Source: Oncomelania hupensis
Lineage: Eukaryota > Mollusca > Gastropoda > Littorinimorpha > Pomatiopsidae
Assembly: GCA_036898135.1 (NCBI GenBank)
Contig: CM072522.1
Location: forward strand, 27,954,263-28,018,262
DNA: 64,000 bases
Direction: 5' to 3'
Translations under genes and position numbers: made by a program
Part shown: piece by piece, positions 1 through 64,000 of the stretch
How positions within the stretch are numbered: position 1 is the stretch's first letter
Layout: every line of letters begins with the position of its first letter
The notes under the pieces: model-generated
Database searches by the model: none
What the model saw: only the letters and a program-made list of their open reading frames with translations
Told to the model about the DNA's origin: nothing

Positions 1-40
1 GTTAGCATTGTTGTTAGTTACATTATACAACAATAAAGTG

Positions 41-370
41 GGGGTGTTGGATAGCGCAGGGGTTGGAGCACTCGCTACTGTGTCGCAAGTTAAGCACCGT
101 CCAGTGCGGTTAGCACTTGGATGAGTGACCGCAAAACGTGAAGCGACAAATAACAACGCCCCCAGTTGACTCAACTGTGACTGAGTACCTACTCTCTTAA
201 GGGTGGGGAAGGTAAAGCAGCGAGAGAGAGATATGGGCATCACCCTCATTACGCTGGCCCAAGATAAGTGTGATCTCCAACATCACGCTCCCCTACGGCC
301 ACAAGGCTATGGGACATTTACCTTTTACCTTAAAGTGGGCTTTCGTTGCTCAAACCAACCGCTAAAGTTT
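41..370 (+). mobile_element. SINE with tRNA-like 5' end and 5S rRNA-like segment
   Basis: The 5' end has a tRNA A-box-like segment (TAGCGCAGGGGTTGGAGCAC, 52-71). It is followed at about 84-134 by a stretch resembling the 3' half of 5S rRNA: AAGTTAAGCACCGTCC and then GGTTAGCACTTGGATGAGTG and ACCGC match the 5S intermediate-element and C-box region. The body continues through GGGGAAGGTAAAG and a pyrimidine-rich end near 340-370. RNA polymerase III transcription and mobilisation by a partner LINE are inferred from SINE biology. The 3' boundary is approximate and no target duplication was found. Confidence 0.6.
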
Positions 371-1180
371 GAATTTTACATTTAGTTTCTGACAGGGCGT
401 GATTTCCCCTGTTTTTAACGGTACATTGATACCATAGCTGTGTGACCTTTGACCCTATTTGTGAGTGAACCACACAGCTTGTAAGAGTGTGTCTTTGGTG
501 TCTGAGGTAGCGTAGGGTCTATTCTATCAACCTTTACAAGCAATATTTGTACCGACTTTGGTAGCTGCTATTTTTAGCTTCAGAATTTTAGCTGGCAAGC
601 CAAAGGCTGTTGCTATCAATTGGCACAAAAACTACCGAATGTATCCATTAAAAAAAATAACTATACTATCAAAAGAGGTCTTTTTTTTATTTTAGAAGCT
701 TATTGTGTTCAGTGGGGCAACACTCACTGTGAATGTTAAAAGGATTTGTGGAGAGGGCATGCTCAAAGTGGGTTCCTTTGAAAGACAAACCCTCCACATT
801 CCAGCAACATCAACACAAACAATGAAGTCACAAGCAACTCACTTTTGAGGGAACAGGGGTAAGTTCCGATCACTTCACTCACACCGCAGACTGTGCTGTG
901 CCGTGGACATGCCTCAGGATGTGGAAAGTGTGTATGCGATGTATGAATTGTCATTCAATCATTCATGCTGGGCCTGTATTGTAATGTTCTTCATCATTTT
1001 CTGGTACGTTTTATCATATGTGCTTCTTGTTCTTGTGTGTCGTTTATGGTGAGGAATGGGTATTTGTTTTAAAAGTGAGATTGTGTATTATGCGTGACCT
1101 GAGAGCATGTATATTGGTACAGATCGCCGAGCTTTGAGCCTGATTTATTATTTGGGGAATAAGCTCGTAAGTAGCATCCA
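371..1180. other. Intergenic, no supported feature
   Basis: AT-rich DNA with short unsupported ORFs only. I see no splice-site-bounded coding segment and no recognisable element before the ATT microsatellite. Confidence 0.5.
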
Positions 1181-1195
1181 TTATTATTATTATTA

Positions 1196-1265
<70 letters not shown>
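1176..1265. repeat. (ATT)n microsatellite
   Basis: About 90 bp of TTA/ATT triplets with one interruption. The poly-Ile and poly-Tyr ORFs over it are artefacts. Confidence 0.95.
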
Positions 1266-1268
<3 letters not shown>

Positions 1269-2440
1269 ATGTCTAATGTAAACGGATAAAATCACATTTT
1301 TGTTAAAATTCAGGGTGGGGGATAGGTATAGCTTATTAATGTGTATCAACTTGTAGACCCTGTAAAATATGATGCATGCATTTACAACAGGTACATTATT
1401 GCCATAGAAAAGTCTAGCCTAGGGGTGTTAACTAGTGCCATGTTTTATTTCAATGCCCAGTTATATGTTAGATGTCAAATTCTAGCGTAACGCCATCTAG
1501 AATCATTATTATTATGGAACCCAGACTTGGAAAGTTTGCATACTAGATCACATTGGACAAGCCTTACACAAGGGACAGAAGGGCAAGCGAAGAAACAAAA
1601 TGAACAAATATATTTTTCCTTTTTTGTGGGGTGGCGGGTTTGTTTGTTAAAGATTATGTCCTAGTGCGAAGTAAGAGTTGCAATCAATACCTATTCTCTT
1701 ACAAAAGAAAATAAAAGGTAACCCTTACAAAGGTTGTCGTGTAAGATCCAACAGCACTACGCAATTCATGTCAGTCTTTATGTTGTTTGCAGCTATTGTT
1801 CTTGGACCATAAACCGGGCTGTCAATTAACCAACTTTGTAGGAGCCCACATTAACCTTCATGCTGCGCTGTCAACGTACGTCAACATTTTCTTTAGCTCA
1901 GAGCAGGAAAAACATGTCAGCAGGCTAAGGGTTAATGAACTTAGTAAGGGAAATAACTCCATCCCTACACAACATTACACAAAAACAGATATTACCTCCC
2001 TTCCTAGTTTAAAACCTCTTATACCACTAGGGAGGCAAAAACTGTGTGTACAACACAAGCAGGCCTGGACTGGTCTGGCCTGGACTGGAGTTCATTGGCA
2101 GCATGTTGGTCCTATAGGGAATAAGCGAAAGATAGCAAAGATCTATCTCCCCTTTCTCTGCTGCTGCTGGTTTGCATGTGTGGATGTGTGCCATAGATAC
2201 AGATGGCTGCTTCGCTGTGTTCTCAGCTTGTCACTGTACTGGCTGATTTTCCAAAGCCTAAGAACAAAACCTATACCACTATTTGTTGCAGCTCAGGGCC
2301 CATACTATATGCCTCTCAAACACCGCAATGGAGTTCAGTGCAACAGAACAAAACTATGAAAATGAAATGTAAAAATAAAAAAGAAGCTGAAGATGAAAAA
2401 AAAAACTTAAAAAAATGTACTAATTAAACAAAAAGTTTAA
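1266..2440. other. Downstream flank of the 181-residue protein gene
   Basis: No gene recognised. A 190-codon plus-strand frame at 1787-2359 has no domain and no codon signal. Much of this may be intergenic or 3' UTR of the minus-strand gene ending at 2455. Confidence 0.4.
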
Positions 2441-2454
2441 AATAAAACTCTTTC

Positions 2455-5400
2455 TTACTTGTTGGAGGCTTTTTTTTCTGCGTAATGGCTCATATACTCC
2501 ATCATCTCTTTATTCAGCTCCCCGAGTCGCATGCTCAAGTCCCGAGCCACTTGCAGCGACTCCTCAATCTTGTCCCCCACCACCTCCAGGTCCATGTCAG
2601 GGGTGGTCGGGAACCAGTCCTCCTCGTCGATCTTCTTGGAGTTCTCTGTGAAGAACTGAAGAGAAGAAATACAGAGGGTGAACTACTCACATTCCAAATG
2701 TACTATTTGCCTAGCCTGAAGAAATGTTTCATCAACACGAAAAATGTGCACTGTGTGATTTTGTCTTGTTTTGGGTCTAAATTAGCATTCGTTTGGTTTA
2801 TGTACACAATTGTTTCTCTTAATAGAGAAGAAATGTAAATGAAATTTGATCCAGAGATCGTGTTTACATGCATGTTTTCCTGCAACCTTGAGGCATATTT
2901 AAAGCTACTCAGATGATGCATTTTTACTGAAATGAGGTGAAAGGTTTACACTAAACAGCTTTGTTTCAGTCACAGCCGGAATTTCATAAAAAAAACCAAA
3001 ACTGACTTTAGCTGCAAGCATAAAGCTGCCATGGCGGCTAATTATGATCTGAATAAACTCATACAACTCAATCAAATAAAGTCTTTCGAAAAATCTGTGT
3101 CATCCCCACTTCCATTGTATATTCAGTTTGTCAAAATCCCACCGGACGTCTACAAGAACGTGCGTTTATATGTGTGGCAATTTCTAGGGCTTTTTCAAGG
3201 AAGCAGGTTCAATGGAAAGGTGAAGGAAAGAAGCTTGATAGAGGTTTTTGGGCATCTTAGGCAGAAAATCGTACACAGGGTCTTCTCAAATAAAGAGAGG
3301 AGACAAAGGTAGGAGTCTCAAGTACAGATGCAGAAAGTGCTGAGACACCAGCCAAAGAGCTAAAGGCCGGAGTAGGCGCTGTTCATGTTTTATTTTATAC
3401 TATAGTGATGCAAAATTATTCTGTCCATGCACATATTTTGTTGTTTGTTGCTGACCATACACGTAAGTTTTAAAAATGCTAGAGCAATCCATGCTGATCC
3501 CTGCTCTTTAGAAATCCATGACTGCCACACCTTGACAGTCTCTTATCTTTTAGACACGACGCTTAGATTCAATTTTGAAATGATCCAAATACAAAACTAT
3601 TGTAAAAATATGACTATAGTATATACACTTGTTATGCAGCAGCTTGACATGTAAATGTTGTTTTACCAGTATGGCTACAACTGAAAAAAAAACCGCTACT
3701 ACAACAATACATACCAAAACAGTTTGCCATCTGAGGAAACTTGAAAGAATCATTGAAAAGTTAATGCATGGTGGGAGCAGACAACAGCAAAAGAGGGCGC
3801 CAATCTGGGGTTTTAGGTCGCCTCGAGAGGATTTTTACTCACATTTGATGACAGTGCCAGGTTTGTCAGCACTACCTGATCAAGGTCTTCAGGTCAAAAT
3901 GAAAAAGATGTTTCCCATAAAATTATAACAGATATATATACACAAAATTTTTTCAATTAACTAATTGCAAACAAAAGTATACCTCGTTGACTTGCTGCAT
4001 AAGCTTCAGTTTTTGGCCACATACGTCCGAATAGCCCACAATGAAGATGGTCACTTGCTGTTGGTACTATGCAAGATAAAATATACAAAGTAATAAATTA
4101 AAAAATATCACTTTTTTTTGGGGGGGGGGGGGATGGGGAGGGGAAGATACTATTTTTATGAGAGGGTGGGGGAGGGGGAAGGAAAGGGGAGATATCTGTG
4201 ACCCCTGCAATCTTTGAATGTACTCTTTCCACCTTAATAAACGGCATCCATGTCTATCTCCCTTAGCAGCAAGGGTTGCTTTTTTTTTCTTTTAAAGTTG
4301 AAAAGTTGAATTCCTCACATAATCTCTGACTATAAATAGTAAAGTCAAAGACAAAGTATTCTGTATTCCACCAAAATGAAAATGTAGGTTTCTCTGGCAC
4401 ACATAAACAACAATGGACATAAACACACACACCCACAGACACATACATTGGTAAGAACATAAAACATATCCATCCATCTTTTGATATAAGCATACAAACA
4501 TAACATATCCATCCATTCATTATAACAGCACTGTCTGCCCACATACCCCTGGCCATATAGGCCTACTGTAGCACAACATTGATTAATAATTCATTCTGGT
4601 TTCATCAGTCCTAAATATAGCCCCACATTCACCTCTCAACCACTACACATGTCTCCCACTTGAACATGCACACCCTCCCCCTATAAAAATGCCAGAAATA
4701 AATAAAACATAAATTAGCATAATAAAATTATAAAATAAATAAATAAATAAATATGACTGGACACACCAGAGGCAGGTTGCCGTTGTACATGCGCCCAGAA
4801 GTACGTCTCTATCTCCCTGTTTGGTTTGGTTTGGTTTGGAAAGGTGTTGTGGGTAGTGTGAACAGCAAATATACGAATCCAATGACCTTTGACTCCTACG
4901 GATGAAAGCCTAATCTGTGCATGCATTCCATCACACAGACTTTAAAGACCCTGATGCTCATGTCCTAGACAGGTGAGTGCCACAGACAAAAACATGCCCA
5001 GCAAGTCCTATTTCCTCTCAGGCATGCAGGATGGATCAGTTGTCTGGGGCGTTCAGACCATGCGGATAAAGCATCAAGTTGGTGCTTTGGGGATCGGCTT
5101 GAGTTAAGATTCAGACTCAGCCAGCGCCTTGAGCAGCTCTTGAGATGGAAAAGTGCCTGCGCTATATAAGAACACGTACCTTCTTCTTTTTAACTTGATC
5201 CTTCATCAGTTCCTCTAACTCCATCTGAAAACAAAAAGGAATTGATTGTTAAATCAATACACAGGCACACATTGTGCAGATCTACAACGAAGAATACAAA
5301 GCATGGAAATAAGGTGTTACAGAAGACGTCTGGGCATTTCCTATACCCAGCACATCACCAACAACGACGTCCGACATACGATCACACAAGCCATTGGACA

Positions 5401-7185
5401 AAACGATGACATGCTCACAGTGATGATGAAACGGAAACTCAGATGGTATGGCCATGTCACCAGAGCATCAGGCCTTGCAATGGCCATCCTGCAAGGCACG
5501 GTGCAAGGAGGCAGAAGAAAAGGGAGACAGAAAAAGAGGTGGGAGGACAACATTCGAGAATGGACTGGCTTGACACTGAGCAAAGCCATGAGGGTTGCTG
5601 AGGACAGAGAAAGATGGAGTATGCTGGTTAAACGACATTCTGTGGTGCCCCAACGACCTTCGAGTTACGAGATAGGATAGGAAAGGAACTTTTTAAACTG
5701 ATGGCAAATCCATATATGATTTTCTCTTGTTGAGATAATACAGTTTTCAGAGTCGAATAGCAACACTTTTTTTCATTTACCACTAGAAAATCCTCATCAA
5801 TCAATCAATCTTTCAAAGCAATGAATCACTCCACCCAGGTACTCACAATGTCTTGTAAGTATTCCAGATTGGAATGTCCGTACAAGTTGTCAGAGTCCTC
5901 AAACGTGCTGTAGATCTGCAACCAGACAGTAAAATTTAATTTTATTAGTAATAAATAAAATAACAAAAACTAGTCTATCACTAATAGAAGCAGTGTGTTA
6001 GTCAGTTCACCAGTCCGTCCCAATTTGCACACCAATAAATCGCATCTGATCATGATGCTATGTCTGGTGCATGCAAATGTCTCATTTGTAACCAATTATC
6101 TGTACAATGATGGGTTCCGATAGGCCAGTTTCCACCAAACAGGCGACCCTTGATGCTGGCTGAGCATAGGATTGGTGTAGGCCTATGTCCTCAACAGCCT
6201 CGGACATTCAGATTGGGGTCAGCGTCACGCTGAGGCCCAATGCCTGTATAACCTGTGTAACAGCCTTATAACAGCACAAGGTCCATTCCAAACAGTTTGG
6301 CTGCTACAGGTTCAAATCAAAAGTAGACAGGACCTCACTGGAAAAAACCACAGAAGCCCAAGCTAAGTATGGTAACCTACACTTGGGTTTACCACAAACA
6401 CACAAACTACCTGTGAAAAAAGGGAGGAATCCAGAGTAACTGGAGAAAACCCTAGTTATCCTGACAAGACTCATATCTAGGTCACATAAGTTCCCCCTCC
6501 TGTAGCAAAAAACCTTCAGCACAGGAAATTGTGCTACCGTGACACCAGGAATTGAAGCAAAAACAATTTATCTGAGTGTCAAACTAAGAATGTCTGCTAA
6601 ACTAGCAAATTATAAAAAAAAAAAAAAACACACACAGTGATCGTCCTAGGGATTTGCAAAACCGGTATGACGTAACAGTAAACAAACCCACTCGAACGCA
6701 AACCGGTAGGCCAGTCACGGAAACCGGTGTGACCCATAGCAAAGCTTAATAATGCGTCACTATTTTTGCCACCGAAAATCTGCCGACGAATGCAGTGATT
6801 AATTTATTGCTCACCGTAAAGCCTACTAACTATAACTGAAACGATGTTTGCCAAAAATAAAAGGCCTTTCTTACCTAAACATCTTCGTCTTCACATAAAC
6901 TTCTTTTATCGCCCCTCTCCCTAGGTAGCAAAAAATGAAAAAAGAGATTTTTGCTTCTTCATTATTACTAGCCTATCTGCCACTGTCGCAATATATACTG
7001 ACGAGCACGAGAAAAGAAAAAATCGAAAAGTGTGCGAGTTTAATTTATCCGTAATCACGATAGCCTTGCGCCCGCCAATGTTATAATATAATTCTGTATT
7101 AATTACCTCAAAGAATATAGCAAGGCTACTGAATGCATTCGCAGGCCTCTCGTCTACACTCCCTAAACACATAATCAGCGTGGCT

Positions 7186-7258
<73 letters not shown>

Positions 7259-7946
7259 TCTCTCTAAATTTCTCTTGTTTTTCTTTCTCTTTTCCTTTAT
7301 TTTTGAAATCAGTCAAACAAAATAAGAACCGGTAGGCTCTACCGGGTACTGATTTTTCAACCGGTATTTTTATTCTCAAACCGGTAAAATACCGGTAATT
7401 TCCGGTTAAATCCATCCCTGCACACACACACAAACCAAATCTTCTTCAGATGAGAGATAAACCGATGTCTAGCCTGTGCACGCTCTCGATCATTCCATAA
7501 AATGGATTTTAAAATATCCTGATGTGAAGCTCATGTCCTAGACGGGGGAGTGCCGGCTACACAAATAAACCCAGCATGCACTCTAGGTCCCGTCTCCCCA
7601 CCATACCTGATCACCCAGGATAGTGCTCAGTTGTCTGGCTTTAAGAAGGGGCCTTGCATGTCTTGAGTGACATTATGTACTGGCCAGTGCCTTGAGCACC
7701 TCTTGAGCTGGAAAAGGGATATATTAGTACATAACCATGATTATATACAAATAAAATAAAATAAATTTTGTTTTAAAGTTCTATGTAACTTGTACTCACC
7801 GTTTCAACTCGTGTCATCACTTTCTCCAGTTCATCCTTGGTCTCATCAGCGATTCGCTGGGCCAGCGACCGAGCGTTGCGGTCAATAACAGCCTGTGCCG
7901 GCCCATCGCCGCGATCCAGAATGCTGATACTTCCCACGTAATTCAT
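2455..7946 (-). CDS. Five-coding-exon gene, 181-residue coiled-coil-like protein of unknown function
   Basis: Coding exons, in transcript order, are 7946-7800, 5915-5847, 5224-5180, 4066-3983 and 2655-2455. Lengths are 147, 69, 45, 84 and 201 nt, all phase 0. Donors are gtgagt, gtgagt, gtacgt and gtatac, and every acceptor ends in AG. Translation starts MNYVGSISILDRGDG and ends HYAEKKASNK before TAA at 2457-2455. The upstream exon boundary is at 7950, so the ATG lies 4 nt inside its exon. The protein is charged and helical-looking (DETKDELEKVMTRVE, MELEELMKDQVKKKK), which suggests coiled coil. I do not recognise the family. The phase consistency of five independent segments makes the gene model strong. 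The final exon could instead splice on at GTAAGA, which overlaps the stop codon. Confidence 0.8.
3031..3312 (+). CDS. Possible 93-codon ORF inside an intron, unrecognised
   Basis: The ORF begins GCCATGGCGGC, a good Kozak context, and reads MAANYDLNKLIQLNQ to a TAG. It is antisense within the 2.66-3.98 kb intron of the minus-strand gene. No domain is recognised. It may be a retrogene fragment, part of an unidentified repeat, or chance. Confidence 0.2.
   Translation: MAANYDLNKLIQLNQIKSFEKSVSSPLPLYIQFVKIPPDVYKNVRLYVWQFLGLFQGSRFNGKVKERSLIEVFGHLRQKIVHRVFSNKERRQR
4953..5176 (+). mobile_element. SINE-like dispersed repeat, copy 1
   Basis: The segment runs from GATGCTCATGTCCTAGACAG to GCGCTATATAAGAACA. 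It shares many blocks with 7520-7735: TCATGTCCTAGAC, GAGTGCC, CAGTTGTCTGG and the block CCTTGAGCA-CTCTTGAG-TGGAAAAG. The GCGCTATATAA ending resembles 3' ends shared by CR1/L2-mobilised SINEs. Its right end abuts the splice donor of the 5224-5180 exon. Confidence 0.6.
5264..5684 (+). mobile_element. RTE-like LINE, 3' fragment
   Basis: Encodes the C-terminal end of a non-LTR reverse transcriptase polyprotein. Readable blocks are DLQRRIQSMEIRCYRRR, KRKLRWYGHVTRASG and GGRRKGRQKKRWEDNIREW. It ends in the family-specific GATAGGATAGG tail. The fragment is 5' truncated and sits in an intron of the gene at 2455-7946. Longer copies are at 12715-14013 and 59949-63230. Confidence 0.85.
6635..7420. mobile_element. 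Non-autonomous hAT-like element with ACCGGT subterminal motifs
   Basis: The right end reads ATTTAACC-type sequence to CCATCCCTG, so its inverted terminus begins CAGGGATGG. The left end CAGTGATCG is an imperfect match. ACCGGT-type motifs cluster at both ends, near 6660, 6703, 6722, 7328, 7360, 7380, 7391 and 7404, a pattern typical of transposase-binding subterminal repeats. Both flanks are CACACA, compatible with an 8-bp target duplication in a CA tract but ambiguous because of the repeat. No transposase ORF. It contains a (TC)n tract at 7188-7265. Confidence 0.45.
7520..7735 (+). mobile_element. SINE-like dispersed repeat, copy 2
   Basis: Shares the TCATGTCCTAGACGGG start, the TCAGTTGTCTGG centre and the CCTTGAGCACCTCTTGAGC block with the copy at 4953-5176. 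Divergence is substantial, so both are old. No target duplication was found. Confidence 0.55.
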
Positions 7947-8517
7947 GGTGCTGCAACATAAGGCATCAACGTGAATGGATGTAGAACTGCTGGTAACTGC
8001 ATTAAGGTAAAATGGTAACGCATTAACTTGAGTTGAGGTGGTAAAATAAAGGTCAAAAGAGTAGACCTCAGCCTCGCTTCGAGTCATAGATTTTCAAAAA
8101 GATGAGACAGACAGAGCAGAGCAAAAAGCCAAAGGGGACACAACATGTAGTACAGCAGGTTAAAAGGTTCCATAGTACATGTAATTCGCTAAAATCTTCT
8201 TCAGCAGTTAAAAGCTGATGAAAATACAAATCCAAATAACACAAGCACAACAAACTACAGCACTGAGCACAAATCATCAATCTCAATACATTAATTGCCT
8301 TCATTAATTGTTCATTGCCTGCCACATAGACTCTACAAGGGGGTAAACTAATATGATAGATTTTTAAAATTTGTAACTGTCATCATAAGCATTACCTGTA
8401 TAAATAAATAAACTTGACCAGGACTTTCCACTTTCATAAAAAATAAAATTAATGGGGCAATATTATACATGTATACACTTCAACAAAATATTTACACATT
8501 TGTGAAGAATATATTAT

Positions 8518-8518
<1 letters not shown>

Positions 8519-8602
<84 letters not shown>

Positions 8603-8605
8603 AAG
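8519..8605. repeat. (TC)n microsatellite
   Basis: About 85 bp of TC dinucleotides with one interruption, in the first intron of the 181-residue protein gene if that gene starts near 9141. Confidence 0.95.
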
Positions 8606-9129
8606 CTCTGGACAGTTACAAATGTAAATAACAGAAATCTCCTTAATAATGCTTCTCTGTGGTCGTAGCATTTTATGGCAGTCTCAAGACTGAACTGTAC
8701 GTGCCTGCATGATTTGATCAGAAGAACGATGCAGATTTTTGGGCAATATTCAAAGTACTATCCTGAATATTGCGAGAATTAATTGACACGTTAAACTGTT
8801 TAACAAGTAGTAATTCTACAGCTTGCAAAAAGAAAATCAGGGCGGCTTCTTTTTTTTTTCCTGTCTAATAAAATAATTGTTTCGTTTAGCATCATTTGAA
8901 AATTTCACATAATTTGGCAAGTCGACGAGGCACGAGCACTTTCGCACACTGCCTCATTTCAAAAAGAAGCGTCAAACAAAGTAAAGTTTTATTTAACAGC
9001 AAAAGTGCGTTTTCAACATACATGGACTCAGTCAGCAAACAACTGTACGGCTAATATGTTCAATAATTTTGCTCCAATCATGATGCAAAATGTTACTTTT
9101 CAAAGGTTCTGATCTGTCAACAATTGGGC

Positions 9130-9180
9130 CGCCATCTTACCGGAATTACACTGTCACGTGACACGTTGCTAGGCGAGAGC
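9130..9180 (-). promoter_or_regulatory. Putative promoter and 5' UTR exon of the 181-residue protein gene
   Basis: Read on the minus strand, the segment carries an RFX half-site-like AGCAAC, a CACGTGAC E-box and AAGATGGCGGC, which matches the YY1 motif often found just downstream of animal start sites. A donor-like GTAAGA starts at 9140 inside the YY1 match, so a non-coding exon could end at 9141. The first coding exon needs such an upstream exon because its acceptor is at 7951-7952. This is inference from motifs only. Confidence 0.4.
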
Positions 9181-9203
9181 GTGGATTGACTTAAGATCAA
9201 TAA

Positions 9204-9340
9204 CCATTCACAGATAAGATAAGATAACAATTTTATTTAACAAGGGTAAAAGATTAAGCACCGTGGTTTTTTGTTTGTTTGTTTGTTTTTACATCTTGCC
9301 CTTGGGGCTTGTAACAATAACAATTATTATAACAAAATAA
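9204..9340 (-). mobile_element. LINE or SINE 3' end with GATAA tail, minus orientation
   Basis: Contains GATAAGATAAGATAACA followed by a T-rich segment. The reverse complement (TTATCTTATC) matches the end of the plus-strand element at about 59370-59665. This is the 3' tail of a CR1-type retroelement lying on the minus strand. Its other boundary is not visible. Confidence 0.4.
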
Positions 9341-9394
9341 CTTCATAACAATATCATATTATGTAACAAACAATTAATATAATCAAGATCTGAG

Positions 9395-9490
9395 CGCGCG
9401 CGCACGCACACGCACACACACACACACACACACCCCACACACACACACACCCGTCCCACACACAAACACACACACACACACATACACACA
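9395..9490. repeat. (CA)n microsatellite
   Basis: CG-interrupted CA tract, from GCGCGCACGCACACG into CACACA. Confidence 0.9.
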
Positions 9491-9769
9491 TACTGAAATG
9501 TCAACCGAATAATGCAAGACATCTCAAACAGACAGCGAAAGAGATTATAACGGTAAAAATAAAATTTTCTCCTAAAACATATTGTTATTAATTTGTATGT
9601 GATATGAAATTAACAAATATTTAAATGAATGAAGCCGATTTCAATTAAATACCTATTTTATCAAACATAATAATCCAATCAGTTTACTAAACAAAAGGCA
9701 TGAGAGACACGATATCTCAATCGATCTGAGTGTTTTTTTTTTCTCCCTAAAGCACTAAGCCTAGGGACT

Positions 9770-10061
9770 GTTTATTATTATCTGGCAAAAAGAAGTAAGT
9801 CCATGTGTCATTCACAGTTATCTGGCAAAAAAGCAATATCTTCATAATAATAATTATGACAGATAGCAGTAAGTCCAGGTATTGTTCAAAATAACCTGGC
9901 AGAAAGCAGTAAGTACACATACTGCGCTCTGCCAGACTATTTAAAAACACTGTGTTTTTAGATTAATTTGGTGGAAAACAGCATGTCCAGTTACTGCTCT
10001 CTGCCAGATTATTTAACAAGGTTCTTTCTCCAGAATAATGGCAGAAAGCAGAATGTCCATT
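9770..10061. repeat. Degenerate interspersed repeat built on CTGGCAGAAAGCAGTAAGTCC
   Basis: The motif TCTGGCARAAAGCAGTAAGT recurs at about 9781, 9821, 9861, 9896, 9971 and 10037. The inverted form CTGCCAGATTATTTAA occurs at 9927 and 10003. Spacing is irregular, about 35-75 bp. No coding content. Confidence 0.55.
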
Positions 10062-10229
10062 AAAACCATAAGTTTTCATAAACTAAATGCTTCTCTTTTC
10101 TGATTTTCTTAATTTAAATGCAAATCAATGCCAGACATCAGAAAATATACTCACCGCATGACGAAAGCAATTGAGCTTTGAAAGATATAAATGCAAACAC
10201 AAAAGTCGATTTTCTCGAAAGTTAGTTTT

Positions 10230-11995
10230 GTGGACTTGCTTCCTTCTGCCAAAACACGGCAGAATGTTTGTGTGCCAACTAAAACAAGCACGGTGGCACC
10301 GAAAGACAAACCCTGGTTCACAAGGGAAGTTAGAGGCAAGCTTAAGATAAAGGAAGCCGAGTTTAGGAGTGGGGACAAAACACGTTTCAAAGCAGCCAAG
10401 TATGGTCTGAAAAGGGCAATTCATAAAGCTAAGGCAAAGTACGGTCGCAAATTGGAGGAGCAGTTTGCTTCCAACAACCCCCGAGAGGTTTGGCAAGGCA
10501 TGCAGCAGGCCACGCAGTACAAAGATAAGAATTTCACCTGCTCCATGACCAGTTAAACCACTTTTACGCGCGATTTGATACGCTCAACGTAACCCTGAGC
10601 TCCCCCTCCTGATCATAATCTCGTGGCCCCTTTCACAATACAGGAAGACGAAGTTAGAGCACTGTTTAAGAAACAGATTGCTAGGAAGGCCCCTGGACCA
10701 GATGGTGTAACCCCAGCAGCACTCAAATCATGCGCTAATCAGCTTGCCCCAGTATTCACTGACATCTTTAACGCTTCCCTCCGTGCTCAGTGCCTAGGTG
10801 CTTTAAGACCTCCACCATAGTCCCGATTCCTAAAAAGAACACCATCATTGGGCTAAATGACTACAGACCCGTGGCCTTAACATCTGTGATCATGAAGGTG
10901 TTTGAGCACCTGGTGCTCCGCCACCTTCAGCGGGCTACAGAGAGCCGGATGGATCCACATCAGTTTGCGTACCGGAAGAATAGAAACGCAGAAGATGCAG
11001 TGGCTCTGGGACTGCATTACATTCTGCAACATCTTGACACTCCCAAAAGTTATGCTAGGATTCGCTTTGTGGATTATTCTTCGGCATTCAATACGATCAT
11101 TCCTCACAAGCTGTATAGTAAGCTAGAGAGCATGGGAGTAGAACAGGCCTTGTGTAGGTGGCTACTAGATTTTCTCCTTAACCGCCTAGCAATCATTAAA
11201 AGTAGGCAACAAGCTCTCCGACCCACTGACCCTGAGTACAGGTGCACCACAGGGATGCGTATTATCTCGCCTTTTGTTCACCCTATTCACGAACGACTGC
11301 GTGTCGCACCATGATAAGGTAGTCATATTAAAGTTCTCAGATGACACCACGGTAGAGGGTCTGATCTCTAACAATGACGAGGGAGCATACATTGCAAGCA
11401 GTGGAGGAGCTAGTGGCTTGGTGCATAGACAACAATCTGCAATTAAACGTCTCCAAAACAAAAGAACTAGTGGTAGATTTCCGTCAAAACAGAAACAACA
11501 TGCAACCCCTGTCCATCAACGGGGAAGTAGTAGAACAAGTAGACAGTTTCAGGTTTCTCTGCATAACCATTTCCTCAGATTTAGGATGGGAAAAGCACAT
11601 CACTGGCGCAGTCAAGAAGGCCCATCAGAGACTATTCTTTCTCCGCCAGCTTAGAAAGTTTCGGGTTAGCCAAGCTATCACGGCCAATTTTTACCGCGCC
11701 ACTGTAGAAAGCATTTTGACCTTTTCTGTCATTGTTTGGTATTCCAACGCAAACATCCAAGACAAAGAGCGTTTAGACCGTGCTGTGCGCCAGGCTTCAA
11801 GATGCGTTGGTGGGGCCCTCCCGTCCATCGAGGCTTTACACGCGCAACGTGTCACACGCAGAGCCAAACATATTATCCATGATGTCCCACCCCGTCCACG
11901 TGCTATTCCAGATGCTCCCCTCAGGCCGTAGACTCCGTTCCCTCCCCAGCAAAACCACACGCTCACTGAATGGCTTCTTCCCGTGGTCTCTCAGA
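10230..11995 (+). pseudogene. Rex1-like (CR1 group) LINE reverse transcriptase, broken
   Basis: Overlapping frames encode successive parts of one non-LTR polyprotein: KPWFTREVRGKLK, then [45 protein letters not shown] (motif A), KFSDDTTVEGLI (FSDD catalytic box), LNVSKTKELVVDF, and the C-terminal FLRQLRKFRVSQ to LPSGRRLRSLPSK region. Frame changes near 10545, 10790, 11270 and 11890 make it a pseudogene. The endonuclease domain is absent, so the copy is 5' truncated. The element lies just upstream of the first putative exon of the 181-residue protein gene. Confidence 0.85.
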
Positions 11996-12056
11996 CTATC
12001 CTATCCTGTCCTGTCCCGTAACCCGGAGGTCGTAGGGGCACCACAGATGATCGTTT
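11996..12056 (-). mobile_element. RTE-like LINE, extreme 3' end
   Basis: TATCCTATCCTGTCCTGTCC and then CGTAAC-CGGAGGTCGTAGGGGCACC is the reverse complement of the RTE-like 3' terminus and its GGATA tail. It directly abuts the Rex1-like element. Confidence 0.75.
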
Positions 12057-12182
12057 ATTTAGGCTGCTCCTTATTGCGTGCACTTTGAGAAAAAACAGTG
12101 ACAGTTACCTCAGTGCTCCCATCATGTTCTTCACTGCAGGCAAGCCGCATGCTTTTACAATGCATTAGAAAAAATTCATTTT

Positions 12183-12260
12183 TTTCTACTTAGGAGGGGG
12201 GGGGAGGGGTGTTCCGGAGCCCAGATAACCACCCCTCCTCGGGTCCGGCCCTGCAGAGAG
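12183..12260. repeat. G-run hairpin-forming terminus, possible DNA-element end
   Basis: GGGAGGGGTG near 12195 pairs with CCACCCCTCC near 12230. The right side continues to GGGTCCGGCCCTGCAGAG, whose reverse complement (GCAGGGCCGGACCC) resembles hAT-type termini. No partner end was identified. Confidence 0.25.
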
Positions 12261-12714
12261 GTGGAAGCTGAAATATATGAAGGGGCATTTGATTGTCAGA
12301 GTGCATAACTTGTATATAATGCGGTTATTTATTGAAAGCAAATGCAGTACCAGACTACTTTTGCTGTTGTTGTTGTTGTTGTAATTGTGTTGCTGATCAT
12401 TGTAAGGGATGAGTATTTGATGTATGCCCATATATAATAACTAACTGAATGCAAAATATATCTGACTCCTAAATCAAAACAAAGTGTGCATGTAAGGATC
12501 TCTGTTAACTACCACACCCACAAATTCACAGATTCTCACCTACACAGGCAAACACCAACACAAATATAAGCTCCACGCTCTTAATACTTTATTTATAACT
12601 AAACAATAATGTTTTACACCAATCTTTCATTCCATATGTTTCAGGTTACGAGTTTACGAGTCCCCCAGCTGGCATTTTCATGTCCCGAGCCAAATTATTA
12701 AAAAAAACACCTTG

Positions 12715-14013
12715 TTACCTCATCAGCCATCCCAGCAAGGTCCTCCTGAAAATAATACTCAACAGGTTGAAACCTCAAGCTGAACAAATCATAGCTGAAG
12801 AACAAGCAGGATTCAGGGCAGGGCAAAGTACCACTGGACAGATTTTCAACCTCAGAATAATCTGTGAGAAATACCTACAGCACCAACAACATCTATATCA
12901 TGTGTTCATAGACTTCAAGAAGGCGTTTGACCGAGTCTGGCATGCAGCTCTATGGGCAACAATGAAAGTGTACAACATCAGCCCTAAAAATTATTGAAGT
13001 CATCAAAAGCCTGTATGACAAGGCTACCAGTGCAGTCCTCCACAACAGTGCCATCGGGAACTGGTTCAGAACAACAATCGGTGTGCGTCAAGGATGCCTA
13101 TTCTCTCCAACACTCTTCAACATCTTCCTAGAGCGCATCATGTCAGATGCTCTTGCAGATCATGAAGGCACAGTCAGCATAAGGGGTAGAGCAATCTCCA
13201 ATCTTCGTTTTGCGGATGGCATTGATGGATTGGCTGGAGAGGAACAAGAACTTGAACAGCTGGTACAGAGGCTTGACACCACCTCCAGAGCTTATGGAAT
13301 GGAAATAAGTGCAGAGAAGACCAAAATGATGACCAACAACACCAATGGCATCAACACAGACATCAAAGTCAATCCCTCAACACAGTGCATAGCTTCAAAT
13401 ATTTAGGAGCCATTGTATCAGACAATGGGTCCCGACAGGAAATCGTCTCCAGGATCGCACAAACAACTGCTGTCCTGACAAGGCTGAAGCCCATTTGGAA
13501 AGACAGGACCATCAGTCTACATTCCAAAGCAAGACTGCTGCGCTCCCTTGTCATCTCCATCTTCCTATATGCTTGCGAAGCATGGACCCTCACAGCAGAT
13601 CTCCAACGAAGAATACAAAGCATTGAGATGAGGTGCTACAGAAGACTTCTGGACATTTCCTATACCCAACACATCACCAACAACGAAGTCCGACAGACCA
13701 TCACACAAGCCATTGGACAACACGATGACCTGCTCACAGTGGTGAAGAAACGGAAACTCCGATGGTATGGCCACGTCACCAGATCATCAGGCCTTGCAAA
13801 GACTACTCTGCAAAGGAATAGTGCAAGGAGGAAGAAGAGGAAGACCGAAAAAGAGGTGGGAGGACAACATTCGAGAATGGACTGGTTTGACACTGAGCGA
13901 AGCCATCAGGGCTGCTGAGGAAAGAGAAAGATGGAGTATGCTGGTTAAACGATCATCTGTGGTGCCCCTACGACCTTCGGGTTACGGGACAGGATAGGAT
14001 AGGATAGGATAGG
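12715..14013 (+). pseudogene. RTE-like LINE, RT to 3' end, broken
   Basis: Encodes LKIILNRLKPQAEQ, EEQAGFRAGQSTT, VFIDFKKAFDRVW (motif A), VRQGCLFSPTLFNIF, FADGIDGLAGEE (motif C) and the C-terminal block with KRKLRWYGHVTRSSG and RWEDNIREWTGL. Frameshifts are near 12990, 13365 and 13830. Motif C reads FADG, whereas the fragment at 58985 retains FADD. The copy ends in four GGATA-type units at 13991-14013. The 5' part, including the endonuclease, is missing. Confidence 0.88.
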
Positions 14014-14190
14014 TTACCTGTGGTAACCGTAGGATGTGGTGCACACATAGACGAGCAGAGGACGTTTGTAAACAGGCAGATAAACACGTCTGTTTATCTG
14101 TCTGAGATAGCAATGACGTCTTCTTGTTGGTGTAGAAGTATAGCTGACCGCCGATGTCTCACGACTCGTCCTTTCCCCGTTGCAAGAGAT

Positions 14191-14374
14191 AACCTTGTAT
14201 GTCCAGGTGTACGAAGCTAACCAACCTCCCATAAACAGCTGTAATCTTTACAGCACAATACACAATCCAATTTCAGAGAGACAACCTTGTATGTCCAGGT
14301 GTACAATGCTAACCAACCTCCCATAAACAGCTGTAATCTTTACAGCACAATACACAATCCAATTTCAGAGAGAA
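14191..14374. repeat. Tandem duplication, 92-bp unit, two copies
   Basis: AACCTTGTATGTCCAGGTGT starts at 14191 and again at 14283. The two units are nearly identical through CACAATCCAATTTCAGAGAG. No coding potential is visible. Confidence 0.9.
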
Positions 14375-15340
14375 TGCCCACTGAGCCCACTCCGTGATAA
14401 GTCCTCGATGCTTTTGTAAACTTGATGGTTGGTTCCGAAAGTGATGAGCCAGCAATGCCGACTTTGTAGTTAGTAGCACGTGTGGTAAGCCAGTGAGGTC
14501 AGGGGAGCAACGACTGACCTGTTGCTGTAAGATGAAGCAGAGGGTACCGACAAAACTATGGGAGTGAGGATGGGAAGTACCTAGGTCCCGGCAGGTCTTT
14601 TGCGTACAAGGAGCGAGCCTGCGCCGTGCAGGTATGGGACAGGGGCAAACTGAAGGGTAACTAACTGGTCGGTAACGTAAACTCAGCAGATTGCCTTTTG
14701 TAGAGAGGGCAATGATCTTCGAGAATATAGGATTGGATCATGGAACAGGATAAGTTAGGTTATGGGTGTAACGAAGCAGCGTTCGTTATATATAATGAAT
14801 AAACAACAAACTTATACTACATAATACTGAAATTTGGAATGATAAACAAAAGAAGACTTTTTTTTAAATTGAATACTTCATTCACACATTCATTTATTCC
14901 TGGCAGCTGCTGGACTTACACTTGTGCCCGATGTCCTTGTGCAGAGTCCGAGAAGCTTCTCGAAGGTGCCAGATGACTTGTAGGCTATCACTTGCTACCC
15001 TCTGTGACACAGACCTACCCAATCCCACGGAAATTCAAGCAGGTAATTAAATCACTGAGTGCTAGAGTATTTTTCGTAGATTTTCTAAAGAAAACATAAT
15101 TTGAATTGCTGCTTTATAAGTAGCATTTGTTCAATTCATCTTGGCAATGAGATCCAGTAAAACTGTCATCCCAAATAAGGACTTATTTGTTAACACAGTG
15201 ATAATGGGTTGGATAAGCTCGACTCGTAAATATTTGAAGAAATAAGTTATGCTTTGTTGATCCATTTGGAGCTGGCTTTTAGCATTGGATTTATATCTAG
15301 TGTCTAGCTTAATGACTTATTTGCTTCTTTACTGTTTCAG
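14375..15340. other. No recognised gene
   Basis: About 1 kb between the tandem duplication and the hAT fragment. I see no recognised protein, tail or terminal repeat. Confidence 0.4.
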
Positions 15341-15700
15341 AGTAAAATTGGTGGAGAACAAAATGGCATGACCATGCAGAACAGGGGGACATGCCAGTTC
15401 CAAGAACAGCAGCAGCAGCACTACAAGACTGTAACGCAGGGTTTTACCCCAACACCCACCGGCTATTAACACTCATTTGCACATTGCCGATTACAACTTG
15501 CGAGTGCGAGAGATCCATCAGTCGACTCAGGACCCTAAAGAACTATATCCGATCGTCAATGGGAGAGAAACGCCTTGACGGCTGGCGAGGATGCTGGTTC
15601 AGAGGGATGTGTCTGTTGACATTGAGGAAGTCATCAACACCTTTGCCACGAGGTACAGGACCCAGATGGAACTGATTCCACACAAGATGCTCAATTGTGA
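15341..15700 (+). pseudogene. hAT transposase C-terminal dimerisation domain, fragment
   Basis: The frame encodes FYPNTHRLLTLICTLPITTC, CECERSISRLRTLKNYIRSS and MGEKRL, the hallmark of the hAT C-terminal dimerisation region. After a frameshift near 15590 it reads DVSVDIEEVINTFATRYR. A 3' splice-site-like TTTCAG precedes it at 15341. The N-terminal zinc finger and catalytic core are missing, so this is a 3' remnant of a hAT transposase or of a domesticated hAT-derived exon. Confidence 0.8.
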
Positions 15701-15755
15701 AAATTTACCAGCTCATTAACATTTACCGAGTAAGTCCCTTTAATAGAATTTTGGA

Positions 15756-15829
15756 CCCCCCCCCCCCCCCCCCCAACAAAGAAAAAAAAACAAACAAAAC
15801 AAAAACAAAACAAAAAAAAACAACCTAAC
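15756..15829. repeat. C-run and A-rich low-complexity tract
   Basis: Poly-C followed by an A-rich stretch, between the hAT fragment and an RTE-like fragment. Confidence 0.85.
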
Positions 15830-16130
15830 TGATCCGCTCCTGTACACTCTCATGGTTGCCCACAGAGCTGCATGGGAGACTCGGTCAAACGCTTTTTTGA
15901 AGTCTACGAACACATGATATAGAAGTTTCTCCCGGATTATTCTGAGGTTGAAAATCTGTTCTGTGGTACTTCGCCCTGCCCCAAATCCTGCTTGTTCTTC
16001 AGCTATTATTTGTTCAGCTTGGGGTTTCAACCTGTTGAGTATTATTTTCAGGAGGACCTTGCTGGGATGGTTGATGAGGCTGATGGTGCAGTAATTTTCA
16101 CATTCCTGAAGGTTACCTTTTTTGGACGAC
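15830..16130 (-). pseudogene. RTE-like LINE RT fragment
   Basis: The minus strand encodes KPQAEQIIAEEQAGFGAGRS, TTEQIFNLRIIRE and VFVDFKKAFDRVSHAALW, matching the RT region of the copy at 12715-14013. Both ends are truncated. Confidence 0.8.
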
Positions 16131-16463
16131 AGCGAAGTGGAGGATTTCTATGAAGATACTAGATAGAAGGATAAGAAGACAGAGAAAGGGAGGACGTGGA
16201 GGTGCTGTAGGCAGAGGACATACATAGACAATCGAACATAATCCCTGTGAGACTACGTATATTTTCTTCTCTGTCGACAGTGATTGGACTATCTGTGCTA
16301 GTTTGTGAGTGTGTTATTCTATCCACGGATTAATTCTACGAAAGTACGTGAGTAGAAAACTCTTTGTATTTTGATTCTTGTTGGTTTTCTGTATTCATGC
16401 TAATTTTCTGTTGTTTCATGTTTATAGTTTAATAGAGGGTGTGACCTTTTTTGTTACAGTGGT

Positions 16464-16476
16464 GACCCTAAGATCC

Positions 16477-16478
<2 letters not shown>
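16464..16478. repeat. Target-site duplication of the L1/Tx1-type element (left copy)
   Basis: GACCCTAAGATCCGT is identical to 22783-22797. It immediately precedes the T-run that is the poly(A) tail of the minus-strand element. Confidence 0.92.
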
Positions 16479-16509
<31 letters not shown>

Positions 16510-16892
16510 TATACTTATTTTATCTTCGATTCTCTCGCTTTTTTTTTTTCTTTTTTTTTTCCCCAGGAACTGGGTTATATTATTTTAACATAATACAATA
16601 CAACAAAGGAAAAAATTACACATACAATCTACATGCACGAAGAAACATAGAGGAAAGAAGAAGAGAAAAAAGAAAGTGTCCAGGTCATAGGAGCTTTTTA
16701 GGGGGAATAGAGAGAAAAAAAAAATAAATAAATAGTAATAATAATAATAAACTAAAGTTTAATAAAAAATAAAAAATAAAAATAATAATAATAAAATAAA
16801 ATTTAAAAAAAAAATAAATTAAAAAAAAAAAAAAAAAAAAAAGAACAATTTAAAAAAAAAAAATTTAAACAAAGGTTGTTGTAAGAAATTGG

Positions 16893-19800
16893 TCAGACTC
16901 CATTAAAATATTGTCTGTAAAGGCACCAATTGCCATGAAAAACAGGAACCATGTTCTTTACATATGCATTGTGCTTCTCAGCCAAAAATCTCTGCTTTAG
17001 AACTCTCAAAAAACCTTGAAAGTGAGGGCAAACGCCTCGTATTTTAGATGTGTACACATAGTATTTGGCACTCAAAATAAATAGATCAAATATTTTATCA
17101 GTTACAATATTTGTTTGATATCCACAAATTATCAGTTGCTTACTAAGTCTAACATTTAAACAATGAGCAAAGTTGTCATGCAGCCAAATAAGAAAGGCAT
17201 TCCAAAAAGATTGTGTTTTAGCACAGTCCCAAAAAAGATGTTCTAAAGTTTCTTCTTCTAATCCACAAAATGTACATACAGAAGAATCTACAATGTTTCT
17301 CAGATGTAAAAAACGCTGGGTTGGCACAATTCTATACATCAATTTATATTGAAACCACCTAAGCCGTGTATCTTCAGTTGTTTTCTTAAGCTTTGAAAAA
17401 ACAGTACAGACATCAACATCGACATTCAATGCATTAGACCACTTTTCAATAGATTTCAACGAATCAGTATTTTTAACCAGGTAACTATAGGTATGTTTAG
17501 AGTCACCTTTGAACAAACATTGCCAAACTGCAGAATCCCTTACCACAAAATTCTCACAAAAATCAATTTTAAGTTTGGACTGATAGTTTCGAACAGATCT
17601 TACAATACCTTCATATAACATAAAATTAACCATTACATTAGGATGTTTTATTTTAAAATCTTCATAGGACAGAAAACCATTCTCGTTCAACAAGTGACCA
17701 ACAGAATAGACATCATTCTGAGCCCAGCTTCTCAGAAACAGTACCTTTTTTTCTCTGCATATATTAATGTTATAAAATAAACATTCTGAAACAAAATCAT
17801 CATAAGAAGATGGAATACATTTGTCATTTAATTTTTTGCAATGTTTAAAAACATCAACCCAGAATGGGTTTACAAGTCTTTGCATTTTTAATAAGTTTAC
17901 AAACTCGCCACCTCGCTTTTTTATCACTTGAGCAGCAGGACATATTGCATACAGAATTTTTGCAATTTTCCCATTATCAAGTAATATTTTCTTTAGCCAG
18001 GTTAACTTAAGTGCAGACAAAAAAGCTTTCACATTCACCATTTTCAAACCTCCAGCCTCATATGACTGATACATTGATATTCTCTTAATTTTGTCTATCT
18101 TACCATCCCAAACAAACATGAACAGCAGTCTCTGCAAACTTGTAAGAAAATCCTCATCTGGGTCCGGTAAATTCATAAATAAATATGTCAACTTTGACAG
18201 TGCCAAAGTTTTAATGACAGTAATTTTACCAAAAGGAGTCAAATTTCTTCTGGACCAAGAGTTGAAAATTTTCCTAATCTCCACAAGCCTAGTTTCATAA
18301 TTCAAAGAGACCATATCATCAATGTTAGTCGAAAAAATTATTCCCAATACCTTAAATATAGTAGGATTCCAAACAATATTAAGCTCCAACATAAACTTGA
18401 CAGTGGAATTTTTTGATGAACCTATCCACACAGCTGATGATTTATCATAATTAATGACCAGACCTGAAAGTGAAGCAAAAAATTGTAAAGTTTTTATGCA
18501 AGCACAGAAGGAGTCTTTTGTACCATCAAGAAAAAAAGTGGTATCGTCAGCATACTGTGATAACAAAATATTTTCACCCAAAATATTAAGCCCTTTAATT
18601 TGTGGATTTTGGCGCACCATCATAGCCATGATTTCAGCACAAATTAAAAAGATGTAGGGGGAGAGAGGATCACCTTGACGAGTTCCTCTTTCCAAGTCAA
18701 ACCACTCAGAATACTGTCCATTTACGGAAACACATGATTTAATATTTTTGTAAAAAGTCGACACCCATCTTTTTATGTCATTTCCGAAATTGAATTTTGT
18801 CAATGCTTTTTGTATAAAAGACCAGGCTATGCTATCAAATGCTTTTTCAAAATCTATCATCAAAAGAAGACCATTTACTTGTTGTTCATTGGCAAAAATA
18901 ATAGTATCATAAAGCAAACGAATATTTTCCCCTATATTTCTATCTTTCATAAAACCTTTTTGGTCACTATGAATTATAGATGGTAATACTAGTTTTAGTC
19001 TTTCGGCAATACATGAAGATGCTATTTTATAGACTGTATTTAGTAGAGTTATTGGTCGCCAATTTTTCAAAAACCTTTTATCTTTCCCTTCTTTAGGTAT
19101 ACAGGTAATAACGCCCTGACGTTGCGTTACTGACATTTCCCCTTTCTCAAACCCGTCATTAATTGATCGACGCAAAAAACTACCTAGATCAATATAGAAG
19201 AATTTAAAGAATTCAGCTGTGTATCCATCTGATCCAGGGCTTTTGTCATTTTTAAGTTTTTTTTTATTGCTTTAACTAGTTCTTCTCTAGAAATATACCC
19301 CTCTAACATATCGCTTTCTTCATCAGTCAGTATTGGATGTTCCAAATTATTGGGAATTTCTTCATTTATGAGATTATGTTCTCTTGAAGCGTACAACTGT
19401 GCATAAAAGGATTTAACCTCCTTAGTAATTTCATCACTATTGCATAAGAGTTCCCCATTTTCTCTTTCAACAAAACACATTGCCTTTTTAACAAAGTTTC
19501 TTTTTTCAAGACCACAGAAGTATTTTGAATTTTTTTCGCCGTCTCCAATCCATCTTGCTCTAGACCTTACAATCAGACCATCCACCCTTTTTTGTCTTAA
19601 TTGGCACAGCTCTTGCCTCTTCTGTTCTAAAACAAGTACATTGTCATTGTTTACACTATTTTCCAATAGCTTGATCTCTTCAATCAAATCAGATTCCCTT
19701 TTACCATTTTCTCTTTTTTTATAAGCTGCATACGAAATAGTTTTACCACGGATCTCCAAGAGTAGCATTTCCAAGAAAAGCTGATCACCAATAGTGAGCT

Positions 19801-20692
19801 GAAGGTCCTCATCATCAATCACAGCAATATTATCTCTGTCATACACAAAAACAGCGTACTGTTTTTTAACATCTAGAATACACTCTTTAATTAAGTTCAA
19901 GTATGCAATATCTTTCAATAAATCATTATTAAACTTCCACAAAGGTCTGTGCCTATTAACAATGTCAGTTTTAAAACACAGCGATACAATAGAGTGATCA
20001 GAACAATATCCAGGCAAAATGTCCACACCATCTACAACAAGGCCAAGCTGCTCAGAAACAGCAAAAAAGTCAAGTCTACTTCTCTGAGCACTATTTGTTC
20101 TCCTCCAGGTGTATTTTCTCAAATCACCATGAAGTGCTCTAAAAATATCCACAATGTCCTGTTGTTCAAAAAAATCAATTATCTCTTTTCTGCTCCTAAC
20201 TCTATACACATTGTTTGGATTGCTCGAGTCAAGTTTTGGATTCAGCGGAACATTCCAGTCACCACCAATAATAATCAGTTCATTATCTAACAATGTAATA
20301 TTATTAAACAAACTAACAAAGAATTCGGGGTGATCACCACTACTAGGTCCATAGATATTAACAATAGTCATGCGCTTATTTAAAATTTCAATATCTAATA
20401 TAATATACCGTCCCACGTCATCTCTACTAATACTATGCAATTTATATTCAAAATTATTCTTAAATAGAAAGGCTACTCCTCGACTTGCTGAGTCGTTACC
20501 ATTAACAATAACATCAAACCCCCACTGTGACCGAATCAAATTTTCTTCTTCTGTTTTCCAATGGGTTTCTTGTAACATAAACATATTACCATTGGAATTT
20601 CTTAAAAAATCAAATACATCTTTTCTTTTCTTAAAATCATTTAGTCCGTTAACGTTGAAAGAGCAAATTCTTAGTTTTTCACAATTCACCAT
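16893..20692 (-). pseudogene. L1/Tx1-type ORF2: endonuclease and reverse transcriptase, one frameshift
   Basis: The first part (20692-19184, 502 codons) is an APE-type endonuclease: FNVNGLND, LQETHW, YGPSSGDHPEF, GGDWNVPLNP, SRLDFFAVSEQ and SDHSIVSL. The second part (to 16893, about 760 codons) is the RT: NWRPITLLNTVYK, MIDFEKAFDSI (motif A), RQGDPLSPYIF, SQYADDTTFF (catalytic YADD), then a C-terminal zinc knuckle CTFCGLEEETLEHLFWDC. The two parts sit one frame apart. The change maps to the nine-T run at 19257-19265 (A-run in the element), where a one-base slip shifts the frame. It may be a real mutation or a homopolymer sequencing error. All visible catalytic motifs are intact. Confidence 0.93.
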
Positions 20693-20985
20693 ATATCAAT
20701 GTTTAATACTTAATGCGTTAAGATTTACATAGGTTGTAGTCACAAAGTAAAAGAACAACAGAACAGTAACTTCAACATGTAGTGCATTGAGCATGTAGAC
20801 ATAAGTTGTAGCGACATCTGCCTCGAGAGACAAACAAACTGAACAAGAAGCAAGAAACATAGTTCAAAAAGCGAAAATGTATGGCTCTCACAAACAGAGC
20901 ATAACACACAACACGTAGCACACAACACATAGCACTAGCAGCCTTAGCTCGATCAGTCCAAACAAAAGACAACAAGAGAAAGACA

Positions 20986-20986
20986 A

Positions 20987-21064
<78 letters not shown>
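20986..21064. repeat. (TAA)n microsatellite inside the L1 spacer
   Basis: About 78 bp of TAA triplets between ORF1 and ORF2 of the L1-type element. Confidence 0.95.
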
Positions 21065-21509
21065 GAAAAGAATCCTGATCACTCGAAAGAAAAAAGAGAA
21101 AGTGACAGACAGACAGTAGCAGTGAGGGAAAGGATGGAGACGATATAAGAAGATGGAGAAACAAAACAAACGAGTAAAAAACAAACAAAAGCATGAAAAA
21201 TATAAGCATACTTTTCCGGAACCGCACCTCCATACCATCCAAGAACAGAGCATAATCCACATTACAGAATTCATACACAATCTACTGGCATTGCGAGCCA
21301 CAAAAAACACACCAAAGATTCACAAGCACGCGTGTGCCTTCGACAACACAGACTGATTAATATACATGTTCAATATCCGGAGAAAACTAGAAGTGAATGT
21401 ACGATTGGCTAATAAGATGTCACATGACTGAATGTTTTGAAACACCCAAGAGAGCACATGTGTCATTTCGGCATCTATGCATAACTTGTCACCAAAGTTA
21501 CTGTATTTA

Positions 21510-22577
21510 CTACGGGGTCTTTGACTTCGTCTGCTCTGCCACATCTTTACGAGCTTTTCTTACTTGCAAGCTTAGGTTCGCCGGGGTTGAGGAGTGTTGT
21601 AGGTTCAAATCAGCTTTTAGAATTGGCTGCAGTCGGCTCAGGTCAGCAACTTTCTCAATCCGATGAATTCTGTTGTTTCCATCTTTAGCGTAAACGGAAC
21701 CTTTCGCGTACCAGGCCTCTGCAACCCCAGGATGATCTAGTGTGCACTGATAGAGAATGTATTGAGACTTCGTCATATCTTCCACGATCACGACTTTTGG
21801 TCGCGCGTCTTTTAACAGGCGCCTGTTAGTGATCACCTCTGTCTTTGTTTTACGTGACACAAACTTCACAACAATAGGCCTACACGTATCGGTCTTTTTC
21901 TTACCTACACGATGAGCAGCCTCAATATGTTCAGCTTTGATATGAGTCAGTTTTAACTTGTCATGAAGAATTTTTAGAACCTTCTTCTCACTTTCTTCGA
22001 CAGTCTCGTCAGTAGATTCCTCTACATATAAAAGCTTAACATTGTTTCTTCGAGAATATTGTTCGTTTGCTTCTGAACGATCGTAGGCTAGTTTTGCATA
22101 GTACTGAGCCTCATGAAGCTGGCGTTCTGCCTCTTCCTGTTTCTTCTGACAAGTGTCAACCTGTTTCTGTAGTCTGTCATTATCTAATTTGAGGTCAAAC
22201 ACTTCACTTTCTAGCTTTTTGACAGATAGCCCCAACACACTAAACTTGCTATTCACATCCTTTAAGTCTTGTTTCATCCCCAGAAGGACACGCATGATAT
22301 CTTTGTTAGAACAAGCACTATCGTCTAACTCAGTGCCACTACCACTGCCATCTGACATATCATCGATATCACTATGAGTAGCCATCGCCACCGAGTCATC
22401 CGTTTGACTATCTTTCATTGCCAAAGGTCTGAGGAAAGAATCAATGGTAGATGTTTGCTTCGGCTGTTTAGTCTTTTTTTGTCTCTTAGGCGGTTGAGGC
22501 ACAATATTAGTCTCCTCAGTACTAGTGTCAGCTTGAACTTTGCGGCGCTTCACTGAAGCAGACCGGTCTCTGTGCAT
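21510..22577 (-). CDS. L1/Tx1-type ORF1 protein, 355 residues
   Basis: Starts MHRDRSASVKRRKVQ with a basic, disordered N-terminus, followed by an acidic region near residues 60-90. A coiled coil at about 95-175 contains VKKLESEVFDLKLDNDRLQK. An RRM-like and C-terminal RNA-binding region follows (RRNNVKLLYVEES, KKVLKILHDKLKL, EHIEAAHRVGKK, RPIVVKFVSRKTKTEV). This is the architecture of L1 ORF1p, the RNA chaperone that coats element RNA. The frame is uninterrupted. Confidence 0.88.
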   Translation of the reverse strand: MHRDRSASVKRRKVQADTSTEETNIVPQPPKRQKKTKQPKQTSTIDSFLRPLAMKDSQTDDSVAMATHSDIDDMSDGSGSGTELDDSACSNKDIMRVLLGMKQDLKDVNSKFSVLGLSVKKLESEVFDLKLDNDRLQKQVDTCQKKQEEAERQLHEAQYYAKLAYDRSEANEQYSRRNNVKLLYVEESTDETVEESEKKVLKILHDKLKLTHIKAEHIEAAHRVGKKKTDTCRPIVVKFVSRKTKTEVITNRRLLKDARPKVVIVEDMTKSQYILYQCTLDHPGVAEAWYAKGSVYAKDGNNRIHRIEKVADLSRLQPILKADLNLQHSSTPANLSLQVRKARKDVAEQTKSKTP

Positions 22578-22782
22578 GACTTGTCACTTATTACCTGGCA
22601 AATATCACTCGTGGTTAGATAGATACAAAAAAAACAATGACTTCTTTTGTTAGATTAATATCACTTTAAAAACTTTGTTACATTTCGTCACATTTTCACT
22701 TGATGTTCTTGGATGGAGAGAGGCTACGACGCCCAGGACTCACTCTGCACGTCCTCTCGCCATGAAGCCGGAAGTCGTAATC

Positions 22783-22797
22783 GACCCTAAGATCCGT
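22783..22797. repeat. Target-site duplication of the L1/Tx1-type element (right copy)
   Basis: GACCCTAAGATCCGT, identical to 16464-16478, flanks the 5' end of the minus-strand element. Confidence 0.92.
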
Positions 22798-22873
22798 AGT
22801 TAGTTGTAGGTCTGATTCTATGTATAATTCTGGGATCAGAGAGGGCTTAGTTTCATTTGTTTTCTTCCAGTTG

Positions 22874-23051
<178 letters not shown>

Positions 23052-23221
23052 CACCCTTAGGGCTACCATTGAAAAAAGGTACCTTACAGCTGCCAGGGCT
23101 ATATCTGTGTTATGGAAGTGCACTTTTATGAAAGTTCCTACAAACACTTCAATAACAAAGTGCTCTTCATTTGTATTGAGTTGTATGTAAAAATCAATAT
23201 ACAAAAAGATATAGGTTTTTC

Positions 23222-23375
23222 ACCTGGTCGACCTAAGGAAAATAAATAAAAGATGGGTGTTAGGTCGACCAGCTTTTGTGTACCTTAGGTCAACCATTTG
23301 TTTAGTTGCAATAAGGTATCTTACGTCTACCAATATTTGAAGGGAACCTTAAGTCAACCTATTTCTTTCGTTTTT
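23222..23375. repeat. Cluster of CTTAGGTCGACC-type motifs, array 1
   Basis: Variants of the motif occur in both orientations: GGTCGACCTAAGG near 23229, TTAGGTCGACCAG near 23262, CCTTAGGTCAACC near 23283, CTTACGTCTACC near 23321 and CCTTAAGTCAACC near 23347. The same motif recurs at 27368-27466. Confidence 0.6.
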
Positions 23376-24030
23376 AATAAGCTAGCATAAGCCCACAAAT
23401 ATTTTAAATTTATATTTGTTTACACTTTTACTTTCTTTTCTTTTAGGATTTTTTTTTCTTTTTTGCTTGTCTGCTGACATTGGAATAATAAATTAAACAA
23501 TAATCGAAACTAGAAACAATCCATATTCCACACAAAATTCAACTTTTATTAAAGACACAAAATAATTTAATTAGTGGGTTTGAAAACTAAGGATATGTGG
23601 AGAAATTGATTTTTTTATTAATAAATTCAGTATGTGCTTTTGCCAGCGTTTTTGTGCATGTCATTGAGTATGTGAATGAAAGACAGGAGAAGAGTGAGGA
23701 AGAGGGAGTGAGGCAGTGGGGGAGGGAAAATAAGGGAATTAGAAAGTGCGAGAGGTCTGGGAGCAGGTATATTGACATCAGTGGACAAACAACAAAAGCA
23801 ACAACATACTTTGCACGTGATCACTTTCTGATTAAAGTATTTGTTCACACATAAGTAAATTGTTAAACCACAACATTCAATCAGACCTGCCCACCCAGGC
23901 CTTGTCAAAAAGTGTAATGCCAAGAGAGAAGTGTAATTTGGAGTAAAAATAAATGTAATTTTAGGAGATGGTAGAACAAAACTTAATTACACACATAAAA
24001 TAACCACACATAAAAAATGCCTAACTTCTT
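23376..24030. other. Intergenic, no supported gene
   Basis: AT-rich DNA downstream of the 94-residue protein gene. Short ORFs on both strands lack recognisable features. Confidence 0.4.
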
Positions 24031-24038
24031 TTTATTTT

Positions 24039-25841
24039 TTATTTTATTTCAAAATAAAAATTTGTATCATAGAAGGCTTGGTCATTGGGCTTGATCTTTG
24101 GTGTTTTGGAAGAATCGGCTGAAGTTGTCTGGGATGTTGGTATTCTGGCAGTCTCTTCTGTGTTGGCTTCACGGGAGGCTTGGTCATATTTATCCTGTAA
24201 ACCAAAAGTGTCAGACATAATTACTTCCATCTTACATAATAAATATACTGAATATCAACAGAATTGCATTGGACCCAACAAACAATTATTGGAAAGTATG
24301 AAAACAAACCAAAAAATATTCCTTCTTTTGGCATTAGAATCCTTCAAATTCTTGAGCTAAAAGTGACCCTAAACAAATGGTATATTATTCAGTTATGTAC
24401 CGGCAGCTTACTGGCTGCTGTGCTGTGCTAGACTTCAAAATTGTGGTTTTAAGCATTTTTCGCATGCAAAAAGTATCTCCGGAACTAACCAAGTTATCAA
24501 ATTATTATATAATATTATTATTTTGTTGTTGTTATTTGATTGTATTTGCAAGTACTTTCATAAAACATGCATCACCTTGACCTTATTGTATAATAAAATT
24601 TTGGCTGCCTGTACATAATTCAGTACAAACTTATCTACCAAAAAATAAAACATTAAAGATTGAAACACCCTCTCCTAGAAAATACATGTGTCCATGATCA
24701 ACATGACAACTAAGAATATTTCCACAATCCGAAGTAAAATTTATTCTTTTCAATAATGAGGTCAATAAATGATTAAAATGAAGTAATTGCAATGGCAAGT
24801 CCAGAAGAAGAAACACAGGTATGGCTAAAGTAAAACAAACACTTAAAACAACACACACACACAAGTATGGGTACACTAAAACAAACACTTAAAACAACAC
24901 ACACACACAAAAACAAAACTAAAAAACACATACCTTGAGGGGGAGTCGTAAAGCTGGGAATTCCTCAGACATGCTACTACCAGTTTGTGCATCCGGAGGG
25001 TAGTCTGGATCCTGAAATAGCATTCAATGTGTTTACTATGCACATAAATTAGAAAATTTCTATCCACGACATGCTAATTTTCTTTTTATTACAATTCATA
25101 TCACAAGGAACAAGAAGAGCAAATATTCATGATTCACCTCTGAGGAATTAAAATATAATGAGAATCTATGGCAAAAGATAGGAGGTGCAAGAGAAAAAGT
25201 CAAGTTTGATATTATTTTTACTATAACCATGCTGTAAGTGTAATAGCCTTGTACTAGCATCCTATCATAACTAAGGGAGAAAGAAAAGAAAAATCTGCAA
25301 AGAAGAAAACTTTCCCATAACCCCCAAACAAAGAAACATCTCCATTTCCATAAAATTTATTCCTGCCTTGTTAAATGTTCTTTTAAAGTTCTACAAAGGT
25401 GGTATCAGGACTAAACTCCTCATATGCATGCAGGATCTAAGAAAGTAACCAACATGATAACACTCAACGCAAATTATCAGCCCGGAACACTTTACAAATA
25501 AAGGCAACCCCCCCACCGCCGTAGCTCAAGTGGTAGAGCGTTCACCTGGCACACCGATGACCCAGGTTCGAATCCCGTGGTGGGCGATATAAATTGTGGC
25601 CATTTTTACTGTCCATTTTAGCAGTATGATTGCTCTGGTGGTTCAGTTCTGATCAGGTCCCTACCCTTGTTTTCCTGGGATGGTTATCCCCGTCTGCCAT
25701 ATCACCAATGGTGGGTGTAGACGATAAACCTCAATGTTCATTCAGGCAACCCACGCAAGGGATGCCGAGGCTCCTACTCTAATTTATCGAACCCCCGTTT
25801 ACAAAACATATGGTCAGAACAGCTTCTCTAGTAAGTATTTT

Positions 25842-25885
<44 letters not shown>

Positions 25886-25917
25886 TAATAATAATAATAA
25901 CAATAATAATAATAATG

Positions 25918-25968
<51 letters not shown>

Positions 25969-26908
25969 TTAATAATAATAATAATAATTTAATAAAAATA
26001 AAGTGGTATCAAGATCAATCATGCGGTAACTTCTGCGTCCTAGATTCTATTTTTTTATTTGATTATTTATCCCGTCATCAAATAAATCTTGTTCGTTGAT
26101 AGTCTAGAAATAGAATAAAAACATCACACGCGCACACACACACACCCACACACAAAACAACCGAAAAGTGCACAACGTCTTAGTACACATCGTCCGATCT
26201 AGCAGTGTACACATCGCCGAAATTTAGTAGGCCTACACAACGACTTAGTACACATTGCACATGCATAGTACACAACGTCCGTACCCCTCTACTAGTCCTA
26301 CTCCTAGGTGTACTCAATATTGCGGCTAATTCTGAATTCACTAGTAATAGGCCTACATGTAGGCTACTTGGGTTAAAAACTTGATCTATGTAGTTTATAT
26401 CATATGGCTGTGGGCTAATGTTTCAATTTGATTTGCATAATGAATTAATAAAGTATTTTTGCCTCGAAACAAAGCCCCTTTTTTGTGTTAAGGCCTAGAT
26501 CTACTTTTTATTCCGACAGCGACAGATTTCCCGAAAAAAATTAGAGTAGGCTATTTTCAGAATTATTCAGTGTGAAATTCATTTGAAAACATTAGCCCAC
26601 AGTCATACAGATAACACAGATGAAGTCTAGATTCATATAAACAGAGTAACGAAATAAGGATAATTTGTCACTAGGCTAGCTAATTCTGAAGAAGGATCCG
26701 AAAAAAACGTAATGGAAATGAAAGGTTCGATTGAAACTTTTTAATACGTTCTTTTACCGTTATAACACTACTGACACATTCCACAATGCTTTCGATTGAT
26801 TTTAGAAAGCTACATATTAATCTGAACTCAAAAGAATCAAATACAAAGTCCACAATCAAACTAAAAAATCCACAAAAATACTAACCTTGTGCGAGAATTA
26901 TCTGCCAT
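24039..26908 (-). CDS. Four-exon gene, 94-residue protein of unknown function
   Basis: Proposed coding exons are 26908-26886 (23 nt), 25165-25138 (28 nt), 25011-24934 (78 nt) and 24194-24039 (156 nt with TAA). Donors are gttagt, gtgaat and gtatgt, and acceptors end TAG, CAG and CAG. Phases are consistent: AG plus A forms Arg-8, the rest is phase 0. The product starts MADNSRT, has SSEDPDYPPDAQTGSS and SSKTPKIKPNDQ, and ends FYDTNFYFEIK. It is small, hydrophilic and probably disordered, with no recognised domain. AATAAA overlaps and follows the stop. The last two exons are well supported. The 28-nt micro-exon and first exon are inferred from phase and splice motifs. Confidence 0.5.
25514..25760 (+). 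mobile_element. tRNA-derived SINE
   Basis: The tRNA-like head at 25518-25588 has an A box (TAGCTCAAGTGGTAGAGC) and a B box (GGTTCGAATCC). It continues into a non-tRNA body with GGTTATCCCCGTCTGCC and ends near TAGACGATAAACCTCAATG. The body extending beyond the tRNA-like part marks this as a SINE rather than a tRNA gene. It lies upstream of the micro-exon inside the 94-residue protein gene. Confidence 0.8.
25838..25992. repeat. (TAA)n microsatellite
   Basis: About 150 bp of AAT triplets with scattered GAT and CAA interruptions, in the first intron of the 94-residue protein gene. Confidence 0.95.
26171..26290. repeat. Short degenerate repeat of TAGTACACATCGTCCG
   Basis: TTAGTACACATCGTCCG, TGTACACATCGCCG, CACAACGACTTAGTACACAT and TAGTACACAACGTCCG occur within 120 bp at irregular spacing. 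Confidence 0.5.
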
Positions 26909-27367
26909 TTACAATCACCCTGCCATCAAAGACTATAAAGGTATATAAGCTCTTTGCTGCCATGCCGCTTGCTGGGAAAACAGGTTATGCCATATAAAGA
27001 TACATTTAGATCCACAATGGCTCAGGGGTCGACTATATATCTCACAAAAAAAATGTGTTCCGCAAAACCAGATGTAGCACGCATTCCTCGTTGTTTTTAT
27101 TGTATTAAGAATAAGAAAAAACATAGAAAATAAAAAAAATTCTTATAGAACCCTTTCAGTTTAAACAATATTCCACCAATTATGGTGGTCGTCAAAAGAT
27201 ACCTTTTTACAAGGAATCAATTATATATGCTCAATGTTAGGTTGGAAGATTGCTCTCAAATGGAACATTCCCAAATAGCAATTTCTTTACTGAAGAATCA
27301 TCTGCCTCTGGGTTATCGAATGCACAGGAAAACAATTCAGTTGGCCCAATGGTTAGTCAGTAAATCG

Positions 27368-27611
<244 letters not shown>

Positions 27612-27634
27612 CCACACTGTTTGTTGTTGTGTTG

Positions 27635-27853
27635 AAAGTAAAAAGTTGAGAATGGAAAAAACGATTGTATACAGTTGTTGATGTTTGCTGAATAAAGTTA
27701 GAAAACTACATACGATGACTCCTGCCTTGTTGCTGATTGAACGGGTTGTGTGGATAAACGAATCCGAATTACTCTTATCAGGATGATTCAAGCATTGGGG
27801 CTGAATCAACTACTGATAAAAACAACAACAACAAAACAACATCAAGTGTAACA
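27635..27853 (+). mobile_element. LTR fragment (3' part), same family as 28809-29416
   Basis: Shares GCTGAATAAAGTT, GATGACTCCTGCCTTGTTGC and TCAAGCATTGGGGCT with 29210-29416, and ends TGTAACA at 27847-27853. The 5' part is lost at the TA microsatellite. Confidence 0.75.
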
Positions 27854-27859
27854 CCAGGA

Positions 27860-28374
27860 AGATTGCATATGCACTCATCGACATCTTTACCAGAGTGGGA
27901 TTCCCGGACAGCATTAGAACGGACAATGGATCTCAGTTCACCGGCCACCTGATGCAAGAAGTGTTCGAGTTGATACAAGTTCATCACATTCGTACACCAC
28001 CGTACCACCCAGCCAGCAACGGACAAGTAGAAAAACTGAATGGTACCCTTCTCACCATCCTCAGGAAAGTCACCGACGACAACCCAGAAGCGTGGGACAC
28101 CTACGTGAATGCGGCATTGTTCGCATACCGAGAAACGCGCCATGCAGCCAAAGGTTACACTCCGTCAACATTGCTTTTCGGCAGACCAATAGCAGGACCG
28201 CTAGAAGCCTTACGCAGAAGTTTGACGGAAGGCAAGATAGACGCCACACGCAGAGGTGCCACCAAGTACGTCGCAGACCTGCAGGCAACCCTCAAAGCCA
28301 CGTGGAAGAAAGCTGGTGAAGCACTGAAGAAGGCAAGAGCCCACAATGAACGAAGAAAAGTTGAAGTAAAGTAA
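27860..28374 (+). pseudogene. Ty3/gypsy-type integrase fragment
   Basis: The frame encodes the second half of a retroviral-type integrase core: TDNGSQFTG carries the second catalytic Asp, and YHPASNGQVEKLNG carries the catalytic Glu in the usual HP-x-SNG-x-VE context. FAYRETRHAAKGYTPSTLLF follows. The first catalytic Asp, the HHCC zinc-binding region, RT and gag are absent. It directly follows the LTR end at 27853, and stop TAA is at 28372-28374. Confidence 0.85.
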
Positions 28375-28544
28375 TGCAGCCAACAGTTACTGCATCGGTA
28401 ATCGCAGTCAATCCCGGCTGTATCCAACGTTCCCATGTCCCACTATTCCTTTTCTCATTCCTCACCATCTCTCCATCTACCTTTGTTGTATCGATTAGCT
28501 CTATGCTACACTAACTAACAATAGTCCTTCGTGATGGAACTATC

Positions 28545-28628
28545 CCATTCTATCCTATCCCATAACTCGAAAGTCGTTGGGGCGCTACAGGTGATCGTTT
28601 AACCAGCGTACTCCATCTTTTTGTTCTC
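28545..28628 (-). mobile_element. RTE-like LINE, extreme 3' end
   Basis: TCTATCCTATCCCATAACTC and then GAAAGTCGTTGGGGC is the reverse complement of the RTE-like 3' terminus. Only about 85 bp are retained. Confidence 0.7.
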
Positions 28629-28808
28629 AGCAAAATCAATGATACTTTGAACAATTCTATCAATGAATAAAAACTATCCTCATATGAAACAAAGTTTAAA
28701 TAATGCAATACTGGACGTTTACTTTTACGGTCATGCTCGTAACGGATTCTTTTGTTATTGTGGAGTATTACTCTGCAAATGATATATCAATACTTGTGAA
28801 ATAGAGTT

Positions 28809-29416
28809 TGTTACGTTGAAACGCGCACGATAGTACGTGTGAGACGCGCACGATAGTACGTGTGAGACGTGCACGATAGATCCGATCGTTTTGTTTTGCA
28901 AAGCATTTAATGACAGAGTGTATTTACCTTTTATTTGATTTTGCATTGTTGTTAGAAGAAGCTCGGTATAATAATATGTTGATAATTTTCGTTGGTCGAT
29001 ATTATTGGAGAATTCTCTAGGGTTGCTTGTTTACTATCGATTGAAGGATCTAGATAGTTCGACTAGAAGCTGAGAGATTCTTTTAGGATGAAGAAAGTTG
29101 TATGACGTAAGACAGTGATGACGAAGTTTATTTTGATTGGTTGCAATGCGTCACTCTGGAATGTTCTGACGTTATCTGGAGTATAGAAAAACTATATAAT
29201 TGATGCAATGTGTCTGAAGGAGAAAAGAGAGAAAGTGAAAAGCGATTGAGCGATTGTATGCAGTTGTTGATGTAGGCTGAATAAAGTTGGAAAACTTCAT
29301 ATGATGACTCCTGCCTTGTTGCTGAGTGAACGTTTTGCGTGGAGTCACACTTATCAGGATTCAAGCATTGGGGCTAAATAAGCTACTGAAAAACAAAACC
29401 AACAACGATTGTAACA
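28809..29416 (+). mobile_element. Solo LTR, about 608 bp
   Basis: Begins TGTTAC and ends GTAACA, perfectly inverted termini of TG...CA type. Flanks are GAGTT and GAGGT, a possible 5-bp target duplication with one mismatch. The U3-like part carries a 23-bp direct repeat at 28818-28880 (GCGCACGATAGTACGTGTGA core). GAATAAAGTTGG near 29278 may be the polyadenylation signal. Related pieces are at 27635-27853 and 59700-59948. Confidence 0.75.
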
Positions 29417-30290
29417 GAGGTATGAATTACAGCTAGTGTTACAGTATTAGGCAGAGATAATTTTAAACAATATTCAACCCTGAGCTAACAAAATAATCCT
29501 CCTTTTGGTAGAATTGTGTCCAGAATATATCTTGGCGTGGAAGGTCACACAAAGCAAACTATTTCCTTCTTTACTCCATTCAGAAACACCCTCTTACTTC
29601 GATGTGTGTGTGTGTTCGACCAGTTGACTCACGGATAAACATTCTGCGGTATGTTTACATGTAAACACACATATTTGACCAAAATCCACAAGTAAGGTCT
29701 GAGGTCAAGAACCAGTTTTCACACGATTTTTATAGCTGCTGGTAAGAATCCTGTTTAAAGCAAATGGATTCCAAATTTTGAAACCTATTTTAAAAAAAAT
29801 TGTTTAGTCGATGTAACAGCAGAAATAGTGATGACAAAACATAGGAAATTAGCTTAGAACACAATAGATAACATCGAATGAAACTGGACGTTAATTCAAC
29901 AGTTATCTAAAAAGCAGCACACACATGTCAAATTAACTTCCTTGAGACAGTCACACCAACAGCCGTTCCAGATACCATCTAACAGACTTAGCGATCCAAG
30001 ACTAAATAGCATACTTAAGCCAAAACTGACCATAACCTCGTCCCCGTTAAATAGCCTACTTCACTGTGACCAGAGTCACTGAGACACTAAGTAGCCTAGG
30101 CTCCTCGTAATCGTTATTGCATCTATTCTCCACTCTACTTCTGACACTCCTATTCAAAGATAATTATACGTGTCTGGTAACTAGGATAGGTGTGAAAAAT
30201 ATTCCAAATAACACCGTATAATCCCGTATATGCGAGATTGACGAAAACGAGAGCTAAACGATTGGTCAGAAGACTACTAGGAACTCTTGC
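29417..30290. other. Intergenic, no supported feature
   Basis: No ORF, repeat tail or element terminus recognised. Confidence 0.4.
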
Positions 30291-30661
30291 ATATCTTTGG
30301 GGACCAAATCTCAGCTGGTCAGTCACAAACGAACTGCCCAGCTGCGAGGGTAAACTAAAGGAACAAACTGCAGTGTCCGTCTATCTCCATCTCATCAAGA
30401 GAGTGCTAGAGACGTAACAGACGATTTCACGAGGCCCAGAGTCTACAAGTAAGATAACACTAGTAGTTTTGATAGGCGTATGGTTATTTTATATTGATTG
30501 CCATGTATTAATAATATGTTCTTGATATATATATATATATATATAGTTACAGAAACAGATTATTGTTTCTGAGACAATATGCATGTGGATTGATGTATCT
30601 TAGCCTTAAGATTCGAATCGAATTGTGCATATGGGAACCTTGCAGGTGTCTGATGCTATAG

Positions 30662-31000
30662 ACACTTTGCAAAGGAGACCGCACACGTATAGCTAACGAG
30701 AATATTGTAGCCAGAGCTCCGACTTTTACAGGTCGGCTCTGGGAAGGTTTGTGGAGACGAACGCATGCCATTCGCTCCCGTGGCACCAAAGGAGAACCAC
30801 CAAGATTCTACCTGGCCACGTCCGAACCCCGCAGCTACAAGAGCGACCCGACTCACCCGCTCAACCTGAGAGGCAAGACTTCTCAGCAGGACCCAAGCAC
30901 TCTCAACGCTAGAGCAGCTAAGTCACCCGCAAATGAACTGAGTCCTACCCTCGAGAAGCCTAAAAGACCACTAGAACATTTAGTAAACTACGAACAGTGA
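30662..31000 (+). CDS. Candidate terminal exon, about 112 codons, unrecognised
   Basis: An open frame without ATG support runs from a stop at 30659-30661 to TGA at 30998-31000. It contains GLWRRTHAIRSRGTKGEPPR and LNARAAKSPANELSPTLEKP. Base composition is more coding-like (GC-richer) than the flanks. A possible acceptor lies at about 30642 (CTTGCAG), and a strong donor-like GTAAGA at 30450 follows a GC-richer segment. This could be a plus-strand exon of an unrecognised gene, a lncRNA, or an element fragment. Confidence 0.25.
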   Translation, partial: TLCKGDRTRIANENIVARAPTFTGRLWEGLWRRTHAIRSRGTKGEPPRFYLATSEPRSYKSDPTHPLNLRGKTSQQDPSTLNARAAKSPANELSPTLEKPKRPLEHLVNYEQ

Positions 31001-31479
31001 AAATCGTAACCGCAGTTAGCACAGGATGAAGAAAACCTGCTAAAGAACTTTCCCAGCACTTTGAACGATATTAATTATTAATTTACCGGTTAATGCAGAA
31101 ATGTGAAAGTTTGTGTTGAATATATAAAAAGTGAAATTACATACATACGACTGGTGTCATTCTATTTGTATTGTTGTGTATCTATTAGTTTTCTTCTCTC
31201 GAGACATAATAATCTAATCTTTTGATTAGTCATCACCGGTTCTCAAGTTGAGCCAAATGATACTAAAAATCCCGAGAACAAATATAAATTTTATGTGACC
31301 AAAGTGCCGTGATTTGTCTCTCACACAACTTCGGAATTCTGGTAAAAGAACGATCGATAGTGGTAGCACATCGCCCATCTATCATTAAGTCTTACCCCCT
31401 AGTAAGATAAACGTATCTTCCCCAGAATATCATCACAGTCGACTTGCACGTCGGTGTATTAAGCGCATAAACTTTATTA

Positions 31480-31675
31480 TATAGTTCTGAACGCACACAC
31501 ACATTCACACACACACACACACGTACGCACAGCCGAGGGTACACAGTATTATGATGACTTTTCCGAAACGCTACATACGTTGTGCTGACAATGGGTTATA
31601 TTTCGTCCCCATTTTTAAGTACTTTGCAGTGTTCGAACCCTAACACTAACCCTAACCCAGCCCTAACCCTAACGG
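31480..31675 (+). repeat. Dispersed repeat: CA tract, core, telomere-like CCCTAA array, copy 1
   Basis: A CA tract (31494-31523) is followed by a core with AAACGCTACATACGTTG and then CCCTAA-type hexamers at 31637-31673, ending CAGCCCTAACCCTAACGGA. The same order is found at 63655-63865. Confidence 0.75.
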
Positions 31676-31896
31676 ATCATTGTTCTGACGTCAAAACAAG
31701 TAGGCGTGTTAATACAAGTTATGTAGATGTTCACCGATTTGTCCAGATAACACTGTGTAAACAAGGACGCACACACACACACACGCACGCACGCACATGC
31801 GCGAGCGTTCGAAACGCGACTACCATACCGCCCCAAAAAAACCCATCCAGATACTTTTTTAATCATGCATAGTACAACTAACCTATGGGTCGAAAG

Positions 31897-31927
31897 TTTA
31901 TTCAGGTATATAAATACTATTTTTATT
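31897..31927 (-). terminator. Polyadenylation signals of the receptor gene
   Basis: Two AATAAA hexamers on the minus strand, at 31927-31922 and 31902-31897, lie 6 and 31 nt past the stop codon at 31933. Confidence 0.6.
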
Positions 31928-31932
31928 GTAAA

Positions 31933-34549
31933 TCATTGCACGAGAAATGCTGTTTGTGAAGACATCATGTCATGCCGTAATCTTTCAATCATTTTGGATT
32001 CTTTTTTCAAATGTCGTTTCTCCATTAACAAGTTGTAAGTGTAGAGGAACGGATTTAATGCCGAGTTGAGAGGCAGAACGAAAATGACGATGGCTACGTT
32101 GACCTCTCCAGATACAGGTGTACCAGAAAATGCAGCCAGGCCCAGCACGCCTATAGGAAACCAACAACAAAAGTTAGACACCACTACAGTGATCAGACGA
32201 CGGGCAATGGTGGCATTGTGAGACTTGCTGGCTGAGTCGGACAGTGTTAAAGAGTTGGACCGAATGGACCAGTAGATAAACCATTGACCCATTGCTATCC
32301 CAAGGAAAGTAACAAAATTGAAGATGATCATAATGCCGAAGGAATAATTCTTTCCAGGAAAGTCAATCCTGGTCACTGGAAGCGGGATACAAATGCCAGT
32401 CTGACTGTAGAAATTCCAATGTGACAGTCCTGGTAACAGCGGCACAACAGCAAGACCAACACCCAGAGCACAGGCTAGTGTTGATGCTGACACAGCTGAC
32501 AGGCCATTGAAGCGCACTGTGCTGAAAGGAAACCGTAGCACGATGAAGCGGTCTAGAGTTATGAGAGAGATCATGAAGGTTGACACTTCATTGGAAAGTA
32601 GAGACAGGAATCCCGCCACGTGACAGACCACACTGGTTTTCCACCTTGTCTCATACCACAGGTAGTTACCACGATACAGTTCATCTGCTGCCCCAACGAT
32701 GACAAGATATATTCCCATCAATACATCAGACATACACAACGTTGTCACGAATACATTGTATCCAGATTTCAAAAGATTATCTCGTTGAAATATGATTTTA
32801 AACATTATGCTACCAATATTGCCAACAACTGATAAGACTGCAAACAGCCACAAACATACTCGATAAAAGTTTGATTGCATCAAGTCTTCACAAGATGAAA
32901 TCTCGTCTTGTGCAGCCAAGCAAAAGTCAGGGTTAAAATCTTCAGGCAACATTACCTTGCAGCACAACTTGTAATTCTGGGCATAAATGTATTTCATTTG
33001 GCTTAGTCCACCAAACACATTATAGGGGAACTCCTTTATATCGCAACCACGCAAGTCTATCACAGTAAGTTCGGGCAGATTAGTAAATCCAGTATCACCA
33101 ATCTTGTTCAAAGAACTGAAAGACATATTTAGCTTTTGAATTGAGGAAAACATGTGAACGCTAGTACTATCAAAATATGAAATCGCTGTCTGGGACAAAT
33201 CAAGCGTTGTCAGTGACGTATGCTTTCTATTGAACTGTCCTCCATAAATCGATGTTACAGGATTGTCTCGCAAATGCACAACTTTGAGGTTTTGGAGAAG
33301 GTGAACATTCTCTAGTAAAAACACCGACAATTGATTGTTACTCAAGTCAAGGATTTGCAAATTGTCCAAAGTGATTTCAGGCCAGTTTGTCAGACCACAA
33401 GCACAAAGACGAAGATGTACGAGATAAAAATTGTCTGCAACATCCTCGGGGATCATGCCAGACCCTGTAGCGTCCAGGTATCTGAGGTCAGGATAATGAC
33501 TGGCAGGAAAAGGCTGGTAACACACGAAGGCCAGACCCTGACAGTGACAGGCAGAAGGACAGGTGGCGCTACACAGCAACTCATCATCCCGCTCTGGACA
33601 CTGAGGCCATCCGTCACAAAGGTGGTTGCCATGGAGACACACGCTGGATGACATACACCTGTAGTATCCAGGGCATGTGACGTCATCGCAGTTGATTTCG
33701 TCCTCTCCACCAAGGCAGTCCTTGACCCCGTTACACCTGAGGTAGACAGGCATGCAGTACACCTCTATACCAGGACAACGAAAGTGTGTGTCAGGACATG
33801 TGAGGTTAGCAGGGTCCATGGCTTCCATCGTGTAGCTGCCACGTCCGTCCATGTGAATGATGACGGGTGCGTGAGGCTTGCTAAAGAAGTCAGTCTTTTT
33901 TATCCGATAATTGTCACACAGCAGTTCATCACTGCCATCCAGACAATCATCTCGCATGTCACACACCTTGCTGTCAGCAATCCACTGTCCATAGCTACAC
34001 CTAAATCCTGACCCTTTGTCCCTGTGTTTGCAGTGTGTTTCATCAGAGCCGTCAGTACAGTCACGTCTAAAGTCGCACACCATCGTGTAATGGACGGTTT
34101 CTTCATACTGTTCACACTCAAACATTTCAACCGACAAGAGAAGTTTGAAGTAGACCGACGTACTGCTTGAGTTTTGCAAAGTTGAATAAAAGTTGCAATT
34201 AAACAGAAATGTCTTTGTTTGGCAATGGCTTCTTGGTTCACAGGACAAGAACTGAAACGTGAAGTGATTTCCTCCACAGTCAATAAACATATCGCTCATT
34301 AAAAAGTCTATCCCACTGAGAGATATGTTAGTAAGCTGTATATGTTGCTTGGGTACACTGTTGTTGTAAGATAAGCGTTGTTCACATATAAACCCTTTTA
34401 GCCATGGCCGTGAACAAGGAACCATGTACATGTACACAGGAGGATAAATGGAAAGGTAAGCACACAGGTCTGTGTACAGGCTGAAGTCACTGTAGGTAAG
34501 GTTGCCATTGTAGAAATCAGGTGTTCCATCTGACCAGAACCATATTTGT
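31933..34549 (-). CDS. GRL101-like LDLa/LRR GPCR, 3' terminal coding exon
   Basis: This exon encodes about 871 residues. In order it holds: the second half of a C-type lectin domain (WFWSDGTPDFYN to FICE); four LDLa repeats with DGSDE-type calcium sites (CTDGSDETHC, CLDGSDELLC, CLGGEDEINC, CPERDDELLC); an LRR N-cap (CPSACHCQG); about six LRRs (LQILDLSNNQLSVF, LTTLDLSQTAISYF, LTVIDLRGCDIKEF); and a rhodopsin-like seven-helix domain with DRF in place of DRY after TM3 and LNPFLYTYNLL in TM7. The layout matches the snail receptor GRL101 and the type C LGR/relaxin receptor group. It should be a plasma-membrane receptor; the ligand is unknown. The acceptor is TTTTGTTACAG at 34560-34550, and the exon begins in phase 2. 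Confidence 0.9.
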
Positions 34550-34976
34550 CTGTAACAAAATAACAACAAATAAAAAAATGAATACACAGTGAGATATTGT
34601 CTGAGGGTGGGGTGTGGGGAATCAGGACGAGCCAATTGTCGGTCTGTCAGTTGGTCGGTCTGTATGTTGGTCCGTTGTAATCCATATATCAGGAACCATT
34701 GAAGGGATTGTGACCAAACTTTATAGGAACATTTCCTATCTTAATGTCGTACGGTCATAGTTGCTCTGCCGCAAAGAAAAAGGTAACTGAATTAATTTTG
34801 TTTCTAAACACGATTTACTCAGTATCTAAAAATAACTAAGCTGTCACAAAGCTTAATTTCCAGTGTATCAAGAGTTTTGGTGGACTACTGTAGTGTTGTC
34901 TAGCAGTCAGCGTGAGTGAAAGCGTGGGTGGAAGAATTGGAAATATGAATTGTCTGTCCTTACTAGCAAACTTCTT

Positions 34977-35905
34977 TTAACCCCTTCCCTGCCACAGTGA
35001 AAAAGCGCATCTGTATTCCTGTATGCCGGAGCAAATTGTGACTTTTGAGGGTTTGTTCACTAAAACGTCAATAATTCAGGCGTTTGAAGCGATATCTCTG
35101 AGATATTTGGCAAGTTTTTTTTTCTAACATCCCTGGCTTCAATTTCAAGTGAAAATAGTTTCATTTGACAAGACATACATTTTTTAGTAATGATTTTTTT
35201 CCCGTGATAGGTATTTTCGGAACATAAAAACGCACTTCATCACAAAAAATGCATGACAGAACACAACAAAAAAAACTGGTGTAATAAAAGGACAAACATA
35301 AACCATTCAATAAACTACTGGGTAATTAACTTTACTGCTACATCATCCACAGAAATAAGGGTACAGAGACACTTGGTTCGTAGCTGACATCATTATCATC
35401 ATCAATTCGTACCTCCGACAATACAATACAAGATTATTGCTTTAGGTCCAGCGGACTCTTCCGAGCCAAATCAGGACCACCAAAAGAGGGTGGTGCTGGT
35501 TGCAATCAGTTTCTTTCTTGTCTGCTTCGCTGTCACTTCTATCTCTAAGGTCTTCATCATCACTGTCTTGATCATTTAGGACCTCTTGAAGCACTTCAAG
35601 TGCTGAATATTGTCTGAAAACAGACCTCGTAGTGCCCCCACGTCATCCACCGTCCGCCATATTGGTTGACGACTGAACACTGAGAACTTCTGAAGCTTCC
35701 AAACATACGCAAATTTCGTTTTTTGCAATTTTTTTAAACGGTCAAACTCAAAGGGAAGAAACCGTTGTTTGGAGATGTCTAACTGCTCTGCCAATGGTTA
35801 CTGTGGTTACCTCCCTTCTTGGGTAAATACAGAATGCCGACGAATAACACACGAACGGCGTTTGTAGTTGGGCACACAGGAAGCAGAAAAACACACGGCA
35901 GTTAA
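34977..35905 (-). mobile_element. Possible piggyBac-like element remnant
   Basis: The left end reads TTAACCCCTTCCCTGCCACA, a piggyBac-type TTAA terminus. A TTAA followed, on the minus strand, by CTGCCGTGTG is at 35902-35905. On the minus strand at 35500-35600 a short frame encodes ALEVLQEVLNDQDSDDEDLR, resembling acidic N-termini of piggyBac transposases. No catalytic core is present. Confidence 0.35.
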
Positions 35906-35959
35906 GGGGTGGTACTTTTCCTTTATCTTACTCCCAAAAAATTCCTTACAATCCTTAGA

Positions 35960-37707
35960 AATACCGCTCCCAAGTCATGTGAATAAGATCCTATACACTT
36001 CTTCCTGTCATCACTCAAATCATCAATACCTCTCTAGCTTCCGGCTCTGTACCTGCAGATTTGAAAACGGCTGTTGTGAAACCTCTTCTAAAAAAGCTTC
36101 CTTAGATAAAAACGAGTTAAAGAACTTCAGCTGTATCCAACCTTCCCTTTCTATCAAAAACTCTAGAGAAAGTTGTGCTCTATCAGCTACTGTCTCACAT
36201 TGACTCTAACAATTTACACAACCCTTTTCAGTCTGCGTATCGAGCGGGCCGAAGCACCGAAACTGTTCTGCTTCGTATTGTCAATGACATTCTCACTGCT
36301 CTGGATTAGGACAAACTCTCTATTCTACTTCTTCTTGACAATTCTGCTGCTTTCGATACTATTGATCATTCTATTCTCCTTTCTCGTCTTGAGACTGTTT
36401 TTGGTGTTCGTTCAGTAGCTCTTCGGTGGATCACTTCCTATCTCTAAGACTGTACTCAGAATGTGTCTGCCAATAATTCATCTTCAGTTCCTTCTCTGCT
36501 TCTCTATGGTGTGCCCCTGGGTTCCGTTTTAGGCCCTGCCTTGTTCATTATGTACACCACGCCTTTATCTACAATCGTAAAACAGCATACTGTCAACCAC
36601 CAATTATTTGCAGATGACCAACTACAGCAACCATGCAAGCCTGCAAACATTCACTCTGTTATACAAACACTTCAGAATTGCACCACTGACATAAAAACCT
36701 GGATGAATGCAAACATGCTTAACTTAAATGATGACAAGACTGATGCCCTTCTCTTCACTTGCTCTTCTGTCACTGATCTTCCTCTGCCTACCTCTATCAC
36801 TGTTGGTTCTTGTGATATTTCTTTTTCTGACTCTGCTGGAAACCTGGGGTTCATCATGGATTCTACTCTCTTTATGAGACAGCATATCACTAGAGTCTGT
36901 CGGGTTTGCTACTTTGAGTTGAAGAGAATTAGTTCAATTAGGAAATTTATATCAGAAGACGCCACAAAGACCTTGTTACTTTCTGTATTCCATCTAGATT
37001 AAATTATTGCAATTCCCTTCTCATTGGCTGTCCAGATTCTATCCTCCCTCTGCTTCAAAAAGTTCAGAACTCTGCTGCCCATCTTATCTTTAAAGTAAAT
37101 CATCGCCAACCCTCCACACCTCTCTTTGTTAAGCTACACTGGCTTCCTGTCATGGAACGTGTTAAGTATAAAACTGCCTGTATCTGCTACAATATTGTCA
37201 TCGGTTCTGCTCCTTATTATCTATCTGACCTTGTCTCCCTTTACATTCCATCTTGTTCCCTTCGCTCATCCACTGACTGTCGTCTTCTCCGTCAGGGCCG
37301 TTACAAAAGAAAATCTCATGGTTTCCGCTCTTTTGCTGTCCACGGCCCTCACCTATGGAATTCTCTCCCCTTTCATGTTAGACATTCTACCTCTTGTGAA
37401 TCGTTCCAATCCAACCTTAAAACGTATCTTTTCTCAAAAGTCTTTCAGCAGTATCTGTAGTTGTAAAAGGGTTTCGGAGGGGTGGGGGGTTAAGTAGTAA
37501 TTTAGTGTGTTTTTGTCATATTGATTTACACTGCAGTAGTATGTACGCGTGAAAGAGTAACTTGTCTTATACAATACATATACTTTCATTATAAGACAAG
37601 TTACTCTTTCACGCGTACATACTACTGCAGTGTAAATCAAATGTTTGCGTAAGAAAGTGTGCGTGTATAACGCTTAGATCCTTAGGGTAGGCGCTTTATA
37701 AATGCTA

Positions 37708-37771
<64 letters not shown>
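35960..37771 (+). pseudogene. L2-like (CR1 group) LINE, RT to 3' end, broken
   Basis: Frames encode [36 protein letters not shown] (motif A), GVPLGSVLGPALFIMYT, HQLFADDQLQ (catalytic FADD), LQKVQNSAAHLIFK, LHWLPVMERVKYKT and GPHLWNSLPFHVR. In-frame stops near 36100, 36308 and 36447 and a frame change near 37000 inactivate it. The 3' end GGCGCTTTATAAATGC leads into an (ATT)n tail at 37708-37771. It contains the large palindrome at 37521-37640. Confidence 0.85.
37521..37640. repeat. 120-bp palindrome: two perfect 51-bp inverted arms, 18-nt spacer
   Basis: Arms 37521-37571 and 37590-37640 are exact reverse complements. The outer ends read TTGATTTACACTGC and GCAGTGTAAATCAA. The spacer is CAATACATATACTTTCAT. 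It lies after the stop codon of the L2-like element, in its 3' UTR. Confidence 0.97.
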
Positions 37772-37775
<4 letters not shown>

Positions 37776-38025
37776 ATTCGCTTTGTATACTTTTAAGACT
37801 TTAATGTTTTCATTAGAACTTGGACTGTGCATTATACTGGTAATCTACTTTTGAAGATACTTAATTGTTTTTGTAACATTTATAGAACAATTTATAGGTG
37901 TTTTGATTGATCGCATTCTGCCATTTCAGTTTTGACACTTTGGTACTTTACTGATTTCCTGAATAAACATTTTGATACTTTTATAGTAAATTTTGTTTAG
38001 TATTTGATCTACTTTGTACTTAGCC
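37772..38025 (+). other. Leader or LTR remnant upstream of the host gypsy gag
   Basis: AT-rich segment between the L2 tail and the gag start codon at 38026. It should contain the 5' LTR or leader of the host gypsy element, but I cannot define an LTR because no matching 3' LTR is present. Confidence 0.3.
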
Positions 38026-38602
38026 ATGTCTGATGATTATGATCAGTTGTTCCAAAGTTTTATTACTCAAGCTACAACTCTGGGTATTCCTGATAAGGAA
38101 CATGGAAAATATGTACAGGAATGTTTTGATCGTTTTGAAAGACAAAAAGTGAGAGATGAAAAAAATTAGAGGAAGAAACAAAACAGAAAGCATTGGAAGA
38201 AGCTACAAAGCAAAAACAAGCGGGGGTTAAACTAGCAAATAAACAAGCAGATGTTCAGTTAGAATTAGAGAGAGAAAACACAAAACAAAAGGGAATTTGA
38301 ATTACGTTCTGAACATAGACTTGAGGAAGAAGATACTGGTTATGGAAACAGAGGTAGAGATAGTAATTCTTTTGGTGCTAGGCCTGTTTACCCCAAAATG
38401 CCTCTTTTCAAAGAAAGACAAGATGACATATATTCATACCTTTTTTGTTTTGAGACTCATGCTACAGCCCTTGGCTGGGATAGAAGCAAGTGGGTTACAT
38501 TTCTTTCAGCTCTGTGAGCAGGTAACGCACTGATCTTATACCAGTCTTGCTGCAAATGGTGCTGTAGATTATCCAACATTGAAGGACAAGTTGTTTAAGA
38601 AG
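38026..38602 (+). pseudogene. Host Ty3/gypsy-type gag, segment 1
   Basis: Starts MSDDYDQLFQSFITQATTLG and passes through a charged helical region with frameshifts near 38165 and 38285. It then enters a retrotransposon-gag core with YPKMPLFKERQDDIYSY and ATALGWDRSKWVTFLSAL. It is interrupted at AGAAG (38598-38602). Later parts of the same gag are at 40114-40332, 49698-49741 and 51741-52506. Confidence 0.75.
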
Positions 38603-40108
38603 TGTCACGTGGGTTTATGGGTTTTAGGGCTCTGCACAATGGAATGATGTAAACCTCATGCTTTATCCGATGGGAACTGCTAGTTAGTCACCCTGTGGAG
38701 TACTATAATAAATTTATTTATTTAGCTCGGTCTGTGTTTAAGGCTGGGTTACAGAGATAGATAGAAAAATGGTAAAAGATTACTGTCACACTAGCTTTCA
38801 CACGGCTATGAATCATATGTAGTCCAGCCACTTGATAACAGTTAAACATCACACATTTATTTCTTCTACTCTATACAAGATTCTCTAAGTACTAATCTAC
38901 CTTAAACGTTAAATAGTCACTGTGAATAATTCGATCGCTGATAGTCTATGCAGCTAATAGTTCATCCTTGGGCACTGGATGTTATTGTTCATGAGAAGTG
39001 GACTACTGTGATCCTGTAGCTCTCAGTTTTGTGTGCACACACGACTATAGACTTAACTGTGTGTCTGGCGTGCTGTGCTGTGGTCGGTTTGTTGACAACT
39101 TGTGTTGTCTTCTTCTGGTTTTTCCCTGTGGGTAGACTGGTTGGCTTTCCTCGCGCAATGCTGGGGATGCCGTTGCAGCCAACTAATGCGTCGACGCGGT
39201 TTCGTCTGAGGCAGTGTTGGGCGCACTACAGAACGCCTGTTCGTCTGTAACATATGAGACGAAATTCTGCACAACCTTGAATGATAGGTGTGTGCAGAGC
39301 GTCTCACTGAAGGTCGTAATAGCCCTCAGTGATTAGCTCCACATCTACATATATAAGCGACGAACATTCTGCTAAGTCCGTGGTCCACTGGAATCTCCAC
39401 TCTAATTTCCTATACATTCATTAATATACAACCTGGCTACTTATACACATCAAGAATTACTAATATTATACACATTCATTTGTACAGTCACTGGTCTGTA
39501 AGCATACATATAAGTTAAACAACAGTGGTTCCGTACATAATTCAAGATGGCGTCGGGCCGGTCGTCTTTTTGCCTCGTGGTCAGCTACGCCACGTGTTCG
39601 GCAAAGTCGGGCTAACAATTCAATTCTATGCATATCAAATTTCACAAACATAATTCAACAATAATATAATACATCACGATGAAACAGAAATATGTTCATT
39701 TACCTTCGTGACAATATCAGGCCAGTGGCTACTTGAGTGAATTCGAATTTACACAAGTACTGCGTCCTAGTCTTTCTTGGAGAGAACTACTGCTCCTGTG
39801 TAGCAGTGTACTGCTCCGTGGTTTGAACACGACTCCCGGTTCTTCTCTACATTCGAATTAGTCAAACCTGGTTGAGTCTCTCCTAGCTGTGTTCTCATTG
39901 GCGGATAACTGACTTACCTAACGGCGTTACGATGATGTCATTGCCTTTGCTTACCGTCAGCTACCACGGTGTGTAAGCGGCAGCATGCTATTGCTACGCT
40001 TGATTACTTCCATCGTCTGCTGCTGGGTAACAATGAAATTCTAATATTACATAGACTAACCAAGCTAAATATTAAAATAAGCAGAGTAAAACTAGTCATC
40101 TCACGACA
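38603..40108 (+). mobile_element. LTR-type insertion, 1506 bp, in the host gypsy gag
   Basis: Starts TGTCACGTGG and ends CTCACGACA, with the 5-bp duplication AGAAG at 38598-38602 and 40109-40113. The host gag frame resumes in phase immediately after it. TATATAAGCG near 39350 and AAGATGGCG near 39544 are promoter-like. Size and TG...CA ends fit a solo LTR. A short gag-like frame at 38690-38760 (HPVEYYNKFIYLARSVFK) suggests internal sequence may remain, so a partial element is also possible. Confidence 0.7.
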
Positions 40109-40113
40109 AGAAG

Positions 40114-40332
40114 GTCCAGTGTACTGCTGAAGGTTTTCGCAAGAAGTTCCGTGAAGTCCGACCAGAACGAACCTTTCCAAACATTTATAATTGATAGGTG
40201 GATAGCTTTGTCGGGTGTTACTAGAAACATGCAAGAAATTGTAAATCTTGTGTTAGGTGAACAGTTTCTAGAATGTGTGTTACAAGATCTTGCGACATTC
40301 ATTCGCGAGCGTGGGCTTGTCACATTGGATGA
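40114..40332 (+). pseudogene. Host Ty3/gypsy-type gag, segment 2
   Basis: Encodes CTAEGFRKKFREVRPE and, one frame over, SGVTRNMQEIVNLVLGEQF and DLATFIRERGLVTLD, a SCAN-like capsid C-terminal region common in Ty3/gypsy gags. It ends at the GATGA target duplication. Confidence 0.75.
40328..40332. repeat. Target-site duplication GATGA, left copy
   Basis: GATGA precedes the 5' LTR and is repeated at 49693-49697 after the 3' LTR. Confidence 0.85.
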
Positions 40333-40416
40333 TGTCGCGAAAGGAAACGATCGCGAGTATTTTTATTTTCCAAGTGCAAATCATTATATTAGGTGCCTGT
40401 GGTAGAGCTAGGAATA

Positions 40417-40424
40417 TGACGTCA
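40417..40424. promoter_or_regulatory. CRE palindrome TGACGTCA in the LTR
   Basis: A full CREB/ATF consensus near the start of the LTR, conserved at 47605-47612 in the other LTR. A role in element transcription is inferred. Confidence 0.5.
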
Positions 40425-40937
40425 GTTTTGCTATGTGTCAATCACCATTTTTTGTATTCTTGGAAAAAAATAAAATGGACGACTTTTATTGATAATTTTT
40501 TGGTGTGAAAGATCGTGGTTAGTACCAAAAATAAAATTTTAGGGAAAGCAAAGAGGTTGTAAACTATTAAATTTATAAAATGTAATATTTGAGGGGATAG
40601 TTACTTTTTTGCGTTGTGATGTTTTCATTGGCTGTTCTAAGGATGAAAGTGTGGTAGCCTAGGTGAATTGGAATTGAGGCGAAATCAGTTAGAAAAACTG
40701 TCGGAAGATCAGTTGGGAGGAAGATCTAGACTGGACAGGGAGGATTTTACCCAAGCTCCGAGGCAACTTGTTCTATGGGATGCCAACAACAGTTTAACTT
40801 GATGCTGAATGATGTCTGATGTGGTTGGGCCAGGAAAATGAGTTGTTCCTCAGCGTTTGATCAGTTTTAGCTGAATTCTGGCACCACAGGGTAAATATTT
40901 TGATTTTTCTTCATTCAAGATAATTTCCCAACGAGAT

Positions 40938-41147
40938 TGATAAGTGTGATAATTTGTTCATTGAATATATGTATTTTCCAGAGGAGAAAAATAGTTTATT
41001 CATTGAATGCATTTGTTTTCCAGAGAAGTGAGATAGTTTGTTCACTGAATGCATTTGTTTTCCAGAGGAGTAAAATAGTTTGTTCGTTTGAATGCATTTG
41101 TTTTCCGGAGAAAGATAGTTGGTTCATCTGAATGCAGTTGGTTTTCA
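40938..41147. repeat. 42-bp minisatellite in the LTR
   Basis: Units contain ATAGTTTGTTCATTGAATGC and ATTTGTTTTCCAGAG. About five units are here, with the equivalent array at 48132-48332 in the 3' LTR. Confidence 0.85.
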
Positions 41148-41822
41148 GAGGACTGGTGTGTTGATTAATCATAATATGTTTTTCCAAGCAGAGCCCGACC
41201 TGGAGGAGTTTAAGTTTGTATGAAAATAATTTTTATGCAATGCAAATAGCTAAGACTAGTTTTGTTCGGCAGGTGTTTTTTTGTGGTTTTATTCGTCTTG
41301 GGTTTCCGTGACGATCTCATCTTCGAGACTGCACTGGATTCTTCTCTGATGTCTTGTTGATGATCGGGGTGACTGATTCTACGATGGAACTGTACGTCAA
41401 CGAGGGCTACAGAAGTCACTGGTGGGTCACGGACAGCCATTAGATCTAACGGCGACATCGATGTCTAGTTCCAGCTCTGATGAACTTTTCCTCCTACTCG
41501 ACTTAAACCCGATTTCTTCATTTGCCTACGATTTCAACGAGGACGAAAATTTGAGATAAGTTAATTAAAAAAAGTGAATTTTATTTCGGTAACCACGACG
41601 GAAAGTATCGCCAAATTATCGTTCCGATTTCGAGGAAAAACTAACAGAATATAATACAATAATCGAACTTGGGAAAACGTGTTATGTGTTTGTGAAGTGT
41701 TGGAAAGAAATGGTGTACCTTCGGTTTTTTTATTTAAATAAAACCACGTTCTTGGGTAAGTCATGAAAGTCAAGGAAGTCCTTCATCAGTAGTGATCACC
41801 CAGTAACACCAGATTTGCGACA

Positions 41823-42983
41823 TTCTGGGTTCATCGTCCGGGATTAGAATTATTTTGGAAATTCTGGTAGAATTTTGAAAAAATTCTGGGGGTAACGAGC
41901 CATTCATTTTTTTAAATGTCAGAGGTGCACCATTAATCCAATACTTTACAAATTCAACACTTCAGCGATTATGAAAACTTGCTTCAAGTTGTGGTTACCT
42001 TGATGTAATCGTTGCACATCTGCATGAACATGAATAGAGAGCAGTATAGGTAAAATATTGTTTTATGTTGTTGCCAGTCATTGCTTACATGAAATGTCCA
42101 TTATATCTGCTAACATGTTAGTGCATCAGTGATTACATATTGTCTGAGAACCCAGCTGTGCCAGTATTTTCAGGGAAATCATCTCGTTTGAAATTATTTA
42201 TTCTGGCGGTGAGCAGTGAAGACCGGTATTATCCGCAGTAGGATAAAAGTAAAGATATTTTGGGTATAAGTTGTACTTTTCCAAAATTTCAACCTTTGAT
42301 TGCAAAGTTTGCAATAGCTGTTGTACGTAGGTACTAGTGTTTTGGTCGAAGGTATACTTAGACTGAACAGTTTCTGCAACCTATGACGTTTATTATCCTG
42401 ATGGAGTATGTAGGGTAAAGTATCGATCATAGTTTGAAAGTAAGTTTTCCAGCTTAAACTTTAAATAAGTTGGATGTTCCAAAAACATTGTATAGTTTCA
42501 GTGTTGTTCGAAGACAGGCTAGAGGTTAGGTATTGATCGGTGAGGAGGGTGAACCTAAATTAGCTCTGTGTTGCTTAGTCTGGTCAAACATCTAACCAAG
42601 AGTTATTTCTAGTTGAGGGTCTGGAAGCCAGATTCGGTAGTGTCCGATTGACAGTTTAACCAATTGTGGTAATTGGTAGTGTTGGTTAGTAAATGTGGGT
42701 CTAGTTGGACGGTTTACTTAACCAGGAGACTAAGCGTAGATAATAATCTGGAAGGTAGTGGATTATCGTCGGTGATCGTGTTATTAGTGTATAAGCGTTC
42801 ACAAAAGGGTAGCTGTGACAGAATAGCCGTTTGGGGCTAGAGCGCAGGCGTATCCGCTGTAAGTACTTTAACCTTTGGAAAGGCGAGTAGGCCTACGTTA
42901 GAGGCCTAAATAGTCCGTGGTTTTATCTACCAGGGTTACGTGTAGTAAAGCAGGATTAGTTTAGGGAAAGTTTGGCTAAGAAG
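41823..42983 (+). other. Untranslated leader of the Gmr1-like element
   Basis: About 1.16 kb between the 5' LTR and the gag start codon without a supported ORF. Confidence 0.6.
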
Positions 42984-44060
42984 ATGCCGAGGCAGCAACC
43001 AGTTCAAATGGAGATTGAGTCTCCGCTACTAGCCTACAAGCAGGATGGGATCATCCTGGGTCTGACAGATAAGGATCTGGCAGAGTATGTGGAAAATAGA
43101 AGAAAGGAAGAGAAAGCAGAGAGGATAAGGGAGGAAGAGAAAGCAGAGAGGATCCGGAAAGAAGAGGAAGAAAAAGCGGAGAGGATCCGAAAGGAAGAGG
43201 AAGAGAAAGCAGAGAGGATAAGGGAGGAAGAGAAAGCAAAGAGGATCCGAAAGGAAGAGGAAGAGAAAGCAGAGAGGATCCGAAAGGAAGAGGAAGAGAA
43301 AGCGGAGAGGATACGGCAGGAGCAACGGGAGGACCAGCTCCGACGTGAAGAACGAGAAGAACGCATTATGAGAGAAGAAAGGGAGGCCAAGGCAATATTG
43401 GAACAAATGGCCATGCAGAACGAGTTTGAGTTGAGAAGGGCGCGAGAGTGGACTGCAGATGATGGGGACCAAAATCAAAATTTTCATCCTTAGCCGAGGA
43501 CAGCGAGGAGCTGTTTGAATGTGAATGTACCTTATTTGGATGATAAGGACGATGTAGAAGTCTACTTGAAACAGTTCGAACGTATCGCTACGTTGTCAGG
43601 TTGGCATAAGGATGAGTGGGCGATAAGATTGTCTGGTCAACTACGAGGCCAAGCGCGGCAAGTCTACACTGAGATGTCTGATGAGGAAATTATGGACTAC
43701 GACATGGTCAAGGCTGCGATCATGAGGCGTTTCCAACTGACCGCTGAAACATATCGAAAAAGGTTCAAGGAATTCAAGCGGGGCAGTAATGAAGGCATCA
43801 GGGAGTGTAGGAACAGGATGGGGATGTATTTGGACAGATGGGTGGATTTGTCTGAGAAAGAGGGGAAATCGGGTGAGCTAAAAGATGTAATCCTCATGGA
43901 CAAAATGTTGGAGATAGTGTCTCAAGAGGAGGCGAGATTTATTAGGGAGAGAAACCCTACGTGTGTGGACGAAGTGGTGGTCCATGCTCAAACGTATGAA
44001 GACGCGCAGAAATGCTGGGGGTCCGATTGCAACGAGGCGGCCCATTGGACCCAATGCTAG
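42984..44060 (+). pseudogene. Gag of the Gmr1-like element
   Basis: Starts MPRQQPVQMEIESPL. Residues about 45-120 are 33-bp tandem repeats encoding KEEEEKAERIR, a highly charged single alpha-helix or coiled coil. An in-frame TAG at 43491-43493 separates this from the capsid-like core (VYLKQFERIATLSGWHKDEW, FKRGSNEGIRECRNRMGMY). The frame ends at 44060; the zinc-knuckle part continues one frame over. Confidence 0.82.
43095..43320. repeat. 33-bp coding minisatellite in gag
   Basis: Repeated GAGAAAGCAGAGAGGATCCG units with some shortened copies, encoding the KAERIR helix. Confidence 0.9.
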
Positions 44061-45453
44061 AATGGATAACCGTCCCAGGGTTAACCAGCAGACGCAGAAT
44101 TCGAATATGGGACAACGACGTAGTGGAGGGGTGAGTGGTCAAGCGACAGGTCCTGGCAACACGGGTGCGTCAGGAATGAACAAGTCTCATCAAAACTTCA
44201 AGGGATGTTTTAGGTGCGGAGGCCCACATTTGATGAGGGATTGCCAAAAGGCAAATGTGAATAGAAACAGACCAAACTCAAACCTAGCGTCAGCTGTTGT
44301 GAATGCGGTCAACGTGACCCAGGAACAGAAATCGTGTAATCGATGTAGTGAAGACGGCTATGAACCGAACTGTGAGTTGAAAGTGGATGGAGTAAAGGCT
44401 CAATGTATTCGGGATACAGGGGCCAGTAGCATATTGGTGGATTCAAGTTTAGTTTCCCCAAGCAAGTATACGGGCGAATACCAGAACGTGACACTTGCAG
44501 ATTCATCTGTGGTGAATTTGGAAACTCCGTTTTTCGTTGGAGAAACGCGTGTTTTGGTTTTGAAGACGCTCGTGCATCAAGTTATGATAGGAAATAGCAG
44601 AAAGATGACAGACGGGACTGAGGTCAAAGTTCCATTGTTCCCGTTGGTAGAGCAACCGGAGGAACAAGTTGTAGCACCGGTACAAACCAGGTTGCAGGAG
44701 AAGCAACAAGCACAAGCCAAGCCGTGGATTCCTAAGCAGATTGACTTAGGGCAAGTACGTCCTGAAGATCTATCTAGGGAACAGAAGGCCGACCCGACTT
44801 TAGGAAAGATTCGGGAAAGGGCAGAGCTAGGGCTCAAGCAAGAAACCCACTACGAGTGGAAGAAAGATATTCTATACAGAGTTTACTTGAGTAAAGGGAA
44901 ACCATGTAGACAAGTGGTAGTACCAGAACGGTACCGATCGGATGTGCTCAAATTGGCTCATGATACGCCTATGGCGGGACATCGAGGAGTACGCCGAACT
45001 CGCGACCGGGTATGGCGTGATTTCTATTGGCCGGGTATCTGTGGAGACGTCAAACGTTACTGTGCATCATGTGACGTGTGTCAGAGGAGCACGAGGAAGG
45101 GAGCCACGAGGAAGGTCCCGATGAAAAGCATGCCGCTCATCAGCACACCTTTCGAGCGAGTTGGGGTAGATATCATTGGTCCGATACTACCAGCGTCCAG
45201 CAGGGGTCATCGATACATATTGACCATGGTTGACTATGCCACGCGGTATGTGGAAGCGACACCTCTGAAGGATATTAGGGCAGAGACAGTGAGCGAGGCG
45301 TTGTGGGTCTATTGGACCAGGATGGGAATTCCTAAGGAAGTGATCACAGATAGGGGTACCCAATTCACCAGCGAAATCATGGAGAGAGTGAACAAGCTTC
45401 TCAACATAAAGGGATCCATACTATACCCTTTCACCCGCAAACAAATGGTTTGA
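44010..45453 (+). pseudogene. Zinc knuckle, protease and integrase (N-terminal and core) of the Gmr1-like element
   Basis: Contains a CCHC knuckle (CFRCGGPHLMRDC), an aspartic protease active site (CIRDTGASSILVDSS) and an integrase. The integrase has the HHCC zinc-binding region (HDTPMAGHRGVRRTRDRV to CASCDVCQ) and core catalytic Asp residues in GVDIIGPILPASS and VITDRGTQFTS. It lies in another frame from gag. The frame shifts again near 45425, just before the catalytic Glu. Confidence 0.88.
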
Positions 45454-46394
45454 CAGAGAAGTTCAAGGACATGATGAAGAGACTTTGTCAAGAACAACCC
45501 AAAGACTGGGACAAGTTTTTGCCAGCGTTATTATTTGCCTACAGGGAGGTACCGCAAGAAAGCTTGCAATTTTCGCCTTTTGAACTGTTCTATGGGCGTG
45601 AAGTACGAGGGCCTATGCAAGTTCTACGTCAGGTGTGGACAAACGAGGATGCAGGAGAGGAAGTGCGTTCCACGATTAGTCATATCACGGATCTCACGAA
45701 CAAAATCGAGAAAACTTGTGAGATTGCCAAGAACAACCTCAGCAAGGCAGCGCTCAGGTACACAAGGGCGTACGACAAGAAGGCCAAAGACAGAAAATTT
45801 GAGGTCGGGGACAAAGTTTTACTTTTGGTGCCCGCAAAACACAACAAGCTGCAGCTAACGTGGAAGGGTCCTTATCCAGATGTGGAGAGAGTGGGCAGCT
45901 GCAACTACAGGATCAAGATAAGGGGTCGTGAAAAACTACTACATGCGAACTTGTTGAAATTGTACGTCGAACGTGACGAAAAACAAATAGGAACGGATGA
46001 AGTACAGCCAAACGCGGTGGTTATGGAGACAGATGAGGAGGAAGTGTGCGTTGTGGTTGACGATGTGTACGATGAAGAGATGGGAGCATTAGGAATAGAT
46101 CGTTTTTCCATGCTTACTTTGCACGCAAAAGAAGGTCCCAGAGATGTGAAGATCAACCCTGAGTTGGACGAGCACAAACATGCTGAAATCTTGTCTATTT
46201 GCGACAGGAGAGAAAATGTGCTTAACCCGCTACCATTTGCGCAGGTAGAAACAGTGAAGAAGGGGGTCATTGACATGTTGGAGTTGGGGGTCATAGAACC
46301 AACAGTGTCGCCTTACAACAGCCCGATTGTGTTGGCGAAGAAAACGGATGGTGAAATACGTTTCTGTATTGACTATAGAAGCCTCAACAAGTAG
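45426..46394 (+). pseudogene. Integrase C-terminal part and start of RT of the Gmr1-like element
   Basis: Begins at the HPQTNGLTEKF motif with the integrase catalytic Glu. It continues through FAYREVPQESLQFSPFELFY and VGDKVLLLVPAKHNKLQLTW of the integrase C-terminus. After an acidic linker it enters the RT: LELGVIEPTVSPYNSPIVLA and IRFCIDYRSLNK. A TAG at 46392-46394 interrupts the RT. The direct integrase-to-RT transition in one frame fixes the domain order. Confidence 0.9.
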
Positions 46395-47473
46395 GTAGAG
46401 TTCGATTCAGAACCCATTCCGGATGTAGGCTACCACAAATCTTTGCAAAGTTGCAGAAAGCACGCTATTTGTCAAAGATAGATTTGACAAAAGGATATTG
46501 GCAGATACCAGTCAAAGAAGAGGATAAACCGAAAACGGCGTTTAGTACACCCATGGGACAGTACTGTTTCGCTTATCTTCCATTTGATATCAAGACTGCG
46601 AGTTCTATTTTCACTCGAATGATGCGCACGTTACTTGAACCTCTGAAGCGTGATGATATTGAACATTTCATTGATGACATCATCATTGCCACTGAAACAT
46701 GGGAACAGCATGTAGAGGCCATTGATGCTGTGTTGAAAAGGTTGGAGGAGGCAGGTCTTACAGCGAAACCCTCTAAGTGCTACTTTGGTTTCGGGGAGTT
46801 AGACTATTTGGGTCATCATGTGGGTGGAGGCACAGTCATGCCTGATGATGACAAAACTGAGAAAATCAGGTCAGCCAGCAGACCGATCACAAAGAAGGAA
46901 GTCAGAGCATTCCTAGGACTAGTAGGGTTCTACAGGAAATACATCAGCAACTATGCGGAAATCAGCGCTCCGTTGACTGATTTGACAAAGAAAAGTCTAC
47001 CAGAAAAAGTGGCCTGGGATGAAAAATGTGAAGCAGCATTCGTTAAACTCAAAGATTGCTTGGTGAGCAAACCAGTGTTATTGCTGCCGGACGTCAGCAA
47101 ACCATTTACTCTGAGGAGTGACGCATCAGATGTTGCAGTGGGAGCAGTTTTACTGCAAGATCAAGGGCAAGGGTTACAGCCAGTAGCCTATGCAAGCAAG
47201 AAGCTTAACCGTGCAGAGAAAAACTACTCGACCATCGAAAAGGAGTGTTTGGGAGTGGTATGGGCTGTCAAGAAATTTGAACAATACCTGTATTCAACAC
47301 ATTTCACTTTGGAGACGGACCACCAACCACTCACATATTTGCAGAAAACCAAAACGGAGAATGGTCGGCTAATGAGGTGGGCTCTCCAGCTGCAACAGTA
47401 TTCTTTCACAGTTAAAATTATCAAAGGGAAAGACAATGTTGGCGCAGACTATTTGAGTCGACTGCACTTGTAA
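46395..47473 (+). pseudogene. RT core and RNase H of the Gmr1-like element
   Basis: Encodes LSKIDLTKGYWQIPV (RT motif A), GQYCFAYLPFDIKTASSIF, HFIDDIIIATE (catalytic FIDD), FLGLVGFYRKYI and an RNase H domain (LRSDASDVAVGAVLLQ, STIEKECLGVVWAVKKF, ETDHQPLTYL). It ends ADYLSRLHL and a stop 47 nt before the 3' LTR. A frameshift lies near 46430, but from 46451 the frame is open. Confidence 0.9.
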
Positions 47474-47500
47474 AAGAATAGCTTAAACATGGATGTTTCA

Positions 47501-47520
47501 GCTCAAGAGGAGGGGCGTAA
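47501..47520 (+). promoter_or_regulatory. Polypurine tract of the Gmr1-like element
   Basis: CAAGAGGAGGGGCG directly precedes the 3' LTR, the expected plus-strand priming site. Confidence 0.65.
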
Positions 47521-49692
47521 TGTCGCGAAACGAAACGATCGCGAGTATTTTTATTTTCCAAGTGCAAATCATTATATTGTGTGCCTGTGGTAGAGTTAGG
47601 AATATGACGTCAGTTTTGGCTACGTGTCAATCGCCATTTTTTGTATTCTTGGAAAAGAATAAAATGGACGACTTTTATTGATAATTATTTTTTTGGTGTG
47701 AAAGATCGTGATTAGTACCAATAATAAAATTTTAGGGAAAGCAAAGAGGTTGTAAACTATTAATTTTATAAAATATAATATTTGAGGTGATAGTTACTTT
47801 TTTGCGTTGTGGTGTTTTCATTGGCTGTTCTAATGATGAAAGTGTGGTAGCCTAGGTGAATTGGAATTGAGGCAAAATCGGTTAGAAAAACTGTTGGAAG
47901 ATCAGTTGGGAGGAAGATCTAGACTGGACAGGGAGGATTTTACCCAAGCTCCGAGGCAACTTGTTCTATGGGATGCCAACAACAGTTTAGCTTGATGCTG
48001 AATGATGTCTGATGTGGTTGGGCCAGGAAAATGAGTTGTTCCTCAGCGTTTGATCAGCTTTAGCTGAATTCTGGAACCGCAGGGTAAATATTTTGATTTT
48101 TCTTCATTCAAGATAATTTCCCAAAGAGATTGATAAGTGTAATAATTTGTTCATTGAATATAATTATGTATTTTCCAGAGGAGAAAAATAGTTTATTCAT
48201 TGAATGCATTTGTTTTCCAGAGAAGTGAGATAGTTTGTTCATTGAATGCATTTGTTTTCCAGAGGAGTAAAATAGTTTGTTCGTTTGAATGCATTTGTTT
48301 TCCAGAGAAAGATAGTTGGTTCATCTGAATGCCAGGGCTTCTGAAATGCACTAGCCCGCTCGCCAATGGCTAGTTAAAATTGCCACGGGCTAGTTAAAGA
48401 TCAAAGTCTACTAGCCCGGCGGGCTAGTAGATGTTCTCTCTTCAGTTTGTCAATCCCCGATGAAAATAAAAACATCGGCTTGATTACGAACCGTTTAAAC
48501 TGCACAGCTCTACACGTGTGCGTTTCGCCAAGAACGATCAGTGAAGAGGGACCGTATGGGTGATGATTCATTTCATATCATTCGATAATAAGCGCATCAG
48601 GAAAAGAGGAGAAAAATATCCCTTACTGTGTCTCATTTCCTGAATTACTTGCAAGCCAAAAAAATACTCTGTATGATTGGCTCGTAGCGCGTAATATTGA
48701 TCGATATGAACCAATCAGAGAAGGCTTTACATGATCGCTTAGCTTAGTTTGTTAGCGCTTTCGGTTTAGCTATGGTAGTATGGATCGATTTGTAAAAAGA
48801 ATTGGTTCAACTTCTGCTGAATCCGATACACCGGCTAAAAAAAGCAAAACAATCGCATCAGAAAAAAAATCGAAAAGGAAAGATTTTACAGCTTATTTGA
48901 TGCTTCGCCATTTCAGCAGGGCTAGTCAAAATTCTTGCGGGCTAGTAACTTTTCAAAGTAACTAGCCCGGTGGGCTAGTTGAAAAAAAGTCTTTCAGAAG
49001 CCCTGGAATGCAGTTGGTTTTCAGAGGACTGGTGTGTTGATTAATCATAATATGTTTTTCCAAGCAGAGCCGGACCTGGAGGAGTTTAAGTTTGTATGAA
49101 AATAATTTTCATGCAAATAGCTAAGACTAGTTTTGTTCCGCAGTTGTTTTTTTGTGGTTTTATTCGTCTTGGGTTTCCGTGAAGATCTCATCTTCGAGGC
49201 TGCACTGAATTCTTCTCTGATGTCCTGTTCATGATCGGGGTAACTGATTTTACGATGGAACTGTACGTCAACGAGGGCTACAGAAGTCACTGGTGGGTCA
49301 CGGACAGCCATTAGATCTAACGGCGACATCGACGTCAAGTTCCAGCTCTGATGAACTTTTCCTGCTACTCAACTTAAACCCGATTTCTTCATTTGCCAAC
49401 GATTTCAACGAGGGCGAAAATTGGAGATAAGTTAATAAAAAAATTGAACTTTATTTTGGCAACCACGACGGAAAGTATCGCAAAATTATCGTTCCGATTT
49501 CGAGGAAAAAATAACGGAATATAATAAAATAATCGAACTTGGGAAAACGTGTTATGTGTTTGTGAAGTGTTGGAAAGAAATGGTGTATCTTAGGTTTTTT
49601 TATTGAAATAAAACCACGTTCTGGGGTAAGTCATGAAAGTCAAGGAAGTCCTTCATCGGTAGTGATCACCCAGTAACACCAGATTTGCGGCA
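47521..49692 (+). repeat. 3' LTR of the Gmr1-like element, interrupted
   Basis: About 1.49 kb of LTR plus a 673-bp insertion at 48333-49005. It keeps the CRE at 47605-47612 and the 42-bp units. Position-by-position differences from the 5' LTR are a few percent. Confidence 0.92.
48333..49005. mobile_element. Non-autonomous hAT-like element in the 3' LTR, 673 bp
   Basis: Termini CAGGGCTTCTGAAA and TTTCAGAAGCCCTG are perfect 14-bp inverted repeats. The 6-bp duplication GAATGC is at 48327-48332 and 49006-49011, and the uninterrupted site is visible in the 5' LTR. GGGCTAGT-type motifs recur about nine times near both ends. A 61-codon frame at 48780 starts MDRFVKRIGS with a basic stretch (PAKKSKTIASEKKSKRKD), resembling hAT transposase N-termini. 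So it is probably a deletion derivative. Confidence 0.85.
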
Positions 49693-49697
49693 GATGA
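49693..49697. repeat. Target-site duplication GATGA, right copy
   Basis: Identical to 40328-40332. The host gag frame continues in phase from here. Confidence 0.85.
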
Positions 49698-49741
49698 TAT
49701 GGTTAAAACTGCTGAAAGTTATCGTCTTGCTCGTCCCGGAA
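49698..49741 (+). pseudogene. Host Ty3/gypsy-type gag, segment 3
   Basis: 44 bp encoding MVKTAESYRLARPG, squeezed between the Gmr1-like element and the 2-kb TIR element. It continues segment 2 in phase. Confidence 0.75.
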
Positions 49742-50074
49742 GCGAACTTGTTTTTTCCAACTTAGTTCCAGTCACTTTCCCGAAAAGGGCAATTACCGAA
49801 GTCGAACGAAGCTCTCCGAGTCGAGCGAAGCTATCCGATGTTTTACGAAGGAATGCTGGCAGGACTACGTGAAACCACAGGCTTGGAAGTCTCGTCTTTC
49901 GTAGGCCTCAATTACATACTATATTACGTACGTATTTAGGAGTTTACAAAGACAAAAGAAAAGACTTCAGAGCCTGTGGTGAAACATCCGTGCATAAAAA
50001 TAGCCACTGCTAGATCTAATTCTATTTCGATCTGCACAGCTTCAAGCTCAAGTCGAGATTTGCATGTTGAAGCA

Positions 50075-50078
<4 letters not shown>

Positions 50079-50164
<86 letters not shown>

Positions 50165-50166
50165 TT
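50079..50166. repeat. (ATT)n microsatellite
   Basis: About 85 bp of uninterrupted ATT inside the TIR element. Confidence 0.95.
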
Positions 50167-50678
50167 ATTATGAGTAATATACTGACACAATTAGTAATAA
50201 GGAGTAAAAGTAATACATAACACATAAAGCACACATACAACGATTTCACATCTATATCAACAATAAAACCATGACAAAACTTCAAAGCGCTATGGATACG
50301 TTGATGTCCCTTCAGCACAAGGCAAAGCAAGTTTATAATGGTCTCAAAAAACAGTGATATTTTTATTGCAAACACCAAAGCAATTATTTATTTAACTAAT
50401 AATATTCTTTTTAACTGATACAGTAAATTTGTTATATGTATTTCAATTATATGTATTTTAATGAGAAACACGTATTAAAAAAATGTTGCGTGGCGGGCGG
50501 AAATTTCTATAAATCATCTGAAAACTTTGTTAAATCTATAAGAAAAAATAACCAGTAACACCATCTGAATATTTCGGGTTACACCCAACTTCAGCAAAAA
50601 CAAACAAAACGTCACTAACCATATTTACACCATTAAGCACGCACAGCAGCACACTATTCTTTTATTTTTTTAAAGTAG

Positions 50679-50682
<4 letters not shown>

Positions 50683-50747
<65 letters not shown>

Positions 50748-50768
50748 TAATAATAACAAGAAACAAAC

Positions 50769-50839
<71 letters not shown>

Positions 50840-50870
50840 CAACAACAACAACAACACACAAACAAAACAA
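50683..50870. repeat. (TAA)n(CAA)n microsatellite pair
   Basis: Two TAA blocks separated by CAAGAAACAAACAA, ending in a short CAA block. Confidence 0.95.
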
Positions 50871-50901
50871 ATAAATAAATTAAAGATTTAACTAAATAAC
50901 T

Positions 50902-50902
50902 A

Positions 50903-50962
<60 letters not shown>
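50902..50962. repeat. (CTA)n microsatellite
   Basis: About 20 CTA triplets. Confidence 0.95.
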
Positions 50963-50964
<2 letters not shown>

Positions 50965-51165
50965 GCGAAGTTGTGGTCTCGATTTTGTGGTCCTGATTCG
51001 GCTCTTTGCAGTCCGCTGGACTCTGTAAGCAATGAATAACTAATAAGCTTTTAATTTAACTCTGATCTCGAGTTGTCTTGATTTTGTGGTTCTGATTCGA
51101 CTCTTTGCAGTCCGCTGGACCCTGTAAGCAATGAATAACTAACTATTACTCTGATCTCGAGTTAT
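50965..51165. repeat. Tandem duplication, about 95-bp unit, in the TIR element
   Basis: ATTTTGTGGTCCTGATTCGG and CTCTTTGCAGTCCGCTGGAC recur about 95 bp later with few changes, followed in both by TGTAAGCAATGAATAACTAA. Confidence 0.85.
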
Positions 51166-51740
51166 TTTTTTAAAAAAATCGCTTAGCCTACTCGTCCTTC
51201 TCCGGAAATTTCAAGATTCGAATATTATAAAGTGTAGGCCTAAATATTATCAATTAGAACAGATATAGTTTATACATTTATTTACGTATAAAACAAACAA
51301 TACAGGTCTAATAATTATATTCAGCTAGTGAGGTTCTTCGCTGCGCGGAGACTGACTTATAATATAATAATGTAGATTAAGCCTATGTATACTGTATAAC
51401 AGTGTCTACTTGGTTCTAGGCAGGAAATGGGCAATGCTATTATTAGCCTTTACTGCTGAGAACTAACAAAATGCAAATCAAGGAACGCAACTATTAAATA
51501 TTGTCGATAATAATTATGCTCATATTATGCTCATATTAACAAAGTATACCGTTGCGAAATGCTAAATCTGTGTAAATCGAACAGAATGAGAAGCAACAGC
51601 GATCATTTTTAATGTCAGCTAGTCGTAGTCATGCAAGCATCATTTCGTAACACATCGGAGAGCTTCGTTTGACTTCGGTGATTGCCTTTTTGGGCGAATG
51701 ACTGGAACTAGGTTGGAAAAAACAAGTTTGCGTCCCGGAA

Positions 51741-52506
51741 AGAACTTAGCACGCAATTCTCGCGGTGGTTACTCAAACTACCGGGGTCGCGACTATGGGA
51801 GAAATCGTGTTTTTGTTTTTAAAGACCAAACACACTCAGATTCAAACCAAAAGGTCGAAGGTCGTTTAGATCAAACTCGGGGATCTTACAGTCGTGGACG
51901 TGGAGGTGGTTCATTTTACTCCCGTTTTGATAATTGCCCTCTTTGTGATGGTAAAGGTTATTGTCCCAGGCAATTTCTTCTTCGAAACAGTCAAAACCCT
52001 TGCCCTGTTTGCAACATTGGTGGTCATGCTAGAAGAACTTGTCCCTGTGTTGTAAAAAAGCCACAGCTTCAGATGATAAGAATAATAAATCAAGCTCGCG
52101 TTGTGCAGTTGTCCCTGTAGACTCTGAAGTTGTTTGCTCTGTTTTTGATCAGAGAGCTCGTAACTTGCATTTAGAAGTTGGTTCTGTAAATTCTACTGCT
52201 TGCTCAGTTCTGCGAGACACAGGTGCTAGCTAGCATTTGTGGTGTTTGAAAACGTTTGCTTTCTGATGAGCAGTATGTACCAGGTACTATTCGTTGTAAA
52301 CCTTTTAATGGAGAGATCAACATCTACCAACAGGCTAAAGTTGTTGTTTCATGTCCATATTTTGTTGGAGAGTTGGTTTGTTGTGTTCTTGAGATCCAGT
52401 TGCTGACTTGATTGTAGGAAATATTCCAGGTTTGATTGTCCAGCAGACCCAAGAGACCCAAGCTGCTGCTGCTGATGTTCCTGTTGCTGCTGTAACTACT
52501 CGTGTT
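51741..52506 (+). pseudogene. Host Ty3/gypsy-type gag end and protease, segment 4
   Basis: Resumes the host gag in phase after the TIR element (KNLARNSRGGYSNYRGRDYG, an Arg/Gly-rich region). It has a CCHC knuckle (CPVCNIGGHARRTC), then the protease active site VLRDTGAS followed by a 4-bp duplication TAGCTAGC that breaks the frame. Later blocks include ADLIVGNIPG and AAVTTR. Integrase, RT and RNase H of this host element are absent. Confidence 0.8.
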
Positions 52507-52507
52507 C

Positions 52508-53740
<1,233 letters not shown>

Positions 53741-53744
53741 CACG

Positions 53745-53914
53745 TTTTGCCTAATCTCAAGATGAATTTTACTTTGCATATACATTAGCTGTTTGTTTAT
53801 AATTTAATGTCTTTTAAAGATGTACTCCATTTTTGTAAAACGCTTGTGAGTGTGAATGAGTTTGAGAGCTAAGGGCAAACTTTTAGTTTAAAAATAAAAA
53901 CAAATAGTATTCTT

Positions 53915-54000
<86 letters not shown>
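53745..54000 (+). mobile_element. L2-like 3' end with (TTC)n(TTA)n tail
   Basis: A third, more diverged copy of the GAGAGCTAAGGGCAAAC and TTTTAGTTT ending, followed by (TTC)n from 53911 and (TTA)n to 53999. Confidence 0.6.
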
Positions 54001-54790
54001 GAAACTTTTTTATTTCTTTTAAATTTAAGTGAATAATATTAAAACAATGCATGTATATGTGTGTATTTTCCTATTCACTCTAAATAACGGAAGTGGGGCA
54101 AAAGTACGTAAATATAATCAATATACGTATAAGTGGATAGTAGATGTTGCATCGTGTTATTATTTGATGTGTCAGCACTTTTATCAACTTCTGTTTTTGT
54201 TTTCATTTGTTTACATTCTCTCTCTTCCTCTTTCTCCATGTTGTCTCTTTTATTAATACTCTCTCTTTTCCTCTAACTGTTGTGATTACCTAGCTTGCAT
54301 TCATCATATTAACTGGAAACTGCACACAACCATCACCATATGATCATTTACATCATACATGTATCTTACGCACTTTTAAAATAATTCCATAATCTTATGA
54401 ATCATTATGAATAATAATACATATATTTATATAGCGCACATATCTAAAAAAAAATGTGCATCAGTGTATGAATAACATGTAAGGTGCTGGGAAAATACCA
54501 AATGAATAAGTAAATAGTTGAAATGAGCAAAACACACAAACAAAACAGACCTTCCCACAATCTCCTGTCAGAGGGGAAATGGTACTAGAGGTGGTGGGGA
54601 TTAATCAAACGCACAAAAAAGTCTTAAAAAGAATTAACAGCAATTGATTGCTCGTTTATAACACAGCTGAATGCTTAGTGGTTGATCTTGTCACGCATGT
54701 ACAGCCTACATTGATTTCAACTGCTACTGTGTAATGCAGTGTCCTATTTTTCATTTATCGTCGTCATTTTTATTTAAGCTCTAAAATAGC
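54001..54790. other. No supported gene
   Basis: AT-rich intronic sequence with no recognised protein or element boundary. Confidence 0.4.
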
Positions 54791-54794
54791 AACA

Positions 54795-55076
54795 TCAGTG
54801 GCGTTTGCACATACATTTTAATCTTTCTCTTGTCATTAAGCACTTCCCAGAAGAAAAAGAAATCTTTGCATGTATCCCGAAAGCGAAAGTGAACGCACAA
54901 CGAACAGAAGTTGACAGTTCAAGCTCAAACCGAAACCGGTTACTACCGACGGAGGTTATAGTGTCAGTAAGAGAATCTAGCTTCCCTGAAGTGATCATGG
55001 AGTTGACCATTTTACCGACCTTGAACGGGTTTGAAAATAGAGCATATTTCTTATTTTGTTTGTTTGCGCGAATCAC
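54795..55076 (-). pseudogene. Possible LINE ORF1/gag-like fragment
   Basis: The minus frame contains YALFSNPFKVGKMVNSMITS and TSVGSNRFRFELELSTSVRC, resembling the start of RNA-binding ORF1 proteins of non-LTR elements, in which a NPFKVGK-type block is followed by a beta-alpha fold. The match is by impression only. The plus-strand frame over the same bases is an alternative. Confidence 0.25.
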
Positions 55077-55109
55077 TGCTAAAATGAAGGGAGACGCATC
55101 ACAGGCATA

Positions 55110-55890
55110 GGCGCTCGGGTATCAAGATACAAGCGCATGTAGTGTACAAGTAGGTCAAGTTCTCATCGATGAGAAATCTTTTTTTTTTTTAGAACAGAGC
55201 CAGTTGTTTAGTTGCACACAGGGTCCGGGTTTGACGTGCATTACGAGAGTTTAAAAATAGAGCACTGCCAGCAAAGATTTAGCTGCACACTTAGCAAAGC
55301 TTAATATATGCTGGTCTTAGTATTAAATCTGCTGTCCACTTTCAATGTTTTATCAATATGTAACGAAAGGGGTTTATATCAAGAAACTGCGTGTATGCGT
55401 GCGTGAATATTCTGCGTGTTCTCCCGTCTCACACTCCCTAACTATCAAGAATTCTTTTGTTGCCACACCCCCTTTTTATTACTAGAAAATAAACAAGAAT
55501 CAACAAAGTTTACACAAGTACATACAACTCAATCAATAATATGGAAAACATATAAGTAGTTTTGTACTCACGTACTTTGTAGAAATAATCCGTGAATTTT
55601 ATCATTCACAAACACACACACAAATTCCAGTCAGATAATCCGGGATGTAATTCACTATTCACAAAAACCACCAATAAAGTCCAGTCTCCAACGACAGAGA
55701 GAGTGTTACCCCCAAGAGTTACGGATGTTAGGATTCACTGTGTCTTCCTTTTTGTTTCTAATCTCTGTCTCTGTCTATATACTATCTTCCGTTCCTCTCA
55801 ATTTCTCCTTGTCCTTTTCTCTATCTATCCCAGGCTGATACTCTCTCCACCGTCACCTTCTCCACCCTCAATCTCCCTCTGTCGCCGTTA
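55110..55890. other. No supported gene
   Basis: Intronic DNA without recognisable elements. Confidence 0.35.
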
Positions 55891-55920
55891 TTGCTGCTGC
55901 TGCTGCTGCTGTTGCTACTG

Positions 55921-56090
55921 CTGCTGACGTGGCAGTGGTTGCCACTGCTGCTGAAGTGGCAGTGGTTGCTACTGCTGCTGATGTGGCAGTGGTTGCTACT
56001 GCTGCTGATGTGGCAGTGGTTGCTACTTCTGCTGATGTGGCAGTGGTTGCTACTGCTGCTGATGTGGCAGTGGTTGCTACTGCTGTTTCT
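55921..56090. repeat. 27-bp minisatellite, about six units
   Basis: Units of GTGGCAGTGGTTGCTACTGC plus TGCTGAT, with few variants. In one plus frame it encodes VAVVATAAD repeats, but this is unlikely to be coding. Confidence 0.93.
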
Positions 56091-56119
56091 TCTCCGTCGA
56101 CTTCTTTGGTTTCTTCCCT

Positions 56120-56440
56120 GGCTCCTTCTTTATGCTTCCACCCTTCTTCCTCCTCGGCTACTTCTTCCTCTTATCCTTTCGTGTTCCGTTCCTTCTTCTT
56201 CCTCTGCTTCCTCTCCTTCTCCTTCTTCTTCTTGAGCTTTGTCTTCGTCTTGACTTTCTCCCTTTTCTTCTTCTTCTCCTTCACTTCTTCTTCTTCTTTT
56301 TCTTCTTCTCCTTCTTCTTCTTCTCCTTGAAGGTTCGCCGCCTTCCTCTTCTCTTCCCTTTTCTTCTCTTCTTCTTGAAGGTTCGTCGCCTTCTTCTTCT
56401 CTTCTCTTCTTCATGAAGGTTCGTTTCCTTCTTCTTCTCT
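56120..56440. repeat. CTT/TCC-rich low-complexity tract
   Basis: Strongly strand-biased polypyrimidine run. GAAGGTTCG-TCGCC blocks recur at 56330, 56380 and 56415. The Arg/Glu-rich minus frame is an artefact of composition. Confidence 0.9.
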
Positions 56441-56934
56441 TCTCTCTCGAGGCCCCTCAGCCGGAACTTCTATGAAACACACGTTTATCCAAACTAAATT
56501 TCCTGATACAATAGACTTTCTCTGTATTGCCCCATATACCTTTCTCTCCTCTCTGTGACGGGACCAGACCAACAGTTTAATTCAACTCTCATATGTGTCG
56601 AACACAGTTCACACATATACGCAAATTGTAAAACTAATTATAACAACTATATTACATCTTGACGCTGATTAATTTCATTCACAAAAGTAAATATAATACT
56701 ATACATTGCAAGTTGAGGTTTCAACCTCAAATCAAATACTAATCCACTTGAATTTGTTAATCAAAAATATACAACGATCCACCATCTCCATCACCTCCTT
56801 AATCCATCCTTCATACTAATATCAAAATTATCTACTTCTAGTGGTTTTTGTACCCTGGCAAGCCAGGGTACACATGATGCTGTTTAAAATGTAGACAGAG
56901 AGAACTTTTGTCTGCGAGTTTCATTTGGACGATG
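56441..56934. other. No supported gene
   Basis: Nothing recognisable apart from ordinary AT-rich sequence. Confidence 0.35.
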
Positions 56935-57250
56935 ATACCTCCCCATATCCCCCTTGATACCTCACCATACCCCCCCTGATATCTCCCCGTCCCTCCCCCC
57001 CCATGATGCCTCATCATACCCCCTTGATACCTCCCCGAACCCACTTGATACCTCCCCATACCCCCTTGATACCTTCCATACCCCCTTGGTTCCTACCTGT
57101 ACCCTCCTTGATACTTCCCCGTTGATCGTTTCGCAGGTATGGATGAAAGGAATCGACCATCACCATACCACCTTATATATACCCGTATCCCCGTTATGCC
57201 TACCCATGACCCTTTAAACCTACCCGTAGCCCCCTTTTACCTACACGTAC
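56935..57250. repeat. About 21-bp minisatellite of CCCTTGATACCTCCCCATAC
   Basis: Roughly a dozen degenerate units, with TGATACCTCCCC and CCATACCCCC alternating. Units become more divergent toward 57250. Confidence 0.85.
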
Positions 57251-57265
57251 CACCCCATCCCGATC

Positions 57266-57267
57266 CT

Positions 57268-57326
<59 letters not shown>

Positions 57327-57448
57327 TTGAATATAGAATAATACAAATAGAAATCATAAAAAGCACCAAGGTTTTAAAAGAAAATTTGATATAGATATTA
57401 TAATTGTTATTATAATAATAATTATTATTATTTATAAGTAATAATATA

Positions 57449-57488
<40 letters not shown>

Positions 57489-57560
57489 TTGAATATAGAA
57501 TAATACAAATTGAAATCATAAAAAACACCAAGGTTTTAAAAGAAAATTTGATATAAGATA
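57266..57560. repeat. Direct duplication of about 162 bp with (TAA)n
   Basis: ATTGAATATAGAATAATACA and CACCAAGGTTTTAAAAG occur at 57325-57394 and 57486-57555, each preceded by a TAA tract. Confidence 0.85.
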
Positions 57561-57703
57561 ATAATAATAATAATAATTTATTATTATTAATTATAAATAA
57601 TATTAATAATAATAAATTAAAGTAAAAAGCCCAAATTAAAAAGAAAAATATCCATATTTTAGTGTACTAAAAAAAAAAGAAAAAAAAAGAAAAAAAAAGG
57701 GGG

Positions 57704-57785
57704 TCCGAGTGAGATTTGAATTTGGGTCGCCCTGCACGGTAGGCGAATGGTTTTACTAACTAAGCTATCAAGGCTTCCTAGAAAG
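57704..57785 (-). mobile_element. tRNA-like pseudogene or SINE head
   Basis: The minus strand reads GATAGCTTAGTTAGTAAAAC (A-box-like D arm), then GCGACCCAAATTCAAATCTC (degenerate B box), then CCCCC and a T-run. Degenerate boxes argue against a functional tRNA. The T-run would terminate RNA polymerase III. Confidence 0.45.
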
Positions 57786-58650
57786 AACATCAATTTTTTG
57801 GTCTATATAAGAAAAAAGCTGAAACCTCAATTTGATTTTTAATGGAAGCGCGCGGAATGAGGCTATTACAGTTTGTTGACATTTTGTTTATTTATTTATC
57901 TCAGAAACGGTTAAACGTTCGGTAAGGAAATGTCGGCTATAACGATTTCGCTGGTTTTGAGCACACATCAGGCCGATCAGCAGCGCTCAGCACCTGCCCA
58001 GATCAGCGTCCATACCGGACAAACTTTATAGTAGAGGCGAAGAAGGACTTCCGGCTAAGCAATTTATATATATAGATTACTTTTATTCCACCACAAGTAG
58101 AATATAATCATGGTTAAATATTATTATGTTTATAATACAATATTTCAATAATAAACAATATATATACCTGCAGTCAACAGCTGCCAGAAATACAAACACA
58201 ACCACCCACTCGGTGGTACAAACAAGAAGATAATGACTACACGTTTGAATGTGATTGGTGAGTCGTCACATGACCAGCTCAACCAATCAGCATTATGTTA
58301 TCATTAAAAAAAATATTAACATTTATATCTTCTCACAGGAAGATACTACAGTCATCGGACCGAAATATTATAAACCCGGTCCGTGACACAATACGTTGAT
58401 ACTCTTTATAAGATAAGGTTAGCCAAATGTAGGTGATCAGCTTGAAATCGTGAAGCTGATTCAGTTAGAATATCAGTTATTTCTTGTTACGTTCTTGAAC
58501 ATTCTAGCGGTTGCGACCTATCTATCCCTTTCAATTTGTTTATGAGAAAATAACAATTTCATCTTCAGAAGAAAAAAAAAAGTTCAGTTACTAATTCTTA
58601 AGACTGTCCTAAAAACATAGGTGGGAGGGAGACATAGGTAACCCCTTTTA
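57786..58650. other. No supported gene
   Basis: CCAAT-type motifs near 58235-58285 (GATTGGTGAG, ACCAATCAGC) and a GGTCCGTGACAC end near 58380 hint at an LTR fragment, but no partner was found. Confidence 0.3.
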
Positions 58651-58654
58651 GGAA

Positions 58655-58978
58655 AATTTATGACAATCGACTGGGTCGATGGTGTAGGCCACTCCCCACC
58701 CACTCTTTCAGATCTTGTTACATATAATGTTGAGGGCTTCAATCGTCACTTTTTCTTCTCCTTGAAGCAATTCCGCGGGTATGTGGTCCATCCCCGCTGA
58801 ATTCCTCTTCTTCAGTGATTGCATGCTGCCTCAGGTTTTTCTCGGATAATTGGGAGGATTTCTTCCCCTTCTCTGTTCTGGGAACATGCTAGAACTTATG
58901 GGTCTCCGTTTGGTATAGGTTTGTAAAGGTCAGAGCAGTACTCTGTCCATCTAACCAAGACTTCTTGTTCTTTTTTTT
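58655..58978 (-). pseudogene. RTE-like LINE, 5' RT region fragment
   Basis: Matches 62720-63030 in order and orientation, for example ATGGTGTAGGCCACTCCCCA, TTCCGCGGGTATGTGGTCCA and GAGCAGTACTCTGTCC. The frame is broken. Confidence 0.75.
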
Positions 58979-58984
58979 AAAGCA

Positions 58985-59370
58985 TATGTCTTCAGTAAGG
59001 AAATTAATACTCAACAGGTTGCAACCCCAAGCTGAATAAATCATAGCTGAAGATCAAACAGGATTCAGGACATGGCGAAGTACCACTGAACCCATTTTGA
59101 ACCTCAGAATATTCTGTCGGAGGGTACCTTAACACTATCCAACGTCCGTTTTGCAGATGACATTGAATGATTGGCTGGAGAGGAACAAGAACTAGAATAG
59201 CTGGAGACAGAAAAAGAGTTGGGAGGACAACATTCGAGAATGGGCTGGCTTGACACTGAGCGAAGTCATGAAGATTGCTGAGGACAGAGAAAGATGGAGT
59301 ACGCTGGTTAAACGATCATCTGTGGAGCCCCAACGGGCTTCGGATTACGGGATAGGATAGAATAGGACCC
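58985..59370 (+). pseudogene. RTE-like LINE, internally deleted copy
   Basis: Joins an RT start (ATACTCAACAGGTTGC) to a motif-C region reading FADDIE and then to the 3' terminus (TTGGGAGGACAACATTCGAG, GGATTACGGGATAGG). Two internal deletions. It faces the opposite strand from the adjacent fragment at 58655-58978. Confidence 0.75.
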
Positions 59371-59665
59371 ATACAGATTATACTAAACCTTTACACTTTG
59401 GATTGTGTATTGCGTTTCAATGTTGTTTTATAGAAATTAAGTACATTTCTTCTTGTGTATTGTTACGATTGAGGCGCTCACTTTGATTTCTTGTGGTTAT
59501 TGTGTTCAGGCGTGCGTGCGATAAAAGTGTTTACTTATCGTTGACTTATGCCATTGATGGAGGCACCTTATTTTAAATGTACCTTTGTTCTTTTGTTTTA
59601 GACTGTGCAACACATGTACATGTCTCATATTTGAAACAATAAAGCATCCTTATCTTATCTTATTT
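59371..59665 (+). mobile_element. CR1-type 3' end with (TTATC)n tail
   Basis: An untranslated segment ending CAATAAAGCATCCTTATCTT and ATCTTA, the tail type also found inverted at 9204-9230. Confidence 0.4.
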
Positions 59666-59699
59666 CATGTTTATATGTTTCCATTTGTCAATATGATGT

Positions 59700-59948
59700 T
59701 GCTATTTGATCGAAGATTCTGGATGATTTGTAGAGTTCTATGACATAAGACAGTACGTAACCCCCGGTGACGAGTTTTATTTTAATTGGCTGATTATGTC
59801 ATCATTCTAGAACGCTCTGCATTTTTCTAGTTTGTTGATAGTAGCGCGCTGTCTGTTCGTTAGAAGAGTTATGCAGAATTGTTGATACTGTTTGTTGAAT
59901 AAAATTGGAAAACCTCATAAGGACGACTCTTACTTGCTGCTGAGTGAA
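59700..59948 (+). mobile_element. LTR fragment, same family as 28809-29416
   Basis: Shares ATGACATAAGACAGT, TGACGAGTTTTATTTTAATT, GAATAAAATTGGAAAAC and CTTGCTGCTGAGTGAAC with the solo LTR. It is cut at 59948, where the RTE-like 3' tail begins. Confidence 0.7.
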
Positions 59949-60947
59949 CCTATCCTATCCTATCCCGTAACTCAGAGATCGTAGGGCCACCACAGATGAT
60001 CGTTTAACCAGCGTGCACCATCTTTCTATGTCCTCAGCAACCCTAATGGCTTCACTCAGTGTCAATCCAGTCCGTTCTCGAATGTTGTCCTCCCACCTCT
60101 TTTTCTGTCTCCCTCTTCTTCTACCTCCTTGCACTGTACCACGCAGGATGGTCTTTGCAAAACCTGATGATCTGGTGACGTGGCCATACCATCGGAGTTT
60201 CCGTTTCTTCACCACTGTGAGCAGGTCATCGTGTTGTCCAATGGCTTGTGTGATGGTCTGTCGGACTTCGTTGTTGGTGATGTGCTGGGTATAGGAAATG
60301 CCCAGAAGTCGTCTGTAACACCTCATTTCCATGCTTTGTATTCTTCTTTGTAGATCTGCTGCGAGGGTCCATGTTTCGCAAACGTATAGGAAGGTGGAGA
60401 TGACAATGGAGCGCAGCAGCCTTATCTTGGAATGTAGACTGATGGTCCTGTCTTTCCAAATGGGCTTCAACCTTGCCAGGGCAGCAGTTGTTTGTGCGAT
60501 ACTGGAGAGGACTTCCTGTCGGGACCCATTGTCTGATACAATGGCTCCTAAATATTTGAAGCTATGCACTGTGTTGAGAGATTGGCCTTGGACTTTGATG
60601 TCCGGGTGGATGCCATTAGTGTTGTTGGTCATCATTTTGGTCTTCTCTGTACTTATTTTCCATCCATAGGCTCTGGAGGTGATGTCAAGCCTCTGTGTCA
60701 GCTGTTCAAGTTCTTGTTCCTCTCCAGCCAATCTATCAATTCCATCCGCAAAACGAAGATTGGAGATTGTTCTACCCCCTATGCTGACTGTGCCTTCGTG
60801 GTCTGCAATGGGAATCTGAAATAATGCGCTCTAGGAAGATGTTGAAGAGTGTTGGAGAGAGTAGGCATTCTTGACGCACACCGATTGTTGTTCTGAACCA
60901 GTTTCCGATGGCGCTTTATGGAGGACTGCACTGGTAGCCTTGTCATA
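59949..60947 (-). pseudogene. RTE-like LINE, 3' half (nested pair)
   Basis: A 258-codon open frame (60731-59955) runs from AGEEQELEQLTQRLDITSRA to the C-terminus WEDNIRERTGLTLSEAIRVA. Upstream it reads FADGID at motif C. The (GGATA)n tail at 59950-59967 abuts an LTR fragment. The element continues at 62277-63230 after the nested L2-like insertion. Confidence 0.88.
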
Positions 60948-62276
60948 ATGATGACAAAACAGAAGCGCTGTTATTCCATAATCCTAGATTGTCTTCACAC
61001 TCTACCCTTCCTACTTCTATTTCTGTTGGCAACTCTGACATTACTTTCTCATCCTCTGCCAGGAATCTCGGTTACATCATATCTGATGACATGTCCCTTG
61101 ATAACCATGTTTCACATGTTTGTCGTTCTGCATACACTGCCATTCGCCAAATCAGCTCAATCCGTCAGTATCTTACAGTATATGCCACCAAAACTCTGGT
61201 GTGTGCCTTTGTTCTCTCTCGTCTTGACTATTGTAACTCCCTACTCACTGGCTGTCCTAAATCTTTGATCGATAAACTACAAAAAGTTCAAAATTCTGCA
61301 GCACGGCTCGTACTGAAAGCAAAAAAACGCGATCACGTGACACCACTACTATTTTCCCTTCACTGGCTTCCTATCCAAGCACGCATTGACTACAAACTGT
61401 CAGTTCTCTGTCACAGTTTCTTCTCTGATACCTGTCCATCCTATCTTAGTCAACTCCTGTCTGCTTACTCACCTGCCCGACAGTTGCGTTCATCCGCAGA
61501 CACTCATGTCCTCACCACACAAAGAGTACGCACAAAAACCTACGGTGAAAGATCTTTTGCTTTTTGTGGCCCTAAACAATGGAATTCGCTGCCAGCTAAC
61601 ATTCGTTGTATTGCATCCACGCAGACTTTCAAGAAAGCACTCAAAACACATCTTTTCAAGCAATACTTTCCCACTGATTGAACTAACGAACATCACAATT
61701 CTTCTGCCTGCTGACATCCAGTCGACTGCCCAGTTTTAAACTATTACCTTGAGGTGAATGCTTGTATTGTGTCCGTGTTGAAGGTCATCTATTAATTTTA
61801 TATAAGAGTATTTACCAATGTCGTTCAAGTTCTTTTATACTACTAGTTTAGTTAAATGTATCTGTTGTAGTTGAGTCTAGTCCCTTTTAATGTTGTGATT
61901 GATGTCTTTTCATTGTATTTTACTGTTTTAAGAAATGTTTACAATCATATGTTTTGTTTTTAAGGTGTGTAATATTTTTAGTTGTATTGCTTTGTTAAAT
62001 GATGTGATAATTAATGCTTTTATTGTGGACATGTACTTTGGCCAGGCGCTCGTGCGTCTGTGTGTGTGTGATTGTGTGTGTGTCTGTGTGTGTACTGTTA
62101 ATTAAGGTACATACTTCTGGTTTAGCAGTTTTTACTAGGCATGTTTTTGTTTTACATATTTTATTTTGTTTTGTTTTTAATACTATTGCTTTTTTATTGC
62201 ATTGTAAAGCGTGACGAGCCCATGTTTGTTGGGGTACCACGCTATATAAATCTACCGTATTATTATTATTATTATT
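60948..62276 (+). mobile_element. L2-like LINE nested in the RTE-like element
   Basis: 5' truncated. The frame 60989-61681 encodes SARNLGYIISDDMSLDNHVS, VLSRLDYCNSLLTGCPKS, LQKVQNSAARLVLKAKKRD, LLFSLHWLPIQARIDYKLS and FCGPKQWNSLPANIR, with stop TGA. A 3' UTR ends ACCACGCTATATAAAT and an (ATT)n tail at 62259-62276. RTE sequence resumes exactly where it left off (TTGTCATA then ATACAGGC), so the target duplication is at most about 3 bp. Confidence 0.9.
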
Positions 62277-63230
62277 ATACAGGCTTATGATGACTTCAAT
62301 AATTTTAGGGCTGATGTTGTACACTCTCATGGTTGCCCGCAGAGCTGCATGTAAGAATCGGTCAAACGCCTTCTTGAAGTCTACGAACACATGATGTAGA
62401 TTTTTTTTTTTTTGGGGGGGGAGGGGGGGGGCTGATGTTTATTATCCCTTTTTATCGGGAAACTCTGGGCCGCCTCCCCCTGGGAAGGCGCGGTCGCAGC
62501 CAGTGGCGCTGTAGATGCTGTAGGTATTTCTCGCAGATTATTCTGAGGTTGAAGATCTGTTCAGTGGTACTTCGCCCTGCCCTGTGTCCTGTTTGTTCTT
62601 CAGCTATGATTTGTTCAACTTGGGGTTTGAACCTGTTGAGTATTATTTTCAGGATTACCTCGCTGGGATGATGGTGCGATAATTTCACACTCCTGAAGGT
62701 TACCTTTTTTTGGAAGAGTGATGACAAGTGACTGGGTCCATGGTGGAGGCCACTCCCCACTCTGCCAGATCTTGTTACAGATAATGATGAGGGCGTCAAT
62801 CATCGATTTTCCTCCTGCTTGAAGCAGTTCCGCGGGTATGTTGTCCACTCCGCAGACTTCCCCTTTTTCAGCGATTGCACTGCTGCCTCAACTTCTTCTC
62901 GGAGAATTGGGAAGATTTCTTCTTCTCTGTTCTGGGGACATGCTGGAACTGATGGGTCTCCGTTTGGTGTGTGGTTGTAAAGGTCAGAGCAGCATTCTGT
63001 CCATCTGTCCAAGACTTCTTGTTCTTCTATAAGGCATATGCCAGATTGCTTTGGATCGTGGAGACCTTGGGTTGTTTAACATTTGTCAGCCGTTTTACAG
63101 TCTGGTAGGCCTTCCTGCAGTCGTTCTTGTTCAGACTGTTCTCTATTTCCTGGCATTGATCTTCTATCCAGTTCTCCTTTGCAGTGCGCATGCCTTTTTG
63201 GATGTCATTGTTTTTGTTTTTTGGTAGGCA
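62277..63230 (-). pseudogene. RTE-like LINE, 5' half (nested pair)
   Basis: The minus strand carries, with frameshifts, EIENSLNKNDCRKAYQTVKR, DGDPS-type linker sequence, EEVEAAVQSLKKGKSA, DNIPAELLQAGGKSMIDAL, IWQSGEWPPPWTQSLVITLP and AGRSTTEQIFNLRIICEKYL. It is the upstream RT region of the element whose 3' half is 59949-60947. A 108-bp insertion lies at 62402-62509. Confidence 0.85.
62402..62509 (-). mobile_element. Short insertion in the RTE-like element, TSD TGTAGAT
   Basis: Flanked by TGTAGAT at 62395-62401 and 62510-62516. Read on the minus strand it starts AGCGCCACTGGCTGCGACCG, includes GATAAAAAGGGATAATAAAC and ends in C- and A-runs. The A-run end and 7-bp duplication suggest a short SINE copy or fragment. 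Confidence 0.6.
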
Positions 63231-63371
63231 TCATCTCCCTGTGAACGGGTTGCGTAAAAAAACGACTTCGAGTTACACAAGATTCAATCAAGCTGAATCG
63301 ACCATTGCAGTGTAACACTATGTTTTTGCTCAATTTCGATTTAAACAAAATATTCTAAATTGGTGTCAAAC

Positions 63372-63580
63372 CTGTACATGTTGGATGACGAGATCAGCCC
63401 TTTTCTGAGACCTGCGAAAACGAACCGTTTCCACGTCCCTTTGTCCCTCATGTAATCAAACAAAGCCATGTCTTTCTGTGTTCTGAAAGTCGCCAGTTTC
63501 CCGCCTTGATCTCCACATGCTTTTGCTGCTTCTGTCCACATCATGGCACGAGGTGCTTCGTGAAAGTTTATGCATCTGTC
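63372..63580 (-). CDS. GRL101-like receptor gene, exon with first half of the C-type lectin domain
   Basis: 209 nt, acceptor TTCCCAG at 63581-63587, donor GTTTGA from 63371. It encodes DRCINFHEAPRAMMWTEAAK, ACGDQGGKLATFRTQ, then DKGTWKRFVFAGLRKG and SSSNMYR. The C-F-W-EA-C-GG-LA spacing is the start of a C-type lectin fold, whose Trp-Trp-DG second half is at 34549. The exon ends with two bases of an Arg codon, completed by the first base of the 34549-31933 exon. The weak donor (GTTTGA) is the main reservation. Confidence 0.75.
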
Positions 63581-63654
63581 CTGGGAACAGAAACATACAA
63601 TTAAATACCTATGTGAAGGGTTTTGAAAGGGTCTAAAAGCATTAAAGTCTCATT

Positions 63655-63865
63655 CACACACACTCACACTCACCCCCCTCCCCACACACACACACACACA
63701 CACACACACAACCGTGTAGAAACGCCGTTGTGATAACTTCCATAAAACTCTACATACGTTACTTTGACATTTTTACAAATTTATTTTTTGAAGCTATCCA
63801 TAATCCTAACCCTAACCAAAATCCTAACCCTTAACCTAACCCCAACACAGCCCTAACCCTAACGG
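63655..63865 (+). repeat. Dispersed repeat: CA tract, core, telomere-like CCCTAA array, copy 2
   Basis: A CA tract (63685-63711), a core with AAACTCTACATACGTTAC, then CCCTAA-type hexamers (63803-63864) ending CAGCCCTAACCCTAACGGA. It has the same order as 31480-31675. Confidence 0.75.
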
Positions 63866-63868
63866 AAC

Positions 63869-64000
63869 GCGAATTTGTTTTTTTCCAACATAGTTCCAGT
63901 CATTTGCCGAAAAAGGCAATTACCGAAGTCGAACGGAGCTCTCCGAGTCGATCGAAGCTATCCGATGTTTTACGATCGAATGCTGGCAGAACTACCTGAA
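63869..64000. mobile_element. Terminus of a second Mutator-like TIR element, runs off the window
   Basis: GCGAATTTGTTTTTTTCCAA and following sequence match the left TIR at 49742-49875, including the GAAGC-TATCCGATGTTTTACGA part of the 18-bp duplication. The other end lies outside the window. Confidence 0.75.

Follow-up and report, generated by a model that had tools for sequence, protein, structure and literature searches.

Introduction

Integrase encoded ahead of reverse transcriptase is the mark of the Gmr1-like clade of Ty3/gypsy retrotransposons. A SCAN domain has been linked to the Gag of Gmr1-like elements (PMC3424704), and the nesting of LTR retrotransposons has been described as common in large plant genomes (PMC6911290). 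Among DNA transposons, members of the hAT6 group make a 6-bp target duplication (PMC12730594). The targets given for the P superfamily are GTCCGGAC (8 bp) for the P element, GTTNAAC (7 bp) for 1360 and a 7-bp site for Galileo (PMC3276498, PMC4168063), and the target consensus of maize Mu, SW::SWNNNNNWS::WS, is weak (PMC2774946).

Here we describe a nest of mobile elements in a 64-kb stretch of the Oncomelania hupensis genome; "the window" denotes this whole stretch. We conclude, with a probability of about 95%, that a truncated, already decaying copy of a Gmr1-like LTR retrotransposon (the host) was struck by three mobile elements, A, B and C, which are unrelated and arrived on separate occasions. 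The nest itself is ordinary, and the unexpected point is the strict target motif of element C. Our literature searches, which were not aimed at exactly these subjects, returned no account of the nest or of element C.

Results

Exact target duplications at the insertions

The host gag is interrupted by three unrelated insertions with the target-site duplications AGAAG, GATGA and GTCCCGGAA, and a fourth element lies within B (Table 1). All four are flanked by exact duplications; with fixed ends, equal flanks are expected by chance with probabilities of 4^-5 for A, 4^-5 for B and 4^-9 for C. These duplications, together with the empty sites reported below, bear out the claim of a preliminary description that the gag took three independent insertions with precise duplications, and the coordinates and exact ends that it gave for A, B and C also stand. 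Its spacing of 44 bp between B and C holds if the duplication of B is excluded (49698-49741).

Table 1. Features of the nest, in window coordinates.
Feature	Position	Strand	Details
Host 5' leader	37773..38025	+	homology to host copies starts 37770-37773, against LINE (TTA)n tail
Host gag piece 1	38026..38602	+	frame changes near 38168, 38291, 38541; in-frame TGA 38515-38517
Element A, solo LTR	38603..40108	+	TG...CA; AGAAG at 38598-38602 / 40109-40113
Host gag piece 2	40109..40332	+	SCAN-like portion of the capsid; 20-23 bases fewer than in copies; reading frame shifts near 40165-40187
Element B, Gmr1-like LTR retrotransposon	40333..49692	+	GATGA at 40328-40332 / 49693-49697
B 5' LTR	40333..41822	+	
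B gag	43494..44060	+	SCAN (PF02023) 33 bits, cut-off 27; Retrotrans_gag 24.8 bits; both over cut-off
B zinc knuckle, protease and integrase	43918..45453	+	integrase zinc domain (H2C2) and core (rve) over cut-off
B reverse transcriptase and RNase H (RVT_1/RNase H)	46379..47473	+	downstream of integrase
B 3' LTR	47521..49692	+	split by fourth insertion
hAT6-like element, 673 bp	48333..49005		TIR CAGGGCTTCTGAAA; GAATGC at 48327-48332 / 49006-49011
Host gag between B and C	49693..49741	+	
Element C, non-autonomous TIR element	49742..51731		TIR about 100-128 bp, starts GCGAACTTG
Element C 9-base duplication	49733-49741 / 51732-51740		GTCCCGGAA
Host gag piece 3	51732..52508	+	zinc knuckle and protease assigned by eye; lacks about 78 bases after 51759 that copies have; homology to host ends at 52508

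Element A has the TG...CA ends and constant 5-base duplication of an LTR: exact 5-base duplications flank the ends of 10 of 12 copies of its family (the window's own included; two in simple repeats), and among the ten no fixed motif is evident by eye. The fourth element has a CAGGG-type TIR, which we take to be hAT-like. Its target duplication, in this one copy, is the 6-base GAATGC, and we therefore label it hAT6-like; a reading with an 8-bp duplication fails. The preliminary description had placed a hAT-like element in the 3' LTR as a later insertion. It is indeed later, the LTR is that of B and not of the host, and the 6-base duplication refines the class.

Empty sites in other copies of the host

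Uninterrupted host copies had been proposed as the check on the three junctions, and we carried this out with seven other copies from the same 1.45-Gb genome (L002-L008). The host pieces run end to end in 7/7 copies at A, 7/7 at B and 6/7 at C; L002 is without host piece 3, so that site C could be assessed in six copies, all of them uninterrupted. The empty site at B reads GATGA in all seven copies, and that at C reads GTCCCGGAA in 6/6. At A, four copies read AGAAG and the other three read AGAAA, one base off the duplication. The adjacent tandem copies L005 and L006 do not differ in their host pieces, and the seven thus amount to six distinct sequences.

These data bear on whether separate repeats were joined here into a chimera during assembly. 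Although the region is highly repetitive, it lies within a 62.8-Mb contig, all four insertions have exact duplications, and the empty sites are resolved to the base in other host copies. Moreover, the window contains no N. We consider a chimera extremely improbable.

The whole nest might also have been copied from another place, its inserts not having arrived here singly. Repeats of both tandem and segmental kind do occur in the genome (L069 and L070, for instance, have a common flank), but the junction of B with the host was present in 0/8 other B copies with the left flank read (40 scored 5' LTR matches, 761 candidates). In addition, the best other host copy is 94% alike and uninterrupted, and among other B LTRs the best reaches 95%; had the nest been copied recently, its duplicate should outrank these relatives, which counts against copying. 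We judge this explanation very unlikely, and separate insertion into the host remains our reading.

Element B and the decayed host

In B, integrase is encoded upstream of reverse transcriptase and the Gag is SCAN-related, which supports the earlier assignment of B as Gmr1-like. Its zinc knuckle and protease were assigned by eye, Asp_protease_2 scoring only 12.7 bits. Among 21 candidates in a protein search with the B gag, two reached E <= 0.001, both from Littorina saxatilis.

Only a fragment of the host is present in the window (37773-52508); it has neither LTRs nor pol, its homology ending before the LTR on one side and before pol on the other. Comparison of the LTR region of another host copy, L009, with the window gave no match outside 37770-38603 and 40108-40186 (E <= 1e-4). 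In a relative of the host, L010, rve (508-604 aa) precedes RVT_1 (967-1124 aa). By this predicted domain order, the host family is itself Gmr1-like, with integrase ahead of reverse transcriptase; the window copy ends before pol.

Within gag, SCAN scored 16.9 bits in host piece 2 and 19.1 bits in the partial gag of L010 (cut-off 27), and Retrotrans_gag scored 20.7 at the gag start in L009 (cut-off 24.1). The four host pieces that precede junction B gave an ordered alignment to the SCAN gag of B that exceeded 200/200 shuffles. The 49-base host link aligned weakly (5/200 shuffles reach it), and the alignment of the host pieces after C to the same gag was not above shuffles. Host piece 3 (51734-52117), used as a protein query, gave 14 candidates, none at E <= 0.001.

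The preliminary description had the host gag in phase across all three junctions. We found that the reading phase is kept locally at each junction and lost from junction to junction, because indels shift the frame between A and B (around 40165-40187) and at other places. The host copy is decayed, its gag is not open overall, and no function is implied for it. An apparent host-private 1-base insertion at 40114 was rejected as an artefact of the cut that set the edge of the piece at this position.

Order and age of the insertions

From nesting alone it follows that the host is older than A, B and C and that the fourth element is younger than B. The further claim that the nest gives the relative order of events was not supported as it stood: A, B and C are neighbours within the host, an arrangement that by itself leaves their order undefined, and divergence is needed. 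Sequence divergence suggests the order host (~0.055) > B (~0.02) > A (<= ~0.015) > C (~0.005). The host branch lengths, 0.055-0.059, are rough because coverage is poor in some rows (piece 3: L002, L003 and L007; piece 1: L008). The two LTRs of B are mutual closest relatives (support 0.966 in a tree of nine rows, L073 having been dropped as too short), with branch lengths of 0.029 and 0.013 and pairwise K of 0.032 and 0.047 in two parts. The branch length of A is 0.0148, in a tree with 11 of 3994 candidate A copies, and that of C is 0.004-0.006; 8 of 31 rows were dropped from the comparison of C 5' ends. The placing of B before A rests on ~0.02 versus <= ~0.015, a comparison that LTR gene conversion could mislead.

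The target motif of element C

Among 24 copies of C that could be read at both ends, the copy in the window being one of them, 21 have exact 9-base duplications. In all 19 distinct sites with equal duplications, position 4 is C and position 6 is G, and the consensus of these sites is GTCCSGGAC. The set comprised 35 rows, or 33 distinct loci, since L041/L059 and L043/L060 are the same places fetched twice. Excluded from the 19 were rows with an unreadable 5' end or flank (L015, L020, L023, L026, L036, L041, L043 and L044), with unequal duplications (L030, L031, L035, L057 and L060) or with a site already counted (L038, L040 and L042). A wider count of 29 distinct right flanks, unequal duplications included, gave C at position 4 in 28/29, G at position 6 in 28/29 and C or G at position 5 in 27/29. 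Taken singly, the sites were no more palindromic than shuffled columns (0.474 versus 0.491), and the palindrome is thus a feature of the consensus only.

Because so strict a motif is present in the gag, one might suppose the gag to be a hot spot that attracts inserts. The ten duplications of the A family, however, reveal no fixed motif on inspection, and nesting has been described, in plants, as common among LTR retrotransposons of large genomes (PMC6911290). We therefore regard a hot spot as unlikely and retain independent insertions as the explanation.

No autonomous partner of C was found in seven C-like loci (L057-L063, 8.0-9.6 kb read at each). L057, L059 and L060 each contain both ends of C, which is interrupted there; at the remaining four loci, the sequence read reaches the 5' end only partly or not at all. 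By eye, the ORF lists of L057, L058 and L063 comprise ORFs of LTR, LINE and other types; a transposase was not among them. The genome has 150 scored matches to TNP-like_RNaseH_N and 148 to MULE, and the TIR of C was absent from the two P-like loci fetched (L074 and L075).

Discussion

We propose a history in which the host would already have been decaying when B, then A, then C entered its gag. Each of the three duplicated its target, by 5 bases for A and B, as expected from a retroviral-type integrase, and by 9 bases for C, as from a cut-and-paste transposase. Element A is now a solo LTR, a state that it would have reached by LTR-LTR recombination, and B later took the hAT6-like element into its 3' LTR. 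C may have landed here because the gag contains the 9-base target that it favours, with C-S-G at the centre.

The nest cleanly records one transposon wave after another and can be dated; it is of use as a worked example but holds no surprise. The more useful by-product is C, a young, high-copy, non-autonomous transposon whose target rule is almost absolute. Tentatively, and with more doubt than confidence, C may represent a cut-and-paste lineage with a 9-base duplication and a palindromic GTCCSGGAC target with near-invariant C-S-G, a branch of the P superfamily in which the stagger went from 8 to 9 and the half-site GTCC/GGAC was kept. If the transposase of C is P-like, then the cleavage stagger can shift while the target half-site stays.

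Compared with described systems, B shares with Gmr1-like Ty3/gypsy elements integrase upstream of reverse transcriptase and the SCAN/Retrotrans_gag capsid (PMC3424704). The host family shares the integrase-first order, as seen in L010. We found no feature of B outside the family, the assignment being made from domain order and Gag domains. The fourth element shares the 6-base duplication of hAT6 (PMC12730594) and differs in being just 673 bp long, the likeness being drawn from duplication and TIR. With Mutator-like elements, C has in common a 9-base duplication and a long TIR, whereas the Mu target is weak and that of C nearly absolute at its centre (PMC2774946). C departs from the P superfamily in duplicating 9 bases and not 7-8, yet its consensus GTCCSGGAC and the P element's GTCCGGAC have equal half sites, with one base more in C (PMC3276498, PMC4168063).

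Three insertions and their empty sites

On re-examination, we found that the coordinates and duplications given in the preliminary description for elements A, B and C, all inserted in the decayed gag fragment that serves as host, were the same. The window containing them lies on a 62.8-Mb contig of the 1.45-Gb genome (428 contigs).

Features of the nest and its surroundings
Feature	Window position	Duplication
Open frame (-)	31933-34740	
LINE reverse transcriptase	36448-36999	
Palindrome	37521-37640	
In-frame TGA in host gag	38515-38517	
Element A, solo LTR	38603-40108	AGAAG
Element B, Gmr1-like retrotransposon	40333-49692	GATGA
hAT6-like element	48333-49005	
Element C, TIR element	49742-51731	GTCCCGGAA
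Tandem repeat	52503-53719	

We searched the genome for empty sites with the host segment 38300-38600, and 40 of 340 candidates were scored; besides the window itself, the remaining 39 matched at 91-94% identity. Seven host copies were taken with their flanks (L002-L008), among which L005 and L006 are tandem neighbours with identical host pieces. In these uninterrupted copies, the pieces of the host run end to end at A in 7/7, at B in 7/7 and at C in 6/7; L002 is without the third host piece, so that the C site is readable in six copies. The letters at the empty site were AGAAG (four) or AGAAA (three) at A, GATGA in all seven at B, and GTCCCGGAA in all six copies reaching C. At the protein level, the A junction also agrees with the gag of B itself, a distant relative: in alignment to its frame, piece 1 ends and piece 2 begins at residue 79. 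The short end of piece 1 aligns with a score of 31, where shuffled sequences reached at most 29.

These tests bear out the nest as observed. Its interpretation held for the insertions, but went too far on their order and on the claim that the gag reads in phase. As PMC6911290 describes nesting of retrotransposons as common, the nest is ordinary.

The host and its family

The gag does read in phase across each of the three junctions when the insert and one duplication copy are skipped, but as a whole it is not open: besides the TGA, frame-shifting changes private to the host lie near 38291, 38541, 40165-40187, 52056, 52225 and 52393, with a further frame change near 38168. By blastn coordinates, the host is also about 78 bases short after 51759. 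Homology to its family is confined to about 37770-52508. The left end adjoins a LINE at its (TTA)n tail, and the right end adjoins a repeat present twice in tandem. This repeat has an internal (ATT)n array and an offset of 636-736 bp, and stands directly at the 3' truncation. Downstream of the LINE frame is a 120-bp palindrome, 90% self-complementary. Farther left, a 935-aa open frame shows, by eye, LDL-receptor-like and leucine-rich repeats and ends like a seven-helix receptor; we take its putative product to resemble the snail receptor GRL101.

Neither a host LTR nor a host pol was found within the window. In the relative L010, a SCAN-like gag end is followed by an H2C2/rve integrase and then by reverse transcriptase; judged by this gene order, the host family would be Gmr1-like too, and the nest would thus be one Gmr1-like element within another. 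Tandem copies of the family occur on contigs C1 (23544811, 23552745, 23560677) and C16 (55493714, 55501653) and recur every 7.93-7.94 kb or so, as if LTRs were common to adjacent elements. At the point corresponding to window 52434-52449, three host copies (L004, L008 and L012) carry a common insertion of ~140 bases, the overlap being 16 bases; part of the insertion in L012 matches a repeat at window 13868-14013.

Elements A and B and the order of insertion

A is the solo LTR of a large young family (3994 candidates; 39 scored besides A itself are 97-99% identical), and exact 5-base duplications flank 10 of 12 copies, the window copy included. The LTRs of B measure about 1.49 kb each, and the element has a SCAN gag, integrase before reverse transcriptase, and a coding region split into overlapping frames; two protein relatives of its gag were found, both in Littorina saxatilis. 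The element described as a hAT-like hit is present in the 3' LTR of B (673 bp, TIR CAGGGCTTCTGAAA), but its duplication is of 6 bases, against 8 in a standard hAT, which marks it as hAT6-like.

That the nest orders the events was too strong a claim, as A, B and C cannot be ranked by nesting, which establishes only that the host preceded all three and that B preceded the hAT6-like element. We therefore ranked ages roughly by per-lineage divergence, assuming no clock rate. The branch length is 0.055-0.059 for the host (terminal branch; some rows poorly covered), 0.029 and 0.013 for the LTRs of B, 0.0148 for A (an upper estimate; 7 private changes in 1505) and 0.004-0.006 for C. The firmest indication from these values is that C would be the youngest insert; that B inserted before A is likely but weakly indicated.

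The target of element C

The TIR element C spans 2 kb and has no long coding frame of its own. We scored 40 of 1765 candidate copies; besides the window copy, the remaining 39 show 98-99% identity. Targets were read in 35 rows, representing 33 distinct loci, from copies chosen by similarity of the element and not of the target. Both ends were readable, with equal 9-base duplications, at 19 distinct sites. Position 4 was C and position 6 was G in 19/19, and position 5 was C or G in 18/19. When unequal duplications were admitted as well, giving 29 distinct right flanks, the corresponding counts were 28/29, 28/29 and 27/29. C-N-G occurs at 4.2% of window positions, giving a chance of about 8e-27 for 19/19, and as a control, it centres only 1/10 duplications of the A family. 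The 9-base target of C, centred on C-S-G, is nearly absolute. Pooling the sites gives the consensus GTCCSGGAC. Individual sites do not exceed shuffled columns in palindromy, indicating that the palindrome is a property of the consensus. One repeat site, GGACCGGAC, carries C in both orientations (L022, L040), which we read as two or more separate insertions. This target rule merits separate study.

Transposase domains are abundant in the genome, with at least 150 P-type and at least 148 MULE hits. Many of the P-superfamily domains (150 scored of 555 candidates) lie in open frames of 700-900 aa with identical scores, which suggests that P-like families may have been recently active in a gastropod. 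The TIR of C was absent from the two P-like loci examined, and we assign C to neither group. The P element target is GTCCGGAC, of 8 bases (PMC3276498), and the other members of the superfamily that we compared duplicate 7-8 bases, whereas C duplicates 9. Maize Mu, as described in PMC2774946, likewise makes a 9-base duplication, but its target consensus is weak, in contrast to the nearly absolute one of C.
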